The notes under the pieces: model-generated
Database searches by the model: none
Told to the model about the DNA's origin: nothing
The model's input: the letters and a program-made list of their open reading frames with translations, nothing else
Program-made: the position numbers and the translations under genes
Assembly: GCF_004114615.1 (NCBI RefSeq)
Contig: NZ_CP035300.1
Span: 2,914,001-2,978,000, forward strand
Direction: 5' to 3'
Length of the DNA stretch: 64,000 bases
From: Dyella sp. M7H15-1
GTDB taxonomy: Bacteria; Pseudomonadota; Gammaproteobacteria; Xanthomonadales; Rhodanobacteraceae
In this document: piece by piece, positions 1-64,000 of the stretch
Position numbering within the stretch: position 1 is the stretch's first letter
Layout of the letters: every line of letters starts with the position of its first letter

Positions 1-870
1 GCCGTTGATGTCGTCGACTTTCAGCAACGCGAAGTAGCGCTCGCCTTCCTTCGGGTGGCGCACGCGTCCGGTGATGTAGTCGCCGGTGCGCAGGTTGAAG
101 CGGCGGATCTGGCTGGGGGAGACGTAGATGTCGTCGGGGCCAGCCAGGTAGGACTCGTCGGCCGAGCGCAGGAAGCCGAAGCCGTCCTGCAGAATTTCCA
201 GCACGCCTTCGGCCCAGATGCCGCCGCCGGAGCGGGCGTGGGCCTTGAGGATGTTGAAGATCACGTCCTGGCGGCGCTGGCGGGCGACGCCTTCCTGGAT
301 GCCGAGCGATTCGGCGAATTCCAGCAGTTGAACCGGATTCTTGCGCTTGAGTTCGGTGAGGTTGATGACGCGGTCGTTGCTGCCGATGTCGGCGTTTTCG
401 TCATCTACCGGCAGACCGTGTGGATTGCGCGGCGGGCCGCCCGGACCCTGCGGGCGCTGGCCGCGCTCGTGGCGGCGGCGGCGGTTGCGGTCATTACGGT
501 CATTACGGCGGTCGTTGTTGCCCTGACCCTGATAGGGGTTCTGGCTGCCATTGTTCTGGCCATTTTGGGTGCTCTGCTGAGGATTCTCGCGTGGAGCCTC
601 CTGTCCTTCATGGCTCTGGCCATTGTCGTAGCGCAGTTGCTCTTGCGCTGGAGGAGGGGGAGCTTCCGCGCGTGTTTCCGGGGTGGGAGCCGGGCGCTCG
701 ACGGCAGGAGCTGGGGCTGTCGTTGGCCTTTCATTTTGGGCGTTGGCTTCGGCTGCTGCGGCAGCGGCAGCGGAGCGTCTTGGCGAGCGGGTACGGGTGG
801 GAGTTTCACTCACAGATTTGGCCTCGGCGCTGGTGGCGTCGGAAGAATCTTTGCTTTCGATATCGGACAC
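1..870 (-). CDS. rho: Transcription termination factor Rho, N-terminal part (runs off the window start)
   Basis: Rho is the hexameric RNA helicase that ends transcription. Read on the minus strand from a GTG at 870 ([10 protein letters not shown]...), 290 codons are open to position 1. A gtgagg Shine-Dalgarno lies just upstream. About the first 168 residues are a low-complexity Ala/Pro, then Gln/Asn/Gly, then Arg-rich extension. The canonical Rho N-terminus starts near residue 170 ([20 protein letters not shown]) and leads into the cold-shock-like RNA-binding domain ([23 protein letters not shown]). The ATPase half lies outside the window. Long N-terminal insertions are known in Rho from several lineages, including Xanthomonadales. 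trxA directly upstream on the same strand is the usual gammaproteobacterial arrangement. Identity is secure; the GTG start is well supported. Confidence 0.93.
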
Positions 871-1024
871 GGGCAAACCTCACGGGGCGCCGTTGATGAC
901 AATAGGGAGGACGAGCGTTGCGCGGAACGCGCGAGGGAGCAGGACAGCTCCGACTGGTAGGAATCTAGCACTCGCTGCGCAGCGTCGTAAAGGGCATGCG
1001 CAGCGAGATAAGCTTTACAGCGAT

Positions 1025-1351
1025 TCAGATCGCCTTGTCGATCATCTGGGCGAGTTGGACTTTGCTGACCATGCCGACCTGGGTGGCTTCCACCTTCCCG
1101 TTCTTGAACACCATCAGGGTTGGAATGCCGCGCACGCCGTAGTGGCTAGGAGTCTTCGGGTTATCGTCGATGTTCAGTTTGACCACGCGCAGCTTGCCCT
1201 CGTACTGCTTGGCCAGCTCCTCCAGAGCGGGGGCGATGGCTTTGCACGGGCCACACCATTCGGCCCAGAAGTCCAGCAGAACGGGGGTTTCCGACTTCAG
1301 CACTTCTTGATCGAAGGTGTTGTCGTTCACATGGCTGATATGTTCGCTCAC
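1025..1351 (-). CDS. trxA: Thioredoxin TrxA
   Basis: This is a 108-residue cytoplasmic thiol-disulfide oxidoreductase that reduces protein disulfides with electrons from thioredoxin reductase. The active-site motif WAEWCGPCKAIAP is intact, and the cis-proline loop (GIPTLMVFKNG) lies further on, as in the family. Length is normal for a single-domain thioredoxin. The start MSEHISHVNDNTFD fits the family. It lies upstream of rho on the same strand, separated by about 150 bases, a conserved gammaproteobacterial pair. Nothing is unusual. Confidence 0.97.
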   Translation of the reverse strand: MSEHISHVNDNTFDQEVLKSETPVLLDFWAEWCGPCKAIAPALEELAKQYEGKLRVVKLNIDDNPKTPSHYGVRGIPTLMVFKNGKVEATQVGMVSKVQLAQMIDKAI

Positions 1352-1729
1352 CGTGGTCTCCGAGGTAGGCGGGTAAGGGTTTACGACCGCGTGCTGATCA
1401 TCAGCTACACTATTGAAATGCCCATGAGGCGCGGGTCGATCCGGAAATGGAAGCGGTGCCGTTGCGGCAGGGTTCCATTTCAGCGTAAGTCGGGACGTGA
1501 TTCAAGCGATTCAAGGGTACGCGGAATGGTTCAAATTATCCCTACGACAGGTCCGGCTGGCATTAGATAAGGTGGCTTTATGAGCCGTTTCACCTATGCC
1601 TGCGGGGCGTGCTGCCTTTTCGGCGCCGCGTTGCGAGCGCGCCGCATCCATCCACCGTCCCAAGGTTGCCAGGTTAACTGCGGGACCGGGCCGGGCGCTT
1701 CGCGCCGGTCCGTACCAGACTCTCAATTT
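1352..1729. other. Divergent intergenic region trxA / rhlB
   Basis: About 380 bases separate the start of trxA (minus) from the family-typical start of rhlB (plus), so promoters for both should lie here. An ATG at 1580, in frame with rhlB and preceded by a strong aaggtgg Shine-Dalgarno, would add a 50-residue Cys/Arg-rich segment to RhlB. No other gene or clear terminator is visible. Confidence 0.6.
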
Positions 1730-3370
1730 ATGTCACAAACCGTACTCACCGAAACCTTTTTCACCCAATTCGACCTGCATCCGCTGCTGCAAAAAGGCCT
1801 GGACGAGGCCGGCTTTGCACGTTGTACGCCGATCCAGGCACTGACTCTGCCGGTCGCCCTGACGGGGCGCGATGTCGCCGGCCAGGCCCAGACCGGCACC
1901 GGTAAAACCTGCGCCTTTCTGGTTGCGATGATGAATCGCCTGCTGAGCCAGCCGGCGGTCGCCGAGCGCAAAGATTCCGATCCGCGTGCGCTGGTGATCG
2001 CACCGACCCGGGAACTGGCGATCCAGATCGAAAAGGACGCCAAGAACATCGGCCGCTACACCAACTTGCGCACGGCGCTGATCTACGGTGGCGTGGACTA
2101 TGACAAACAACGTCAGCTATTGAAGGATGGCTGCGACATCATCATTGCGACCCCCGGCCGCCTGCTCGACTACCACAAACAGAGCGTGTTCGGGTTCAAC
2201 GGTGTCGAAGTCATGGTGGTCGACGAAGCCGATCGCATGTTCGATCTTGGCTTCATCAAGGATGTGCGTTTCATCTTCCGCCGCCTGCCAGTGCGCGAGC
2301 AGCGCCAGGTGCTGCTGTTCTCGGCCACGCTATCGCATCGCGTGCTGGAGCTGGCTTACGAGCACATGCACAACGCCGAGAAACTGGTGGTGGAGACTGA
2401 CAACGTCACCGCCGATCGGGTGCGCCAGCTCGTCTACTTCCCCGCCAAGGAAGAGAAGATGCCGCTGCTGCTCAATTTGCTTGAGCAAACCAAGGCCGAA
2501 CGTAGCATCATCTTCGTCAACACCAAGGCTGCGGCCGAGCGCATCACCGATCGGGTGAAGCGTCAAGGCTATCGCGTAGGCGCCTTGTCCGGCGACGTGC
2601 CGCAGTTGAAGCGCCAGAAGTTGTTGCAGCGCTTCCAGGACGGCCAGCTCGACATCCTCGTCTGCACTGATGTGGCGGCACGCGGCCTGCATATTCCTGC
2701 CGTTAGCCATGTCTTCAACTATGACCTGCCGCAGGACGCCGAAGACTATGTGCACCGCATCGGTCGTACCGCCCGTCTAGGCGCCGAGGGCGACGCGATC
2801 AGCTTTGCCTGTGATCTCTACGCGATGTCCTTGCCCGATATCGAGGAATACATTGGGCAGAAAATTCCCGCCGCTACGATCGGGCCGGAGCTGCTGGTCA
2901 TACCGGAGCCCAAGCAGATGAATGCGCAGTTCGTGGCGGATGCGGCAGCCGATAGCGCGGCATTTGGCGACAAGGTCGAGTCGCGCGAAAAATCCTCAGG
3001 TGGCTCGCGCCGTCGAGGTGGTCGCAGTGGCGAGCGTTCGGGTTCCCCAGAGCGTCGCCGCGAAGATCGTCCCCGCAAGCCACGTGTTGAAGATGCTGCC
3101 GCAGCCACCGTAGCTCTGACCCCGGCGTCCGATAAGGCGCAAGGCGAAGCCGCTGGCGAGCGCAAGCGCCGTCGTCGTGGCGGACGTGGCCGCCGCCGTT
3201 CGGGTGATGCAGCGGGTGCAGAGGTCGCTACCAATCCGGCGGTCACTTCGGCCAGCAATAACGATCGCCCATCGCGACAAGTGGTGGCTCAATCGCCTTC
3301 TGGTGAACAGCCCGCACCGCGGAAACAAGGCTTCTTCCGTCGCTTGGTGAATCTGTTCACCGGTCGCTGA
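1730..3370 (+). CDS. rhlB: DEAD-box ATP-dependent RNA helicase RhlB
   Basis: RhlB unwinds structured RNA for the RNA degradosome. All helicase motifs are present in order: TPIQ (Q motif), AQTGTGKT (Walker A), [18 protein letters not shown] (DEAD), SATLS, ARGLHIP and HRIGRTAR. After the helicase core comes a long basic Arg/Gly-rich tail ([25 protein letters not shown]) typical of RhlB in Xanthomonadales and probably RNA-binding. The start at 1730 ([20 protein letters not shown]) matches the family N-terminus and gives 546 residues, but it has no visible Shine-Dalgarno. The in-frame ATG at 1580 has an excellent one and would give 596 residues. Family length favours 1730, so the start is uncertain while the function is not. 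Confidence 0.93.
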
Positions 3371-3486
3371 ACCGATATCCCGTCGCCACGCCAATTTGTA
3401 GTGATAGGCCAAGCAAAGACGCGCACAACACTTAAGTCATCCCTTATCCTTGCCGTCATTGACACGGTTCATAGGTGAGGAACGCG

Positions 3487-4164
3487 GTGATCCGCTTCGA
3501 CCAAGTCAGCAAGCGTTATGAAGGGGGGCACGAAGCCCTCTCTCAGCTCACATTCGAAGTCGCCAAAGGCGAGATGGCGTTCGTTACCGGTCACTCGGGT
3601 GCTGGCAAGAGCACCTTGCTCAAATTGCTGGCGCTGATCGAGCGTCCTTCGCATGGGTATATCAGCCTCGATGGGCAGAGCTTGGCGAAGATCGGCCAGG
3701 GAGGTATTCCCAAGCTACGTCGCAGCCTTGGCATGGTGTTTCAGGATCATCGCCTGCTGATGGATCGCACCGTATTCGCCAATGTCGAGCTGCCCCTGGT
3801 GATTGGCGGCATCGCACCGCAGGAACGCGGCCGGCGTGTGCGCGCGGCATTGGAAAAAGTCGGCTTGCTCGATGACGAGCGCCAGCTTCCCGTTTCGCTT
3901 TCTACCGGCGAACAGCAGCGTGTCGGCATCGCCCGCGCCATCGTGGCTAAGCCGAGCGTACTGATTGCCGATGAGCCAACCGGCAATCTCGACCCACAGC
4001 TTGCTGTTGAAATCATGGGCCTGTTCGCGGAATTCCAGCAGTTTGGCACTACCGTGCTGATTGCCAGCCACGATCTTCCCCTGATCAAACGCATGAAAAA
4101 ACGCGTGGCCGTGCTCGACCATGGCCGCCTTGTCGCTGACGTGGCGGCGGAGGAGGTGCTATGA
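3487..4164 (+). CDS. ftsE: Cell-division ABC transporter ATP-binding protein FtsE
   Basis: FtsE is the ATPase that, with FtsX, couples the Z-ring to periplasmic peptidoglycan hydrolase activation. Walker A GHSGAGKST, ABC signature LSTGEQQRVGIARA and Walker B VLIADEPTGNLD are all present. A GTG at 3487 (VIRFDQVSKRYEGGHEAL) matches the family start and has ggtgagg six bases upstream. A GTG at 3475 is in frame but overlaps that Shine-Dalgarno. This gives 225 residues, normal for FtsE. The stop overlaps the ftsX start as ATGA, implying translational coupling. Confidence 0.96.
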   Translation: MIRFDQVSKRYEGGHEALSQLTFEVAKGEMAFVTGHSGAGKSTLLKLLALIERPSHGYISLDGQSLAKIGQGGIPKLRRSLGMVFQDHRLLMDRTVFANVELPLVIGGIAPQERGRRVRAALEKVGLLDDERQLPVSLSTGEQQRVGIARAIVAKPSVLIADEPTGNLDPQLAVEIMGLFAEFQQFGTTVLIASHDLPLIKRMKKRVAVLDHGRLVADVAAEEVL

Positions 4165-5138
4165 GTGCGTCGGACGAGACCCAGTCAATGATGGCAGCAC
4201 CTGCACGCACCGAGCGCAGTCATGGTCGCCCCGTGGCGAGCTGGCGTGAACATCATGGTTGGAGTGCGGGGGCCAGCCTGCGCCGTCTCGCTTCCAAGCC
4301 CGTGGGTACGGTGCTCACCATTGCAGTGATGGGGCTTGCGCTGGCCTTGCCGCTGGCTTTCTTCCTGCTGTTGTCCAATGTGCAATCGCTGGGTGATGCG
4401 CTGGGGCGCAACCAGATCATCAACGTCTTCCTGAAATCCGATCAGGTGGCCAGCAATGCGCAGTTGCTTGCCAAGCAGGTCGAACAGCATGATGGTGTCG
4501 TCAGTGTCACGGTAAAAAACCCGCAGCAAGGCATGGAAGAACTCAGCAAGATGCAGGGTTTCTCCGATTCGCTGCATGTGCTGGACGACAACCCGTTGCC
4601 CTTTGTGCTGCAAGTTCAGCCACAGGATGGCCTCCCTGCCGATGCAGCCAATCATCTCGTCGATGATCTGCGCGGTATGCAAGGCGTGGACCTGGTGCAA
4701 GACAGCGGCACCTGGCGGCAACGCTTGGATGCCTTGCTGGGCGTGGGTGACCGCACTGTACTGATTCTGGTTGCGCTGTTTGCGCTTGCAGTGTTGCTGG
4801 TAGTCGGCAACACGGTGCGCGTGGACATCACCAGCCGCGTCGAAGAGATCGGCGTGCTGAAGCTGATGGGTGCCAGTCGTGCGTTCGTGCGTCGCCCCTA
4901 CCTATATGCGGGCATTTGGTACGGCTTGTTCGCTGGCATCCTTGCGGTCGGGTTGGTCCTGGCCATCGAGCTTGCGTTGGCCGAGCCAGTGGTGCGCCTT
5001 AGTCAGGTTTACGAAGGAACGTTGCACGTCGACGGCCTGCCGCTGTGGCTGCTGCTGGCGGTGCCGTTCGCCGCCGCCTTCCTGGGCTGGCTTGGTGCCC
5101 GTCTGGTCAGCGCTTGGCAATTGCGACGGGCGGCATAG
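4161..5138 (+). CDS. ftsX: Cell-division ABC transporter permease FtsX
   Basis: FtsX is the integral-membrane partner of FtsE. The 325-residue protein has a cytoplasmic N-terminal stretch, a first membrane segment (LTIAVMGLALALPLAFFLLL), a large periplasmic loop of about 120 residues, and three C-terminal membrane segments. The motif EEIGVLKLMGAS in the last cytoplasmic loop is the FtsX coupling region. It overlaps ftsE by four bases. In many gammaproteobacteria rpoH follows ftsX, but here four other genes intervene. Confidence 0.95.
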   Translation: MSASDETQSMMAAPARTERSHGRPVASWREHHGWSAGASLRRLASKPVGTVLTIAVMGLALALPLAFFLLLSNVQSLGDALGRNQIINVFLKSDQVASNAQLLAKQVEQHDGVVSVTVKNPQQGMEELSKMQGFSDSLHVLDDNPLPFVLQVQPQDGLPADAANHLVDDLRGMQGVDLVQDSGTWRQRLDALLGVGDRTVLILVALFALAVLLVVGNTVRVDITSRVEEIGVLKLMGASRAFVRRPYLYAGIWYGLFAGILAVGLVLAIELALAEPVVRLSQVYEGTLHVDGLPLWLLLAVPFAAAFLGWLGARLVSAWQLRRAA

Positions 5139-5288
5139 GGCATCCTTTGGATTTAGCGGGTGGTGAAATCGTTCGTAACCATTCGTCAACAGCCGGGTGC
5201 ACCATACGCATATCAAACGGGTGCAGAGGGGCGCCTGCTGATGCATGAGCATGGAGGCCACGCTTGACTGGGCTGGTGAGGTTTTTTG

Positions 5289-6155
5289 ATGAGTGCAAGC
5301 ATCAGCAGTCGTGATCTCAGCAACACACCGCGTGTGTTGGTGGTGGATGGCTCCAAAGTTGTCCGCCAACTGATCACGCGGGTGTTGAAGACGGAATTGC
5401 CACAGGCCGAGGTGGTGGGATGCGGTACGGCAGTCGAGGCACAGCAGTTGCTTGATAAAGGCGTCTTCGACTTCATGACCATCGCGCTGCGCCTCCCCGA
5501 TATGGACGGGCTGGAGTTGGCGCGCTACGTGCGCGAATTCGCGCCGCAGGTCTACGTGCCGATCGTGGTGGTGTCCGGCGACGTGGACGATCGTCTGCAT
5601 CGCCGTGCCCTGGGTGAGCACGTCACTGACTATTTCGACAAATCGCTAGGCTTCCAGGCATTGGCCGAATTCATTCGCGGTTATGTCAAGCCGGACAGCG
5701 CCGCGGAAGGCATGGTGCTTTACGTGGAAGACAGCCGTGTGGTGGCCTTGGCGACACGCCGCATGTTGGAAAAGATTGGCTTGACCGTACGTCATTTAGT
5801 AAGCGTGGAAGATGCGTTGGCACTGCTCGAAGCCGAGCGCGCCAAGGGTTCGGTCGGTGCCGACGTCGTGTTGACCGACATCAGCCTCAAGGGCGAACTG
5901 ACTGGCGGTGATCTGCTCAAATTCATTCGCACCGATTTCGGCTACAGCAAGGGTAAATTGCCGGTACTGGTGATGACGGGCGATGAAAATCCCGACAGTC
6001 AGGCTGCGCTGATACGTGCAGGCGCCAACGACTTGGTCGAAAAGCCGGTCGAGGAACGTTTGCTGGTCACCAAGCTTCTGTTTCAATTGCGTGTCGCGCA
6101 ACACCTGCGTACACGTGAAGAACGCACACGTGAAGAAATGGACCCACCGGAATGA
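5289..6155 (+). CDS. Tandem-receiver response regulator with a degenerate first receiver
   Basis: This 288-residue cytoplasmic protein is made of two CheY-like receiver domains and has no DNA-binding or enzymatic output domain. In receiver 2 (about residues 138-260) the phosphoacceptor is intact ([10 protein letters not shown], Asp197) and so is the conserved Lys (LVEKPV). In receiver 1 (about residues 14-130) the phosphoacceptor position reads [10 protein letters not shown], with Ala66 where Asp is expected. The acidic pocket has one Asp (VVDGSK) and the Lys is present (FDKS). Receiver 1 is therefore probably not phosphorylated and may regulate or dimerise. The ATG at 5289 is preferred over a TTG one codon upstream. 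The stop overlaps the ung start (ATGA), so the two genes are likely co-translated. The partner kinase is not evident nearby. Confidence 0.85.
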
Positions 6156-6862
6156 GTGAAGAAGAACGCATCAAGCTCGAACCCTCCTGGAAGGATCGTA
6201 TTGGCGATTACCTGCAGCGTCCGGAGATGCGGACGCTTTCGGAGTTTCTGCGCAACGAGAAGCGACAAGGCAAGGTGATTTATCCGCCCGGCCCGGAAAT
6301 CTTCAACGCCTTCGCGCACACCCCCTTTGAATCGGTGCGCGTGGTGATCCTGGGACAGGATCCTTATCACGGTCCCGATCAGGCGCATGGCCTGTGTTTC
6401 TCCGTGCGGCCCGGTGTGCCGACACCACCATCGCTCATCAACATCTTCAAAGAGATTCAGCGCGACCTGAATATCCCGCCACCCGATCACGGGTGCCTCA
6501 CGCCGTGGGCAGATCGCGGCGTGTTGCTGCTCAACGCGGTGCTTACCGTCGAGCGCGGGCTGGCGGCTTCGCATCAAGGCAAGGGCTGGGAAGGTTTTAC
6601 CGACGCAGCCATCGATGCGCTCAACCGCGAGCGCGAAGGCATTGTTTTTATGCTGTGGGGTTCGTATGCGCAGCGTAAAGGTCAACTTATCGATACGCGT
6701 CGTCATGCCGTGTTGAAATCCGTGCACCCCTCGCCGTTGTCCGCTCATCGCGGGTTTGTCGGCTGCGGGCATTTCTCGGCGGCCAATCATTACCTGGAAA
6801 AAACAGAGCAGCAGACCATCGATTGGTCGCTGCCGTCCCGAATACAACTCGCTGCATTTTAA
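6152..6862 (+). CDS. ung: Uracil-DNA glycosylase, family 1
   Basis: Ung removes uracil from DNA as the first step of base-excision repair. The catalytic water-activating loop [18 protein letters not shown] and the C-terminal [11 protein letters not shown] loop, which inserts into the minor groove, are both intact, as is the LLNAVLTV segment. The 236-residue length is normal for bacterial Ung. It overlaps the tandem-receiver regulator by four bases, an unusual partner for a repair enzyme that suggests co-expression. Confidence 0.96.
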
Positions 6863-6878
6863 GGCAACGCTTGCACCA

Positions 6879-8033
6879 TCAATTCCCCACGGAGTAGGAA
6901 AGCACCGGACCCTCCTTTGGCGGCACCGAGTGCAGGGCAATCAGTTGCGTCAACAAGACGAAGGTGGACTTGCTTTCCAGATCATTGTCCGCGATATAAA
7001 ACCACGCATTGCGATAATGGATGGCGACGCTTGGCGCTTCCGGTGGCTTTGAAGAGCTGTGCACCTCGAATCGTCCGTCCAGCAAATCCTGCCATTTGAA
7101 CGGCGTTACGCCATCGTTCTGCACGGTTCTGGTCACTCGTCCGCTGGCGACATCGATTGCGGGTACATCAACTGCTTGCGACAGGTAGTTCATGGCGGCG
7201 ATCAAAGGTCGGGTCGTGATGGAAATGGTGTGATCATCGTGTTTTTTGTCGTCTCTGGTTATGGCGATCCGATCGATGTTTGGAGCCAGATGTAGCAATT
7301 GCTTCAGCTTTTTCGCTTCCGCGCTGTTCTCGCTTCCATGCAGAAAATGAAATTCCACCGACTTGTTGCTGGCCGTGCGCCCCACATCGAGATTGTGCGT
7401 ACGCTGCATTACTCGCATCAAATGAGTCGCATCGCGAAAATCGCGGTATTCCGGCTCATAGAGCGGTGTAGGTCCGCTTGCGCTTGGCGCGTTTCCCAGG
7501 CCGTTCATTTCCTGCACGGCCACCGCAAATACTCGGTCGATAGACCAGCCAGAACGTACGAGCAGAATGAGCGTTTCTAGATTCATGGGCGTCATCATCT
7601 GGCGCACGAACTTCTCTCCTTCAATGGGAGCATAAAAAATGGTCGGTTCGTCGTTGAGCGCAACAGCCGCGGGGCCCAGTCCGAGGGTCTGGCTCTGGCC
7701 GTGGCTGATCACTGACGAGGACGTTGTTCCCTTGTTGTAAGGCGTGCTCTGGGTCCACCCCGCGGACAGATTGGCACCAGCGGAGCTAAGCAATTGCTCT
7801 GTCGACACCACACGTTCCACCGTAGTGAAGTACATGTTGTCGCGGTAATGCGCCCGTACGATGTTAAGCAAGAGCTCCTGATCGCTTGTACTTTGGATTG
7901 CCATATTGTAGTCGGCGCGATTGGCGCGGATGCTTCGCGGTCCAATGTCCGTGCAGCCCCCCAGAAGAACAAGTGCAAGCGTGCTGAGAACCACCTGTTT
8001 GACGCACAAGCTCATGCGCGTATTCAAGTCCAT
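6879..8033 (-). CDS. Conserved lipoprotein of unknown function
   Basis: This predicted 384-residue envelope lipoprotein has a short basic N-terminus, a hydrophobic stretch (VVLSTLALVLLGGC) and a lipobox Cys, so it should be processed by signal peptidase II. The rest is soluble and shows no catalytic motif I recognise. The ATG at 8033 (MDLNTRMSLCVKQ) has gaggggtt upstream and is preferred over an upstream in-frame start at 8051. It is convergent with ung (16-base gap) and divergent from the DUF4436-like gene. The pair interrupts the usual ftsX-rpoH neighbourhood and looks somewhat less GC-rich than its neighbours. Function unknown. Confidence 0.75.
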   Translation of the reverse strand: MDLNTRMSLCVKQVVLSTLALVLLGGCTDIGPRSIRANRADYNMAIQSTSDQELLLNIVRAHYRDNMYFTTVERVVSTEQLLSSAGANLSAGWTQSTPYNKGTTSSSVISHGQSQTLGLGPAAVALNDEPTIFYAPIEGEKFVRQMMTPMNLETLILLVRSGWSIDRVFAVAVQEMNGLGNAPSASGPTPLYEPEYRDFRDATHLMRVMQRTHNLDVGRTASNKSVEFHFLHGSENSAEAKKLKQLLHLAPNIDRIAITRDDKKHDDHTISITTRPLIAAMNYLSQAVDVPAIDVASGRVTRTVQNDGVTPFKWQDLLDGRFEVHSSSKPPEAPSVAIHYRNAWFYIADNDLESKSTFVLLTQLIALHSVPPKEGPVLSYSVGN

Positions 8034-8263
8034 GACAACCCCTCGGCCCATGTTGTTTCAACTTACGATTCGTCGCTGATATACAACAATGACGGCCTTC
8101 AAGTGAAGGCTGAATAAAAGCAGTTGACACTTTTATAGACATCGCATTGACGGAATGCCGTTGATGATCCGCGCACCGAAGAATCATCCAGTGCGTGCTT
8201 TGCCTGTTGGAAAAGAGGGACATGGAAAAGAGAGGCAGGCAAATTCATGAAAAGGGCTTCACT

Positions 8264-9133
8264 ATGAAGGTGATACAAAGATTCACCATCCTGCTCATCC
8301 TTGCACTTTGCATAGCCACGGCCGTAGCCCAAGGTACTATGCCGCCACTCAGCCACTTACAACAGGCGCCAGTAGAAGGTATTACGACGGCCGGCGACAA
8401 ACCCATCGTCAGCATCAATCTGGTCTCCTACGATCCGATTATAGGAGACGTGGCCGGGCGAGTGACCGTCATATGGCCGCAAAGCATGCTCAGCAAAGAC
8501 TATGGGCTATACCACGATGCGCGCCTGCTGGAGGGTTACAGCATCGAGGACTCCATTTTGGACATAAAAGGCAATAAGCCATTCGTCATCTTCAACTCCA
8601 GTCTCAAAACACTCAACGAAGTGGATGGAAGCGGATCGCAGTTTCTTTACCCATTCGACACCCATCACATTCGGATGAGGATAGGTTTGGTAACTAATCT
8701 TGGGAACGGCTGGCAGCCGCTTCCCTTCGATGTCGATTGTACGAAGTGCACCTTCGAAGGCTTCTTGATCACCTTTGATGGTCAGGTCGATGCTCAGGGC
8801 TATTACAACGTCAAGTTCACCATCCGTCGCACCTTTCCTACCATGGTTTTCGCCATCATCCTGAATGTCGTCATGGTGCTGATTGCGGTGATCGTGTTGG
8901 TCATGGCCGTGCGCATCCTGCGCCAGAACGAAGTTCCGCAGATCACTTCGCTCGGCTTTATCGGCGGTCTTCTGTTTGCCATTCCAGCGGTACGCAATTT
9001 GCAACCAAAGATTCCATCGATGGGTCTGATGATCGATTACGCAGGTTTTTTTTGGGCCGAAGGCTTTCTGGTGATCGCGCTGCTGATCGTGATGATTTGT
9101 TGGCTCATGCGTGAAAAACCTAAAGAAGACTGA
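8264..9133 (+). CDS. DUF4436-like membrane protein
   Basis: This 289-residue protein has an N-terminal signal or anchor (MKVIQRFTILLILALCIATA), a periplasmic beta-rich domain and three C-terminal membrane segments around residues 200-285. The phrase FLYPFDTHHIRMRI is reminiscent of DUF4436 proteins, which share a domain-plus-C-terminal-membrane layout; this assignment is from memory of the family. The ATG at 8264 is chosen because aaggg lies seven bases upstream and the signal peptide begins there. An ATG at 8222 is also in frame but its Shine-Dalgarno is too close. It is divergent from the lipoprotein at 6879-8033, and the shared 230-base gap may hold both promoters. Biochemical role unknown. 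Confidence 0.7.
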   Translation: MKVIQRFTILLILALCIATAVAQGTMPPLSHLQQAPVEGITTAGDKPIVSINLVSYDPIIGDVAGRVTVIWPQSMLSKDYGLYHDARLLEGYSIEDSILDIKGNKPFVIFNSSLKTLNEVDGSGSQFLYPFDTHHIRMRIGLVTNLGNGWQPLPFDVDCTKCTFEGFLITFDGQVDAQGYYNVKFTIRRTFPTMVFAIILNVVMVLIAVIVLVMAVRILRQNEVPQITSLGFIGGLLFAIPAVRNLQPKIPSMGLMIDYAGFFWAEGFLVIALLIVMICWLMREKPKED

Positions 9134-9276
9134 CACCGGAAACACGGCCTTCCACACTGCAGGCCACACTGTGGCCGTATGGACTCCCTTCATTCTGGGC
9201 TTCAAAAGGGTTTAGTTTTTCGCCGAGGGCCTCGGGTCGCCCTTAAGACGCCTTAAAACCCCGTCCAAGGGCAATC

Positions 9277-9375
9277 ATGAACATGGACAAGGCCGGAGGC
9301 ATTCATGTACCATCCGGTACACAAAAGGTGTCGGAACTCGTGATGCCTTTAGCAGTCCAGGTATCAGAGTGCTAA
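9277..9375 (+). CDS. Possible 32-codon upstream ORF ahead of rpoH
   Basis: An ATG at 9277 is preceded by ccaaggg at seven-base spacing and opens a 32-residue frame (MNMDKAGGIHVPSGTQKVSE...) ending 29 bases before rpoH. It could be a leader peptide or a chance ORF. The stretch also holds the inverted repeat TGTACC-ATCC-GGTACA. No function is assigned. Confidence 0.25.
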   Translation: MNMDKAGGIHVPSGTQKVSELVMPLAVQVSEC

Positions 9376-9404
9376 GCTGACCCCATACCCCAGGAGATTC
9401 CAAC

Positions 9405-10262
9405 ATGTCCCAAGCCTTGGCGACGGCTACTTTGCCGGTTCCCAGCGTCGTCGGCAGTCTGGATGCCTACATCTCGGCGGTTCACCGTATCCCGGTGCTC
9501 AGCCAAGAGGAAGAGCAAGACCTGTCGCGTCGTTATCAGTCGGAGGAGGATCTTGCCTCCGCTCGCAAGCTGGTGGTGTCGCACCTGCGCTTTGTCGTTC
9601 ACGTAGCCCGCGGCTATAGCGGCTACGGCCTGCAGCTTTCCGATCTTATCCAGGAAGGCAATATTGGCCTGATGAAGGCGGTGAAGCGTTTTGATCCTGA
9701 CCAGGGTGTTCGTCTGGTCAGTTTCGCCGTGCACTGGATCCGTGCAGAGATGCACGAGTTCATTCTGCGCAACTGGCGCATTGTGAAGGTGGCCACCACC
9801 AAGGCGCAGCGCAAACTGTTCTTCAACCTGCGCAAGAGCAAAAAGCGCCTGGGTTGGATGAACGCCGAGGAAGTGCGCATGGTCGCCAAGGATCTGGGCG
9901 TGCCGGAAGCCACCGTACGCGAAATGGAATCGCGTCTGTCAGGCCGCGATATCGGCTTTGAGGCCCCAGCCGATGCCGACGAAGATGCCAAGCCGGCACC
10001 GGAAGCGTTCTTGATCGACGAGGGTGCTGATCCATACAAGAACGTGGCCGACGCCGACCAGGCCGACAATCAGCTCGAAACCCTGTCGAGCGCGCTGCAG
10101 AAGCTGGACCAGCGTTCGCGCGACATCATCCAGCGCCGCTGGCTCAATGAAGAGAAGGCGACGCTGCAGGATCTGGCGGATGAATACGGTGTGTCCGCCG
10201 AGCGTATCCGCCAGGTTGAGGCGAATGCGATGAAGAAGATGCGCGGATTGTTTGCGGCCTGA
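9405..10262 (+). CDS. rpoH: RNA polymerase heat-shock sigma factor RpoH (sigma-32)
   Basis: RpoH directs RNA polymerase to heat-shock promoters. Region 2 is clear ([36 protein letters not shown]), and [10 protein letters not shown], the RpoH box that separates sigma-32 from other sigma-70 members, follows immediately. Region 4 helix-turn-helix is [20 protein letters not shown]. The 285-residue length is standard. A ggag Shine-Dalgarno precedes ATG 9405. A strong intrinsic terminator follows the stop by 30 bases, so the gene is probably monocistronic. Mutually pairing sequences around the start (the known thermosensor mode for rpoH) were not evaluated. Confidence 0.97.
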
Positions 10263-10291
10263 TCCAGCGTCGCTTCAATACGCAAGTTCTG

Positions 10292-10320
10292 ACGGCCTCC
10301 CTTGTGGAGGCCGTTTTGTT
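10292..10320 (+). terminator. Rho-independent terminator of rpoH
   Basis: A perfect 9-bp stem (ACGGCCTCC / GGAGGCCGT, 10292-10300 and 10306-10314) with loop CTTGT is followed by a T-rich tract. It lies 30 bases after the rpoH stop. Confidence 0.93.
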
Positions 10321-10357
10321 GGGGGAAAGAAGCTTTCATATGAAGTGATCGTCACGG

Positions 10358-10440
10358 CCCCGTCGTTTTGGCGAAGGCAGGGATCCAGTGTCTTTGCGCA
10401 TCTACAAGTCGCTGGGTCTCGGCCTTCGCCGGGGCGACGG
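10358..10440. repeat. Dispersed palindromic (REP/MITE-like) element
   Basis: The arms CCGTCGTTTTGGCGAAGGC (10360-10378) and GCCTTCGCCGGGGCGACGG (10422-10440) pair over 19 positions if four G-U pairs are allowed. The inner sequence also partly pairs (ATCCAG / CTGGGT). The look is that of the dispersed 'ggcgaaggc...gccttcgcc' repeats common in Xanthomonadales intergenic DNA. A half copy occurs at 61861-61882. Confidence 0.6.
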
Positions 10441-10569
10441 ATCATAGGGAGCTATGGATAAGGGCAAGCTCGTTTCATCAAATCATGAATCAGGCAAGCC
10501 TCGCGCGATTCACCTCCATTCATGCATGACCTACCCTAATGCCCATCGATGGAACGGTCGGAATCCCGC

Positions 10570-11244
10570 ATGCCCCACATCCTGGTCATCGAAGATGACG
10601 AAATCACCGCACGCGAAATCGTGCTGGAACTGGCCTCGCATGGCATCACTGCTGAGCGTGTGCACGATGGCCTGCAGGGCTTCCAGCGTGCGCAGGAGCC
10701 GCATTTCGACGCTATTACCCTGGACCTGATGCTGCCTGGCATGGATGGCCTGACGCTAGTGTCACAGTTGCGCGAACGAGGCATTACTACGCCCGTGCTG
10801 ATGATCAGCGCGATGGGCGATGTGGACGAGCGCGTACGCGGCCTGCGCGCAGGCGGGGACGATTACCTCACCAAGCCATTTGCACCGGACGAAATGGCGG
10901 CGCGCGCCGAGGTACTCCTGCGCCGACACCGGCTGAAGCAGCCGGCGCATACCAAGCTGCGCGTGACAGATCTCGAACTGGACATGATCAGCCGCACCGC
11001 TCGTCGCGGCAGCCGTGAGCTGACTTTGCTGCCCACCGAATACCGCTTGTTGGAATTCCTGATGCGCTACCCTGGGCAGGTACTTACGCGGGCGATGATT
11101 TTCGAAAGTGTATGGGGTTTGCGCTTCGATCCTGGCACTAACCTGATCGACGTGCATATCGCGCGCTTGCGCCGCAAGGTGGACAACGATGGTGAGCCGT
11201 CGCTGATCCGCACCATGCGTGGCTCGGGGTATCGCCTTGGCTAG
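10570..11244 (+). CDS. OmpR/PhoB-family response regulator of the efflux module
   Basis: This DNA-binding regulator of a two-component pair has an N-terminal receiver with acidic pair ED-D (VIEDDEIT), phosphoacceptor Asp52 (LDLMLPGMDG) and conserved Lys (LTKPF). A C-terminal winged helix follows (ILRR-type linker, TEYRLLEFLM, TNLIDVHIARLRRK, RTMRGSGYRLG). The start MPHILVIEDD is typical; an in-frame ATG at 10549 would add seven residues and cannot be excluded. It overlaps the sensor kinase gene and lies directly upstream of RND efflux genes, which it probably controls. Confidence 0.92.
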   Translation: MPHILVIEDDEITAREIVLELASHGITAERVHDGLQGFQRAQEPHFDAITLDLMLPGMDGLTLVSQLRERGITTPVLMISAMGDVDERVRGLRAGGDDYLTKPFAPDEMAARAEVLLRRHRLKQPAHTKLRVTDLELDMISRTARRGSRELTLLPTEYRLLEFLMRYPGQVLTRAMIFESVWGLRFDPGTNLIDVHIARLRRKVDNDGEPSLIRTMRGSGYRLG

Positions 11245-12634
11245 TCCTGCCGGCAGAAGCCTTTCGATTCATTGGCGAGCAACCACGTCGCGATTGCTGC
11301 TTGCCTATGGCGTGTTCTTTGTCATCTGGGGCACGGTGTTGATGGGTTATATCTACTGGGAAACCCTGCACTACCTGGAAACGCGCACGGACATGCAGCT
11401 CAAGCAGCAGGTGACTTATCTGCGCGGTCTTGACCAGAACCACATGCTGGTGGCGCTGAATGATTACGTCATTCTGGAGCGCACCAATTACAACGCATGG
11501 GGTTTGTTCGACGCCCACAAAAAATGGCTGTACGGCGATGTGTTGCAATTCCCTGCTGGCTTGAAAATCGATTCGGATTCAGTACGCATGCCCACCGAGC
11601 AGGTGATCAGTGGGCCGTTTGCACCGCAGACATCCAAGCTTTCGGTGATCGCCACTCATCTTCCCAATGGGCAGATCCTGGTGCTGGCGCACAGTACACG
11701 CATTGCTGCGCGTGTCGGCAACATCATTTTTCATGCCGTATGGTGGGGTATTTCGTTCACCCTGGTGCCGGGTTTGATCGGTGGTTTGATCCTTAACCGG
11801 GGTCCGCGGCGCCGTATCAGGCATATCGAATGGGCCACCCAGCCCATCATGCAGGGCGATTTGCGCCAACGCCTGCCGGTGAGCAACCGTGGCGACGAAC
11901 TGGATCGTCTGGCGGCGATCGTCAATGACATGCTTGATCAGATCGAGCGATTGATGGGCGAAGTGAAAGGTGTCTGCGACAACATCGCGCATGATCTGCG
12001 CACACCGCTGACGCGTTTGCGCTCGCAGTTGTACCGCATCCAGCAGGAAATGAATGAACAGGATCCGCGCGCCACGCTGATCGAGCGCTGTGCTTCGGAT
12101 GTGGACGAAGTGCTGGCGCGCTTCCGCGCGCTGCTGCGCATTTCCGAATTGGAAGACCGCCGCCGGCGCGAGGGCTTTGTCGATGTGGACCTCGGCGAAA
12201 CGCTAGAGCGGGTTTACGAACTGTACGCGCCGTTAGCGGAGGACCAGCAGTTGAAGTTCGAGCTTGAAACTGAGCCGGGCTTGATCGTGCAGGCTGATCC
12301 GGACCTGCTGTTCGAAGCCCTGGGCAATCTGGTTGGCAATGCGATCAAGTTCACCCCGGTCGGCGGGTGTGTCGATCTGTCGCTGCGGCGCAGCAGTCCT
12401 GACAGGGCGTACATCGAAGTGGCCGACAGCGGGCCAGGCATTCCGCAGGCGCAACGCCATGCTGTATGGCAGCGCTTCTATCGGGGCGACGCCAGTCGGG
12501 ATGCAACCGGCCACGGCCTGGGGCTCAGCATCGTGGCGGCCATCGCCAAATTGCATGACTTTGGCCTGAGCATCGACGGTGACGGCAGCGGTACCCGGAT
12601 GGGCATGGACTGCCCCTTGAAACGGTCAGCGTGA
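11237..12634 (+). CDS. Sensor histidine kinase of the efflux module
   Basis: This inner-membrane kinase is paired with the preceding regulator. Order: membrane segment 1 (LLLAYGVFFVIWGTVLMGYI), a periplasmic sensor of about 130 residues, membrane segment 2 (SFTLVPGLIGGLIL), HAMP, HisKA with the phosphorylated His near residue 252 (NIAHDLRTPLTRLRSQ), then HATPase (VGNAIKFTP, DSGPGIP, GHGLGLSIV). No ATG is available. The TTG at 11237 has gggg eight bases upstream and overlaps the regulator stop by eight bases; a GTG at 11219 is an alternative. The periplasmic domain presumably senses an envelope signal or pump substrate. Confidence 0.9.
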   Translation: MASPAGRSLSIHWRATTSRLLLAYGVFFVIWGTVLMGYIYWETLHYLETRTDMQLKQQVTYLRGLDQNHMLVALNDYVILERTNYNAWGLFDAHKKWLYGDVLQFPAGLKIDSDSVRMPTEQVISGPFAPQTSKLSVIATHLPNGQILVLAHSTRIAARVGNIIFHAVWWGISFTLVPGLIGGLILNRGPRRRIRHIEWATQPIMQGDLRQRLPVSNRGDELDRLAAIVNDMLDQIERLMGEVKGVCDNIAHDLRTPLTRLRSQLYRIQQEMNEQDPRATLIERCASDVDEVLARFRALLRISELEDRRRREGFVDVDLGETLERVYELYAPLAEDQQLKFELETEPGLIVQADPDLLFEALGNLVGNAIKFTPVGGCVDLSLRRSSPDRAYIEVADSGPGIPQAQRHAVWQRFYRGDASRDATGHGLGLSIVAAIAKLHDFGLSIDGDGSGTRMGMDCPLKRSA

Positions 12635-12659
12635 GCGTTTCCCAGTGGCTAGTGGGCAC

Positions 12660-12682
12660 CATTTAACGCCTTTTCATTAAAC
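12660..12682. promoter_or_regulatory. Direct repeat upstream of the RND genes, candidate regulator site
   Basis: CATTTAAC (12660-12667) and CATTAAAC (12675-12682) differ at one base and lie in the 130-base gap between the kinase and the RND permease. OmpR-family regulators bind tandem half-sites, so this is a candidate site for the adjacent regulator. The 15-base period is longer than the usual 10-11. Confidence 0.3.
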
Positions 12683-12764
12683 AATCTTCATGTTGGCGAA
12701 AGGTGTTGCGGCGCCGCAATTCGGATAATCACGCGCATCGTCAACGCATGCTGGAAGTGACCGA

Positions 12765-15700
12765 ATGTTGGCTCTCGTGCGGATAGCGCTTGCGCGCCCT
12801 TACACGTTCGTGGTCTTGGCGTTGTTTATCCTGATCGTTGGCCCCCTAGCGGCACTGCGGACGCCGACCGACATTTTCCCGAATATCGGTATTCCCGTGA
12901 TCAGCGTGGTGTGGACCTATAACGGCCTGTCACCATCGGCGATGTCGGGCCGTGTGATTTATTACTACGAACGTTCGCTGACCTCGACAGTGAGCGACAT
13001 CGAACACATCGAATCGCAATCGCTGCCTGGCATCGGCGTGGTGAAGATCTTCTTCCAGCCGGGTGTGGACGTCCGTACGGCCACGGCGCAGGTGACGTCA
13101 ATCTCGCAAACGGTGCTCAAGCAGATGCCACCGGGCATCACCCCGCCGCAGATCATCAATTACAACGCCTCCACCGTGCCTATCCTGCAGATAGCGCTGT
13201 CCAGTATGCAGTTGAGTGAACAGAAGATTCGCGACATTGCACAGAATTTTTTGCGTCCCACGTTGGTGTCCGTTGCGGGCGTGGCGATCCCCACACCTTA
13301 TGGTGGCAAGCAGCGGCAGATCATGATGGATCTTGATCCGCAGGCGCTTGCCGCTAAGGGATTGTCCGCGCAAGACGTGGGCAATGCGCTGGCGGCACAG
13401 AACCAGATCATCCCCGCTGGAACCATGAAGATCGGGCATGACGAATACACCGTCGAATTGAATGACAGCCCGTTGGCGATCGACGAACTCAACCAGCTTC
13501 CCATCAAGACCGTCGATGGCGCCACCATCACCATCGGCGATGTCGCGCATGTCCGCGACGGTTCGCCGCCGCAGACCAACGAAGTGCGCGTGGACGGTCA
13601 TCGTGCCGTGCTCATGTCCTTCCTCAAGGGTGGCAACGTATCGACTCTGAACATCGTTGCCGGCATCAAGAAGCTCCTGCCGTTGGCCAAAGAAACCCTG
13701 CCGTCGTCGCTGAAGCTGAAGTTGATGGGCGATCAGTCGGTGTTTGTGCGTGCAGCGATCAGCTCAGTGGCGCGCGAGGGCATCATTGCCGCTTGCCTTA
13801 CCTCGGTGATGATCCTGATCTTCCTGGGTAGTTGGCGCTCCACCGTCATCATTGCGGTGTCGATCCCGCTGGCCGTGCTGTCCGCCATCGCATTGTTGTC
13901 GGCGTTCGGGCAAACCTTGAACGTCATGACACTTGGCGGCCTTGCGCTGGCGGTGGGTATTCTCGTCGACGATGCCACTGTCACCATTGAGAACATCAAT
14001 TGGCACCTGGAGCAGCGCAAGGATGTGCACACCGCCATCATGGATGGCGCCAAGCAGATCGTGACGCCAGCCTTTGTGTCATTGTTGTGCATCTGCATCG
14101 TGTTCGTGCCGATGTTCATGCTCGATGGCATTGCCGGTTTTTTGTTCCGGCCGATGGCGCTGGCAGTGATCTTTGCCATGATGTCTTCCTTTGTGCTGTC
14201 GCGCACGCTGGTGCCGACCATGGCGATGTACTTGCTCAAACCACACAGGGCCGAAGGTCCGCCGGGTGACCATCCGGAAGATCCGTACATCAATCATCAC
14301 GTCGGCGATCAGCATCCTTCGCTGAAGCGTGGCCGGGTGCGCAGTGCGCTGGTGGCATTTCAGCAGGGTTTCGAGCATCGCTTCTCGAAAATCCGTGAGG
14401 TGTATTACGGCACGCTCTCGCTGGCGTTGGGCAGCCGTCGTCCGTTCATCTTGGGATTTTTGGGTGTAGTGCTCGCCTCTTTCGTGTTGGCGCCGTTCCT
14501 GGGACGCGACTTTTTCCCGACGGTCGAGGCGGGCGCTATCGCCATCCATGTGCGAGCCCCGGTCGGCACGCGTATCGAAGATACGGCGGCCGAGTTCGAC
14601 CATATTGAGGCGGCCATTCGCAATGTCATTCCGCCGGACCAGCTCGACAACATCATCGACAATATCGGCCTGCCGCTCAGCGGTACGAACATGGTCTACA
14701 GCAATACCGGCGCCATCGGGCCGCAGGATGGCGATATCCAGGTGCTGCTCAAGCTGGATCACGACTCGGCTGATGGGTACATCAAGAAGCTGCGCGCGGT
14801 ATTGCCGCGTGAATTTCCGGGCACGACATTCGCTTTCCTGCCGGCGGATATGGCCAGCCAGATTCTCAATTTCGGCGCACCGGCACCACTGGATGTGAAA
14901 GTGTCCGGTCGCAATGCGCAAGCGAATGAGGCCTATGCGCTTGAGCTGATGCGCGAGATGCGCAGCATCCCGGGCATCGCCGATGTCCGTATGCAGCAAT
15001 CGAACAGCGCGCCGCAGTTGAACGTGGACGTGGACCGCGTGCGCGCCGATGAACTCGGCATCACCGAGCGCGATGTGACCGACAGCATGGTGGCCACGTT
15101 AGCCGGCAGTTCGCAGGTGGCGCCTGCGTTCTGGCTGAATCCGGCCAACGGCGTGTCGTATCCCATCGTGGCGCAGACACCGCAGTACAGCGCGGACTCC
15201 ATGTCAGATCTGAACAGCCTTCCGATCACCTCATCCGGTTCCGGTGCGGAGCAGATTCTCGGCGCGGTGGCCAAGGTGGTGCGCACGTCCACACCTGCTG
15301 TGGTCACTCACTACAACATCGCACCGTCATTCGACATCTTTGCCGCCGTACAGGGACGCGATCTTGGCTCAGTCGCCAGTGATATCCAGCACGTGCTGAA
15401 TCAGGCGGCGAAAGATCGCCCGAAAGGTTCGACGGTCGGTTTGTTTGGTCAGGTGACGGCGATGAACACGGCGTTCTCCGGTCTGTTGTTTGGATTGCTC
15501 GGCGCGATCGTGCTGATCTACATGCTGATCGTGGTGAACTTCCAGTCGTGGCTGGACCCGTTCGTGATCATTACCGCCTTGCCGGCGGCGCTGGCGGGCA
15601 TTGTATGGATGCTGTTCGTGACGCACACCACGTTGTCGGTGCCCGCCTTGACCGGCGCGATCATGTGCATGGGCGTGGCGACGGCAAACTCGATCCTGGT

Positions 15701-16001
15701 GGTGAGCTTTGCACGCGAGCGGCTGGCCGAGCACGGGGATGCCATGAAAGCGGCGCTGGAAGCGGGCTTCACCCGCTTCCGTCCGGTGTGTATGACGGCG
15801 CTGGCGATGATCATCGGCATGCTGCCGATGGCGATCACGCACGAGCAGAACTCCCCGCTGGGCCGTGCTGTGATTGGCGGTCTGCTGTTCGCCACTTGCG
15901 CCACGTTGCTGTTCGTGCCGGTGGTCTTCAGTCTCGTACACGGCCGCGAACAAAAAGCTACCGATCTGGACGCCATCCCAGGAATTCCCCATGTCGCATA
16001 A
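12765..16001 (+). CDS. RND multidrug efflux permease (AcrB/MexB type)
   Basis: This 1078-residue inner-membrane proton/drug antiporter is the pump of a tripartite efflux system. It has the duplicated RND layout with 12 membrane segments and two large periplasmic loops. TM4 carries the proton-relay pair Asp402-Asp403 (GILVDDATVTIENI). The N-terminal phrase PTDIFPNIGIPVISVVW is typical of the hydrophobe/amphiphile branch rather than the metal (CzcA) branch. It is the first gene of a three-gene operon: the adaptor starts ten bases inside its 3' end and the outer-membrane factor overlaps the adaptor. Permease-adaptor-OMF order differs from the common adaptor-first order. Substrate unknown. Confidence 0.93.
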   Translation: MLALVRIALARPYTFVVLALFILIVGPLAALRTPTDIFPNIGIPVISVVWTYNGLSPSAMSGRVIYYYERSLTSTVSDIEHIESQSLPGIGVVKIFFQPGVDVRTATAQVTSISQTVLKQMPPGITPPQIINYNASTVPILQIALSSMQLSEQKIRDIAQNFLRPTLVSVAGVAIPTPYGGKQRQIMMDLDPQALAAKGLSAQDVGNALAAQNQIIPAGTMKIGHDEYTVELNDSPLAIDELNQLPIKTVDGATITIGDVAHVRDGSPPQTNEVRVDGHRAVLMSFLKGGNVSTLNIVAGIKKLLPLAKETLPSSLKLKLMGDQSVFVRAAISSVAREGIIAACLTSVMILIFLGSWRSTVIIAVSIPLAVLSAIALLSAFGQTLNVMTLGGLALAVGILVDDATVTIENINWHLEQRKDVHTAIMDGAKQIVTPAFVSLLCICIVFVPMFMLDGIAGFLFRPMALAVIFAMMSSFVLSRTLVPTMAMYLLKPHRAEGPPGDHPEDPYINHHVGDQHPSLKRGRVRSALVAFQQGFEHRFSKIREVYYGTLSLALGSRRPFILGFLGVVLASFVLAPFLGRDFFPTVEAGAIAIHVRAPVGTRIEDTAAEFDHIEAAIRNVIPPDQLDNIIDNIGLPLSGTNMVYSNTGAIGPQDGDIQVLLKLDHDSADGYIKKLRAVLPREFPGTTFAFLPADMASQILNFGAPAPLDVKVSGRNAQANEAYALELMREMRSIPGIADVRMQQSNSAPQLNVDVDRVRADELGITERDVTDSMVATLAGSSQVAPAFWLNPANGVSYPIVAQTPQYSADSMSDLNSLPITSSGSGAEQILGAVAKVVRTSTPAVVTHYNIAPSFDIFAAVQGRDLGSVASDIQHVLNQAAKDRPKGSTVGLFGQVTAMNTAFSGLLFGLLGAIVLIYMLIVVNFQSWLDPFVIITALPAALAGIVWMLFVTHTTLSVPALTGAIMCMGVATANSILVVSFARERLAEHGDAMKAALEAGFTRFRPVCMTALAMIIGMLPMAITHEQNSPLGRAVIGGLLFATCATLLFVPVVFSLVHGREQKATDLDAIPGIPHVA

Positions 16002-17211
16002 TCCCGTCACCGTGCAAGTCGCCCAGAAACCGCCACACCTCAAGGCCGTCGGTATCGGCGGTGCAGTGGTCGCTGTGCTTGCCGTCGTCCTTGGTCTGGC
16101 GATCCGCTATCACGAGCATCACGAACTGGTGCAGTGGACTGATGCGCAACTGATTCCAAGCGTGCGGCTGGCATCTTCCCTGGATCCTGCCAAGGATCAT
16201 GCCATCACCTTGCCGGGTCATCTGGAAGCCTGGTACAGCGCGCCGATCCACGCGCGCGTAAGTGGTTATCTCAAGGCTTGGTACAAGGACATCGGCGACA
16301 AGGTCAAGGCTGGTGACGTGCTTGCCACGATCGATACGCCGGAACTGGATCAGCAATTGGAGCAAGCCAAGGCGGTGCTGGCCAAAGCACAGGCCGATGC
16401 CAATCTTGCCAATATCACCTCGCGGCGCTGGCAGCATTTGCTCTCGTCCGACTCGGTTTCCAAGCAGGAGGCCGACGAGAAGAGTGGTGAAGCCGAGGCC
16501 GCCCAGGCCACGGTGTTGGCGGCGAAGGCCGATGTGGATCGCCTGGATGCGCTGGAAGCCTTCAAGAAGATCGTCGCACCCTTCGATGGTACCGTCACTG
16601 CACGCCGTACCGACGTCGGAGACCTGATCACCGCCAACAGCGACAGTGGCCCAGAACTGTTCACCGTCGCCGACACCAGCCGCATGCGTCTGTATGTGCC
16701 GGTACCGGAGGTCAACGCCGACGGCATCAAGCCGGGCATGAAGGTGACACTGAGTGTGCCCGAGTTACCCGGTCGTACGTTCCAGGCGACCTTGATCGGC
16801 AGCTCCGACGCCATCAACCAGAACTCCGGCAGCCTGCTTGCGCAGTTTGTCGCTGATAACAGCGATGGTGTACTCAAGCCGGGTGACTATGCCGACGTGA
16901 ACCTCAACCTGCCGATGGATCCCAGCTTGGTCAATGTGCCGGCTAGCGCTTTGATCTTCCGTTCGCATGGCCCGCAAGTGGCGGTACTTGGACCGGATGC
17001 CCGCGTGCATCTGCACGATGTGCATATTGCGGTGGATCTGGGTACGAGCCTGCGGATCGACCAGGGGCTGAGGTCTTCCGACGAAGTGATCGAAAATCCA
17101 CCCGATTCGCTGATGGATGGCGACAAGGTCCGTGTCGAAACCGATACGGATCAGGATCTGGCAAAGCAGGATGTGGTTTCGGAGAAAAGTGGTTTCGGAG
17201 AAAAACAGTGA
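15991..17211 (+). CDS. RND efflux periplasmic adaptor (membrane fusion protein)
   Basis: This 406-residue protein links the RND permease to the outer-membrane channel. One N-terminal membrane segment (AVGIGGAVVAVLAVVLGLAI) anchors it. Then come a split lipoyl domain (VSGYLKAWYKDIGDKVKAGD, later IVAPFDGTVTARRTDVGD), an alpha-hairpin with coiled coil between them, and beta-barrel regions. The start is ATG 15991, overlapping the permease stop; longer in-frame readings back to 15874 lie inside the permease gene. There is no lipobox, so it is anchored by the membrane segment. Confidence 0.92.
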   Translation: MSHNPVTVQVAQKPPHLKAVGIGGAVVAVLAVVLGLAIRYHEHHELVQWTDAQLIPSVRLASSLDPAKDHAITLPGHLEAWYSAPIHARVSGYLKAWYKDIGDKVKAGDVLATIDTPELDQQLEQAKAVLAKAQADANLANITSRRWQHLLSSDSVSKQEADEKSGEAEAAQATVLAAKADVDRLDALEAFKKIVAPFDGTVTARRTDVGDLITANSDSGPELFTVADTSRMRLYVPVPEVNADGIKPGMKVTLSVPELPGRTFQATLIGSSDAINQNSGSLLAQFVADNSDGVLKPGDYADVNLNLPMDPSLVNVPASALIFRSHGPQVAVLGPDARVHLHDVHIAVDLGTSLRIDQGLRSSDEVIENPPDSLMDGDKVRVETDTDQDLAKQDVVSEKSGFGEKQ

Positions 17212-18686
17212 ATCGGCACATTGATCTGCGACTTGCTGCTGTTGTTGCTGCGTGCATGCTTGGCGGTTGTTCGTTGGCGCCGACATACCACACGCCTAAC
17301 TTGCCGCCGATGCCAAACAGCTACAAGGAAGGCGATACGGCGTGGAAGGTGGCGGCTCCCGCCGCCGAATTTTCGCGCGGCGACTGGTGGGCGATTTACA
17401 ACGACAGCACACTCAGCCATTTGGAATCGAAGCTGGATGCGGATAATCCGACCCTGGCTGCCGCGTTAGCCAGGTACGACACCGTGCGGGCGTTTGAAAG
17501 CCAGCTACACTCCGGTTTGTTTCCGAGCCTGGATTTCGCCGCCAATCCAGAGCGTGCGCGTCAGTCGAACAATCGCCCGTTGCGTGGCAGCAACCAGCCG
17601 GATGAATACGACAGCGATACGGTTGGCGTCGAGGCCAATTACGATCTGGATTTATGGGGTCGCATTCGCAACGAAGTCAGTCAAGGACATGCCCAGGCGC
17701 AGGCTTCGAAAGCGGATCTTGCCTCGGCCAAGCTCAGTCTGGAAGCGCGGTTGGCTGAAGACTATGCGCGCTTGCGCGGCTACGACATCCAAGTGGGTAT
17801 TCTGCAGGACACGTTGAAGGCGTATCAGCGCGCACTTCAACTCACCGAAAACCGTCATAGCGGCGGCGTAGCTTCGGGACTGGACGTATCGCGCGCCCAG
17901 ACCCAGTTGCACGATGCGCAGGCGCAGGTGATGGATGTGATGGCCCAGCGCGCGTTGACCGAACATGCGATTGCGAGTCTGGTCGGTACGCCAGCATCGA
18001 GCTTCTCGATCGCACCGGTGCAGGAGCGGTTAAACGTGCCGTTGATGCCAGTTGGCGTACCGTCGACGTTGCTGCAACGTCGTCCTGATATTGCTGCGGC
18101 GGAACGTCGTGTCTACGCTGCCAATGCGGGCATCGGGATCGCCCGCGCTGCCTTCTTTCCGGATCTGAGCCTGTCGGGAAGCTACGGTTTCCAGGACACA
18201 GGCTTTGGCAATCTGCTTTCGATCGGTAACCGTTTCTGGGCACTCGGGCCGCTGGCCGCCTTGAACCTGTTTGATGCCGGTTTGCGTCGTGCCCAACTGC
18301 GTCAGGCGCATGCCGAATTTGCACAAGCCTCGGCCAATTACCGGCAGGTCGTGTTGGATGCATTTCGTGAAGTGGAAGACGATCTGGTATTGCTGCAGGA
18401 TCTTGGTGCCGAAGCGCAGCAGGAAGATCAAGCCTTTGCTGCGGCACAACAGACGTTGAAGATCGCTACCAATCGTTACCGTGAAGGCATTGTCAATTAC
18501 CTTGAAGTGGTCGTGGCGCAAGAAGCCGCACTGTCGGCGCAACAACATGCCGAGAGCATCCGTACACGGCGCTTGCAAGCCAGTGTGGATCTCGTTCGTG
18601 CGCTGGGTGGTGGCTGGCAGCATGATGCCGCAGGTATTGATTCGGCTTCTACCGCACAGGCCGCCGAACCTCTGGCTGTGCGTTGA
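17208..18686 (+). CDS. Outer-membrane efflux lipoprotein, NodT/OprM family
   Basis: This is a 492-residue TolC-like outer-membrane channel. The signal ends in LGGC (lipobox), so it should be acylated. Two repeated TolC-type coiled-coil regions follow, with VGVEANYDLDLWGRIRNEV and QRRPDIAAAERRVYAANAGI typical of NodT-family factors. The start is a GTG at 17208 overlapping the adaptor stop (GTGA), with cggag upstream. It completes the regulator-kinase-permease-adaptor-channel module. Confidence 0.93.
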   Translation: MNRHIDLRLAAVVAACMLGGCSLAPTYHTPNLPPMPNSYKEGDTAWKVAAPAAEFSRGDWWAIYNDSTLSHLESKLDADNPTLAAALARYDTVRAFESQLHSGLFPSLDFAANPERARQSNNRPLRGSNQPDEYDSDTVGVEANYDLDLWGRIRNEVSQGHAQAQASKADLASAKLSLEARLAEDYARLRGYDIQVGILQDTLKAYQRALQLTENRHSGGVASGLDVSRAQTQLHDAQAQVMDVMAQRALTEHAIASLVGTPASSFSIAPVQERLNVPLMPVGVPSTLLQRRPDIAAAERRVYAANAGIGIARAAFFPDLSLSGSYGFQDTGFGNLLSIGNRFWALGPLAALNLFDAGLRRAQLRQAHAEFAQASANYRQVVLDAFREVEDDLVLLQDLGAEAQQEDQAFAAAQQTLKIATNRYREGIVNYLEVVVAQEAALSAQQHAESIRTRRLQASVDLVRALGGGWQHDAAGIDSASTAQAAEPLAVR

Positions 18687-18830
18687 AAACATCATGCAGT
18701 GTGCTCGTGCTTGATCCATCGGATGTGTTTATGAATGGATTGACACAAGCTCGGAATTAATGAGCATCCCTTCGCCCGGGTTTGCACGACACTGCCACTG
18801 GATTTCCGGGCGTCGCGTAATGCCGTTCAA

Positions 18831-21005
18831 TCAGTACAAATCGACCGGATCAACATCCAGCGACCAGCGCACTTTGCGTGCGCTGGGCAGTTGCGAAAGT
18901 TGCATCGCCCAAGGTCGCATGGTGGCGTGCAGATGGCGTCGACTGCTGGATTCAATCCATAGCTGCCCGCGTTGGCGTCCTGCACGCAGGGGCATGGGTG
19001 CGGGCATCGGCCCGGCGATTTGCAAGGTTCCGGTATCGGGCAGCGCTCCACGTGCTTCGCTGAGAAAAGCATCCACCACGGCGCGCTGGTGCGCGTCGCA
19101 ACGCAGCAGCACTTGATGCCCATAGGGCGGCAAGCCGGTTTGGCGGCGTTCGGCCAGCAGTTCCTTTGCCGCCGTGGCGTAGCCTTGCGATAGCAGGCTA
19201 TGCAACAGCGGATGATCGGGATGATGCGTCTGCAGCAGCACGCGGCCAGGTTTACGCGCACGGCCGGCACGGCCCGCGACTTGCACTACTAGTTGTGCAA
19301 GGCGTTCGCCTGCGCGGAAGTCCACGCTGAGCAAACCTTCATCCACGCCGACAATGGCAACCAGGGTCAGATTGGGCAGGTCGTGCCCCTTGGCGAGCAT
19401 CTGCGTGCCAACCAGGATGGCGGATGCATCGGCTTGCAGGTTGCCGAGTAACTGTTCGAAGGCATCGCGGCGCCGGGTGGTTTCGCGATCAATGCGCCAT
19501 ACCGGTGTTTGTGGAAAGTGTGCGGTGAGCGCTTCTTCCAGCCGCTCGGTGCCTTGGCCCTGCGGTTTCAATTCGTTACTGCCGCAAACAGGGCAGGTGG
19601 CGGGAATGCCGGATTGATGATCGCAGTGATGGCAGATCAATCGCCGCCATGCTGCGTGCAGTGTCATCGGATGTTCGCAGCGTGGGCATTCGGCATGCCA
19701 ACCGCAACTGTGGCACAGCCATACCGGCGCGTAGCCGCGACGATTGCGAAACACCAATACTTGTTCGCCGCGCGCCACGGTCTCGCTCACCGCATGCAGC
19801 AGCGCAGGGGAGAGACCGTGCTCCAACCGTTGCGCGCGCATGTCGATGATCTGCACGTGCGGCGGCCGTACCGCACTGGGGCGAGAGCGCAAGTGCAGCG
19901 CTTGATAGCGACTGGCTTCGACATTGGCCAGGCTTTCCAGTGATGGTGTCGCTGAACCGAGCAGTACTGGCACGTTCAAGGCACGCCCGCGGACCAGGGC
20001 CAGGTCGCGGGCGTGGTAACGGAAACCTTCCTGCTGCTTGTAGGCGCCGTCATGCTCTTCGTCGACGATGATCAGGCCGGCTTGCGGCAGCGGCGTGAAC
20101 ACGGCCGAGCGCGTGCCGAGCACTACTTTCGATTCGCCTGAGCGCATGCGCAGCCAGGCGCGGGCGCGCTCGCCTTCGGCCAGATTGGAATGCAGCACTT
20201 CGACCGGCACGCCAAGCCGCTCGCGCAGGCGCCGTACGGTTTGTGGGGCCAGGCCGATTTCCGGTACCAGCAGCAAGGTTTGCTTGTCCTGGGCCAGCGC
20301 GCGCTCGATCAGGGCCAGGTAGACCTCGGTCTTGCCACTGCCGGTGACACCGTCCAGCAGAAACGGTTGAAACTTTCCGAAGGCTTCGGCCACCACGTTG
20401 ACGGCGGTCTCCTGCTCGGCCTGCAAGGTTGGCGCTGGCAAGGACGGTTGAGGGGCGAACGACATCGCCTGCTCGCCGCGTTCGATCAAGCCCGCTGCGC
20501 CCAGCCGTCGTGCCGCGGCTCGCCAGTCGGGCAGCGACATATCCAGTTCCGTAGCGCAGAGTGGCCCTGCCGACAACGCTTGCAACAGCACGCGACTACC
20601 ACCGCGCCGGTTACCGGCATCCAGCGCGCTGAGACCGGTAATGGTCAACTGCCACATCGGCTCGCGCGTCTCCGGTAGCGGTTTGTCTTCACGCAGCAGC
20701 GACGGCAAGGCGTTGGCGTAAGCTTCGCCGGGTGTGCCGAGCCAGTAGTCGGCGGCCCACGCCAGCGTTTGCATCAATTCGGCGTCGAGCAAGGGTGCAT
20801 CGTCCAGCACGCGAAGCACACGCTTGAGTCGCGTGTTGCCCATGTCGGATGACACGTCGGTCTCGACCACCACGCCAACCGACTTGCCACGGCCGAACGG
20901 CACCAACACACGACTGCCGACGACCGCCTCGCCTTGAGCGGGGGGCAGATAGTCGAACAAGGTGGGCAGCGGTATGGGCAGGGCGACGCGAAGGACGGAT
21001 GACAT
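18831..21005 (-). CDS. priA: Primosomal replication-restart helicase PriA
   Basis: PriA recognises stalled forks and reloads the replisome. The 724-residue protein has the N-terminal DNA-binding region, Walker A DGVTGSGKTEVYL, a DEEHD motif II, and the two zinc-binding Cys clusters (CHSCGWHAECPRCEH; CHHCDHQSGIPATCPVCG) inserted in the helicase core. Motifs V/VI are VGTQMLAKGHD and QVAGRAGRARKPG. Start ATG 21005 (MSSVLRVALPIPLPTLFDYL) is the family start. It is convergent with the efflux operon and stands alone. Confidence 0.97.
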   Translation of the reverse strand: MSSVLRVALPIPLPTLFDYLPPAQGEAVVGSRVLVPFGRGKSVGVVVETDVSSDMGNTRLKRVLRVLDDAPLLDAELMQTLAWAADYWLGTPGEAYANALPSLLREDKPLPETREPMWQLTITGLSALDAGNRRGGSRVLLQALSAGPLCATELDMSLPDWRAAARRLGAAGLIERGEQAMSFAPQPSLPAPTLQAEQETAVNVVAEAFGKFQPFLLDGVTGSGKTEVYLALIERALAQDKQTLLLVPEIGLAPQTVRRLRERLGVPVEVLHSNLAEGERARAWLRMRSGESKVVLGTRSAVFTPLPQAGLIIVDEEHDGAYKQQEGFRYHARDLALVRGRALNVPVLLGSATPSLESLANVEASRYQALHLRSRPSAVRPPHVQIIDMRAQRLEHGLSPALLHAVSETVARGEQVLVFRNRRGYAPVWLCHSCGWHAECPRCEHPMTLHAAWRRLICHHCDHQSGIPATCPVCGSNELKPQGQGTERLEEALTAHFPQTPVWRIDRETTRRRDAFEQLLGNLQADASAILVGTQMLAKGHDLPNLTLVAIVGVDEGLLSVDFRAGERLAQLVVQVAGRAGRARKPGRVLLQTHHPDHPLLHSLLSQGYATAAKELLAERRQTGLPPYGHQVLLRCDAHQRAVVDAFLSEARGALPDTGTLQIAGPMPAPMPLRAGRQRGQLWIESSSRRHLHATMRPWAMQLSQLPSARKVRWSLDVDPVDLY

Positions 21006-21567
21006 GGTTTATGAGTGGGCGCAGTGCCCGATCGAGTGTATCGCGAACGTTGATCGACCCGGCTTAAGGCAACGCTGAATAAGTATCGCCTTAAAACCCG
21101 CGAAAGATGCTGAACTGGATGCTTGGCTGCGATTGTTGCCCTGTCATCTAGGAACGGAGGCTAAGTGACTCATCAACACGCGGTTTTTTCCTTATCCACA
21201 AGAGCTGTGGATAAGTCTGTGGATGTGCCGTTGAGAGGGTGGCTCAATGCGCATCAGAACGGACCTTGCGACACGCTGTTCAAGTTTTGATCAGTTAAAA
21301 ATAGCCATGTTTATCAATACCTTGAAAGGTGTCTTCGATGTTGTTCTCGTCTCGTGTGCGGTCTTGGCGGGCGGATATGTCAATAGTTTGACGCTGTGTA
21401 AAACCAGGCTTTTGCCATCTGAAAAATGACCATCCATGAGCCAGCCCGAGTGCCATGGCGCCCCCAGAGCCATGGTCAATAGAAGTCGGGCGTTTTGCCT
21501 GTGCCTGTTTTTCACGGGGAAGATGGTGGCGGAGGTGTACAATCGCGGGCCACGGAGAATCCATCCC
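21006..21567. other. Long intergenic region priA / MATE exporter
   Basis: About 560 bases between the divergent starts of priA and the MATE gene. It contains a cluster of DnaA-box-like sequences (21192-21230) and short chance ORFs with no recognisable product. The in-frame extension of the MATE gene back to 21436 is Cys-rich and unlike the family, so it is treated as noncoding. Confidence 0.55.
21192..21214. promoter_or_regulatory. Two perfect DnaA-box consensus sequences in inverted orientation
   Basis: TTATCCACA at 21192-21200 and its complement TGTGGATAA at 21206-21214 face each other across five bases. TGTGGAT follows again at 21219-21225. TTATCCACA is the high-affinity DnaA consensus. 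The site lies in the priA/MATE intergenic gap. Confidence 0.55.
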
Positions 21568-22974
21568 ATGACCCCGTTCCGTCTCGACCGCGCCAGAGCG
21601 TCGCGGGAGATAGGCGACACTGTACGCCTTGCCTTGCCGCTGATTCTGGCCCAGCTCGCCGCCGTTGGCAGCAACGTGATCGATGCTGTGCTGGCCGGTC
21701 ATGTGAGCGCGCATGTGCTTGGTGCGGTAGCGGTAGGCACCAGTATCTGGACGCTGGCCATCGTGCTGGGGATCGGCATGATGATGGCGGTGCCACCATC
21801 CATCTCGCAGCTCGATGGCGCTGGCCGCCGGCACGAGGCGGGCGGGGTATTCCGTCAGGCGATCTGGCTGGCGCTGGGCATGGGCGTGGTGCTGTGGTTC
21901 GCGGTGCGTCATGCTGAGCCGTTGATCAAATTGATCGGTGTCAAGCCGGGTCTTTATATCAACGTGGGCGAATTCCTGCGCGCCATTAGCTGGGGTGCGC
22001 CCGCGCTGACCTGCTACTTTGCGCTGCGCGGTTTATCCGAGGGTTTGTCGATGACGCGGCCGTCGATGTATTTCAGCCTGGGCGGCCTGCTGCTGCTGGT
22101 GCCGCTGGGCTACATCTTCATGTTCGGCAAGCTGGGTTTGCCGCCGCAGGGTGCGCGGGGATGCGGCATTGCCACGGCCACCGTGCTGTGGATCGAGATG
22201 ATGGCTTTCGCCATCTATGTGGCCTGTCATCGCAATTATCGCGGGCTGGGCATCTTCGATCATTTCGAGTGGCCGAACCCGCGGCGCATCGGTGCACTGA
22301 TACATATCGGCCTACCGATGGCGATTACCCTGCTAGCGGAAGCTGGCTTGTTCGTGGCGGCGGCCTTGCTGATCGGTACCATGGGTGAAGACCTTGTCGC
22401 CGCTCACCAGGTAGCCCTGAATGTCGCCGCGCTGTTTTTCATGGTTCCGCTGGGGCTGGCGATGGCCATCACTGTGCGGGTGGGTAATGCGGTCGGGCGC
22501 AATGATGCATCGGGCGTTCGCTATGCCGGCTTTTGCGGCATCGGCCTGACTTTGGTGACCCAGCTTGTATCGGCGGGCTTCATGCTGGGCGTGCCACATC
22601 TCATTGCCTCGCTTTATACTCGCGACCAGACCGTGATCGCGCTAGCTTCCCAGTTGCTGGTGCTGGCCGGTCTATTTCAGTTTTCCGATGGCATCCAGGT
22701 GGCTTCCAATGGCGCTTTGCGTGGCCTGAAAGATACGCGGGTGCCCATGGCGATTACCTTGTTCGCCTATTGGCTGGTGGGCATGCCGGTGGGATGGTGG
22801 CTGGCGTTCCACATGGGCCTGGGCGCGCGGGGTATCTGGATGGGTCTGATCGCTGGACTGACCATCGCGGCGGTGCTGCTGTTCACGCGGTTCTGGCGCA
22901 GTTCGCGCCGGCATCAACCCAATACGTTTGGCCCTGTTGCACCGGCGGCCACGGATGTCACGATTCTCTCATGA
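21568..22974 (+). CDS. MATE-family multidrug/cation exporter
   Basis: This 468-residue inner-membrane antiporter has 12 predicted hydrophobic segments in two homologous halves (LALPLILAQLAAVGSNVIDA at the first, LPMAITLLAEAGLFVAAALL at the second). That layout, with VLAGHVS and GMMMAVPPSISQLDG, is typical of NorM-type MATE transporters that expel cationic drugs using Na+ or H+. Start ATG 21568 (MTPFRLDRARASREIGDTV) has ggag about ten bases upstream. It stands alone between priA and sppA. Confidence 0.93.
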   Translation: MTPFRLDRARASREIGDTVRLALPLILAQLAAVGSNVIDAVLAGHVSAHVLGAVAVGTSIWTLAIVLGIGMMMAVPPSISQLDGAGRRHEAGGVFRQAIWLALGMGVVLWFAVRHAEPLIKLIGVKPGLYINVGEFLRAISWGAPALTCYFALRGLSEGLSMTRPSMYFSLGGLLLLVPLGYIFMFGKLGLPPQGARGCGIATATVLWIEMMAFAIYVACHRNYRGLGIFDHFEWPNPRRIGALIHIGLPMAITLLAEAGLFVAAALLIGTMGEDLVAAHQVALNVAALFFMVPLGLAMAITVRVGNAVGRNDASGVRYAGFCGIGLTLVTQLVSAGFMLGVPHLIASLYTRDQTVIALASQLLVLAGLFQFSDGIQVASNGALRGLKDTRVPMAITLFAYWLVGMPVGWWLAFHMGLGARGIWMGLIAGLTIAAVLLFTRFWRSSRRHQPNTFGPVAPAATDVTILS

Positions 22975-23046
22975 CCTGAGCTGCGGGCGCAGCTACGCTG
23001 AGACGATAGAAAGATCCGGCGTCAACCCCAAGGAACCGACTGATTT

Positions 23047-24930
23047 ATGACGACACCCCCGCCCCTGCGCCAGTCACGGCAACCGAACGGATTTTGGGCC
23101 TTCCTGCGCGTATTCGGGCGCGGCATCAACGTGGTCAGGCTGGTTCTGATCAACCTGGTGTTCTTTGGTTTCCTGTGTCTTTTCCTGTTGCTGATCATCG
23201 GCGTGGGCGCCGCCAAGTATGGCAGCGATATCCAGGACAACAGCGTGCTGGTGCTGAAGCCGGAAGGGCGGCTGGTGGAGCAATACAGCATCAATCCGAT
23301 GCAGCGGGCGCTGTCCAAGCTCTCTGGCAATGAACCGAAGGAAATGCAACTGCGCGACCTCATTGGTGCGATCGATGCCGCGGCGAAGGATTCGCGTATC
23401 ACCCGCATCGTGCTCGACCCGGGTGAGTTGCAAAGCAGTGGTTTTGCTGCGCTGACTGAAGTGGGTGCAGCGCTGGATCGTTTCCGCGCAGCAGGCAAGC
23501 CGGTCGTGGTATGGGCAGCAAGCCTGGATCAATACCAGTACCTGCTGGCCGCACATGCCGATCGCATCCTGCTCGACCCGCAGGGCGGTTTGCTGATCTC
23601 GGGTCTGGCGAACTATCGATTGTTCTACAAAGGGCTGCTCGACAAGCTGGGCGTGAACGTCTACCTGTTCCGCGTGGGGCAGTTCAAGAGTGCCGCCGAA
23701 CCGTTTATTCTCGATCACGCGTCGCCGGAATCCAAAGAGGCCGACAGTTACTGGATGGGTGATTTGTGGGACGGCTACATCGCAACGATTGCAAAACTGC
23801 GCAAGCTCGATCCCACCGAAGTGCGAGCAGACATCAATGATCTGCCGGATCGCATTTCCAGCACACAGGGCGATCTGGCCAAACTCGCACTGGACGAACA
23901 TCTGATCGATGGCCTTGCCACCCGCGAAGAACTGATCGAGATGTTGCGTTCCCAAGGCGTCCCAGTAGGCAAGGAGGGTCACGGTTTCCGCGGCGTGAAT
24001 CTGGATCGCTACATGGCCAACATGCCCAGTCGCAACAAGCTCACCGGTTCAGGTGTCACGATAGTGGTGGCGGAAGGTGAAATTAGCGCGGGCGAGCAGT
24101 CGGCCGGCTCGATCGGTGGCGAATCCACCGCGGCGCTGATTCGCAATGCACGCCAAGACAAGCGCACCAAGGCACTAGTGTTGCGTGTGAATTCGCCGGG
24201 CGGCGAAGTCTATGCCGCCGAAGAAATCCGGCGCGAAGTGGAACAGACGCGCAAGGCCGGAATTCCCGTGGTGGTGTCGATGGGTGACGTGGCGGCCAGT
24301 GGCGGTTACTGGATCTCCATGAATGCCGACAAGATCTATGCCGAACCCAACACCATCACCGGCTCGATCGGCATTTTCGGCATGTATTACACCATTCCCA
24401 ATACGCTGGCCAAATTCGGCATCAGCAGTGATGGAGTTGGCACAACGCCGCTGGCCGGCGCATTCGATATCAGCCGTCCGCTTGATCCGAAAATGGGCTC
24501 GGTGATCCAATCCGTCATCAACAAGGGCTATCACGATTTCGTCGTCGGCGTCGCGCAGGCGCGCGGCAAGGATTACTCGGCGATCGACGCGATCGCGCAA
24601 GGACGGGTGTGGACAGGTGCCCAGGCCATGCAGCGCGGCCTGATCGATCAACTTGGCGGGCTCGGCACTGCTATCGATGAAGCGGCTGATCTGGCGCACC
24701 TAGGTAAGGATTATTCCGTGCACTACCAGGAACAGCCCATGGGTACGTTTGAGCGCTTCGTGACCAGCTTCGGTCAGAACGCCGTGGTGTCCTCGTTGCA
24801 AAGCCATGGCTTAAGGCTGCCAGCCTGGTTTGCACAATGGCCAATGCTGGTGCCGGAGCTGCAGATGCTGCGCATGTCGCAGGCGGGACAGCCGAACGTG
24901 TATTCGTACTGCTTCTGCTCGCCGCACTGA
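23047..24930 (+). CDS. sppA: Signal peptide peptidase SppA, 67-kDa type
   Basis: SppA is an inner-membrane Ser/Lys peptidase that degrades cleaved signal peptides. The 627-residue length and two tandem S49 domains match the E. coli-type enzyme. An N-terminal membrane anchor lies at residues 37-57 (VLINLVFFGFLCLFLLLIIG). The catalytic Ser sits in MGDVAASGGYWIS in the C-terminal repeat, followed by ITGSIGIFG. The N-terminal repeat should supply the catalytic Lys. Start MTTPPPLRQSRQPNGFW. Confidence 0.95.
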   Translation: MTTPPPLRQSRQPNGFWAFLRVFGRGINVVRLVLINLVFFGFLCLFLLLIIGVGAAKYGSDIQDNSVLVLKPEGRLVEQYSINPMQRALSKLSGNEPKEMQLRDLIGAIDAAAKDSRITRIVLDPGELQSSGFAALTEVGAALDRFRAAGKPVVVWAASLDQYQYLLAAHADRILLDPQGGLLISGLANYRLFYKGLLDKLGVNVYLFRVGQFKSAAEPFILDHASPESKEADSYWMGDLWDGYIATIAKLRKLDPTEVRADINDLPDRISSTQGDLAKLALDEHLIDGLATREELIEMLRSQGVPVGKEGHGFRGVNLDRYMANMPSRNKLTGSGVTIVVAEGEISAGEQSAGSIGGESTAALIRNARQDKRTKALVLRVNSPGGEVYAAEEIRREVEQTRKAGIPVVVSMGDVAASGGYWISMNADKIYAEPNTITGSIGIFGMYYTIPNTLAKFGISSDGVGTTPLAGAFDISRPLDPKMGSVIQSVINKGYHDFVVGVAQARGKDYSAIDAIAQGRVWTGAQAMQRGLIDQLGGLGTAIDEAADLAHLGKDYSVHYQEQPMGTFERFVTSFGQNAVVSSLQSHGLRLPAWFAQWPMLVPELQMLRMSQAGQPNVYSYCFCSPH

Positions 24931-25054
24931 GATTTTTTCTCCCCATCGAACACTTCCAGCGGTGATTTGCTGGTGTAGTCCAACTGTACTGCGGGCGAGA
25001 TGATGCCGATCAGGCTGCGCAATTCGCTGACGTTCAGACGTCCATATGTCGAGC

Positions 25055-25267
25055 TTATTGCGTCGGCTGCTCGATCTGCTTGTCCTGGTCCGCTACCTGC
25101 TTGTTGACGACCTTTTGCACGTTCCTGGCGCGCTGCTCATCCTGCTTCATGGCATCCCATGGCGTGGATACCGAAGCAGTGGCGGTGGGAACCGATTGGG
25201 GCGCTGGCGGCTTGCCACTACAGGCCACAAGGCCGATCACGCACAGCAATGCAGGAAGGATTTTCAT
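25055..25267 (-). CDS. Small lipoprotein of unknown function
   Basis: This 70-residue product has a signal MKILPALLCVIGLVAC with lipobox Cys16, then a Pro/Ala/Ser linker and a charged helical tail (MKQDEQRARNVQKVVNKQVA). gaggg precedes the ATG at suitable spacing. It lies convergent to sppA and divergent from the SDR. Small lipoproteins of this kind are common in Xanthomonadales envelopes; function unknown. Confidence 0.75.
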   Translation of the reverse strand: MKILPALLCVIGLVACSGKPPAPQSVPTATASVSTPWDAMKQDEQRARNVQKVVNKQVADQDKQIEQPTQ

Positions 25268-25346
25268 GGGGATGCCCTCTATCGGCGACCGCTAAAGTTT
25301 CCCGCCCCATGGCACCTTAGACAAGTTGTTCATGTAAGCTTTGTTC

Positions 25347-26129
25347 ATGAACAATCGCATCGATGCCTGGCAATTGCACGACCACACTGCCTTGATCACT
25401 GGCGCCAGCAAGGGCATCGGTTATGCCGCCGCGCGTGAACTGGCCGGGCTGGGTGCCAACTTGCTGCTGGTGGCACGCGATGAAGATTATCTTGAACAAG
25501 TTCTGGTAGAGCTGACTGACGACTATCCCGGCATCGACGTGCTGTCTTTCGCCGCGGATGTCGGCGAAGCCGAGGATCGCATGGCCGTGTTCGACTGGAT
25601 CGCTGATCTGGGCACGCCGCTGTCAATCCTGGTCAACAATGCAGGTGGCAACACACCGAAAGCGACGCTTGACTATCAGCCGGACGAGTACCGCACGATC
25701 TTCGAGCTGAATCTTTTTTCCGCCTATGAAATGTGCCGCCTCGCACATCCATACCTGGCACAGCATGCGAATGCGGCGATCATTAATGTGGGATCGGTTT
25801 CCGGCGCGACACACGTGCGCACAGGTTCGCCTTATGGGATGAGCAAGGCGGCGCTGCACCAGCTCACACGCAATTTGGCGGCGGAGTGGGCGATCGACGG
25901 CATTCGCGTGAATGCCGTCGCTCCGTGGTACATCCGCACGCAGCGTTCCGAGCCGGCGCTGGCCGATGCGGATTATCTGGATGAAGTGCTTGACCGCACA
26001 CCGTTGCGACGCATTGGCGAACCGGAAGAGGTGGCCGCCGCGATAGCGTTCCTCTGTCTGCCGGCGGCGAGCTATGTCACCGGCCAGGTGCTGGCGGTGG
26101 ATGGCGGGTTTCTCAACTACGGTTTCTGA
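25347..26129 (+). CDS. SDR-family oxidoreductase (tropinone-reductase-like)
   Basis: This 260-residue classical short-chain dehydrogenase has NAD(P)-binding TGASKGIG, NNAG, catalytic Ser (NVGSVSG) and YGMSK (YxxxK), and a C-terminal DGGFLNYGF end. The overall sequence, with VNAVAPWYIRT, resembles plant tropinone-reductase-like SDRs found in proteobacteria, whose substrates are mostly unknown. ATG 25347 is preferred over a TTG two codons upstream. No Shine-Dalgarno is visible. Confidence 0.9.
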   Translation: MNNRIDAWQLHDHTALITGASKGIGYAAARELAGLGANLLLVARDEDYLEQVLVELTDDYPGIDVLSFAADVGEAEDRMAVFDWIADLGTPLSILVNNAGGNTPKATLDYQPDEYRTIFELNLFSAYEMCRLAHPYLAQHANAAIINVGSVSGATHVRTGSPYGMSKAALHQLTRNLAAEWAIDGIRVNAVAPWYIRTQRSEPALADADYLDEVLDRTPLRRIGEPEEVAAAIAFLCLPAASYVTGQVLAVDGGFLNYGF

Positions 26130-26282
26130 GCTTCATTCCCCGCACAGTTTTCCACAGCGATTGGGGAAACTCTGGTGGCAACCCTGTGGACAACTCTGCA
26201 CAGTCGTTACGCGACAAGCTTTTACATGACATTGCGCACTTTTTGCGCAGGCTCTGCCCTGAACCCAGCCTCCGTGTGGAGA

Positions 26283-27227
26283 TCAGAACTCGACCTCGTG
26301 CTCTTCCGCGGCAAAGCCGATGGTGACGGCACCTTCGCCTACGTTGACCATGCCTGTGATGCTCATCGGCGCCTGCATCAGGGTCACACCACATTCCTCG
26401 CACGCCTGCGCCAGTTTGTTATAGCCAGGGAGCTTGGGCAGTTCGGCCAGATTGCCGCCATAGGCGGTGCACATGACCGGTACCAGCAGGCCGGCGCGCA
26501 CGCGATCGGCTGCGTACTGGAACAAGGTCTCGCAGCCATGTTTCCAGCCGCGCACCTTGCCGACCGAGCTGGTATCGCCGCGGTAAGCGCGCAATAACGG
26601 CTTGATATCGAGCGTGGAGCCAAGCACGGCGCTGAACAGACCCACGCTGCGGTCGCCTTTCTTCTTGGCTCGCACGCGCAGGTAGTAGAGATCGTGTGGC
26701 AGCATGTAACCGTAAGAGTTCTCGGCGATGAAGGCCAGGCGCTCGCGAATGGCCGCAGGCGTTTCGTTGGCTTGCATCAGGCGCACCGCTTCCACTACGC
26801 ATGGGGCGGATCCTACGAACAGGCTGCGCGTATCCAGCACGCGCATCAGGAAGGGGCCGGGAATGCCAGCAGGTTCGCGCACCTTGCGATAGTTCTTGAG
26901 CACCGCAAAGCTGGCTTTGACTACGTGGTCGTAAATCGGGCTGCGGGTGGCGGTGATGGTGAGGCAGAACACGCAGTCCTTTTCCAACACCAGCTTTTCC
27001 AGGAACAGTTTCTGCACATCTTCGACCGAACATGGCTCGGTTTCAGCGGAGTGGCTGCGGTTGCCGAACTTCAGGCTAAAGAAGCGCTCGATTTCGGCGG
27101 GATCGCGATCATCCTTGAAGGTCGTGGTGTCGACCTGTACGGCAATAGGCATGACGGCGATGTCGTGTTGCTTGAGAAAATCCGGCGGCAGGTCGCAGGA
27201 TGCATCGATAGCTAACCCCATTCGCAT
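26283..27227 (-). CDS. DegV-family fatty-acid-binding protein
   Basis: A 314-residue DegV protein. The family binds a fatty acyl chain and in Firmicutes serves as FakB, presenting fatty acids to a kinase. The N-terminal GLAIDASCDLPPDFL and the TATRSPIYD segment correspond to the family's lipid-contacting loops, and the C-terminal half has TLDIKPLL. No FakA-like kinase is visible nearby, so its partner is unclear. It is convergent with the SDR. Confidence 0.9.
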   Translation of the reverse strand: MRMGLAIDASCDLPPDFLKQHDIAVMPIAVQVDTTTFKDDRDPAEIERFFSLKFGNRSHSAETEPCSVEDVQKLFLEKLVLEKDCVFCLTITATRSPIYDHVVKASFAVLKNYRKVREPAGIPGPFLMRVLDTRSLFVGSAPCVVEAVRLMQANETPAAIRERLAFIAENSYGYMLPHDLYYLRVRAKKKGDRSVGLFSAVLGSTLDIKPLLRAYRGDTSSVGKVRGWKHGCETLFQYAADRVRAGLLVPVMCTAYGGNLAELPKLPGYNKLAQACEECGVTLMQAPMSITGMVNVGEGAVTIGFAAEEHEVEF

Positions 27228-27550
27228 GCTGTCGCCCCCTCACTTGCCATGGCGTACCGAACATAGCACGCGTTATGGATAGGTGATTGTCGCAGTGCGT
27301 CAAGGTTCAAGCGAGCACTTTGCTGTGCGTTTGTGCAAGCACCTTCCCGGATAGGATATCCGCTGGCATGCCTGCCGGATGGGTAGCCTTTGCATAGTCA
27401 CGCATGCACTGCCTCAGCTTGCACAACGCAGCTACGTGAACAGGGTGGACAGGCCCTAAGATAGCCACACATTGTCATCTGGCGTCCTGCCGGCGTGGCG
27501 TCGCTGGTCTTGCGTAGCGAAGGTGCGCTGCGTTCCGCTAAAGAGTCCTT
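27228..27550. other. Divergent intergenic region degV / AMP nucleosidase
   Basis: About 320 bases between two divergent starts. Promoters for both genes are expected here. No terminator, conserved RNA fold or extra gene was recognised. Confidence 0.5.
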
Positions 27551-28339
27551 ATGAAGACCAAACATGAAATCGTCACCAACTGGTTGCCGCGTTACACCGG
27601 CGTGCCGCTGGAGCAGTTCGGTCCCCACATTCTGCTGACCAATTTCGGCCACTACGTGGACTTGTTCGCTGAATGGCATGGGGTGGAGGTGCAAGGGAGT
27701 GACCATCCCATGCCCAACGCCACGGCTGATGGCATCACCATGATCAACTTCGGCATGGGCAGCCCCAATGCCGCCACCATGATGGACTTGCTCGGCGCCA
27801 TCCAGCCCGGTGCGGTGCTGTTTCTGGGCAAGTGCGGTGGGGTCAAGAAGAAAAACAAGCTCGGCGACCTGATTCTGCCCATTGCCGCCATCCGTGGCGA
27901 GGGCACCAGCAACGATTATCTGCCACCGGAGGTGCCGGCACTGCCCGCATTCCAGCTCCAGCGCGGCGTCTCCACTATGATTCGCGACCTCGGTCACGAT
28001 TATTGGACCGGTACGGTCTACACCACCAACCGTCGAGTGTGGGAGCACGACGAAACCTTCAAGGATTACCTGCGTCGCACTCGCTGCATGGCCGTGGATA
28101 TGGAAACGGCCACCATCTTTGCCGCTGGCTTTGCCAATCACATTCCCTGCGGTGCATTGCTGTTGGTTTCCGACCAGCCGATGATCCCGGAAGGGGTGAA
28201 GACTGAGCTGAGCGACCACAGTGTCACCGCCCAGTTCGTAGAAGCACACATCCGCGTCGGTATCGAGGCTTTGAAGCTGGTGCGTCGCAACGGGCGAAGC
28301 GTCAAACATCTGCGGTTCGAAGAAGATCTCCTGGAGTAG
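27551..28339 (+). CDS. amn: AMP nucleosidase (short form)
   Basis: This enzyme hydrolyses AMP to adenine and ribose 5-phosphate in purine turnover. The 262-residue protein is a nucleoside-phosphorylase-fold enzyme: FLGKCGGVKKKNKLGDLILP is the phosphate/ribose loop and MAVDMETATIFAAGFA carries the Met-Glu ribose-binding pair. It lacks the extra N-terminal domain of the E. coli Amn and matches the short form found in Xanthomonadales and Bacteroidetes. Start MKTKHEIVTNWLPRY. Confidence 0.9.
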   Translation: MKTKHEIVTNWLPRYTGVPLEQFGPHILLTNFGHYVDLFAEWHGVEVQGSDHPMPNATADGITMINFGMGSPNAATMMDLLGAIQPGAVLFLGKCGGVKKKNKLGDLILPIAAIRGEGTSNDYLPPEVPALPAFQLQRGVSTMIRDLGHDYWTGTVYTTNRRVWEHDETFKDYLRRTRCMAVDMETATIFAAGFANHIPCGALLLVSDQPMIPEGVKTELSDHSVTAQFVEAHIRVGIEALKLVRRNGRSVKHLRFEEDLLE

Positions 28340-28739
28340 TCATCGGTGTCAAGGTGGCAAGATACTGTCTTCATAAGCTTATGGAGATGGTCTTGTCGCC
28401 TTTGCTTTTGTTAGTTTTACGACAAGATGCTGCATTTTTTTGACGTAAGTTATTTCGATAAATAAGTGATGCTTCCTGAATTATTCAATTAGCTCGTTGA
28501 ATTATAGGTAATTTCACTGCGGCATTATTTTTCGTTTTGAATCGCAAATTATTACTGTTGACTTACGGTTGACTGACGCCTAAGTTCAACCCGCAGATTG
28601 CTAAGGGACCGTTAAAAGTGCTTAGGGCACTTGACGGAGTGATTTGCGGGGGGTGCGGGAAGAGTAAGGGCATCGAGTCCTTCGGGCGTGACTCTTCACA
28701 TACCCCTGAATGTGCGATTCAACTTTGGAGGGTATTTTT
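28340..28739. other. Intergenic leader of the TonB-dependent receptor
   Basis: About 400 bases, markedly AT-rich between 28430 and 28570. It includes a 12-bp palindrome (CATAAGCTTATG, 28371-28382) soon after amn. The stretch just before 28740 (gcgtgactcttcacatacccctg...ggagggta) resembles the leaders of TonB receptors in Xanthomonadales. No gene is supported. Confidence 0.5.
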
Positions 28740-31535
28740 ATGATTCGAAACAAGCTAGCGCTTGCACTGGCAGGATTGTTGTTGGGGCCTGCTACCAGCG
28801 TCACGTTCGCCCAGGGTGTTCCTGCCGGCACACAGGATCAGGCGCAAGGTCAGTCCCCGACCAGCAACAATGCCAAACAGTTGCAAACCGTCACGGTGAC
28901 GGGCTCGGCGCTGCCCCGCGTCGACACGGAAACGCCCTCTCCGGTGACGGTCATTACCGCCCAGGACATTGCGCGTTCGGGCTTCACCAGCGTTTCCGAT
29001 GTGGTGCGCGCCGTCTCCGCCGACAACAGCGGCACCATCCCGCCCACGTTCTATGCGGGCTTTGCGACAGGTTCGGCGGGTGTCGCGTTGCGCGGCTTGA
29101 CCGTGAATTCCACGCTGGTGCTGATCGATGGCAAGCGTGCGGCAAGCTACCCGTTGGTGGATGACGGTATTCGTTCGTTCGTCGACCTTCAGACCATTCC
29201 GCTGGCTGCCGTCGAGCGCATCGAAGTGCTGAAGGACGGTGCTTCGTCGATCTACGGCTCCGATGCGATCGCTGGTGTGGTCAACGTCATTCTCAAGCCC
29301 GGCTTCGAGGGTATCCAGGCCAGTGCCGACATCGGCGATTCGCAACGTGGTGGTGGCTTTACCAAAAAGGCCACGCTGTTGGTCGGTCATGGTGATTTGA
29401 ACACGGATCACTACAACGCCTACTTTAGTGCGGAATGGGAGCAGGACCAGGCGATCCCGTTGAGGAGTCGCAGCTACCCCTTCAATAGCTCCAACTACAC
29501 CGGTATTGGCGGTCAGGATCTTCGCTGGGGTAATCCGCTGAACAACCAAGGTTCCACCATCGGCTCGGTGACGCCGGCCGGGCCAACGCCAGGCGGCTTA
29601 GCCACAGGCCCCACCCAGCCGCTTGGCGCTTGCGCTGGCGGTACCCAACTGGTGACGTTCGCCCAGGGTTCGTATTGTGCGCAGGATCAGCAAAATCAGT
29701 ATGGCTATGCGCAGCAGTACACGAACCGCGGGGGTATCTACGGCCGATACACGTTCAAGTTCAGTGACACCACCAAGGCTTATGCCTCGTTGAGCTACTA
29801 CGAGTCGAAACTCGACGCCAATGGTTTTCCGGCGCAGATTCAAACTAGCGTGCCTAACAACACCAACACTATCGAACTGCCACCTGGGAATCCATCCAAT
29901 CCATTCCCCGGCCAGTACGCCTATATCAACTACGCGTTCGGCGATATTCCGTCACAGACGATCACCGACGACCACAACCTGCGTGCCGTGCTCGATCTGC
30001 AAGGTGCGTGGGGCGACTGGAACTATGAAGCCTCGGTGGCGGCCAACCATCAGTGGATGCAATACTCGAACCTGGGTTTGCTCAGTTATCAAGGGTTGCT
30101 CAACGCGATCGCGAACGGTACGTACAACTTTGCTAATCCGTCGTTGAATACAGCTGCCGTCCTCAACGGAGTTGCGCCTCCCAATACCGTGACGGATAAC
30201 GCGGACATGGATGTGTTCGATTTCACCGTCAACCGCGAACTGTTTGATTTGCCAGGTGGCGCCACGGGTTTCGCGGCTGGCGTTCAGTTCCGCCACGAAG
30301 CACAGTTGGAGCAGCCACTCAACCCGGGCGGTATCTACCAAGGCCTGGGCTCGACCAACATCGTGGGCAGCCGCAACATCAGCGGTATCTATGGTGAATT
30401 CGATGCGCCGCTGCTCGATAACCTGGAAGCTGACGTTTCAGGTCGCTTCGACCATTATCCGCACGTTGCCAACAACTTCTCGCCAAAGGTCGGCCTGAAG
30501 TGGAAGCCGACCGATTGGTTGGCCGTGCGTGGTACCTATTCCAAGGGTTTCCGCGCGCCGCAATTTGGCGAAAGCGCCGGCAGTTACACCGCGGGCTTCG
30601 TCAACGGTTCGGTCGAAGCCCAGGGTGCGCCGGACTCGTTCCTCGCGGCACACGGCTATTCGAATTATGTGACGGTGCCTTATCCGCTCGAAGAGGGCAG
30701 TTCGGGTAATCCCAAGCTGAAGCCGGAAAAGTCGGATAGCTTCACTTTCGGCGTTGTGGTGCAGCCGGCTAGTTGGTTGAACGCTTCTCTGGACTACTAC
30801 AACATCAAGAAGAGCAACGTGATCGTGCCGGCGGATCCAGGTGTCGCCTTGTTGAACTACTACACCAACGGCACGGTATTGCCGGGCTACACCATGGTGT
30901 TCGACACACCTGACCCGTTGCATCCCAATGCGCCGCTGCGTCCAGTCTTCGTGGGAGCCGATTACATCAATGGCAACTGGCTGAAAACCACGGGCGTCGA
31001 TCTGGACTTGCGAGCACATTTTGAGTTCAGCAACGGCATCAAGTACATCAGCGAACTGCAAGGCACGCAGATCTTCCAGTGGAAGCAAGATGTTGCCGGC
31101 CAGGTTGAGAGCTACGTCGGTACGCAGGGTCCGTACAACCTGTCCTCAGGTGCCGGCACGCCCCGTACTCGCGGTAACTGGGCGAACACCATTGAGTACG
31201 GCCCGCTCAGCCTGACCGCCACGGTGTACTTCACCAGCCATGAGTATGAATCGGCACAGGACGTCACCGGTACTACGGCGTGTTTCGATACCCTGGGTGC
31301 GAACGGTGGTCCGCTGGCCAACAACTGCACGATGGCCTCGTTTACCTACGGCAACCTGGTGGGCAGTTACAATATCAACGATCACGTCACGGTGACGGCC
31401 TCGGTGGATAACGTGACGGACCGCAAGCCGCCGATCGATCCGCTGAACTATGCAGCCAATCTGTACAACCCTACCTACGCTTACGCCGGCATCGTCGGCC
31501 GCTTCTGGAACCTGGGTGTGAAGGTGAAGTTTTAA
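28740..31535 (+). CDS. TonB-dependent outer-membrane receptor
   Basis: This 931-residue active outer-membrane transporter has a signal peptide ending ...SVTFAQG. A TonB-box-like stretch (LQTVTVTGS) and the plug domain (SPVTVITAQDIARSG, IDGKRAASYPL, VERIEVLKDGASSIYGSDAI) follow. The long beta-barrel ends in a terminal aromatic strand (FWNLGVKVKF). Plug wording (VALRGL, SIYGSDAIAGVVNVILK) places it with the large receptor group abundant in Xanthomonadales. There is no sigma/anti-sigma pair or signalling extension, so the substrate (siderophore, sugar or peptide) cannot be told. ATG 28740 with ggaggg upstream is chosen over an in-frame ATG at 28710. Confidence 0.94.
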   Translation: MIRNKLALALAGLLLGPATSVTFAQGVPAGTQDQAQGQSPTSNNAKQLQTVTVTGSALPRVDTETPSPVTVITAQDIARSGFTSVSDVVRAVSADNSGTIPPTFYAGFATGSAGVALRGLTVNSTLVLIDGKRAASYPLVDDGIRSFVDLQTIPLAAVERIEVLKDGASSIYGSDAIAGVVNVILKPGFEGIQASADIGDSQRGGGFTKKATLLVGHGDLNTDHYNAYFSAEWEQDQAIPLRSRSYPFNSSNYTGIGGQDLRWGNPLNNQGSTIGSVTPAGPTPGGLATGPTQPLGACAGGTQLVTFAQGSYCAQDQQNQYGYAQQYTNRGGIYGRYTFKFSDTTKAYASLSYYESKLDANGFPAQIQTSVPNNTNTIELPPGNPSNPFPGQYAYINYAFGDIPSQTITDDHNLRAVLDLQGAWGDWNYEASVAANHQWMQYSNLGLLSYQGLLNAIANGTYNFANPSLNTAAVLNGVAPPNTVTDNADMDVFDFTVNRELFDLPGGATGFAAGVQFRHEAQLEQPLNPGGIYQGLGSTNIVGSRNISGIYGEFDAPLLDNLEADVSGRFDHYPHVANNFSPKVGLKWKPTDWLAVRGTYSKGFRAPQFGESAGSYTAGFVNGSVEAQGAPDSFLAAHGYSNYVTVPYPLEEGSSGNPKLKPEKSDSFTFGVVVQPASWLNASLDYYNIKKSNVIVPADPGVALLNYYTNGTVLPGYTMVFDTPDPLHPNAPLRPVFVGADYINGNWLKTTGVDLDLRAHFEFSNGIKYISELQGTQIFQWKQDVAGQVESYVGTQGPYNLSSGAGTPRTRGNWANTIEYGPLSLTATVYFTSHEYESAQDVTGTTACFDTLGANGGPLANNCTMASFTYGNLVGSYNINDHVTVTASVDNVTDRKPPIDPLNYAANLYNPTYAYAGIVGRFWNLGVKVKF

Positions 31536-31570
31536 GGACAGCAGTCGATAAGCTGCTCTGCAAAATCGCG

Positions 31571-31600
31571 CGGCGCGTTGGGGAGCCAACGCGCCGTTCT
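31571..31600 (+). terminator. Rho-independent terminator of the TonB receptor
   Basis: A perfect 11-bp stem CGGCGCGTTGG / CCAACGCGCCG (31571-31581, 31586-31596) with loop GGAG is followed by TTCTT, 36 bases after the receptor stop. Confidence 0.93.
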
Positions 31601-31681
31601 TATGAAGCAATGGGTCGAATGGGTGTCCGCCATTTTTGCCCTGATGAAAGTGGTCATACGGAATGCTCCCTGCTTACGTCC

Positions 31682-33109
31682 TCAACCCCTTCGCAGCAAA
31701 ATCTCCAGCATCTGCCTGAAACGCTTGCCATAAGGCGGATTGAGCAGCCTGGTAGCATTGATGCGGGTTTGATGAAACACCGGTTTCATGTGTGAGAACG
31801 TGCGAAAGCCTGCTTCGCCGTGATAGCCGCCCATGCCTGAAGGGCCGACGCCGCCGAAAGGCAGGTTGTGCTGAACAGTGTGATAAAGCGTGTCGTTGAG
31901 GCTGACGCCGCCGGCATGCGTGCGTGTCAATACCTGGTCGATTTGCGCTTGATCCTGCTCGAACAGATAGAGCGCGAGTGGACGCGAGCGATGAGCGATG
32001 TAATCGATAGCGTCGTCGAGGTCGTCGTAAGGCACCAGTGGCAGCAGTGGGCCGAAGATTTCTTCCTGCATCACCGGCATGTCATCGGGCACGTCGGTAA
32101 GCAGTGTCGGTGTGAGCAGGCGTTGCAAAGGGCGGTCTTCCACTCCGGCCAGTTTTGCGCTTTGCGCACCAGCCTGCACCGCGCTATCGCGCAGATGGGT
32201 CAGGCGTTGATAATGGCGATCGGTGGCGATGCTGGCGTATTGCTTGTTGTTGGCAAGATCGGGATACAGTCGTGCCGTCGCATCGCGAGCCGCCGCGATA
32301 AAGCGCGGTACGTCAGCGCGAGGGAGCAGCACATAATCGGGCGCGATGCAGGTTTGACCGGCGTTGACCATCTTGCCGAACACAATGCGTTCCACCGCAT
32401 GTTCGAAGCGTGCGCCGGGGCCAATGATCGCCGGCGACTTGCCACCGAGTTCCAGTGTGACCGGCGTGAGATGGGTCGAGGCTGCGCGCATGACATGATG
32501 GCCGACTGTCGTCGAGCCGGTAAACAACAGATGATCGAACGGCAGGCTGGCGAACGTCTGGCCTACCGATGCATCGCCATTCACCACGATCACTTCGTCC
32601 GGCTGGAAATGTCGCGCCACCAACTCCGCGAAAAACTGCGAGAAACATGGCGTATATTCGCTCATCTTCACCATGGCGCGATTGCCCGCGACCAGCGCAT
32701 CCACCAGCGGTCCCACAGCCAGAAATAGCGGGTAATTCCAGGGCACGATGATGCCGACCACACCCAGCGGCTGAGGACGCATCTCCGTACTTGCCAGCAA
32801 AAAAGCGAGGCTTGCCCATTCACGCTTTGGTTTCATCCAGCGGCGACCATGGCGTAGCGCGTGGCGAATGGCCGATAGGCAGGGAAAGATCTCCAGCATC
32901 TCCGTTTCTTCGCGCGGGCGACAGCCGAAGTCGGCATGGATCGCATCGGCGATTTCCTGCCGATGCTCGCGGACCACCGCATCGAGCGCACCCAGGCGGC
33001 GGGCGCGGGTAATCCAGTCTGGCAGTGGTTGCTGCGCCTGCACTTCACGCAGACGTTTGAGTTCGCTTGGCAGGTCAAGGCGATCAGGTTGATTCATTGG
33101 CAGTGTCAT
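31682..33109 (-). CDS. Aldehyde dehydrogenase, coniferyl-aldehyde-dehydrogenase-like (class 3)
   Basis: This NAD(P)-dependent enzyme oxidises aldehydes to acids. The 475-residue length without a long N-terminus matches class 3/coniferyl-type ALDHs, which also act on fatty aldehydes. VVGIIVPWNYPL (NAD site), LELGGKSPAIIGP (general-base Glu) and GQTCIAPDYVLL (nucleophile Cys) are intact. Starts at 33109 (MTLPMNQPD) and 33097 are both possible. It lies seven bases past a broken TonB-receptor tail and on the same strand as the PKS genes, so it may process a lipid aldehyde from that pathway. That link is inference. Confidence 0.9.
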   Translation of the reverse strand: MTLPMNQPDRLDLPSELKRLREVQAQQPLPDWITRARRLGALDAVVREHRQEIADAIHADFGCRPREETEMLEIFPCLSAIRHALRHGRRWMKPKREWASLAFLLASTEMRPQPLGVVGIIVPWNYPLFLAVGPLVDALVAGNRAMVKMSEYTPCFSQFFAELVARHFQPDEVIVVNGDASVGQTFASLPFDHLLFTGSTTVGHHVMRAASTHLTPVTLELGGKSPAIIGPGARFEHAVERIVFGKMVNAGQTCIAPDYVLLPRADVPRFIAAARDATARLYPDLANNKQYASIATDRHYQRLTHLRDSAVQAGAQSAKLAGVEDRPLQRLLTPTLLTDVPDDMPVMQEEIFGPLLPLVPYDDLDDAIDYIAHRSRPLALYLFEQDQAQIDQVLTRTHAGGVSLNDTLYHTVQHNLPFGGVGPSGMGGYHGEAGFRTFSHMKPVFHQTRINATRLLNPPYGKRFRQMLEILLRRG

Positions 33110-33115
33110 CCTCGC

Positions 33116-33240
33116 TCAGAACTTCGTTCTCAGTTCAATACCATATACCTGCGGAGGTGTAATGACCGTATACAGCGTACCGAAGTCTTGGGTGCGAGGC
33201 CCTTACCTCGATGGCGCAGCTACGGTGGACGAAATGTATC
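33116..33240 (-). pseudogene. TonB-dependent receptor C-terminal remnant
   Basis: Read on the minus strand, codons 33202-33119 encode GPRTQDFGTLYTVITPPQVY then GIELRTKF and a TGA at 33116. That is the classic last two beta-strands of a TonB-dependent receptor ending in Phe. Immediately upstream in the same frame, ...SSTVAAPSR is cut by a TAA (33203-33205) where a Tyr codon would fit. No plug or rest of barrel follows upstream, where the PPTase gene lies. A full receptor was probably deleted, leaving this scar. Confidence 0.6.
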
Positions 33241-33376
33241 TGCGATCAAGATCATGCCCGCTGGGAGCAGGCTTTCTTCTGCGACAATCACATACGCGGT
33301 CAAACAGGGAAACTACGGCGAGCTAACTGCGGTCGCATGCACATCGGCATGGAATGGCCTGCGCCTCAATCTGCAA

Positions 33377-33976
33377 CTAGTAGGCGTACGCTTGCGTCCA
33401 GCGAACGGTGAACGATGCGTCCGATTGGCAAGCGACGCTGGCGAGATAATCAGGCCCCATGTCCAGGTCGGCGATGCGATAGGGCGCATCGGGTCCGTTT
33501 GCGACCACGTCAATCGGTGCGGGGGATGCAGGCAGCGGGAATTGTCGCAACGGCAGGTCCAATCCCAGGCCGGTGGCTTTTGCCAGCGCCTCTTTGCGTG
33601 TCCACCATTGCAGTCCTTGGACGTGACGTGTCGCGGATGGCGCTTCAGCGTATTGGCGGCGTTCCTGTTTCGACATGAAGCAGTTCGCCAGTGCATCGAT
33701 GTCGATGGCGCGTTGGCTTGGTTCGATGTCGATGCCGATGTCGCGGAACAAGGTCACGGCAAGCAGCAGGCGTTGCTGGCAATGCGATAGCGAGAAACGA
33801 ATCGGACAATCGGGCAGGTCGATGCGCGGCGCGCGCCGAGGCGGGCGAATCAGCGGAACGCGATCCAGTGGCAATCCGAGTGTTTTCCCGGCGATGGCGC
33901 GCACCATCGCATAAGCGGGTTCCGAGCCGGCGCTAGGCCAGTCGTAGAGATCGACGACGTCCATGCAAAGCTTCAT
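33377..33976 (-). CDS. 4'-phosphopantetheinyl transferase, Sfp type
   Basis: This enzyme transfers phosphopantetheine from CoA to the Ser of carrier proteins. The 199-residue protein shows the superfamily motifs: IRFSLSHCQQ (P1-like), DIGIDIEPSQRA (Mg-binding Asp/Glu) and WWTRKEALAKATGLGL (WxxKEA). The start ATG 33976 (MKLCMDVVDLYDW) overlaps the megasynthase stop as ATGA; longer frames upstream lie inside that gene. Tight coupling to the megasynthase implies it activates the ACP encoded at 39748-41034. Confidence 0.92.
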   Translation of the reverse strand: MKLCMDVVDLYDWPSAGSEPAYAMVRAIAGKTLGLPLDRVPLIRPPRRAPRIDLPDCPIRFSLSHCQQRLLLAVTLFRDIGIDIEPSQRAIDIDALANCFMSKQERRQYAEAPSATRHVQGLQWWTRKEALAKATGLGLDLPLRQFPLPASPAPIDVVANGPDAPYRIADLDMGPDYLASVACQSDASFTVRWTQAYAY

Positions 33977-36900
33977 GCCAAGGCAGGATCGGCCCGTACG
34001 AGCGGCGTCGGTACGGCATGAAAGCGGCCCGTGTCCCATTCGAATTGGGCCCACTCAATCGGCATGATGCCGGCGATTTCCAGCAGTATCCGGCCATCCG
34101 GCGCCAGCGCGACCAGGCGTGGCGAATTCGCTCCCTGGTGATAATGCAGATGCAACGCCGAGCCGTAAGCACGATACAAGTCGGCATCGTTACCCGTGGT
34201 GTAAACGTCGATGCGTGCCACGCCACCGAATACGGATACCGTTTGGCGCCCACCGTGAAGCGACAAGAAGCGCGTGCGTGCCAAGGCGTCCATGGCGATG
34301 CTGGGAATCACGAACTGACGCAGGCTCGGGTCTTTCTCGGCAGCGGAAAGATCGAGTGATGCGCGGATGCCGTCATGGTGTTCCCGTAGATTGCAGATCG
34401 CATGGAACGCATGGCGTAGCAGGATCGGGCCACCGTCCAGGCAATACGGGTCCAGCAGCGATTGGCCGGTATCACGCGAGTGATCGGACGGCCAAACGGC
34501 GTTACACGAATGCGGCGCGGCGCCAAGTTCGACCGTGATGGCTGCATGTCGTCGGGGCGCGCCGAGGTGGTAACCATCCTTGGTCACGGTCTGGCTTTCG
34601 ATAAACACCTGCACGACGGATAGCCCCGCGGTAGCGCTGACGAGGTCGGCGGTCACCGTGATCTCGGCAGGCCACCACGCGACAGGGCCACGCAAGAAAT
34701 GGGAGAAAACCACGTCGCGAAAGGCATGGATGGTCAGCTCTGGTGCCAACGCCTTGGCGGCTTCCGCAGCAATTTCCAGGTGAATGGTTCCGGGTATGCA
34801 TGGCCGCCCGTCGACCAGGTGATCGAGCAGGTACGCATGCCGATCCAGCCCAATCGTGACGTGCCAGCTTCCGTGCGTTGCAGTCTCGGTTTTTTCGTCG
34901 ATAAAGCCGTACCTGCGGGAAGCGTCTGCAACGGATGCGGCATCGGCGAGTTTGCCGAGCGTGCGAAACTCAGCTTTCCCCAGATAAATGCTATGGGCGT
35001 CGCGCGGTGCGGGCTCGGCGATATCGTGCAGGAAATGCGCTGTGGCGTGTTCCGTCGACATGCCGCTAAACAATTCTCTGCGCTGCATGAGGCCGCGGAA
35101 CACCGGCTGCGCGGCAAAGCCGGCCTCCTTCCACAGCGGCCAGGAGAGCGTGAATTCGTCGCTGCCGCGCACAATGTGCGCATGCTCGGCCGCGGTGCAA
35201 AGAAAACCGTTGGCCGATGTGTAGTCCTGATCGCCTTGCGCGCCGATGTAGGCGGAAACCGAGCCGATGTTGCACCAGATTGCGGGCGGTGCGTTGGCCA
35301 GGGCGTGCTTGAGGTTCAAATACCCTTTGATCTTGATGTCGCGAACGGTCTTGAAAACATCCAGCGGCTTTCCCTTGAGCGACGTGCGGTGCACGCCCGC
35401 GCCGTGTACCAGCAGATCGATGTGGCTCTCCGCGCCAAGCACTTGGCGCATCGTGTCATCGACGGCTTCGGCGTCGGTGGTGTCGCACGCCAGGTAATGC
35501 ACGTGCTCCGCGCCGCAGTACCGCCGCAAGGCAGCCAGGTTACGAAGCTTGAGGGCTCCGTCTTGCAGGCGATCGAAGCGTCGGCTCAATGCGGCAATCG
35601 ACACATTTGGTTCACACTCGCGCCATTGTTCGAGCAGTACCGCCCGCCCCGCAGCAAGCATCGCTACATCGGCTTCGTCGGGCAGCGGCTGACTGCCTAG
35701 CAGCCACAATCGCAGCGGTGTACGTGCGGCCAGAGTGAGCAGCATCTGTGCGGTGATGCCTCTGGCGCCACCGGTTGCCACCACCACGGGCGCGGTTCCA
35801 AGGCGTGTTCCAGCTTCGCCGTCTTTGCTGTCGGGGGCGGCCTGAAATGCCAGCTCAAAGCGCTTGCCCGCGATGTGATAGGTGACGGGATGGCGCCGCG
35901 CTAGCAACATTTCTTCATTCAGCGCCTGCAGGCCGGGTTCCAGTGACTCGATGTCGCTGACCAAGCTGCAAACCAGGCATCCATGCAAATCCCACGGCAG
36001 GCTTGCTGCAAAACCGGTGAACAAACCCACGTGCGGTTTGGGTGTGCCGCGTTCAAACGCCGAAAGCAGCAGGATGCCGAACGAACCGTGTTCGTTCAGC
36101 GGTTCGCGGTGCCGTTGCAGCGCCAGGAAACAGCAGTCGTGCAAGGCTTCGGTGCGCTTGGGCAACGGCAGCGCGCCGCCGGCAACGATCACCCGGATGT
36201 GCCGGATGATGTGCTCGCCGATGGCTGCGGCGTAGTCGTCTTCGGTCATGCGGGCACTCGCCAAAAGAACCAGGCTGTCGTTGCGTGCGATAATCGCGTG
36301 CGCGATCTCGACGCTGTCGGTCAAGGTGATCGTTTCCGCTGCATGGGTGACCAGCGGCGCACGAGCCTTTTCCGTTGGCGCAAGCTGCATGACCTGGATA
36401 TGCCGCTGCACGATATCCGTTTGGGCATCGCTGACCCGATCGGGCGCGTGGGTCTTCGCCGGGGTGATGCGCAACGCGAGACGATGTTGCATGTCCTGGC
36501 ATGCAAGTACTTTTGGCGTATCGCGCGTCATGGCGCGCAACAACCGCAGTGCGCTGTCGGCGCCCAGCATCGTGCGGTGTGGTGGAATGCTATCGGCTGC
36601 GTGGTCTTGCAAGGATGCATCGGCGTCAGGCATGCCGTGATGCAAGACCTCGAGCTGGGCCAGTTCGGCGATGCCGTGGGCGCGGGCGATCGAGCGCCGC
36701 GTCAGCGCGAAGCCGAACGCGCCTTCGGCGGGCACTGCATCCGGCGCGACGGTCTTCGTCATCTCCGGGTCGGTATAGGCGTTGAGTGCGAACACCAGCG
36801 CGGCGTCGATGTCTCCCGCCTGTACGTAGCGCGCGGCGACCGCCAGCGCGCATAGCGCCGAATCGCGTCCGCCGTCGATCGCCATGTTGGGGCCGCGCAG

Positions 36901-39660
36901 GTTGAGCAAAGCTGCTACGCGAGCTGCGGTGACATTGGGCATCAGCCCGGGCAGGGTGTCCATGTTGGAAGGCATGGTCCGTGCGCGAGCGTGCGCGGCC
37001 AACTGCGCGTGCTGTTCCGGTGCAAGCACGTGCTTGAGCGTGTGCAGGTGGCAGCGCAGCGCGTAACGTGCGCCCGCCTGCGCAGCGCCCATGTGACCAA
37101 GAAACACGCCCACTTTGTCCGGCTGCTGCAACCACGCGTTGCCGCTGCCGGCGGCCAGCATGTCGGCACAGCGCATGATGATCAATTGCGAACGATCCAC
37201 GGCTTGCATGGCCGCCGGGGTCATGCGCACGTCCTGCGGTGGCGGCAAGGGGTAGTCGGTGAACATCCCCGATGGCGCATCGCGTCCGCTCTGCAGCCAG
37301 GCGAGTATCCGTTCCCGCGATGGATCGCCCGGTAAATGGGCCGCCCAATCGATCAGTACCAGCGGATCGTCGTGCTCGGCCTGCATGCGATGTGGCCGAG
37401 GCGTTTCTCCCGGCAGCGGCGGTTCCTGGATCAGCGCAAAAGCATTGGTGCCGCCGAATCCAAAACCGGATATGCCCACGATGCGTGGCCGGCGTGGCTG
37501 GCGGGGCCAGGCTTCGGCGATGCGCGGAATGCGCAGGCTTGGCGCCGTCGATGCCGGGTTTTCCGGGCTACCAAAGCGGGGTTGCGCGGGAATCGCGTCA
37601 TGCTGCAACCCAAGCAGTGCATGGATGACCGATACCGTGCCCGCCGCCCAACCGGTGTGGCCGACCAGGGCCTTGTTGGACGTGACCGTCCAATGTGCAG
37701 TGTCCGACGCCACTGCTCGCAGGGCGTCCAACTCGGAAAGGTCGCCGCGCGGCGTGCCGGTGGCATGGGCGATGATCCAGTCGACATCCGCCGGTGCGAT
37801 GCCCGCCGCGGAGAAGGCGCGCGCGATGGCGAGCTGCTGCCCTTGCGTGTTGGGCGCGTTGATCGCCTTGCCGCGCCCATCGGAACTGGTGCCTATGCCG
37901 GCAAGCATGCCAAGCACCGTATCGCCGTCTTCGACCGCTTGTTTATAGCGCTTGAGCACCACGACCGCTGCGCCATCGGAAAAGGCCGTGCCATTGGCAT
38001 CGCTGGCGAAACTGCGCACTTCATTGCTGGCGCTGATGCCCTGCAGTTTGGAAAAAAGTGTGAGAAAGCGTGCGCCGAGCGCAAAGCTGCCACTGCAGAC
38101 CGCGATGTCGGCATCGCCCGTGCGCAAGGCTTTGGCGCCCAGGTCGATCGCATAGAGCGAAGAGGAGCAAGCGGTGTCGATCACGACGATCTCGGTGTCG
38201 GCGGGAAGGATGCCGTGGATCGCCAGCGACGGAAGGCGATGCGGCAGCACGCTGCTGAGGTCATCCACGGCGTGCGGATAATGGCGCTTCAGTGCTGCGT
38301 GAATCTGCTCATCTGGCAGCAAGCGATCGACAGCTTTCGCGACCAGGGTTTCGTCCAGGTGCTGGTTTCCATCCAGCGCCGCACCCACGACGAACTGAAA
38401 GCGATCCGAATTGCGCGACGCGACGCCATCCAGCGCCTGCAGCACCGAGTGCCGCAGCCATCGCACGCTATGCTCATCGGGTGTCAGTGCGTCGGCGTTC
38501 AATTCGGCCTGCAATCGCGGGTGAGGTTCGAAATGGCGGAGATAGCCGGCTTTTCTCGCGTAATAGCGATCTTCTTCGTTGGCGTCGGCAGACCAAAAAT
38601 CATCGATGTCGTGTCGCTCGCCGGGCTCGGTGAAAACGTTCTTGTCCTGTTGCAGTAATTGCCAGAATGCTTCGGGCGAGCTGGCGCCCGGCACGGCCAT
38701 ACCCATGCCGACGATGGCGATGAGCGGTTCGGTTTTTTCTGCTGCCGGATCCTTCGTTGCTTGAGCCTGCAGCGGCTCGGCGGGTGTTGGCGATACGTCG
38801 GCAACAGTTATCGATGGTGGCGGCAAGTTGGGTTCTTGCGGCGCGGTGCCGCACTCCGGCGGAAAGTCCGGAATTTGCACGAACGCCATCGACTGCGCGG
38901 GTGCAAGCGATCCTAGGCCACCATCCGCGCAGACGATCTGGCCCGTCATCCAGCGTGCATCGTCGCTGACCAGCATGGCCACCAGACGTGCCAGATCGTC
39001 ATGTTGGGTGGTTCGTCCCAATGGCGTGATGTGCTCCATGGCGTGCAACATGTGCGCGCCCATAGGGAAGCTGCGAAACGCGGCACCATCGATCGGCGCA
39101 CAGGACGCGGCATTGACTCGGATGCCGTAGGGGCCGTATTCCACCGCCAGATAACGCGTAAGGGATTCCAATGCGGCTTTGGACGTGCCGACCGCCGAAT
39201 ACTTGCCGACGACGTGCTCGCCGCCGGGCGAGGAAATATTGACGATAACACCGCTGCGTTGCGCCACCATCATCGGCAGCGCATGCATGCAGCATAGGCG
39301 CGCGCCATGGAAATTGACGTCGTGAATGCGCCGCCAGTCGCGTTCGGTCAGCTCGCTGAAATCGTGGAAGGCGCCGATGGCCGCGTTGTTGACCAGGATG
39401 TCGAGGCGGCCGTGGCGTTCGCGGATCTGGCCGAACATCTCGGCTACCTGCTCAGCCTTGGCCACGGACGCGCGCGCAGTCTCCACGGACCAGCCGTTCT
39501 GGTGCATCTCGTTGCAGGTCGATTCCGCGCTTTCGCGATCGTGAAAGTAGTTGATGACGATATGCGCACCGCGCATTGCCAATTCGATGGCGATCGCGCG
39601 GCCTGCGGACCGGCCACCGCCGGTCACCAGTGCAACGCGCCCTTGTAGCGAAGCAGTCAT
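33973..39660 (-). CDS. Iterative PKS/FAS-like megasynthase: FabL-like ER, KS, KS-degenerate (CLF-like), KR, DH
   Basis: A 1895-residue multidomain enzyme. Residues 1-255: SDR domain with the Tyr-x6-Lys motif of enoyl-ACP reductases (KYSAVGTSKAALESLTRYLA, Tyr154/Lys161), closest in wording to FabL. 311-755: ketosynthase with Cys498 (DTACSSS), His632 (AHATGT) and His668 (VGHTG). About 765-1065: second KS-like domain with the Cys position replaced (AIDGGRDSAL, Arg932), like the chain-length-factor of PUFA synthases. 1100-1270: probable KR structural subdomain. 1288-1500: KR with TGGARGIT, Ser1467 and Tyr1480. 1596-1870: dehydratase with HLVDGRPCIP (His1614) and LDGGP (Asp1742). No ACP or AT is present; these are on the next gene. 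With that gene and the PPTase it forms a complete reducing cycle. Product unknown, most likely a lipid or polyketide chain. Domain borders are estimates. Confidence 0.85.
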   Translation of the reverse strand: MTASLQGRVALVTGGGRSAGRAIAIELAMRGAHIVINYFHDRESAESTCNEMHQNGWSVETARASVAKAEQVAEMFGQIRERHGRLDILVNNAAIGAFHDFSELTERDWRRIHDVNFHGARLCCMHALPMMVAQRSGVIVNISSPGGEHVVGKYSAVGTSKAALESLTRYLAVEYGPYGIRVNAASCAPIDGAAFRSFPMGAHMLHAMEHITPLGRTTQHDDLARLVAMLVSDDARWMTGQIVCADGGLGSLAPAQSMAFVQIPDFPPECGTAPQEPNLPPPSITVADVSPTPAEPLQAQATKDPAAEKTEPLIAIVGMGMAVPGASSPEAFWQLLQQDKNVFTEPGERHDIDDFWSADANEEDRYYARKAGYLRHFEPHPRLQAELNADALTPDEHSVRWLRHSVLQALDGVASRNSDRFQFVVGAALDGNQHLDETLVAKAVDRLLPDEQIHAALKRHYPHAVDDLSSVLPHRLPSLAIHGILPADTEIVVIDTACSSSLYAIDLGAKALRTGDADIAVCSGSFALGARFLTLFSKLQGISASNEVRSFASDANGTAFSDGAAVVVLKRYKQAVEDGDTVLGMLAGIGTSSDGRGKAINAPNTQGQQLAIARAFSAAGIAPADVDWIIAHATGTPRGDLSELDALRAVASDTAHWTVTSNKALVGHTGWAAGTVSVIHALLGLQHDAIPAQPRFGSPENPASTAPSLRIPRIAEAWPRQPRRPRIVGISGFGFGGTNAFALIQEPPLPGETPRPHRMQAEHDDPLVLIDWAAHLPGDPSRERILAWLQSGRDAPSGMFTDYPLPPPQDVRMTPAAMQAVDRSQLIIMRCADMLAAGSGNAWLQQPDKVGVFLGHMGAAQAGARYALRCHLHTLKHVLAPEQHAQLAAHARARTMPSNMDTLPGLMPNVTAARVAALLNLRGPNMAIDGGRDSALCALAVAARYVQAGDIDAALVFALNAYTDPEMTKTVAPDAVPAEGAFGFALTRRSIARAHGIAELAQLEVLHHGMPDADASLQDHAADSIPPHRTMLGADSALRLLRAMTRDTPKVLACQDMQHRLALRITPAKTHAPDRVSDAQTDIVQRHIQVMQLAPTEKARAPLVTHAAETITLTDSVEIAHAIIARNDSLVLLASARMTEDDYAAAIGEHIIRHIRVIVAGGALPLPKRTEALHDCCFLALQRHREPLNEHGSFGILLLSAFERGTPKPHVGLFTGFAASLPWDLHGCLVCSLVSDIESLEPGLQALNEEMLLARRHPVTYHIAGKRFELAFQAAPDSKDGEAGTRLGTAPVVVATGGARGITAQMLLTLAARTPLRLWLLGSQPLPDEADVAMLAAGRAVLLEQWRECEPNVSIAALSRRFDRLQDGALKLRNLAALRRYCGAEHVHYLACDTTDAEAVDDTMRQVLGAESHIDLLVHGAGVHRTSLKGKPLDVFKTVRDIKIKGYLNLKHALANAPPAIWCNIGSVSAYIGAQGDQDYTSANGFLCTAAEHAHIVRGSDEFTLSWPLWKEAGFAAQPVFRGLMQRRELFSGMSTEHATAHFLHDIAEPAPRDAHSIYLGKAEFRTLGKLADAASVADASRRYGFIDEKTETATHGSWHVTIGLDRHAYLLDHLVDGRPCIPGTIHLEIAAEAAKALAPELTIHAFRDVVFSHFLRGPVAWWPAEITVTADLVSATAGLSVVQVFIESQTVTKDGYHLGAPRRHAAITVELGAAPHSCNAVWPSDHSRDTGQSLLDPYCLDGGPILLRHAFHAICNLREHHDGIRASLDLSAAEKDPSLRQFVIPSIAMDALARTRFLSLHGGRQTVSVFGGVARIDVYTTGNDADLYRAYGSALHLHYHQGANSPRLVALAPDGRILLEIAGIMPIEWAQFEWDTGRFHAVPTPLVRADPALA

Positions 39661-39747
39661 GGGTCGGCTCCTGCGGCAGGTCCGCCTTCAAGCGCAAGCT
39701 GAGCGATTGGGGCTGGAGCTTGCGCAGTGTTTCGTGTGCTATGACCG

Positions 39748-41034
39748 TTAATGAATTTGCGGGTTTTTCAGGTGATCTTGGATATAGCCGGCGACCGACT
39801 TCAGGGTCGGGTAGTTGCCGATGCGAAAGCCATCGGAAATGCCCGCGGCGTGGTAGCGCTCAATCGCACGCGCGAGCAACTCGCTTTGCTTGAGTGAATC
39901 GATGCCGAGGTCCGATTCGAGATCGGCCGAATCCGTTAGGTACTGCTGCGGATAGCCCAGCCATTCCGCATAAAGGTTGCGTAGTTCGGCAACCAGATCG
40001 GCCGGTTTGCGTTCTGGCGGTTCCTCCTGGCGTACGTGCGTGTCTCTCGATGCCGAGGCAGGTAAAGCGACGATTTCGGGTGGCACGGGGAGGGATGGCA
40101 TGGTTTGCGCGCGGTGCGGTGCGTCGCTGAAAGTGCGTGCCTGCACGTGCGGAACACATTGATTGACCAGCCTCGTCAGCAAGGAGGTGGCACTGCATTC
40201 GATAAAGTCATCCACGCCCCAGGCATGCAGGGTCCGGATGGCATCCATGAAACGCACCGGTTGCAAGAAATGCCCGGCGATCCGCCCGGCAATGTCGGTG
40301 GCCTTGTCGTAGAAAGCTCCGTCAATCGGCGAATAGACCGCGCGTTCCGGCGTGTTGATGGTGATGGGGCGGATCGCTTCGTGGAATTGCCGTGCGGCGG
40401 CTTTTAGCAAGGGGTTATGGAAGGGGATGGGCGAAGGCAAGGTGATGCACTTGATGCCTAGGGCGGTAGCGACGGCGCTCACGCTTGCCAACGCCTGTGG
40501 TGTTCCGGACAGCACGGTCTGGCGCGGTGCGTTGGCGGCAGCAACAGCTAGATCGGCATGTCCGATGGCAGCCACCAAGTGCAGCGCACGTTCCATGCCG
40601 ATCGCTATCGCCATCATGCCGCCGGCGGTCGATGGGTCCGCCTGCGCCGCCTTGGTGCGTGCGACGACGATCTGCGCGCCATCGTCGACGCTCCATGCGT
40701 TGGCGAGCGTCAAGGCGGGAATTTCACCCAGGCTGTGGCCGATCAGGATGGTGTCGCGCGGCGCACGCTCGGCGGCCAGATGCCCGAACGCAAGTGCTTG
40801 CGCGTAAAGCGCAAGTTGCAGGCGCATAACATCGTTTGCCAAGAGGCTGGCTATCGGAGGTGAATAGGGATCCAGCAGCAAGGGCGACATGGGCGCTTGC
40901 GCGTGTTGTCTTGCCACGTTGTCGGTGGTGGTGAGGATGTCCGAAACGGCAGATAGTTGCGCGAAGGCTTGCAGACATCCTGGTGCATACGCGCCCTGGC
41001 CTGGAAAGAGTAAAGCAGTAGTCGTTGCGTGCAT
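39748..41034 (-). CDS. Acyltransferase-acyl carrier protein didomain (AT-ACP)
   Basis: The 428-residue partner of the megasynthase, encoded 87 bases upstream of it on the same strand. The malonyl-type AT spans residues 5-300, with LLFPGQGAY, nucleophile Ser101 in GHSLGE, Arg126 (VVAR, expected to hold the malonyl carboxylate) and His206 (PFHNP). A Pro-rich linker follows, then one ACP at residues 345-425, with phosphopantetheine Ser380 in DLGIDSLKQSE. Loading of extender and the growing chain therefore happens here, in trans to KS, KR, DH and ER. A single ACP contrasts with the tandem ACPs of PUFA synthases. Confidence 0.9.
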   Translation of the reverse strand: MHATTTALLFPGQGAYAPGCLQAFAQLSAVSDILTTTDNVARQHAQAPMSPLLLDPYSPPIASLLANDVMRLQLALYAQALAFGHLAAERAPRDTILIGHSLGEIPALTLANAWSVDDGAQIVVARTKAAQADPSTAGGMMAIAIGMERALHLVAAIGHADLAVAAANAPRQTVLSGTPQALASVSAVATALGIKCITLPSPIPFHNPLLKAAARQFHEAIRPITINTPERAVYSPIDGAFYDKATDIAGRIAGHFLQPVRFMDAIRTLHAWGVDDFIECSATSLLTRLVNQCVPHVQARTFSDAPHRAQTMPSLPVPPEIVALPASASRDTHVRQEEPPERKPADLVAELRNLYAEWLGYPQQYLTDSADLESDLGIDSLKQSELLARAIERYHAAGISDGFRIGNYPTLKSVAGYIQDHLKNPQIH

Positions 41035-41293
41035 GACACATCCTTGACGTGATGACGACTAGGGTAAGGATTATCCAAAGACGACCTGTTTTCTCTTTGA
41101 GAAAGACGGGTGTGTTTGGCGTAACGAAAAAGAGGGACACATTTGAAAGTGAGAACGGGTTCCCATGTTGCATCCAGCCCTTGTCAAAACCTGCATGGAC
41201 CATCGCTTGATGCTGTGACCTTGATGCTGCGACGTTGCCTCATGCAATGCTGGATCATCGCGCCAGGTATCGCTGGCAAACGGAGCGTGCCGT
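41035..41293. promoter_or_regulatory. Divergent control region of the PKS locus
   Basis: 260 bases between the AT-ACP start (minus) and an SDR (plus). It holds TTTCTC-TTT-GAGAAA (41090-41104), an operator-like inverted repeat near the AT-ACP start. It also holds a tandem 14-base direct repeat TTGATGCTGTGACC / TTGATGCTGCGACG (41207-41234), which differs at two bases. No regulator gene is adjacent. Confidence 0.45.
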
Positions 41294-42199
41294 ATGTCGA
41301 TGCGTGTACAACATCTTGAAGGCCAGGTGGCGATCGTTACCGGTGCGTCGCGCGGGCTGGGGCGCATTTACGCCGAGAAGCTTGCCTCGCAGCGCATGAC
41401 CGTGGCGTTGCTGGCGCGCGATCGTTTCGCACTGGATACGGTCTCGGAACATATCCATGCGGTGGGGGGGAACGCTGTCGTTATCGAATCCGATGTCGGT
41501 GACCAGGCCTCCATTGCCGACGCGTTCGCCCAAGTGGATGAGCGTTTGGGACGCGTTGATCTGCTGATCAACTGCGCCGGCGACACGCCCGCCGTGGGCC
41601 AGGCGTGGGATATCGACCATGCACAGTGGTGGCGCACGATGGAAGTGCACGTGCGCGGAAGTTTTCTGTGCATGCAGGAAGCGATGCGACGCATGGTTGT
41701 CAGCGGTGGCGGCCGCATCGTCAACCTTGCCAGTCGGGCAGGTGCTCCGCGCTGGGCCACCGTGTCGGCTTACTCGGTGGCCAAGGCCGCCATCATCAAG
41801 CTGACCGAGAACGTTGCCGAGGAGGCGCGCGAAAAAGGGATATGCGTTTTCGCCTTCAACCCCGGTGTGGTGCAAGGCGTTGGCATGCTTGAAACCGCGA
41901 GCCATGTGGCGACGGAGCCTGGTACGGTTTGGGCGGATCTCGGCGACTGGTTTCGCCGAAGAGGCGAAACGGGACACTTGGTTTCGGCCGAGCGGGGTGC
42001 GGAGATCATCGTGGCCTTGGCGAAAGGCGAGTGCGATTTTCTCAGTGGACGTTACCTGGCGGTTGGCGATGATTTTGCCTCCTTGCGTAAACAGGCGCGT
42101 ATGATCGAGAACAGCGACGTGTTGACCATGCGCATACGGGAAGTCGATTGGATAGCCCGAAAGCAGCCGGCAGAGGTCTCTGGGGCTGGGTTGCGCTAA
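41294..42199 (+). CDS. SDR-family oxidoreductase, divergent to the PKS genes
   Basis: This 301-residue short-chain dehydrogenase has TGASRGLG cofactor loop, INCAG, catalytic Ser (NLASRAG) and YSVAK (YxxxK). A C-terminal extension of about 50 residues follows the usual SDR core. cggag precedes the ATG at eight-base spacing. Its shared promoter region with the AT-ACP/megasynthase genes suggests a tailoring or reducing step in the same pathway, but that is inference from position. Its ordinary YxxxK contrasts with the Tyr-x6-Lys of the SDR domain in the megasynthase. Confidence 0.87.
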   Translation: MSMRVQHLEGQVAIVTGASRGLGRIYAEKLASQRMTVALLARDRFALDTVSEHIHAVGGNAVVIESDVGDQASIADAFAQVDERLGRVDLLINCAGDTPAVGQAWDIDHAQWWRTMEVHVRGSFLCMQEAMRRMVVSGGGRIVNLASRAGAPRWATVSAYSVAKAAIIKLTENVAEEAREKGICVFAFNPGVVQGVGMLETASHVATEPGTVWADLGDWFRRRGETGHLVSAERGAEIIVALAKGECDFLSGRYLAVGDDFASLRKQARMIENSDVLTMRIREVDWIARKQPAEVSGAGLR

Positions 42200-42296
42200 T
42201 CAATCTGCGATTGCGTCAATGTGTGTGATCAATGCGATATCGCTGGCGAGGCTTTCTTCCATTGCTCTATCCAGATCAAAGGTGATGGATACCAGA

Positions 42297-45200
42297 TCAC
42301 TCGCCGATCGTCAGCAACGAGGCGTTGCCACCTGCCGCTGTGGTGTTGATGGTGAGCGTACGCTCACCCGCAAAACGCAACAGATAGTGCGGACCGCCGG
42401 CTTTCGGGCCGGTACCGGACAGGCTTTCGCCCCCGAACGGCTGCACGCCGACCACCGCGCCGATCTGATTACGGTTGACATAGCAGTTGCCGACGCGGGC
42501 GTGGCTACGAATGTATTCCACGGTGTCGTCGATGCGGCTGTGCACACCGAGGGTGAGGCCGTAGCCGGTGCCGTTGATGGCGTCGATGACCTTGGGCAGT
42601 TCCGCACCCTTCCAGCGGATCACGTGCAGCACGGGGCCGAACACTTCGCGCTTGAGGATGTCGAGCGATGGGATTTCATACGCGCGCGGTGCGAAGAAGG
42701 TGCCGTTGCCAGTGGTGGCCGGATCGAGCTTGGCTTCGGCGATCTTCTTGGTTTCCTTGTCCATGCGTGCGGCATGGTCGTTGAGGATTTTCAGTGCGTC
42801 TTCATCGATCACCGGACCCACGTCAGTGGAGAGTTGGCCCGGATCGCCCACCTTCAGTTCGGCCATGGCGCCAGCGAGCATGCCGATCACCTTGTCGGCG
42901 ATGTCTTCCTGCACGAACAGCACGCGTGCGGCGGAGCAACGCTGACCGGCGGACTGGAAGGCGGAGGCGATCACGTCCTTGACGATCTGCTCGGGTAGGG
43001 CGGAGGAGTCGGCGATCATCGCGTTCTGGCCGCCGGTCTCGGCGATCAGGGCGGCGATCGGTGCGTTGCGCGCGGCAAGCGCGCGGTTGATCGCCCAGGC
43101 GGTTTCGGTGGAGCCGGTGAAAGCGACGCCGGCCACGCGTGGATCTTTGGTGAGCGCCGCGCCAACCACGGCGCCATCACCCGGTAGGTATTGCAGTACG
43201 TCGGTGGGTACGCCCGCTTCGTGCAGCAATTTTATCGCGGCATAGCCGATCAGGCTGGTTTGCTCGGCGGGCTTGGCGATCACGCTGTTGCCGGCAGCCA
43301 GAGCAGCGGACACTTGGCCGAGGAAGATCGCCAACGGGAAGTTCCACGGGCTGATGCAGACGAATACGCCGCGACCGTTGAGAAAGAGCTGGTTGCTTTC
43401 GCCGGTCGGGCCAGGCAACTGTTCCGGATGGCCGAACAGACGACGCGCCATCGCAGCGTAGTAACGCAGGAAGTCGGCCGCTTCGCGGATTTCGGCGATG
43501 GCGTCGGGCAAGCTCTTGCCGGCTTCGCGTACGCACAGTGCGATGAATTCGCTGCGGCGCGCTTCGAGCTGGTCGGCGGCATGCTCAAGAATGGCAGCGC
43601 GGCTGGCGGCCGGAAGACGGTCCCAGTTCGGTTGCGCGGCTACGCCGTTGGTCAGCGCTTTGTCGACCAGTGCGGCATCAGCGCTGACATAGCTGCCGAC
43701 AACGTCGCGACGGTCGGCTGGATTGGCGACCTGCACGGTCGGGCCGTTGCCCTGGGCGCCCGGCACCAAGGCCATGGCATTCCACGAGCCGGACTTCGCA
43801 TTAACCGCCTCGGCGAGGGCCTTCAGTTCATTGTCGTTGGAGAAGTTGACGCCCATGGAGTTCTTCCTGGATACCGAATTGGAATCTTGCGCAAGCGCAA
43901 AATGGTCACCGAAGAGATTGATCGGCAGCAGAATACGTGGATGTGCATGGCTGCCATGATGGGCAGTGGCGAAGCGGCGCACTGTTTCGCAGGGATCGGC
44001 CACCAGGTCGCGCACCGGTAGCGTTTCATCCACCACACGGTTGACGAAGCTGGTGTTGGCGCCGTTTTCAAGCAGGCGGCGCACCAGATACGGCAGCAGG
44101 TCTTCGTGCGTGCCAACCGGCGCATACACGCGGCAGGGTACGTTGAGCCCGCTTTTATCGGTTTGGGGTGTGCCGATCACTTCGGCGTAGAGATCCGTGC
44201 CCATGCCGTGTAGACGTTGGAATTCGAACGGACGGCCGCGCGCAATGTGATGCGCGGCGGCGATGGTGTGCGCGTTGTGTGTGGCAAACTGCGGATAGAT
44301 CAGATCGCTGCCCGCGTCGAACAGCTTATGCGCGCAGGCCATGTAAGAGACGTCGGTGTTCGGCTTGCGCGTATACAGCGGATAGCCGGACAGGCCAAGC
44401 TCCTGTGCACGCTTGATTTCGGCATCCCAGTACGCACCTTTCACTAGGCGCACGTACCAGCGGCGATCAGCGGCACGGGCGGTTTCGATCAGCCAGTCGA
44501 TCACCAACGGCGTGCGCTTGGAGTAAGCCTGCACCACGATCCCTAAGCCATTCCAGCCTTGCAACGAAGGATGCGCGAAAACGTCGCCGATGATGTCGAG
44601 CGAGAGTTCCAGGCGATCGGCTTCCTCCGCATCCACGGACAACGCAATGCCTTGTTTCATCGCGAGCTGCGACAGTTCCAGCAGTTTGGCGGTGAGATCG
44701 CGGCGTGCGCGTGTGCGGTGGGCGACTTCATAACGCGGATGCAGCGCGGAGAGTTTCACAGAGATCGACGGCGCATCCGTGTGATTGGCGAATGGCCCGC
44801 GCCCGCCGATGGCGGCGATGGCGTTGCGGTAATCCTGCTGATAGCGCTCGGCGGTTTCGCGGGTCAGTGCCGACTCGCCCAGCATGTCGTAGGAATAGCG
44901 ATAAACGGCATATTCGGGTTTGGCGCAACGATCGAGCGCTTCGTTGATGGTCTGCCCCATCACGAACTGATGCCCCATGATGCGCATGGCCTGGCGCACG
45001 GCCAGGCGAATCGCTGGTTCGCCCGCGCGGCCGACCAGGCGGCGCAGCGCACCGGTGAAATCGTGGCGGGTTTCCTCGGCCAGGTTCACCAGCTTGCCGG
45101 TGAGCATCAAACCCCAGGTGGAGGCGTTGACGAACAGCGACTGGTTTTGGCCCATGTGCTTCTTCCAGTTCGCGTCGCCCAGCTTGTCGCGGATCAGCTT

Positions 45201-45515
45201 GTCTGCGGTGGCCCTGTCCGGAATGCGTAGCAGGGCTTCGGCCACGCACATCAGCAGCACACCTTCCTCGCTGGAAAGGTCGTACTGGCGCATGAAGGAT
45301 TCCACCGCGCTCTGGTCTTTGGCACGCGCACGCACGCGGGTAACCAGGTCGGCGGCCAGGTCGATCACCTTTTCGCGTTCGACCGGCGGCAGGGTGGCTT
45401 GAGCGAGCAGGTCGTTGACGGCTTCGGTCTCGTCGCGCAGCCAGGCAGCAGTAATGCGTGCACGGGCCGGCTCGGTGCCGGTCGGCAGTTCGGGTGTGAG
45501 AATAGGTTGGGTCAC
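42297..45515 (-). CDS. putA: Bifunctional proline dehydrogenase / P5C dehydrogenase PutA
   Basis: PutA oxidises proline to glutamate in two steps with FAD and NAD. The 1072-residue protein has an alpha-helical arm, the PRODH barrel (ISVKLSALHPRYE, YVRLVKGAYWD, FATHNAHT) and the P5CDH domain (SPWNFPLAIF, FTGSTETAWAI, nucleophile Cys860 in GQRCSAARVL). It lacks the N-terminal ribbon-helix-helix DNA-binding domain of E. coli PutA, so it should not be a repressor. The start MTQPILTPELPTG is accepted; there is no better upstream ATG. Confidence 0.96.
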   Translation of the reverse strand: MTQPILTPELPTGTEPARARITAAWLRDETEAVNDLLAQATLPPVEREKVIDLAADLVTRVRARAKDQSAVESFMRQYDLSSEEGVLLMCVAEALLRIPDRATADKLIRDKLGDANWKKHMGQNQSLFVNASTWGLMLTGKLVNLAEETRHDFTGALRRLVGRAGEPAIRLAVRQAMRIMGHQFVMGQTINEALDRCAKPEYAVYRYSYDMLGESALTRETAERYQQDYRNAIAAIGGRGPFANHTDAPSISVKLSALHPRYEVAHRTRARRDLTAKLLELSQLAMKQGIALSVDAEEADRLELSLDIIGDVFAHPSLQGWNGLGIVVQAYSKRTPLVIDWLIETARAADRRWYVRLVKGAYWDAEIKRAQELGLSGYPLYTRKPNTDVSYMACAHKLFDAGSDLIYPQFATHNAHTIAAAHHIARGRPFEFQRLHGMGTDLYAEVIGTPQTDKSGLNVPCRVYAPVGTHEDLLPYLVRRLLENGANTSFVNRVVDETLPVRDLVADPCETVRRFATAHHGSHAHPRILLPINLFGDHFALAQDSNSVSRKNSMGVNFSNDNELKALAEAVNAKSGSWNAMALVPGAQGNGPTVQVANPADRRDVVGSYVSADAALVDKALTNGVAAQPNWDRLPAASRAAILEHAADQLEARRSEFIALCVREAGKSLPDAIAEIREAADFLRYYAAMARRLFGHPEQLPGPTGESNQLFLNGRGVFVCISPWNFPLAIFLGQVSAALAAGNSVIAKPAEQTSLIGYAAIKLLHEAGVPTDVLQYLPGDGAVVGAALTKDPRVAGVAFTGSTETAWAINRALAARNAPIAALIAETGGQNAMIADSSALPEQIVKDVIASAFQSAGQRCSAARVLFVQEDIADKVIGMLAGAMAELKVGDPGQLSTDVGPVIDEDALKILNDHAARMDKETKKIAEAKLDPATTGNGTFFAPRAYEIPSLDILKREVFGPVLHVIRWKGAELPKVIDAINGTGYGLTLGVHSRIDDTVEYIRSHARVGNCYVNRNQIGAVVGVQPFGGESLSGTGPKAGGPHYLLRFAGERTLTINTTAAGGNASLLTIGE

Positions 45516-45886
45516 GTTGGCGTGGTGCGTTGGGAGTGGGGCGTCGGGGATTCGCGATTGTACGGTGGGGTGGGGAGGGAACGCATTCGTACAAGATGAG
45601 TATGGCGTGGGGGCTGGCTCCTCGATGTTGAAGGAGTGACGCTGCAGAGGAAGGCAACGCCTCGCCCCGCGACAATTTGTAGCAACGGCAGAATCGGTTA
45701 CATCGTTCCGCGATTCGCAAATCTACGACAACCGCAAACGGCGTGTAACGCGTATATCCGTGCAAATGCTCATATTTTTGTGCGCAAGCGAAGCCTCTGG
45801 CGATGCGCTGCGCACGCTGCACTCATCCTTGCCCCCTCCTGCCTCGCGGCCTATGATCGGACCGTTCCAGGCACGCCGGACTTTTC
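45516..45886. other. Divergent intergenic region putA / cox cluster
   Basis: About 370 bases between the start of putA (minus) and DUF2244 (plus). It must hold the promoters for putA and perhaps for the oxidase cluster. No RNA, repeat or small gene of confidence is seen. Confidence 0.5.
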
Positions 45887-46378
45887 ATGATCGTGCTTCG
45901 ACCAGCCGTCGGCGGCCTGCCGTACGTGTTGTGGCTAAGGCCCAATCGCGTGCTCAGTCGGCGCGGTCTGAGTCGTTTGATCCTGGTGCTGGCTACCCTG
46001 GCGTTGATGACGGCAGGTCTGGGAGCGTGGCAGGGTAATGTGTTTGCCCCGTTGTTCGCCCTGATCGAGGCTTCCGCCGTGGCTATCGCGTTGAGCGTGG
46101 CCTGGCGGGCAGGCGACCGCAGCGAACGCATCACCCTCGACGCTGAGTCGCTGGAGGTGCAAATTCTGCCGGGGCGCCGTTGCACGCGCTTCCAACCCTA
46201 TTGGGTGCGCGTGCTGCTGGAGTCTGGGGAAGGGCGTTACCGATTGTTGTTGTCGTCGCATGGATGCAGGCTGGAAGTTGGAGCTTTCCTCGCGGAGGAA
46301 GAACGCGCCGAGCTGTTCCGGAAACTCAGGGTGCTGCTGGCCGATGTCCAATCCCAGCCGCGCGGGAGGATGATCTGA
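45887..46378 (+). CDS. DUF2244 membrane protein at the head of the cox cluster
   Basis: This 163-residue protein has two close membrane segments (LILVLATLALMTAGLGAW and VFAPLFALIEASAVAIALSV) and a C-terminal cytoplasmic beta domain, the DUF2244 layout. DUF2244 genes often sit beside aa3 oxidase genes and may help its biogenesis, though the role is not established. It precedes ctaC by 12 bases and is likely co-transcribed. The Shine-Dalgarno at ATG 45887 is weak. Confidence 0.85.
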   Translation: MIVLRPAVGGLPYVLWLRPNRVLSRRGLSRLILVLATLALMTAGLGAWQGNVFAPLFALIEASAVAIALSVAWRAGDRSERITLDAESLEVQILPGRRCTRFQPYWVRVLLESGEGRYRLLLSSHGCRLEVGAFLAEEERAELFRKLRVLLADVQSQPRGRMI

Positions 46379-46390
46379 AAAGGTGCAAAC

Positions 46391-47347
46391 ATGAGAGCTG
46401 GCGGTATCGGGAAGCACGGTATTAGGTTCAAGGCAAAGCAGACAGTTGTGGCATGGGGGTGGGCAGCCCTTGGTTTGTTCGGTGGCACCGTCCAGGCGAA
46501 TCCGCAGCCGGGGCAGTTGAATCTCACGCCTGGCGTGACGACGTATTCTCACGTGCCCTACGTGCTCAACAACGTGGCGCTGGGTGTGTGCGTGGTGATC
46601 GGCATTCTGGTGTTCGGCGCCATGTTCATCGCCATGTTCCGTTTTCGCAAATCGCGCGGCGCAGTGGCGGGGAAGTGGTCGCACAACACGATGGTCGAGA
46701 TCATCTGGACCGTCATTCCCGTTCTTATCCTGATTACGCTGGCCTGGCTGGCCACCAATGGCCTGCGTGAGTTCTCCGACACCACGGGCGCGCAGATGAC
46801 GGTGAAGGTCACTGGTTATCAGTGGAAGTGGCGTTACGACTACGTTGACTACCAGGGCAAGGCACTCAGCCACGTCGATTTCATGTCGAAGCTGGATGAT
46901 CAGAGCAATGCTACCCGCCAACTCAATTCCGGCCTGGATCCGTGGGCCGTCAAGGCTGATGGCGAGCAAACCTATCTGTTGAACGTGGACCATCCGCTGG
47001 TGGTGCCGATCCACACCAAGATCCGTTTCGTGATCACCGCCGACGACGTGATCCACTCCTGGTTCGTGCCGGCGCTGGGTTGGAAGATGGACGCGATTCC
47101 GGGCGTAGTGAATGCCGCGTGGACCAATATCAACACGCCAGGCATCTATCGGGGCCAGTGCGCGGAACTGTGCGGCCAGGATCATGGTTTCATGCCGATC
47201 GTGGTGAAGGCGGTGTCGCAGGAAGACTTTGCCAAGTGGCTGGCCGAACAGCAGAAGCCCGCCGCGGCCCCGGCTCCGTCCTCCACGGTGGCGACGCCTG
47301 CGCAGGCTACGGCGCAGGTGGCACCGGCACACGCCCCACAGGGCTGA
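46391..47347 (+). CDS. ctaC: Cytochrome c oxidase subunit II
   Basis: This subunit accepts electrons from cytochrome c at its CuA centre. The 318-residue precursor has a signal peptide, two membrane segments (VALGVCVVIGILVFGAMFIA; WTVIPVLILITLAWLA) and the periplasmic cupredoxin. The CuA ligands are intact in QCAELCGQDHGFMP (Cys, Cys, His, Met). A low-complexity Ala/Pro tail ends the protein and there is no fused cytochrome c domain. aggt lies before ATG 46391. ctaD follows 72 bases later. Confidence 0.95.
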   Translation: MRAGGIGKHGIRFKAKQTVVAWGWAALGLFGGTVQANPQPGQLNLTPGVTTYSHVPYVLNNVALGVCVVIGILVFGAMFIAMFRFRKSRGAVAGKWSHNTMVEIIWTVIPVLILITLAWLATNGLREFSDTTGAQMTVKVTGYQWKWRYDYVDYQGKALSHVDFMSKLDDQSNATRQLNSGLDPWAVKADGEQTYLLNVDHPLVVPIHTKIRFVITADDVIHSWFVPALGWKMDAIPGVVNAAWTNINTPGIYRGQCAELCGQDHGFMPIVVKAVSQEDFAKWLAEQQKPAAAPAPSSTVATPAQATAQVAPAHAPQG

Positions 47348-47419
47348 TCATTCGGCTGCTTGCGCAGTTCACCCGAAGCAGTTTTATGTCGACGTATTCA
47401 AAGGTAGAGGTTCAAGGTT

Positions 47420-49045
47420 ATGGCCCAAGCAGCCGCCCACGAACACCACGATGAGCATCACGACGAACACCACGAGCACCTGAACTTCGTTCAGCGCTGG
47501 GTGATGTCCACCAACCACAAGGACATCGGTACGCTGTACCTGGTTTTCTCCCTGCTGATGTTTTTCATCGGTGGCAGCTTCGCAATGATCATCCGCGCGG
47601 AACTGTTCCAGCCGGGTATGCAACTGGTGCAGCCGTACTTCTTTAACGAGATGACCACCATGCATGCGCTGGTGATGATCTTCGGTGCGGTGATGCCGGC
47701 CTTCGTGGGCCTGGGCAACTGGATGATTCCGTTGATGGTCGGTGCGCCGGACATGGCGTTACCGCGCATGAACAATCTGTCGTTCTGGATTCTTCCGTTC
47801 GCGTTCGCCTTGTTGCTGTCTACCTTGTTCCTGCCAGGTGGTGCCCCGGCCGGTGGGTGGACCATGTATCCGCCGCTATCACTGCAGAGCGCGTCGCTGG
47901 CTTATCTGGTGTTTGCAGTGCACTTGATGGGTGTCAGCTCGATCATGGGCGCGATCAACATCATCGCCACCATTCTCAACATGCGCGCGCCGGGCATGGA
48001 TCTATTGAAGATGCCGGTGTTCGTGTGGAGCTGGTTGATCACCGCCTTCCTGCTGATCGCGGTGATGCCAGTGCTGGCTGGCGCGGTGACCATGTTGCTC
48101 ACCGACAAGTATTTCAATACGCACTTCTTCGATGCCGCTGGGGGCGGTGATCCGATCCTGTTCCAGCACGTGTTCTGGTTCTTCGGTCACCCTGAGGTGT
48201 ACATCATGATCCTGCCCGCATTTGGGATCATTTCGGAGATCATTCCCACCTTCTCGCGCAAGCCGATCTTCGGCTACAGGGCGATGGTGTTCGCGATTGC
48301 GTCGATCGCCTTCCTGTCGTTCATCGTGTGGGCGCACCACATGTTCGCGGTGGGTTTGCCGCTGGGTGCGGAAATTTTCTTTATGTACGCGACGATGCTG
48401 ATCGCGGTGCCGACCGGCGTGAAGGTGTTCAACTGGGTCGCCACCATGTGGGGTGGTTCGATGACCTTCGAAACGCCGATGCTGTTTGCCATCGCCTTCG
48501 TCATTTTGTTCACCATCGGCGGCTTCTCCGGCCTGATGCTGGCGCTGGTGCCGGCTGATTTCCAATATCACGACACCTATTTCGTGGTGGCGCACTTCCA
48601 TTACGTGTTGGTGACCGGTGCCATCTTCGCGATCATGGCCGCTACGTATTATTGGATCCCCAAGTGGACCGGTCACATGTACAACGAGTTTTGGGGCAAG
48701 GTGCACTTCTGGAATTCGGTGGTGTGGGTGAACGTGTTGTTCTTCCCGCAGCATTTCCTGGGGCTGGCCGGCATGCCGCGTCGCATCCCGGATTACAACG
48801 TGGCTTTTGCCAACTTCAACATGATCAGTTCAATCGGCGGCTTTCTGTTCGGCGCCTCGCAGTTGATCTTCCTGGGGGTGGTGATCCACTGCGTGTGGTT
48901 CTCCAAGAAGAAAGCCACCGATCGGGTGTGGGAAGGTGCCAAGGGACTGGAGTGGACGTTGTCGTCGCCGCCGCCGCACCACTCTTTCTCGGTTGCACCA
49001 GTGATTCATGATGAAGAACTCGCGCATGGCCATGTCGAGGACTGA
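47420..49045 (+). CDS. ctaD: Cytochrome c oxidase subunit I, aa3 type
   Basis: The catalytic subunit, carrying heme a and the heme a3/CuB site. It has 541 residues and 12 membrane segments. Heme a and CuB ligands are visible: HALVMIF (heme a His), FGHPEVYIMILPAFG (the CuB His-Tyr crosslink), WAHHMFAVG (the two CuB His) and HFHYVLV (heme His pair). The N-terminus is unusual: residues 7-19 read HEHHDEHHDEHHE, an acidic-His repeat before the conserved FVQRWVMSTNHKDIG. Start ATG 47420. Confidence 0.96.
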   Translation: MAQAAAHEHHDEHHDEHHEHLNFVQRWVMSTNHKDIGTLYLVFSLLMFFIGGSFAMIIRAELFQPGMQLVQPYFFNEMTTMHALVMIFGAVMPAFVGLGNWMIPLMVGAPDMALPRMNNLSFWILPFAFALLLSTLFLPGGAPAGGWTMYPPLSLQSASLAYLVFAVHLMGVSSIMGAINIIATILNMRAPGMDLLKMPVFVWSWLITAFLLIAVMPVLAGAVTMLLTDKYFNTHFFDAAGGGDPILFQHVFWFFGHPEVYIMILPAFGIISEIIPTFSRKPIFGYRAMVFAIASIAFLSFIVWAHHMFAVGLPLGAEIFFMYATMLIAVPTGVKVFNWVATMWGGSMTFETPMLFAIAFVILFTIGGFSGLMLALVPADFQYHDTYFVVAHFHYVLVTGAIFAIMAATYYWIPKWTGHMYNEFWGKVHFWNSVVWVNVLFFPQHFLGLAGMPRRIPDYNVAFANFNMISSIGGFLFGASQLIFLGVVIHCVWFSKKKATDRVWEGAKGLEWTLSSPPPHHSFSVAPVIHDEELAHGHVED

Positions 49046-49048
49046 TCG

Positions 49049-49234
49049 ATGAAGCTGGATCACCAGACGCTTGAAACAGGACAGGCTCAGCGACTGCTCC
49101 GCGCCAGGCGCACTGCGGCGGTGGTCGGAGCCATTGCCTTGGCGGTGTTTGTGTTTTCGATTGCGCAAATGCTTTGGCTGCAACATCATCCACAGGCACA
49201 TGCGCGGGCAGTCCAGGAAGCGCTCATGCAGTAA
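49049..49234 (+). CDS. Small single-pass membrane protein in the cox cluster
   Basis: This 61-residue protein has one membrane segment (AAVVGAIALAVFVFSIAQML) flanked by basic residues on the N-side and His-rich sequence on the C-side. It starts three bases after ctaD stops. In many proteobacteria cox11 (ctaG), the CuB chaperone, occupies this slot. This protein is far too short for Cox11 and lacks its CFC motif. It may be a small assembly factor or oxidase subunit. Function unknown. Confidence 0.75.
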   Translation: MKLDHQTLETGQAQRLLRARRTAAVVGAIALAVFVFSIAQMLWLQHHPQAHARAVQEALMQ

Positions 49235-49289
49235 CCCGCCACAGCGGGGGAGAACGTAGGTCACCAGCAACATCTACGGAATACACATC

Positions 49290-50177
49290 ATGGGTCAGCA
49301 GCACGATATCTATTACGTACCGACCAAGAGCCAGTGGCCGATCGTGGCTGCCATGGTCATGTTCCTCACCGTATTCGGCGCGGCGCACTGGCTCAACGCC
49401 GAACCGGGTGAGAGCAGCCTTGGCAGGACGCTGCTGCTGATCGGTTTCGTCGGCATCCTTTGCATGTTTTTCGGCTGGTTCCGCTCGGTGATCCACGAGT
49501 CGATGGCCGGGCGCTACAACAGTCAGGTGGATCGCTCCTTCCGCATGGGCATGATGTGGTTCATCTTTTCCGAAGTGATGTTCTTCGGCGCCTTCTTCGG
49601 TGCGCTGTTTTACATCCGCATGTTTTCGGTGCCCTGGCTAGGTGGTTACGGCCATGGTGTGTTGACGCATCAATATCTGTGGAGTAGCTACGCTGCATCG
49701 TGGGGCTCGGGTGGCGGTAATGGTCCGGCGCATGTCGGTGGTGCGTTCGAGACTGTGGGGCCATGGGGCTTGCCGCTGCTCAATACGCTAATCCTGCTCA
49801 GCTCCAGCGTGACGGTGACCATCGCACACCATGCCTTGAAGGCAGGGCATCGCGGCAAGGTGCTGCTGTTCTTGGGCTTGACCGTGCTGCTGGGCGCCGG
49901 CTTTCTGTTCTGTCAGGCGCACGAATACATCGAGGCCTACAAAGAGCTCAATCTCACCCTGGGCACCGGCGTCTACGGCTGCACGTTCTTCATGCTCACT
50001 GGCTTCCACGGCATGCATGTCACGCTTGGCACGATCATGCTCGCCATCATCTGGCTACGCGTGTTGGCTGGCCACTTCAACAAGGAACATCACTTCGGCT
50101 TCGAGGCGGTGGCCTGGTATTGGCACTTCGTGGATGTGGTGTGGCTGGGGTTGTTTATGCTCGTCTACATCCTTTAG
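49290..50177 (+). CDS. ctaE: Cytochrome c oxidase subunit III
   Basis: This 295-residue membrane subunit has seven predicted segments and stabilises subunit I and its proton uptake. Family phrases include FRMGMMWFIFSEVMFFGAFF, QAHEYIEAY, LTGFHGMHVTLG and AVAWYWHFVDVVWLGLF. Start MGQQHDIYYVPTKSQWP. The stop is followed by a perfect 19-bp inverted repeat that separates it from a convergent gene. Confidence 0.96.
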   Translation: MGQQHDIYYVPTKSQWPIVAAMVMFLTVFGAAHWLNAEPGESSLGRTLLLIGFVGILCMFFGWFRSVIHESMAGRYNSQVDRSFRMGMMWFIFSEVMFFGAFFGALFYIRMFSVPWLGGYGHGVLTHQYLWSSYAASWGSGGGNGPAHVGGAFETVGPWGLPLLNTLILLSSSVTVTIAHHALKAGHRGKVLLFLGLTVLLGAGFLFCQAHEYIEAYKELNLTLGTGVYGCTFFMLTGFHGMHVTLGTIMLAIIWLRVLAGHFNKEHHFGFEAVAWYWHFVDVVWLGLFMLVYIL

Positions 50178-50223
50178 GGGTTCTTCGGCGAAACAACAAT
50201 CGTCTCGCGCTGATGTCCCATGC

Positions 50224-50265
50224 GTCTTGTCGTCATTGCGGCGAATGCCGCAATGACGACAAGAC
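50224..50265. repeat. Perfect 19-bp inverted repeat between convergent genes
   Basis: GTCTTGTCGTCATTGCGGC (50224-50242), loop GAAT, and the exact reverse complement (50247-50265). It lies between the ctaE stop and the DUF2909 stop on the opposite strand. It may act as a bidirectional terminator or be a REP-type dispersed element; no T-tract follows on either strand. Confidence 0.85.
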
Positions 50266-50273
50266 TGCCCTGG

Positions 50274-50489
50274 TTACTGCCCCACCCCATGCGGGTGAAT
50301 CCACCCCATCTTGATGCCAATGATGACCATCACAATCAGCACCAGCGAAAAGCTGATGCGCCGGGTCAGTGCCCATACCGTGCGTTTACTGCCGTCCTTG
50401 TCGGTCATCATGAAATACAGCGCCTGGCCAAGGTTGAACACCACCACCAGGAACATGATCACCAACGCGACTTTGTAGATGGTTTCCAC
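50274..50489 (-). CDS. Twin-transmembrane protein, DUF2909 family
   Basis: This 71-residue protein has two membrane segments (VALVIMFLVVVFNLGQALYF, SFSLVLIVMVIIGIKMGWI) separated by a basic loop (DKDGSKRTVWALTRR), and ends WIHPHGVGQ. This is the DUF2909 layout seen beside aa3 oxidase genes in Pseudomonas and relatives. GTG 50489 (VETIYKVAL) gives the family length and has cagg upstream; in-frame ATGs at 50534 and 50573 would add atypical residues. It runs opposite to its neighbours, and only 59 bases separate its start from that of SURF1. Confidence 0.82.
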   Translation of the reverse strand: METIYKVALVIMFLVVVFNLGQALYFMMTDKDGSKRTVWALTRRISFSLVLIVMVIIGIKMGWIHPHGVGQ

Positions 50490-50548
50490 GTGATTGACCT
50501 GAGCAGGCTCGACATGGCCAGTATAGCCATCCATATAGGAGTCGCCGC

Positions 50549-51289
50549 ATGAGCTGGATGCGCCGACCAGCATGGTGGTCAGTGCTGCTGACCGTGGCTG
50601 GAGTGCTTGTTTTTGTGCGTTTGGGCGTCTGGCAACTGCATCGCGCCGAGTATAAGGACGAACTTCTGCGACGGTATGCCGCAGCGGCCGGTGCGCCGGT
50701 GCAGGACTTTGCGGTCGCGGTGGCTAATGTGGTCGAAAACGTGTATCCGCGTGTTCGTGTGCAAGGACATTACCTGATCGATCGTCTTTACCTGCTCGAC
50801 AACCCCAAGCATGACGATATGGGCGGCGTGGAGGTTTTCGCGCCATTCCGTCCAGATCATCAGGACAAGCTGCTGCTGGTCGATCTGGGATTTTTGCCCG
50901 GCAACGGTTCAGACAAGGCGCCGCAACTGTCGCCATTGCCGACCAGTCCGCAAACCTTGCACGGGCTGTATCAGCCACCACCTGGCAAGGGTTTTGAAAT
51001 GGGTGGAAATGCACTGGCGCAGCAGGCGCAGTGGCCCAAGACGTCGATCTATCTGGATCTGGGCCAGGTCGCCGCTGATTTGCATGCATCGCTTTATCCG
51101 CGTGTGCTGGCACTGGATGCGGATCCGGTGGCGATCTATGTGCGTGTGCATACGCTGGATCTTTCTTCCATGCCGCCGGCGCGGCATCGGGCCTATGCTT
51201 TTCAGTGGTTCACCTTCGCTGTGGTGGTGGCGGTGATGTTTGTGGTGCTGCATGGAGCCAAGCGTCGTCCGAACAAGAACAAATCATGA
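50549..51289 (+). CDS. SURF1-family cytochrome oxidase assembly protein
   Basis: SURF1 helps insert heme a into subunit I. The 246-residue protein has the two flanking membrane segments (SVLLTVAGVLVFVRLGVWQL; FTFAVVVAVMFVVLHG) with a large periplasmic domain between them. Family phrases are GVWQLHRAEYK, VRVQGHY, LLVDLGFLPG and a late YAFQWFTFA. aggag precedes ATG 50549. The stop overlaps the next gene as ATGA. Confidence 0.93.
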   Translation: MSWMRRPAWWSVLLTVAGVLVFVRLGVWQLHRAEYKDELLRRYAAAAGAPVQDFAVAVANVVENVYPRVRVQGHYLIDRLYLLDNPKHDDMGGVEVFAPFRPDHQDKLLLVDLGFLPGNGSDKAPQLSPLPTSPQTLHGLYQPPPGKGFEMGGNALAQQAQWPKTSIYLDLGQVAADLHASLYPRVLALDADPVAIYVRVHTLDLSSMPPARHRAYAFQWFTFAVVVAVMFVVLHGAKRRPNKNKS

Positions 51290-51855
51290 CCCAATCAACC
51301 GACCACGCCTTGCGCGCAAGCCGCCTGAAATTCCTGTGGGTGATAATCGTATTCGCCGCGCCCATCATCGCGGCGGCCTTGCTCAATGTGAGTGGCTGGC
51401 AGCCGACGGGCAATGCCTACGGCGAGCCGATTTTGCCCCAGCGCAATTTTGAACAGGAACACGTGCAGGTACGACTTGCTGACGGCACGTTCTGGGCCTG
51501 GCGCGACAGCTCACCCCGCATGACCTTGGTCGCACTCGTGGGCCCGGTCTGCGCGGCCCGCTGCATGGATACGCTGACCAAGGTGGCCGCCGCTCGCATC
51601 ACCCTCAACAACAACATGACGCGTCTGCGCCTGCTTTACGTCGGCCAACCGCCCGCGGATGCGGCCGCCAGCGGTATGCAGAATTATTGGGATCTGGGCA
51701 CCGATGTGGGTGGGAATCTCGCTGCCTATCGTCCCAGTCGCCCCGATTCGGTGAGTGCGTTGCTGGTGGAATCCGACGGAACGGTCCTGACCCTGTATCC
51801 TGATGAGTTCGATCCAAGCGGTTTGCGCAAGGATCTGCAGAAGGTGATTCGTTAA
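51286..51855 (+). CDS. Oxidase-associated membrane protein with Sco-like CxxxC motif
   Basis: This 189-residue protein has an N-terminal membrane anchor (FLWVIIVFAAPIIAAALL) and a periplasmic domain of thioredoxin-like appearance. It carries Cys89-x3-Cys93 (GPVCAARC), the spacing of the copper-binding motif of Sco1/SenC chaperones. The later Sco His ligand is not seen. The same slot between SURF1 and ctaA is occupied by a similar uncharacterised gene in Pseudomonas. It could be a divergent copper or disulfide assembly factor for CuA. The start is fixed by the ATGA overlap with SURF1; upstream readings lie in that gene. Confidence 0.75.
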   Translation: MTQSTDHALRASRLKFLWVIIVFAAPIIAAALLNVSGWQPTGNAYGEPILPQRNFEQEHVQVRLADGTFWAWRDSSPRMTLVALVGPVCAARCMDTLTKVAAARITLNNNMTRLRLLYVGQPPADAAASGMQNYWDLGTDVGGNLAAYRPSRPDSVSALLVESDGTVLTLYPDEFDPSGLRKDLQKVIR

Positions 51856-51872
51856 GGATGCTCTGAATACTC

Positions 51873-53030
51873 ATGTCGCTACGTGTCCGGAAAATCGTGC
51901 CCTATCTTGCCGTGCTGGCGGCGATCTTCGCCTTTGGCCTGGTGATGTTTGGCGCGTTCGTCAGGCTTTCCAACGCCGGCCTGTCTTGCCCGGACTGGCC
52001 TACCTGCTACGGCAAGGCAACGTGGCCGCAGCACGCGCAGGCGGTGGTGCAGGCCAATCAGGCTTTTCCGGATCGTCCCTTCGAGGCGGACAAGGCGTGG
52101 CGCGAACAAGTGCATCGCATGCTGGCCGGTACGCTAGGCGTGCTGGTATTGCTGCTGGCACTGGTGGCCGCGCGCCGCGATTGGCTCATGTTGTTATTGA
52201 TCCTGCTTAGCGCCATTTTTGCTACGGCGGGGGTCACGCTCTATTTGCATGGCGCGCACCAGGTGGCCTCGGGGCTGGCCTTGCTGGCGATCCTGCTTCC
52301 AATCACTGGGGCACTTTGGCTGCGCGAACATGGCGCGTTGAAGATGAGCGTGCTGGCACTCGCCGTCATCATCTTCCAAGCGATGCTGGGTATGTGGACA
52401 GTGACCTTGTTGCTCAAGCCGGTTGTGGTAATGGGGCATCTGCTGGGTGGCCTGACCACGTTCGGGTTGCTTGCGTATGTCGCCTTGCGCTACAGCGGTG
52501 TTGGTGCACCAAACAATCGCTACGCGTCGCTACGCCGGCTGGTCGTGTTGGGCATGGTGTTGCTTGCGTTCCAGATCGCGCTCGGCGGATGGACCTCCGC
52601 TAACTATGCAGCGCTGGCCTGCGGTACTGATTTCCCGACCTGTCTGGGACAATGGGCACCGCCTACCAATTTTCATCAGGGCTTTGTGCTGTGGCGCGAA
52701 GTCGGGGTGAACTATGAAGGTGGCGTTCTCGACACGGCCGCGCGCAGCGCCATCCAGATCACGCATCGGATCGGTGCGCTGGTGGTGTTCTGTTATCTGA
52801 GCTGGCTGTCGTATCGCTTGATGCGCAGCGGCTTTCGATGGGGCGGTATCGCGGTGTTGGCGGTTTTGATTTTTCAGGTGCTGCTGGGTATCAGCAATGT
52901 GCACCTCGGCTTGCCTTTGGCCGTAGCGACCATGCACAACGGCGGCGCAGCGCTGTTGCTGTTCGTGCTGCTCGCGAATTTCACGCGAGTGCAACCATGG
53001 CGGACTGATGTGACGGACGTACTGATATGA
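51873..53030 (+). CDS. ctaA: Heme A synthase (Cox15/CtaA)
   Basis: CtaA oxidises the C8 methyl of heme O to make heme A. The 385-residue protein has eight membrane segments. Motifs: [31 protein letters not shown] (heme His), [13 protein letters not shown] and [11 protein letters not shown], matching the type found in proteobacteria. It overlaps ctaB by four bases (ATGA), pairing the two heme-conversion steps. Confidence 0.95.
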
Positions 53031-53914
53031 GCCTGGTTCGTGAATACCTGCAGTTGACCAAGCCGCGCGTGGTCGCGTTGCTGGTGTTCTGCGCGGTGAT
53101 CGGCATGTTTCTCGCGGTACCGGGCATTCCGTCGTGGCACGCGCTGGTGTTTGGCACGCTCGGCATCTGGATGGCTTCCGGCTCGGCGGCGGCTTTCAAT
53201 CACCTGATCGATGAGCGCATTGATAAGCTGATGGCCCGCACTGCGCGTCGCCCGTTGGCCACGGGCAAACTCAAGCCGCGGCAGGTGCTGGTTTTCGCCA
53301 TCATCCTCGGTATCGTCTCGATGCTGGTGCTGGCGTTGCTGGTCAACGGCCTAACCGCATGGCTCACGTTTGGTGGCCTCATTGGTTATGCCTTGGTCTA
53401 TACCGCCTACTTGAAGCGTGCGACGCCGCAAAACATCGTGATCGGCGGCCTAGCGGGAGCGATTCCCCCCGTGCTGGGCTGGACCGCCGTCACCGGTGCG
53501 CTGCATCCGTTCGCCCTGCAGTTATGCCTGATCATCTTCGTCTGGACCCCGCCGCATTTCTGGGCGCTGGCCATTTTCCGCCGCGACGACTACGCCCGCG
53601 CGGACATTCCCATGCTGCCCGTCACCCACGGCGTGCGCTACACCCGCTGGAACATCCTGCTCTACACCATCCTGCTGGTGATCGTAAGTTTGCTGCCAAC
53701 TTTCACGGGTTATACGGGACTAATCTATCTCGGCGGCGCAACCGTGCTGGGTGTCGGCTTCCTGTATTACGCCATTCGCATGATGAACCCGCCGGACGAA
53801 TACTTCGCCATGCGTACGTTCAAGTATTCTATTATCTACCTGATGGCGCTGTTCGCGCTTTTTCTAGCTGATCATTGGATTGCATCGCCGTTGCTGCATA
53901 GCACTGCGGCATAG
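53027..53914 (+). CDS. ctaB: Protoheme IX farnesyltransferase (heme O synthase)
   Basis: This membrane prenyltransferase makes heme O from heme b and farnesyl diphosphate. The 295-residue protein has UbiA-family segments. The first Asp-rich motif is [20 protein letters not shown], and the second region is [18 protein letters not shown]. Start [15 protein letters not shown] overlaps ctaA. In many relatives a sco1 gene follows; here the cluster ends and AT-rich DNA begins. Confidence 0.96.
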
Positions 53915-54002
53915 ATTCAGTATTCAAGTTCCGTTTCGCTGCGGCAACTTAATTCAGATCAGGCGGTGCGTGTAACGCTCGTCATGGATAAAGGGTTTCT
54001 GC

Positions 54003-55808
54003 GTGAAGCAATATTATTTCGACATTATCAAGGCATGTTCCACGTTTGTCGCGCTTGACGCCGCCGACATCGCATCGCTCGCTAGCCTCGCAGTCGAAAC
54101 TTCGCTAGCGAGCGGCGAGGCTCTGATGTACAAAGGGGACACCTCCCGTGACCTGTACATCGTGATTAGCGGACAATTGGTGGCTACAACCGGCACGCGC
54201 GTGTGCAGCAGCGACTCAATTGGGCAGATATTACCGGGCGAAGTGGTCGGCGAAATGAGCCTATTGACCGGTGAGCCGCGTTCTTTGTCGGTGCTCGCCG
54301 TGCAACCATCGGTATTACTCAAAATCAGCTACGATAATTTCACGCGCTACTGTCGTGACAAACCAGGCGTCGCGCTTAAGTTGTTGGAAACTGTCGCTAG
54401 CCGTACCCAGGGCGTGATCAGGCACTTTGATAAATCGTATGCGCCCAAATTTATCGCGTTAGTTGCTACTTCCCTCGAGGTTGCATTGGACCCGCTAATA
54501 GCGCGACTGCAAATGGTGTTGAACGATCAGTGCGGTGTTGTTGCGCTCGAACCACATTCTTTTGATGGCATGGAGGCCGAACATGTACATAACGTATTGT
54601 TCAAGCACAAACACAATGCCGACATTATCATCTATCCGGTGACACAATTTGATGACCCGGACAAACGCCGTTGCTTATTGCAACAAGCCGAAAAAATCGT
54701 TATCTGCGCCAATGGTAGTCAAACGTTCGATCGTGCTATCGCCGACGTTATCATGTTACAGCAGCTCCAAAGCAATGCGTCGAAATACAAAAAAAACCCG
54801 TGCGAATTGGTGTTTCTCTACCCACAGGGCATGGTTAAACCATGCGATGTCGATACCTGGCTAGATACAGGATATTTTTCGCGCCACCACTATATTTGTC
54901 TGAATTCAGAATCTGACATTAGGCGTCTGGCTCGTTTTCTAACTGGCAATGCTATTGGCTTGGTGCTGGGTGGCGGCGGCGTGATGCGCGGCTGGGCACA
55001 TCTCGGCGTACTGAAGTACATGCTCGAACACAACATTCAGGTTGATGCCATTGGCGGCACTAGCATAGGCGGCATTGTCGCCGCGTGTTATTTACTCAGT
55101 TCTTCGTATGAGGAAATGGTCGCCCTCTATCGTAGGGTCAGCATCGCGTTGCTGGAAACCACGGGGCTCAGAGGCTTAGTGTTTCCGGTAATTTCGTTGT
55201 ACAGCGGCAAAGCGGCTACTGTGACCGGACAGCAAATCTTCGGAAGTGAAAAAATTGAACATTTACGCAAGCCCTTTTTTTGTGTGTCGTGTAACCTCAC
55301 CCAAAAACGCGAAGAAATTCACATGCGTGGCTTGTTATGGGAGTGTTTGCGCGCGACCGCGTCAATACCGGGTATAATTCCGCCCGTAGTTTTGCATCAG
55401 CACTTGCACGTGGACGGCGGGGTAATGAATAACCTGCCAGTCAACGTCATGTCCAACCTGTTAGAAAGCACTGGAACTGTGCTGGCGGTTTCGTTATCTA
55501 ACTATCTCCCAAAAGAAGAAACATATTGCTTTCCGCCGATTATTTCATTTTGGGAATCGATGCTGATTAAAATGGGAGTTATCCGACATTATCGAATACC
55601 AGAGTTTTTCAGCACATTTCTCGAAGCGTTGCTAATGGGGTCGCATCGTCAGATAATGCAAAATATGCACGATGCTGACATTTTATTAGTGCCTGATCTA
55701 GAGGGTTATTCGACGCTTAGCCGTAAGGGCTCTTCCGAAGAACTGATAGAAAGAGGCTACCAATGCGCACAAAAATTTCTCAATCATTTTCAAGTTCCGT
55801 TGTCCTAA
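54003..55808 (+). CDS. NTE-like patatin phospholipase with cyclic-nucleotide-binding domain
   Basis: A 601-residue protein. Residues 10-135 form a CRP-type nucleotide-binding domain with the phosphate-cassette Glu84 and Arg93 (GEMSLLTGEPRS). A linker region of the neuropathy-target-esterase type follows (FLYPQGMVKP, RRLARFLTGNAIGLVL). The patatin hydrolase has an oxyanion glycine loop (GGGGVMRGWAHLG, one residue longer than the usual GGGGxRG), nucleophile Ser354 (GGTSIGG) and Asp471 (HVDGG). It should cleave phospholipids or lysophospholipids, possibly gated by a cyclic nucleotide. It starts at GTG 54003 with aaggg upstream. It is visibly less GC-rich than the cox genes before it, suggesting transfer. 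No membrane anchor is clear. Confidence 0.88.
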   Translation: MKQYYFDIIKACSTFVALDAADIASLASLAVETSLASGEALMYKGDTSRDLYIVISGQLVATTGTRVCSSDSIGQILPGEVVGEMSLLTGEPRSLSVLAVQPSVLLKISYDNFTRYCRDKPGVALKLLETVASRTQGVIRHFDKSYAPKFIALVATSLEVALDPLIARLQMVLNDQCGVVALEPHSFDGMEAEHVHNVLFKHKHNADIIIYPVTQFDDPDKRRCLLQQAEKIVICANGSQTFDRAIADVIMLQQLQSNASKYKKNPCELVFLYPQGMVKPCDVDTWLDTGYFSRHHYICLNSESDIRRLARFLTGNAIGLVLGGGGVMRGWAHLGVLKYMLEHNIQVDAIGGTSIGGIVAACYLLSSSYEEMVALYRRVSIALLETTGLRGLVFPVISLYSGKAATVTGQQIFGSEKIEHLRKPFFCVSCNLTQKREEIHMRGLLWECLRATASIPGIIPPVVLHQHLHVDGGVMNNLPVNVMSNLLESTGTVLAVSLSNYLPKEETYCFPPIISFWESMLIKMGVIRHYRIPEFFSTFLEALLMGSHRQIMQNMHDADILLVPDLEGYSTLSRKGSSEELIERGYQCAQKFLNHFQVPLS

Positions 55809-55842
55809 TTATCTAATGGGTTGCGAGTGACCTAAGCGGCTA

Positions 55843-56142
55843 TGTCTGGAGAATGGGCCTGAGCTTATCAGTGCTGCATTGCGCCAGTGGGCACAGTAAT
55901 GTGGCATCGAACTGATCCACCTCCAGCCGGGCAAGCCGACTCAGAACGCTTACATCGAGCGATTTAACCGCACCTTCTGCACGGAAGTACTGGGTCGCTA
56001 CGTCTTTATCCCACCTCAACGAAGTACGCCGTATGGCTAAGAACTGGCAACATCGTTACAACCATGACTGGCCACATCGATGGCCGACCTATTACCCATT
56101 CGCCATGCCATGGCATCACCAACCCCCGACCCCTACGTCTGA
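55843..56142 (+). pseudogene. IS3-family transposase C-terminal fragment, broken
   Basis: Translation gives CLENGPELISAALRQWAQ, an in-frame TAA, then [20 protein letters not shown] and [16 protein letters not shown]. After a one-base shift it continues [20 protein letters not shown] to a TGA at 56140-56142. This is the end of an OrfB DDE integrase of the IS3 group: NGPE and the third catalytic Glu in [11 protein letters not shown] are recognisable. The expected Asp before NGPE is Glu. With a stop, a frameshift and no 5' part it is inactive. No terminal repeats are seen. Confidence 0.85.
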
Positions 56143-56269
56143 ATGATTCTCGTAAGATTTTGCTATTTTTCGTAATTTAGCACCGCACGAACAAATATCT
56201 TGATATCGCCACCACAATATGGTAATCCAGTGTCAACGCGCGGTACTAACCATATGATAGGTGGATGAA

Positions 56270-57625
56270 ATGCGCATCGAGATAAGAATTGGGCTCCTGC
56301 TGTGTATCAGCGGAGGCATTAACTCAGCTTTAGCCACGGATGGGATGTACTTGGAAGGCTATGGCCCTATCGCAACAGGCGTGGGCGGAGCGGCAATGGC
56401 TTTTGATAATGGCACCTCAGCCATGATGAATAACCCTGCCACATTAAGTTTGTCTCAAGATCCTTCACGATTCGATATGTTGGCCCTATATCTCGGTCCT
56501 GATTTATCTACGAATGGACAAGACTCTGGATTTAAAAATATCGGTATGGCTTTCGGATATGTCAGACGGCATCAGAACGTTTCGTTTGGCTTCGGTATTT
56601 TTCCACAAGGCGGAATGGGAACTAGCTATTCGAATTCCTCATTCCTTGCGCCCATGCATTCGCTTGGAGGAATGCCGGTGGCGCCGCCTGCACTGCAGAA
56701 TGAGAGTATGTTGGGCGTTGGAAGGGTAATTTTTCCGCTGAGTGTTCAGGTCAATAACAATTTAACTATTGGGGGCAGTATAGATTATGTTTGGGCGACC
56801 ATGAATCTCAGTATGGTCATGGATGGGCGAAATTTCGCTGACTACGCAACAAGCTTAGGGGGGAGTGGGCGTTTTGGCACCGTGTCTGGATCGTTAATGA
56901 ACATGTTAGCCAATCCACAATTGGGTGATGTTAATTACGGCTATTTTGATTTTAACAATGGAAATAATTATTTTGGAGCCGCCAAAGCGAGTGGTTGGGC
57001 CGCAAAATTTGGTTTCACCTATAAAATTGCGCAGGATTTGACTATAGGCGCCTCATATCAGAGCCGTACTCATCTGGGCGACCTATCAAGTAACGGTCGA
57101 GTTTTATTCTCGACAACGGGAATGGGCATAGCGTCAGTTGGTGGTGCTATTCGTGTGCAAAACTTTCAGATGCCTAATGAATATGGTGCAGGATTAGATT
57201 GGAAAATCTCAGACAATATGAATTTCATGATGGATTATCGCCGGATTGACTGGGGGGGGGTTATACAGAATTTTCAAATGTTATTCTCTAGTCCGCAAGG
57301 AAATTTGGACGTGACGATGAAACAAGGTTGGCACGATCAGAATGTGCTAATGCTGGGGGTTGCGGATCGCGTGAACGATCACTGGACATTACGTATGGGA
57401 CTCAACCTTGCAAATAACCCGATTCCAGCCACGTATACCAACCCGCTGTTTCCCGCAATAGAAACAACCCATGCGTCATTCGGTGCCAGTTACGCATTCA
57501 CTCACAAAGATTCGTTACACATTTCTCTGGTGCATGCATTCAACGTCCGCGTTACAAATGGGTACGGACAAGACATCGATCTTAGCGAATGGAATGCGCA
57601 GTTAATGTATAGTCACTTGTTCTGA
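56270..57625 (+). CDS. FadL/OmpP1-family outer-membrane transport protein
   Basis: This 451-residue predicted outer-membrane beta-barrel has a signal peptide (IGLLLCISGGINSALA). A FadL-type N-terminal hatch region follows (GYGPIATGVGGAAMAFDNGT, SAMMNNPATLSL). The asparagine-proline phrase MNNPA is characteristic of the FadL family of hydrophobic-compound channels. The barrel ends in MYSHLF with terminal Phe. ATG 56270 has aggtgg five bases upstream; the in-frame GTG 56261 overlaps that site. It is AT-rich relative to the chromosome. In the island it could import a lipid or hydrophobic substrate. Confidence 0.85.
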   Translation: MRIEIRIGLLLCISGGINSALATDGMYLEGYGPIATGVGGAAMAFDNGTSAMMNNPATLSLSQDPSRFDMLALYLGPDLSTNGQDSGFKNIGMAFGYVRRHQNVSFGFGIFPQGGMGTSYSNSSFLAPMHSLGGMPVAPPALQNESMLGVGRVIFPLSVQVNNNLTIGGSIDYVWATMNLSMVMDGRNFADYATSLGGSGRFGTVSGSLMNMLANPQLGDVNYGYFDFNNGNNYFGAAKASGWAAKFGFTYKIAQDLTIGASYQSRTHLGDLSSNGRVLFSTTGMGIASVGGAIRVQNFQMPNEYGAGLDWKISDNMNFMMDYRRIDWGGVIQNFQMLFSSPQGNLDVTMKQGWHDQNVLMLGVADRVNDHWTLRMGLNLANNPIPATYTNPLFPAIETTHASFGASYAFTHKDSLHISLVHAFNVRVTNGYGQDIDLSEWNAQLMYSHLF

Positions 57626-57712
57626 TGTAAACAGATTTTGTCCGGTTTAATAGAGCATTTTTGAAATTACATCATAACACGCTTTAATGTAGCTTCTGTT
57701 GGAGACTGAGTT

Positions 57713-58450
57713 ATGAAGATGCAGCGCGGAGTAATTATTATAGCCGATATTAGTGGTTATACCAATTTTGTAAAAATGCACGCTATTTCCATGTTACATG
57801 CGGAATGGGTGCTCTCAGAATTGATGAAGGTATTAACATCTTCGTTCACGCCGCCGGTGACGCTGAATAAATTAGAAGGCGATGCTGCTCTATTTTTTGC
57901 TCCGTTTAAGGAAGGAGAAGAGATGGCGGCCATTGAAAAAATTACAAAACAGGCAATATTGGCCTATCAAGAATTTAAGAGGACACGAGATAGTTTTTTG
58001 AACTCGAATATTTGCATTTGCGGCGCTTGTTTAGGTATGAAAAATTTGACTATTAAAATAGTCTTGTGTCTGGGGGATACAGTAGAGAAAAAGTTGCTTG
58101 GAAAAAAAGAACTTTCAGGCAATGTTGTAATTATAGCGCATCGGTTGTTAAAGAATTCTATTCAAACTCATGAATATATATTGATGGACAATCATTTCTA
58201 CGAGCATGCAAAAATTACTTTTGGACATGAGGCAAAAATGCAAAATGAAATGGTGGATGGCTACGGAGAAACTCCAGTATGTTTTTTTGATGGAGAGATG
58301 TTGGATAGTATTATTGAAAAGCTGCCTCCTTCGAGACGATCTATTTTCAGGGGGTTTTATCAGATATTTCGTGTCCAGTATTTTATGCTTAGGCGCGGTA
58401 TGGGTCTGCTAAAGAAACAAGCATTTACAAACCTGGTAGCACACAAATGA
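57713..58450 (+). CDS. DUF2652 protein with class III nucleotide-cyclase fold
   Basis: This 245-residue protein begins IIIADISGYTNFV, as class III cyclase domains do, with metal-binding Asp12 and Asp57 (KLEGDAALFF). At the transition-state site it reads GNVVIIAHRL: the Arg (144) is kept, but the usual Asn is Ile140. The wording (aHRLLKN, a CICGAC cysteine cluster) fits DUF2652 as I recall it. It may be an atypical or inactive cyclase, or a nucleotide sensor. It is the most AT-rich gene of the window, with ggag eight bases before ATG 57713. A cyclase-fold gene close to a CNB-domain phospholipase is suggestive. Confidence 0.75.
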   Translation: MKMQRGVIIIADISGYTNFVKMHAISMLHAEWVLSELMKVLTSSFTPPVTLNKLEGDAALFFAPFKEGEEMAAIEKITKQAILAYQEFKRTRDSFLNSNICICGACLGMKNLTIKIVLCLGDTVEKKLLGKKELSGNVVIIAHRLLKNSIQTHEYILMDNHFYEHAKITFGHEAKMQNEMVDGYGETPVCFFDGEMLDSIIEKLPPSRRSIFRGFYQIFRVQYFMLRRGMGLLKKQAFTNLVAHK

Positions 58451-58462
58451 ATTTGATTTTGG

Positions 58463-58483
58463 GGCTCTTAGGTGATAAGAGCC
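58463..58483 (+). terminator. Hairpin after the DUF2652 gene, possible terminator
   Basis: GGCTCTTA / TAAGAGCC (58463-58470, 58476-58483) with loop GGTGA, 13 bases after the stop. No T-tract follows, so it may only stabilise the 3' end. Confidence 0.5.
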
Positions 58484-58592
58484 AACAAGATTTGTGACCA
58501 AGACTTGACAGTTCTGCACCGCAGCATGACAATGCACGCGCCCACCGGCGCACTATGGCCGACCGGGCCTCTGTCCGAACTAACCAAGGCAT

Positions 58593-58709
58593 ATGGACGT
58601 TTACCCTAGTCGCAACGTCGACATCCGCAAGCATCGGGTGCCGGCATTGCATAACAAGCTGATCGTTCGCGGCAACCGCCAGCGGTTGGCCGGCGCTTTC
58701 CTCGACTAG
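58593..58709 (+). CDS. Possible 38-codon ORF in the mgtA leader
   Basis: ATG 58593 opens MDVYPSRNVDIRKHRVPALH and continues to a TAG at 58707, 14 bases before the palindrome at 58724. aagg lies three bases upstream, which is close. It may be an untranslated leader segment or a relic. Neither is provable here. Confidence 0.22.
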   Translation: MDVYPSRNVDIRKHRVPALHNKLIVRGNRQRLAGAFLD

Positions 58710-58723
58710 GGAAGTCCGGCCTG

Positions 58724-58756
58724 CTCCTAACGGTGCCGCGGCACCGTTTTAAGGAG
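58724..58756 (+). promoter_or_regulatory. Shine-Dalgarno-sequestering palindrome in the mgtA leader
   Basis: A perfect 18-base palindrome (ACGGTGCCG/CGGCACCGT, 58730-58747) is followed by TTTT. Outside it, CTCCT (58724-58728) can pair with AGGAG (58752-58756), the Shine-Dalgarno of the 83-codon ORF at 58764. The structure can thus hide the ribosome site or act as a terminator. It is a candidate switch upstream of a Mg2+ transporter. Confidence 0.6.
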
Positions 58757-58763
58757 ATGGGCC

Positions 58764-59015
58764 ATGAAGCTCATTCGCGATTTCTTTCGTCTACGCACCG
58801 CGGGTCGATTCCCGTTGGCTGGCCGCCGTGAGGCCGTGCGTGTTCCCCTGACTGTGACTGTCCCTCAGCCGCTGAACAAGCAGGCTGAACGCGCACCCAT
58901 CGATATGCATTGGCAGATCGAATCCACCCAGGGCCGCCCGCTGTCCCGTTGGCATGAGCACCAAGGGGACCATCCGCGCATGTCTCGTCATCTTCATCTG
59001 ATATCTAGCCACTAA
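58764..59015 (+). CDS. 83-residue protein or leader peptide upstream of mgtA
   Basis: ATG 58764 has a strong aaggag at suitable spacing. The product is basic and Pro/Arg/His-containing (MKLIRDFFRLRTAGRFPLAG, VPLTVTVPQPL) and has no membrane segment or known domain. Its Shine-Dalgarno can be sequestered by the palindrome before it, and a terminator-like hairpin lies between it and mgtA. That arrangement suggests a regulatory leader ORF comparable in position to mgtL of Salmonella, though it is longer and unrelated in sequence. It could also be a small stand-alone protein. Confidence 0.5.
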   Translation: MKLIRDFFRLRTAGRFPLAGRREAVRVPLTVTVPQPLNKQAERAPIDMHWQIESTQGRPLSRWHEHQGDHPRMSRHLHLISSH

Positions 59016-59048
59016 TGCGCCGTTGCGATCTGCGCAAAGGGTGGCCTC

Positions 59049-59080
59049 CCCCTGGTTGGTGATCCGACCGGGGTGGTTTT
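59049..59080 (+). terminator. Terminator-like hairpin between the leader ORF and mgtA (attenuator candidate)
   Basis: CCCC-T-GGTTGG (59049-59059), loop TGAT, and CCGACCGGGG (59064-59073) pair with one bulged T and one G-U pair. TGG and TTTT (59077-59080) follow. It sits 34 bases after the leader ORF and 89 bases before mgtA, so read-through would control mgtA. Confidence 0.55.
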
Positions 59081-59168
59081 CCCCTTGCACGGATCGCTTT
59101 AGCGGAAGCCAGTCGTTCCAAGCGCTCGCCTCCGAACCGCATGCAATACCTTTCCACGGAAGCGAGAC

Positions 59169-61835
59169 ATGATGAAGCACTCCACCCAGGCTGTTATGGC
59201 CAAGGCGGTCGGCAAGACCACGGCCGCGCCCCCGCGTGTGGCTGCTGCGCAGGATGCGTTCAAGGAAAGCGAAACCCTGCTAGCTGGCTTGAACACCAGC
59301 ACGGCTGGCCTGAACGAAGAGCAGATTACCGAGCGCCTTGAGCGCGATGGTGTGAACGAGGTGTCGCACGAGAAGCCGCCGCACTGGACGGTGCAGTTGC
59401 TGCGTGCGTTCAAGAATCCCTTCATCATCGTGTTGCTGATCCTGGCGGTGGTGCAGGTGTTTCTGACGCCGGATGATCTGTCCGGCCCGATCATCATCGC
59501 GGTGATGGTGGGCATCAGCGTATTGCTGAGTTTTACCCAGGAATACCGTTCCTCGCAGGCTGCCGAAAAGCTCAAGGCGATGGTGCGCAATACCGCCACC
59601 GTCACGCGCCGCGCTTCGGATGGCCATAGCGAGCGTATTGAAGTGCCGGTAGGTGAGCTGGTCGTCGGCGACATCGTGCACCTGGCCGCAGGCGACATGG
59701 TGCCCGCAGACCTGCGCCTGCTCAACGCCAAGGATCTGTTTATCAGCCAGGCCATCCTCACCGGCGAATCGCTGCCGGTGGAAAAGGCCAGCCCGACCCA
59801 GGCACATGGGATGGAACGCGGCGAGCACGGCGTACAGCAGGGCAATCCGCTGGACTTGCCCACCATTTGCTATATGGGCACCAACGTAGTCAGTGGCACG
59901 GCTGCCGCCGTCGTCGTGGCGACCGGTACACGTACTTATCTGGGTTCGCTGGCGCGCAGCATCGTGGGCGAACGCGTGCAGACCAGCTTCGATCGCGGCG
60001 TGAGCGGTGTGAGCTGGCTGCTGATTCGCTTCATGTTGGTGATGGTGCCAGTGGTGCTGGGCATCCAGTGGTACAAGCACGGCTTCCTTGATGCGCTGAT
60101 GTTCGCGCTGTCGGTAGCGGTTGGCCTGACGCCGGAGATGCTGCCGCTGATCGTAACCGCCAACCTCGCCAAAGGCGCGATGGCGATGTCCAAGCGCAAG
60201 GTGGTGGTGAAGCGCCTCAACGCGATCCAGAACTTTGGCGCGATGGACGTGCTGTGCACCGACAAGACCGGCACGCTCACGCTCGACAAGATCGTGCTGG
60301 AGCGTCATCTTGATCTCGACGGCGAAGATTCGGAAGACGCGCTGGAATACGGCTACCTCAACAGCCACTTCCAGACCGGTTTGAAGAACCTGATGGACAA
60401 GGCGGTGCTGGCGCATCGCGATCTGGAGCCGATTGTGGCGCGTTATCGCGTGGTGGATGAAATTCCGTTCGATTTCCAGCGCCGCCGCATGTCGGTGGTA
60501 CTGGCCAATGGTAATGGTCATCATCTGCTGGTGTGCAAGGGCGCGGTGGAAGAGATGCTTTCCATCTCCTCGATGGAGCGCGTCGGCGACGAGATCGTGC
60601 CGATGACCGACGAACGTCGCCGCGAGATCAAGGCGATGACGCGTCGTCTCAACGAAGACGGCCTGCGCGTACTGGTGGTGGCGGTCAAGCAGGAAGAGCC
60701 ACACAACCGCGCCTATGGTGTGGCCGATGAAGCCGGCCTTACTGCCGTAGGCTGCCTGGCCTTCCTCGATCCGCCGAAGGATACGGCCGCCACCGCGATC
60801 GCGGCGCTGCATCACCACGGCGTTGAAGTGAAGGTGATCACCGGCGACAACGAAGCGGTAACGCGCAAGATCTGCCGCGAAGTGGGCCTGGATGTCGAAC
60901 ACTCCGCGCAGGGCCGCGATATCGAGCCACTGGATGATCCGGCGCTCGACAAGCTGGTCAAGCGCACCACCGTGTTCGCCAAGATGTCACCGCTGCAGAA
61001 GGCGCGCGTGGTGAAATCATTGCAGCGTCAGGGCCACACCGTCGGCTTCCTCGGCGACGGCATCAACGATGCGCCTGCCTTGCGCGAGGCGGACGTGGGC
61101 ATCTCGGTGGATACCGCCACCGATATCGCCAAGGAGTCGGCCGACATCATCCTGCTGGAAAAAAACCTGATGGTGCTGGAAGAGGGCGTGCTCGAAGGGC
61201 GCGTCACCTTCGGCAACATCATCAAGTACATCAAGATGACCGCCAGCTCCAACTTCGGCAACGTGCTGAGCATGGTAGCGGCTGCCTTCTTCCTGCCGTT
61301 CCTGCCAATGCTGCCGCTGCAGATCCTGGTGCTGAACCTGCTCTACGACATCTCGCAGTTGTCGATTCCGTTTGACCGCATGGACGAGGAGTACCTGCGC
61401 AAGCCGCGCAAGTGGAATGCCAGCGACATCGGCCGCTTCATGTTCTGGATCGGTCCAACCAGCTCGATCTTCGATATCACTACATTTGCACTGTTGTGGT
61501 TCGTGTTTGATGCCAACAGCGAAGCACATCAATCGCTATTCCAATCGGGTTGGTTCATTGAAAGCCTGCTGACCCAGACCCTGGTGGTGCACATGATCCG
61601 CACGCGCAAGATTCCGTTCCTGCAGAGTGTGGCCGCCGCACCGGTGCTGGGCTTGACCACGGCGATCATCGTGATCGGCATGATCATTCCGTTCACCACG
61701 GTAGGCACCAAGATCGGCATGGTGCATTTGCCGGGCGAATACTTTGGCTGGCTGGCGGCGACCGTGGTGACTTATTGCGCCCTGACCCAGTTGGTGAAGG
61801 TGCTTTATATGCGTCGCTTCGGGCGTTGGCTATGA
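59169..61835 (+). CDS. mgtA: Magnesium-translocating P-type ATPase MgtA
   Basis: This inner-membrane ATPase imports Mg2+ when it is scarce. The 888-residue length is usual. Motifs: TGES (ILTGESLPVEK), phosphorylated Asp in DKTGTLT, the hinge GDGINDAPALREADVGI, and ITGDNE. Membrane segments flank these in the P3B order: VGLTPEMLPLIVTANLAKGA near the middle and six at the C-terminal side. The N-terminus is Thr/Ala-rich. Starts at 59169 or 59172 differ by one Met. The 5' leader (58590-59168) holds the regulatory structures listed separately. Confidence 0.96.
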   Translation: MMKHSTQAVMAKAVGKTTAAPPRVAAAQDAFKESETLLAGLNTSTAGLNEEQITERLERDGVNEVSHEKPPHWTVQLLRAFKNPFIIVLLILAVVQVFLTPDDLSGPIIIAVMVGISVLLSFTQEYRSSQAAEKLKAMVRNTATVTRRASDGHSERIEVPVGELVVGDIVHLAAGDMVPADLRLLNAKDLFISQAILTGESLPVEKASPTQAHGMERGEHGVQQGNPLDLPTICYMGTNVVSGTAAAVVVATGTRTYLGSLARSIVGERVQTSFDRGVSGVSWLLIRFMLVMVPVVLGIQWYKHGFLDALMFALSVAVGLTPEMLPLIVTANLAKGAMAMSKRKVVVKRLNAIQNFGAMDVLCTDKTGTLTLDKIVLERHLDLDGEDSEDALEYGYLNSHFQTGLKNLMDKAVLAHRDLEPIVARYRVVDEIPFDFQRRRMSVVLANGNGHHLLVCKGAVEEMLSISSMERVGDEIVPMTDERRREIKAMTRRLNEDGLRVLVVAVKQEEPHNRAYGVADEAGLTAVGCLAFLDPPKDTAATAIAALHHHGVEVKVITGDNEAVTRKICREVGLDVEHSAQGRDIEPLDDPALDKLVKRTTVFAKMSPLQKARVVKSLQRQGHTVGFLGDGINDAPALREADVGISVDTATDIAKESADIILLEKNLMVLEEGVLEGRVTFGNIIKYIKMTASSNFGNVLSMVAAAFFLPFLPMLPLQILVLNLLYDISQLSIPFDRMDEEYLRKPRKWNASDIGRFMFWIGPTSSIFDITTFALLWFVFDANSEAHQSLFQSGWFIESLLTQTLVVHMIRTRKIPFLQSVAAAPVLGLTTAIIVIGMIIPFTTVGTKIGMVHLPGEYFGWLAATVVTYCALTQLVKVLYMRRFGRWL

Positions 61836-61860
61836 AGTGGGTTCACAAGCCGTAAAGCGC

Positions 61861-61882
61861 CCCCGGCCTTCGTCGGGACGAC
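61861..61882. repeat. Half copy of the dispersed palindromic element
   Basis: ccccGGCCTTCGTCGGGACGAC resembles the right arm of the element at 10358-10440 (GGCCTTCGCCGGGGCGACGG). It lies in the gap between mgtA and the next gene. Confidence 0.45.
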
Positions 61883-61919
61883 AAGTGAAAAAGCGAGCAT
61901 TTGTTTTGGAGTTGCCGAC

Positions 61920-63581
61920 ATGAAAAGCACATTCGCACTATTTGACATTGCCGGCTACGTCGCGCTCCTGCTGTGGGGCACGCATATGGTCACCAGCGGT
62001 GTGCTGCGCGGTTATGGCAGTGCGCTGCGTCGTTCGCTGGGTCGTTTTCTCGGCAGGCGCTCGGCCGCCTTCCTGTTTGGCGTGTGCATCACAGCGCTTC
62101 TGCAGAGCAGCACCGCTACCGGCATGATGGCCACCTCGTTCGCCGCGAATGGCTTCTTGGGGCTGGCTCCCGGTTTGACGGTGATGCTAGGTGCGAATGT
62201 CGGTACCACGCTGATCGTGCAGGTGATGTCGTTCAACATCGCCTTGGTTGCCCCCATCCTGATCCTGCTCGGCACCGCGCTGCATCGCCGCAGTGATGAC
62301 GCGCGTTACGAGAACCTCGGTCGCGTAGGTATCGGCCTGGGCCTGATGCTGCTGGCGCTGCATCTGCTGGTGCTGGCGATGGCGCCGATGGAGAACGCAC
62401 AGCTTCTGAAAGAAGGCATGCAGGCGCTGTCTGGCGCACCAGTGATGGCCGTACTGGTGGCGGCAGCATTGACCTGGCTGTGTCATTCCAGCGTGGCCGT
62501 GGTGTTGCTGATCGTGTCGCTGGCGACCGGTGGCGTGGTCGATGCTCCCGGCGCGATGGCGCTGGTGCTAGGCGCCAATCTCGGCGGCACCTTGCCCGCC
62601 TTGCTAGAAGCGCATACGCCGGTAGCGCGCCGCCTGCCGCTGGGCAATCTGCTGGTGCGCGCCTTTGGCTGTGTGATCTGTCTGCCGCTGCTACAACCGC
62701 TGGCGCACTGGCTGGCGGCACTCGGCGATTCGCCGGCACGCATCGCGGTGAATTTCCACACCGTGTTCAATCTAGGGCTGGCAATCCTTTTCATTTTGCC
62801 AGTGCAAAAACTGGCCCAACTGCTGGTGCGCCTGCTGCCCGAGCCGCCACGTCCTGCAGATCAGGGGCTGCCGCTGTACCTCGATGAGGCTGCACTGGAA
62901 AGCGCCGGCGTCGCGCTGGTGAATGCCACGCGCGAATCGATGCGCATGGCTGATATGGTCGAAGGGATGTTGAAGGGCTTGGTCGAGATTTTCGGCAAGG
63001 ACGATACCTCGCGCGCGGCCACCATCAGCAAGATGGATCCCTTCCTCGACCGCCTCGGTGTCGCCATCCGTCAATACCTGGCCGATCTCGGCGGTGAAGC
63101 CTTGAACGAAGAAGATGGCGAGCGCAGCCAGGAAATTCATGCCTTCGTGATCAACATCGAGCACATCGGCGATATCACCGCGAACAATCTGATGGAATTT
63201 GCCGCCAAGAAGGCCGAGCGTGGACAAGACTTCTCCGCGGACGACATTCAGGATCTTGCGAACATGCACACGCAGGTGATGGAAAGTCTGCGGCTGGGCA
63301 TTGCGGTCTTCATGCGCAGCGACTTGCGCGCGGCCCAGCACTTGATGGAGCGCAAAGAATTGCTGTGGCGCCTGGAAAACGATGCGTCCGACCGGCATAT
63401 CCGCGACCTGCGCCAGCAGCGCGACGGTGGTGGCGACGTGTATCTACGCATTTTGCGTGACCTGCGCCGTATCCACTCACATTTGGCCGCCATTGCCTAT
63501 CTGCCATTGGAGCGTGCTGGCCTGCTGCAGGGTCGATTGGTCCAGCCTCCCACCAATACTTTTGCAGAAGAAAAAGTCTGA
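61920..63581 (+). CDS. Na/Pi-cotransporter family protein with PhoU-like C-terminus
   Basis: This 553-residue protein carries the duplicated NptA/SLC34-type membrane core, with ALLQSSTATGMM and GANVGTTL in repeat 1 and LCHSSVAVVLL and GANLGGTLP in repeat 2. A cytoplasmic helical PhoU-like domain fills about residues 330-540. Such proteins move phosphate, or control it, with Na+. The start is ATG 61920. The gene lies 84 bases after mgtA and may share its transcript, though a repeat half-copy lies between. Confidence 0.9.
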   Translation: MKSTFALFDIAGYVALLLWGTHMVTSGVLRGYGSALRRSLGRFLGRRSAAFLFGVCITALLQSSTATGMMATSFAANGFLGLAPGLTVMLGANVGTTLIVQVMSFNIALVAPILILLGTALHRRSDDARYENLGRVGIGLGLMLLALHLLVLAMAPMENAQLLKEGMQALSGAPVMAVLVAAALTWLCHSSVAVVLLIVSLATGGVVDAPGAMALVLGANLGGTLPALLEAHTPVARRLPLGNLLVRAFGCVICLPLLQPLAHWLAALGDSPARIAVNFHTVFNLGLAILFILPVQKLAQLLVRLLPEPPRPADQGLPLYLDEAALESAGVALVNATRESMRMADMVEGMLKGLVEIFGKDDTSRAATISKMDPFLDRLGVAIRQYLADLGGEALNEEDGERSQEIHAFVINIEHIGDITANNLMEFAAKKAERGQDFSADDIQDLANMHTQVMESLRLGIAVFMRSDLRAAQHLMERKELLWRLENDASDRHIRDLRQQRDGGGDVYLRILRDLRRIHSHLAAIAYLPLERAGLLQGRLVQPPTNTFAEEKV

Positions 63582-63825
63582 ACTAGGACAATCACACGCA
63601 AGCCGAATCTCCCAGTATGAGTCCGCCTTACTGATCCTGTCGTCGTGTGCGCTCCATCGGGGACCTGCTCGGATACGGTGATTTTGGGCGGCCAAACCGC
63701 GGTCCGGGGAGAGGTATGCCAGCCATTTCATGCGCTGGCAGGCTTCCCTTCACCGTATTGCAACAGCTCTGTGGCCGTGTGATGACGGGGAAGCATTCGA
63801 GCACCAAGCCGAGGGGAAAGCCTTT
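63582..63825. other. Intergenic region before the RND adaptor
   Basis: 244 bases without a supported gene. A promoter for the following adaptor gene is expected here. No clear terminator or repeat was recognised. Confidence 0.4.
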
Positions 63826-64000
63826 ATGTTTCATCAGATGATCAAGAATGGGTCGTGTCTGTCCACGGCGATCGCCGTCGCATTGAGCATGGCCGCCTGC
63901 TCGCACGGTAACGAGGGCACTGAACCGCCGCCGGCTTTTACGGTGGACCATGGCTTGTACAAGGTTCCCGAGGGCTCGCCCTTGCGCAAGGAGCTGGTGG
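63826..64000 (+). CDS. RND efflux periplasmic adaptor lipoprotein, N-terminal part (runs off the window end)
   Basis: ATG 63826 with gagggg upstream opens 58 codons to the window end: a signal with lipobox (LSMAACS, Cys near residue 23), then FTVDHGLYKVPEGSPLRKEL. The VPEGSPLR phrase is typical of the first beta-strand of AcrA/MexE-type membrane fusion proteins, which join RND pumps to outer-membrane channels. Identity rests on that short stretch; the rest lies outside the window. Confidence 0.65.
   Translation, partial: MFHQMIKNGSCLSTAIAVALSMAACSHGNEGTEPPPAFTVDHGLYKVPEGSPLRKELV

Follow-up and report, generated by a model that had tools for sequence, protein, structure and literature searches.

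The window analysed here is a 64-kb stretch of DNA from Dyella sp. M7H15-1. An open reading frame check verified the layout described in the first-pass annotation, and confirms that positions 33377-42199 hold a split locus resembling reducing polyketide and fatty-acid synthases (PKS/FAS). The features, including the enoyl reductase (ER), ketosynthase (KS), chain-length factor (CLF), ketoreductase (KR) and dehydratase (DH) domains of the megasynthase, are as follows.

31682..33109, minus strand: aldehyde dehydrogenase gene, taken as an ancestral neighbour and not as part of the cassette (comparison with the putA regions of relatives)
33377..33976, minus strand: Sfp-like PPTase, 199 aa, read from the ATG at 33976 (Pfam; ATGA overlap with the megasynthase stop)
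33973..39660, minus strand: megasynthase, 1895 aa, ER-KS-CLF-psiKR-KR-DH (Pfam, profiles, AF2 models, Foldseek)
34021..34905, minus strand: PKS-type DH, residues 1586-1880 (Pfam, alignment, AF2 model, Foldseek)
35026..35802, minus strand: KR, residues 1287-1545 (Pfam, alignment, Foldseek)
35806..36402, minus strand: psi-KR structural subdomain, residues 1087-1285 (AF2 model; Foldseek to full-length PKS ketoreductases)
36406..37350, minus strand: KS-like CLF, residues 771-1085, with Arg932 at the aligned nucleophile site (alignment, structure match)
37381..38733, minus strand: KS, residues 310-760, with C498/H632/H668 (Pfam, KS profile, structure match)
38896..39660, minus strand: FabL-type SDR ER, residues 1-255, with Y154-X6-K161 (Pfam, NCBIfam, PDB match)
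39748..41034, minus strand: AT-ACP protein, 428 aa, AT about 1-305 and ACP about 345-420 (Pfam, conserved residues)
41035..41293, no strand: divergent intergenic region of 259 bp between the AT-ACP and SDR genes (ORF positions)
41294..42199, plus strand: divergent SDR of the Y-X3-K type, association with the synthase uncertain (Pfam, homologue comparison)

The cassette is located between putA and the aldehyde dehydrogenase gene, with the AT-ACP gene upstream of the megasynthase gene. A simple scan of the divergent intergenic region found no sigma-70-like site. The PPTase had been described as overlapping the megasynthase stop, and it does so by 4 bp (ATGA) when read from the ATG at 33976; its open frame reaches back to a GTG at 34054, and the ATG is most likely the start. 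The profile E-values, the predicted structures and the conserved two-gene unit together exclude a chance arrangement. The domain order ER-KS-KS(degenerate)-KR-DH proposed in the first-pass annotation stands as far as its calls go, as all of them, including KR, DH and ER, hold in Pfam profiles, but it missed a psi-KR of ~200 aa between CLF and KR, which is visible in the AF2 model.

Residues 17-249 of the megasynthase match adh_short_C2 in Pfam (2.6e-68). Among SDR models in NCBIfam, the ER domain scores highest with FabL (231 bits), below the equivalog cut-off of that model (328 bits), and the SDR that it matches best in the PDB is FabL from Bacillus subtilis (3oic, 1.6e-47). The domain thus shares with FabL its fold family and the Y-X6-K spacing, and differs in being fused to a megasynthase. 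According to the description of enoyl reductases in PMC9260719, Y-X6-K is the spacing of these enzymes, and the FabL type does not have the methionine of FabI. In an alignment that left out L058, L072, L037 and ERs with coverage below 60%, the Y-X6-K spacing was found in 48 of 50 ERs, the window included, with F in place of Y in the remaining two and Y-X3-K in none. The six residues between Y154 and K161 in the window include no Met, as expected for the FabL type.

Pfam places ketoacyl-synt at residues 314-575, plus a second stretch, and Ketoacyl-synt_C at 584-693. Cys498, His632 and His668 of the KS are kept in all 40 aligned rows, whereas the CLF is a KS-like domain without the Cys, in which Arg932 aligns with the nucleophile position. 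The predicted model of the KS-CLF pair (pTM 0.93) matches 6riw, the PfaC KS-CLF from Moritella marina, across both domains (E 1.3e-52, TMq 0.80), and the other 49 structure matches listed have TMq below 0.5. In the KS profile comparison PfaC reaches 339 bits in a single stretch and is exceeded only by 7zma, whose two stretches add up to 478 bits. The KS and chain-length-factor-like pair seen in the first reading is therefore borne out by both domain calls and structure. The top NCBIfam model for the whole megasynthase is NF045894 (PKS_plus_SDR), yet it reaches only 310 of the 1740 bits that its cut-off requires, and its best stretch is located in the KS. Further downstream, Pfam finds KR at 1343-1512 (9.9e-28) and PKS_DH_N at 1588-1657 (6.7e-9). 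K1443, Y1480 and N1484 of the KR and H1614 and D1791 of the DH are invariant in 43 of 43 rows, and the models of psi-KR-KR and DH match PKS domains in Foldseek, the DH matching that of CurF. The profile alignments of 43 and 40 rows, window included, cover a subset of the loci and leave out L030-L032.

The upstream protein contains Acyl_transf_1 (2.8e-21) and PP-binding (2.9e-6) in Pfam, with AT residues Ser101, Arg126 and His206 and ACP residue Ser380 present in 54 of 54 rows. This PP-binding stretch is the only one in the two proteins, none being found in the megasynthase. The PPTase matches ACPS (4.8e-14) and is encoded at one of two PPTase places in the genome. Among the locus proteins we found no thioesterase or terminal reductase.

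Taken together, we consider it likely that positions 33377-41034 encode a self-contained type I fatty-acid/polyketide synthase that works iteratively, makes a reduced acyl chain and was horizontally acquired. The PPTase would arm the single ACP of AT-ACP, and the AT, with a putative specificity for malonyl-CoA, would load malonyl units on it. The KS, paired with a Cys-less CLF as in PfaC, would condense these units repeatedly, while the CLF, judging from its modelled fold, may shape the chain-length pocket. The KR, DH and fused FabL-like ER, whose catalytic residues are intact, could then reduce each beta-carbon; some cycles may do without the ER. The ACP would end up carrying a straight acyl chain, saturated or partly reduced, and either the AT or transfer to an acceptor of the host might release it.

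The likeness to PUFA and secondary-lipid synthases suggested in the first-pass annotation holds, and the resemblance to PfaC is now structural. With Pfa synthases the window synthase shares the KS-CLF didomain fold, the KS profile, a separate AT and a dedicated PPTase. The differences that the first reading had listed (domain order, single ACP and reductase type) also agree with the domain calls: KR and DH sit on the KS-CLF protein, the ER is a FabL-like SDR instead of the flavin PfaD, the DH is of PKS type instead of a FabA-like DH/isomerase, and the one ACP is carried by the AT protein instead of the tandem ACPs of Pfa, which number 4-6 in type A pfaA as described in PMC3098273. The window synthase thus works like a PUFA or secondary-lipid synthase, yet is not a standard member, because it has one ACP, no FabA-like DH/isomerase and an SDR ER in place of PfaD. 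A true Pfa synthase making methylene-interrupted polyunsaturated fatty acids is accordingly very improbable, even though its KS-CLF is structurally closest to PfaC and its AT and PPTase are separate. Pfam finds no FabA match at the locus, no PfaD-type flavin ER is matched in the six locus proteins scanned, and the KS falls outside the PUFA-like KSs in a tree that is quick, midpoint-rooted and includes no characterised Pfa KS.

That tree contains 94 of 95 KS domains (without L037, which shares its species with L028, and without short KS pieces) and gave long-branch warnings, including for the window's branch. The KSs of the family form a clade of 58 rows apart from PUFA-like and other PKS KSs, and L031 is the single outlier. 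We define the family by a KS-CLF/KR-DH megasynthase that carries a FabL-like ER at its N-terminus and whose gene is directly preceded by an AT-ACP gene, and the window has this arrangement. A genome scan based on two short motifs only found at least 72 loci, at least 53 of them in the family; the other 19 are other PKS or PUFA-like genes. The architecture recurs in at least 58 related loci (one species contributes two of them) in Actinomycetes, Burkholderia/Paraburkholderia, Methylocapsa and Azospirillum, so it is not unique to the window. AT-ACP lies directly upstream in 53 of 58; the edge of the locus truncates four of the remaining five, and in the fifth (L031) the AT is fused to KS-CLF. 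The KS-CLF-KR-DH protein of L030 has lost the KS Cys, so at least one member does not function as a condensing enzyme.

Conservation of neighbours, proposed as a check in the first-pass annotation, is seen for AT-ACP and does not extend to the divergent SDR, for which the relatives' loci show no clear counterpart. Its top matches there are only 29-34% identical, a paralogue of 46-48% identity exists elsewhere in the same genome, and matches of 37% at E<=1e-30 occur in 2 of 30 relatives, so its association with the synthase is left uncertain. By eye, the paralogue adjoins a short frame that reads like a transposase. The aldehyde dehydrogenase was rejected as a pathway enzyme, as it also occurs near putA in relatives without the cassette: a homologue of 79-82% identity lies 7-12 kb from putA in five of 12 stretches examined, one of 69-70% lies 0.1 and 6 kb away in a further two, and none is present in the other five, one of which is only 9 kb long. 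The gene looks like old backbone.

The first reading had placed the synthase in Rhodanobacteraceae-like bacteria, and this part did not stand. Of 233 genomes searched in the host's family only the window genome has the synthase, and it was not found elsewhere in samples of 369 genomes of the class and 398 of the phylum. Twelve other gammaproteobacterial genomes give KR-DH profile matches at E<=1e-40, but these span at most 118-672 of 819 profile positions and reach 150-218 bits as the best per genome, versus 863 for the window; we regard them as KR domains belonging to other PKSs. Because the window genome is the only positive one in these samples, the cassette was likely acquired horizontally and would have been inserted between putA and the aldehyde dehydrogenase gene. 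Base composition is uninformative about transfer (GC 0.61-0.63 in cassette genes, 0.63 in putA), and a search for repeats at the cassette edges gave weak pairs only and no insertion footprint. On the nearest relative the sources disagree: the KS tree places the window among actinomycete rows, with a 17-row clade as sister, whereas whole-protein BLAST ranks Methylocapsa L034 (1093) and Burkholderia L061 (1077) before Amycolatopsis L033 (1059). The isolated occurrence, and the additional cluster genes present in many relatives, would also fit a remnant, decayed or silent, of a transferred cluster whose genes for tailoring and release are gone. We regard this as improbable, since all catalytic residues checked are intact, the frames are open, the gene junctions are close and the base composition is as in putA.

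The gene neighbourhoods of relatives bear on the product. Some relatives sit beside lipid genes, in favour of an acyl chain: a wax ester synthase/DGAT family gene adjoins the synthase in L033, L040 and L053 (Pfam on one representative), an actinomycete subgroup inside the window's 17-row sister clade, Azospirillum L031 has three ACPs in tandem and a pair of fatty acid desaturases, and Burkholderia-type loci contain an FtsX permease (six loci) and a LolA-like protein (five loci). A search of the window's own genome for WS/DGAT gave no match, and the control of that search likewise failed. In a distant Streptomyces/Micromonospora subgroup, genes for P450, Rieske, KSIII, O-methyltransferase, HAD and acyl-CoA/hydroxyacyl-CoA dehydrogenase proteins adjoin the synthase, a set that presumably resembles the methoxymalonyl-ACP gene set and points to specialised metabolites and not to a membrane lipid. 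Together with a P450-KR fusion (Pfam on L028) and an FMO in the Burkholderia group, and with the PKS type of the DH, this would suit a programmed reducing PKS that uses ER and DH in some cycles only and makes a polyene or a hydroxylated or branched specialised metabolite instead of a saturated chain. We hold this to be possible but the less probable reading, as no tailoring gene or exporter besides the one SDR adjoins the window synthase and the three loci in its sister clade carry wax synthase genes instead.

Returning to the iterative acyl-chain synthase, we compared its architecture with described systems. The types A-T of secondary lipid synthase described by Shulse and Allen (2011) are likewise iterative FAS/PKS hybrids with KS, CLF, AT, ACP, KR, ER and PPTase variously fused, and neither a fused SDR ER nor the order ER-KS-CLF-KR-DH plus AT-ACP was found in the type descriptions compared (PMC3098273). 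The mono-modular swf PKS/FAS of sponge symbionts, as summarised in PMC3908369, is also a single module and is expected to make a saturated chain, but unlike the window synthase it has KS-AT-DH-ER-KR-ACP on one protein. In the literature searched, mostly at abstract level and with few subscription journals, we found no described synthase or characterised pathway with this architecture and no family member with a named product. The interpretation in the first-pass annotation is supported in part, with its placement in one bacterial family revised.

We see an even chance that AT-ACP plus ER-KS-CLF-KR-DH is a class of its own among iterative bacterial acyl-chain synthases, so far undescribed and distributed across phyla, combining length control by a PUFA-type KS-CLF with PKS reducing domains and a FabL-like ER. 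Such a class may feed many pathways (wax-like lipids, oxidised or exported lipids, methoxylated metabolites), with the window holding a bare form that lacks the extra genes of the relatives' loci. If so, it would add a compact three-gene, all-in-one acyl-chain synthase in which the fused CLF may set chain length and a fused FabL-like domain performs the last reduction. Such a synthase would offer a simple test system for CLF counting and be attractive as an engineering part. A PKS type that, in three annotated records, carries only generic labels such as 'SDR family oxidoreductase' and 'type I polyketide synthase' would then also have a name.

The synthase locus comprises three genes on the minus strand, with a divergent gene next to it:
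41034-39748, minus strand, AT-ACP gene, the upstream member of the synthase locus
39660-33973, minus strand, megasynthase gene, following AT-ACP
33976-33377, minus strand, PPTase gene, with its likely start within the end of the megasynthase gene
41294-42199, divergent, SDR gene, separated from AT-ACP by a 259-bp gap

The stop codon of the megasynthase overlaps the likely start codon of the PPTase in the sequence ATGA. Searches against Pfam, NCBIfam and PDB sequences confirmed the domains assigned in the first-pass annotation. The KS-CLF pair was modelled with AlphaFold2 at a pTM of 0.93 and a pLDDT of 87.6, and the top Foldseek match is the KS-CLF of PfaC (6riw, 1.3e-52, TMq 0.80), while the remaining 49 listed matches have TMq below 0.5. 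In the profile comparison, 6riw scores 339 bits in a single stretch and is exceeded only by 7zma, with 478 bits summed over two stretches. The Cys, both His and the Lys of the KS are kept in 40/40 rows (the window's own row is included in this and all other residue-conservation counts). In the second KS-like domain, Arg932 occupies the expected nucleophile site, as judged by motif position, and this column contains Cys in one of the 40 rows.

The N-terminal SDR of the megasynthase is, by its sequence, a FabL-type enoyl reductase. It contains the motif Y154-X6-K161, a spacing described in the consulted part of an enoyl reductase review (PMC9260719); Y-X6-K is found in 48 of 50 aligned rows, and F replaces Y in the other two. 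In the predicted structure of residues 1087-1895 (pLDDT 86.9), psi-KR, KR and DH are visible, with the KR resembling the bacillaene KRs 5ktk and 4j1q and the DH resembling the curacin CurF DH 3kg6. Residues K1443, Y1480, N1484, H1614 and D1791 (alignment positions shifted by 1086) are invariant in the KR-DH alignment (43/43 rows), and the AT Ser/Arg/His and ACP Ser are retained in all 54 AT-ACP rows. These domains suggest a cycle in which the PPTase would arm the ACP, the AT would load malonyl, KS and CLF would condense, and KR, DH and ER would reduce before the cycle repeats. None of the locus proteins was recognised as a release enzyme.

By analogy, the synthase likely works like a PUFA/secondary-lipid synthase, the comparison made in the first-pass annotation, but it lacks several defining features of these systems: tandem ACPs, DH/isomerase, a PfaD among the locus proteins and the KS grouping. 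No such arrangement is described in the parts consulted of Shulse and Allen 2011 or of a 2026 survey of hybrid PUFA-like clusters (PMC13291983), whose main text does not contain the terms SDR and FabL, and none appears among the papers listed in searches of the open-access literature. Therefore, we believe that it is a variant of that kind, apparently new; more strongly, it may belong to a separate undescribed class.

Among the matches listed in a tblastn search of plasmids, one record, from Paraburkholderia ginsengisoli (34.6%), has above 80% query coverage, and partial homologues were found in Streptomyces and Azospirillum. A KR-DH profile scan of a species-genome collection gave 167 candidate stretches, from which 72 loci were obtained; 53 of these loci, together with five plasmid loci, form a family of 58 (L028 and L037, from the same species, are both counted). 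ER, KS, CLF and KR lie in a single frame in 41 of the 58 loci, KS-CLF is separate from KR-DH in 12, the ER was not seen in frame in four, and one is a fragment. AT-ACP is directly upstream of the synthase in 53 loci; four others end at the locus edge, and in the Azospirillum locus (L031) the AT is fused to KS-CLF. This locus has the same activities in rearranged order, three ACPs and two adjoining desaturases. In Streptomyces sp. BHT-5-2 (L030:10209-12539 (-), L030:14899-19800 (+)), a KS-CLF-KR-DH protein has lost the KS Cys and a separate KS-CLF protein is encoded close by in the divergent orientation, which would fit a shift of the condensing role.

In a quick midpoint-rooted tree, the family KSs form one 58-row clade separate from PUFA-like and other PKS KSs, with the L031 KS outside it. 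The window KS is a long single branch next to a 17-row actinomycete clade (SH-aLRT 89) and does not group with Burkholderia or Methylocapsa rows. However, Methylocapsa (L034) and Burkholderia (L061) give the top whole-protein BLAST scores, followed by Amycolatopsis (L033), so the placing of the nearest relative is tentative.

In overlapping genome sets, no full-length match elsewhere was found among the matches listed for 80 relatives, none at E<=1e-70 in 232 other family-rank genomes, and none of full length in 368 other genomes sampled from the class, 12 of which match in part. The 397 other genomes sampled from the phylum gave none at E<=1e-90, although the species-genome scan yielded Burkholderia-type members. 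Of 15 genomes from the same genus, 14 carry the neighbouring putA (42297-45515) at 91-95% identity; the fifteenth, which is 86% complete, gave no match. The genes following putA vary between relatives (12 stretches fetched): an aldehyde dehydrogenase lies 7-12 kb from putA in five, at 6 kb and 0.1 kb in two more, and was not seen in five. These observations indicate that the neighbourhood is old and that the part of it occupied by the synthase is variable. Gene content between putA and the aldehyde dehydrogenase gene (31682-33109 in the window) differs among related genomes (L153-L160), so genes may have been exchanged repeatedly in this interval. The divergent SDR has a match in only 2 of 30 relatives at E<=1e-30 (37%). 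A second SDR in the same genome (L170:10387-11409, ~3.4164 Mb), 46-48% identical to it, adjoins a short transposase-like frame (judged by eye), helicase and RelA/SpoT genes.

Neighbour families of the related synthases were defined by all-against-all comparison, with Pfam run on one representative each. A wax ester synthase/DGAT family occurs in three loci (L033, L040, L053). Burkholderia-type loci encode a P450-KR fusion, with Pfam evidence from L028, and seven more have KR-bearing frames downstream of the synthase. The L028 protein (L028:21036-25070, 1344 residues) combines a P450 with a relative of the synthase's KR region; its last ~220 residues have no significant match to Pfam or the KR-DH profile. 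Also found in Burkholderia-type loci are an FMO (eight, with one further locus incomplete), an FtsX permease (six) and a LolA-like protein (five). A conserved version of the synthase is found in Streptomyces/Micromonospora (L029, L060, L062-L066, L069-L071, L074-L084, L095), where many loci carry KSIII, P450, Rieske and a methoxymalonyl-like gene set. Neighbours in this subgroup include P450, Rieske (21 loci), KSIII (18), O-methyltransferase, acyl-CoA dehydrogenase, 3-hydroxyacyl-CoA dehydrogenase and HAD proteins, which we take to be the set expected for methoxymalonyl-ACP. A DUF4345 membrane protein adjoins the PPTase in the Paraburkholderia (L028:30726-31130) and Azospirillum (L031:10071-10469) loci.
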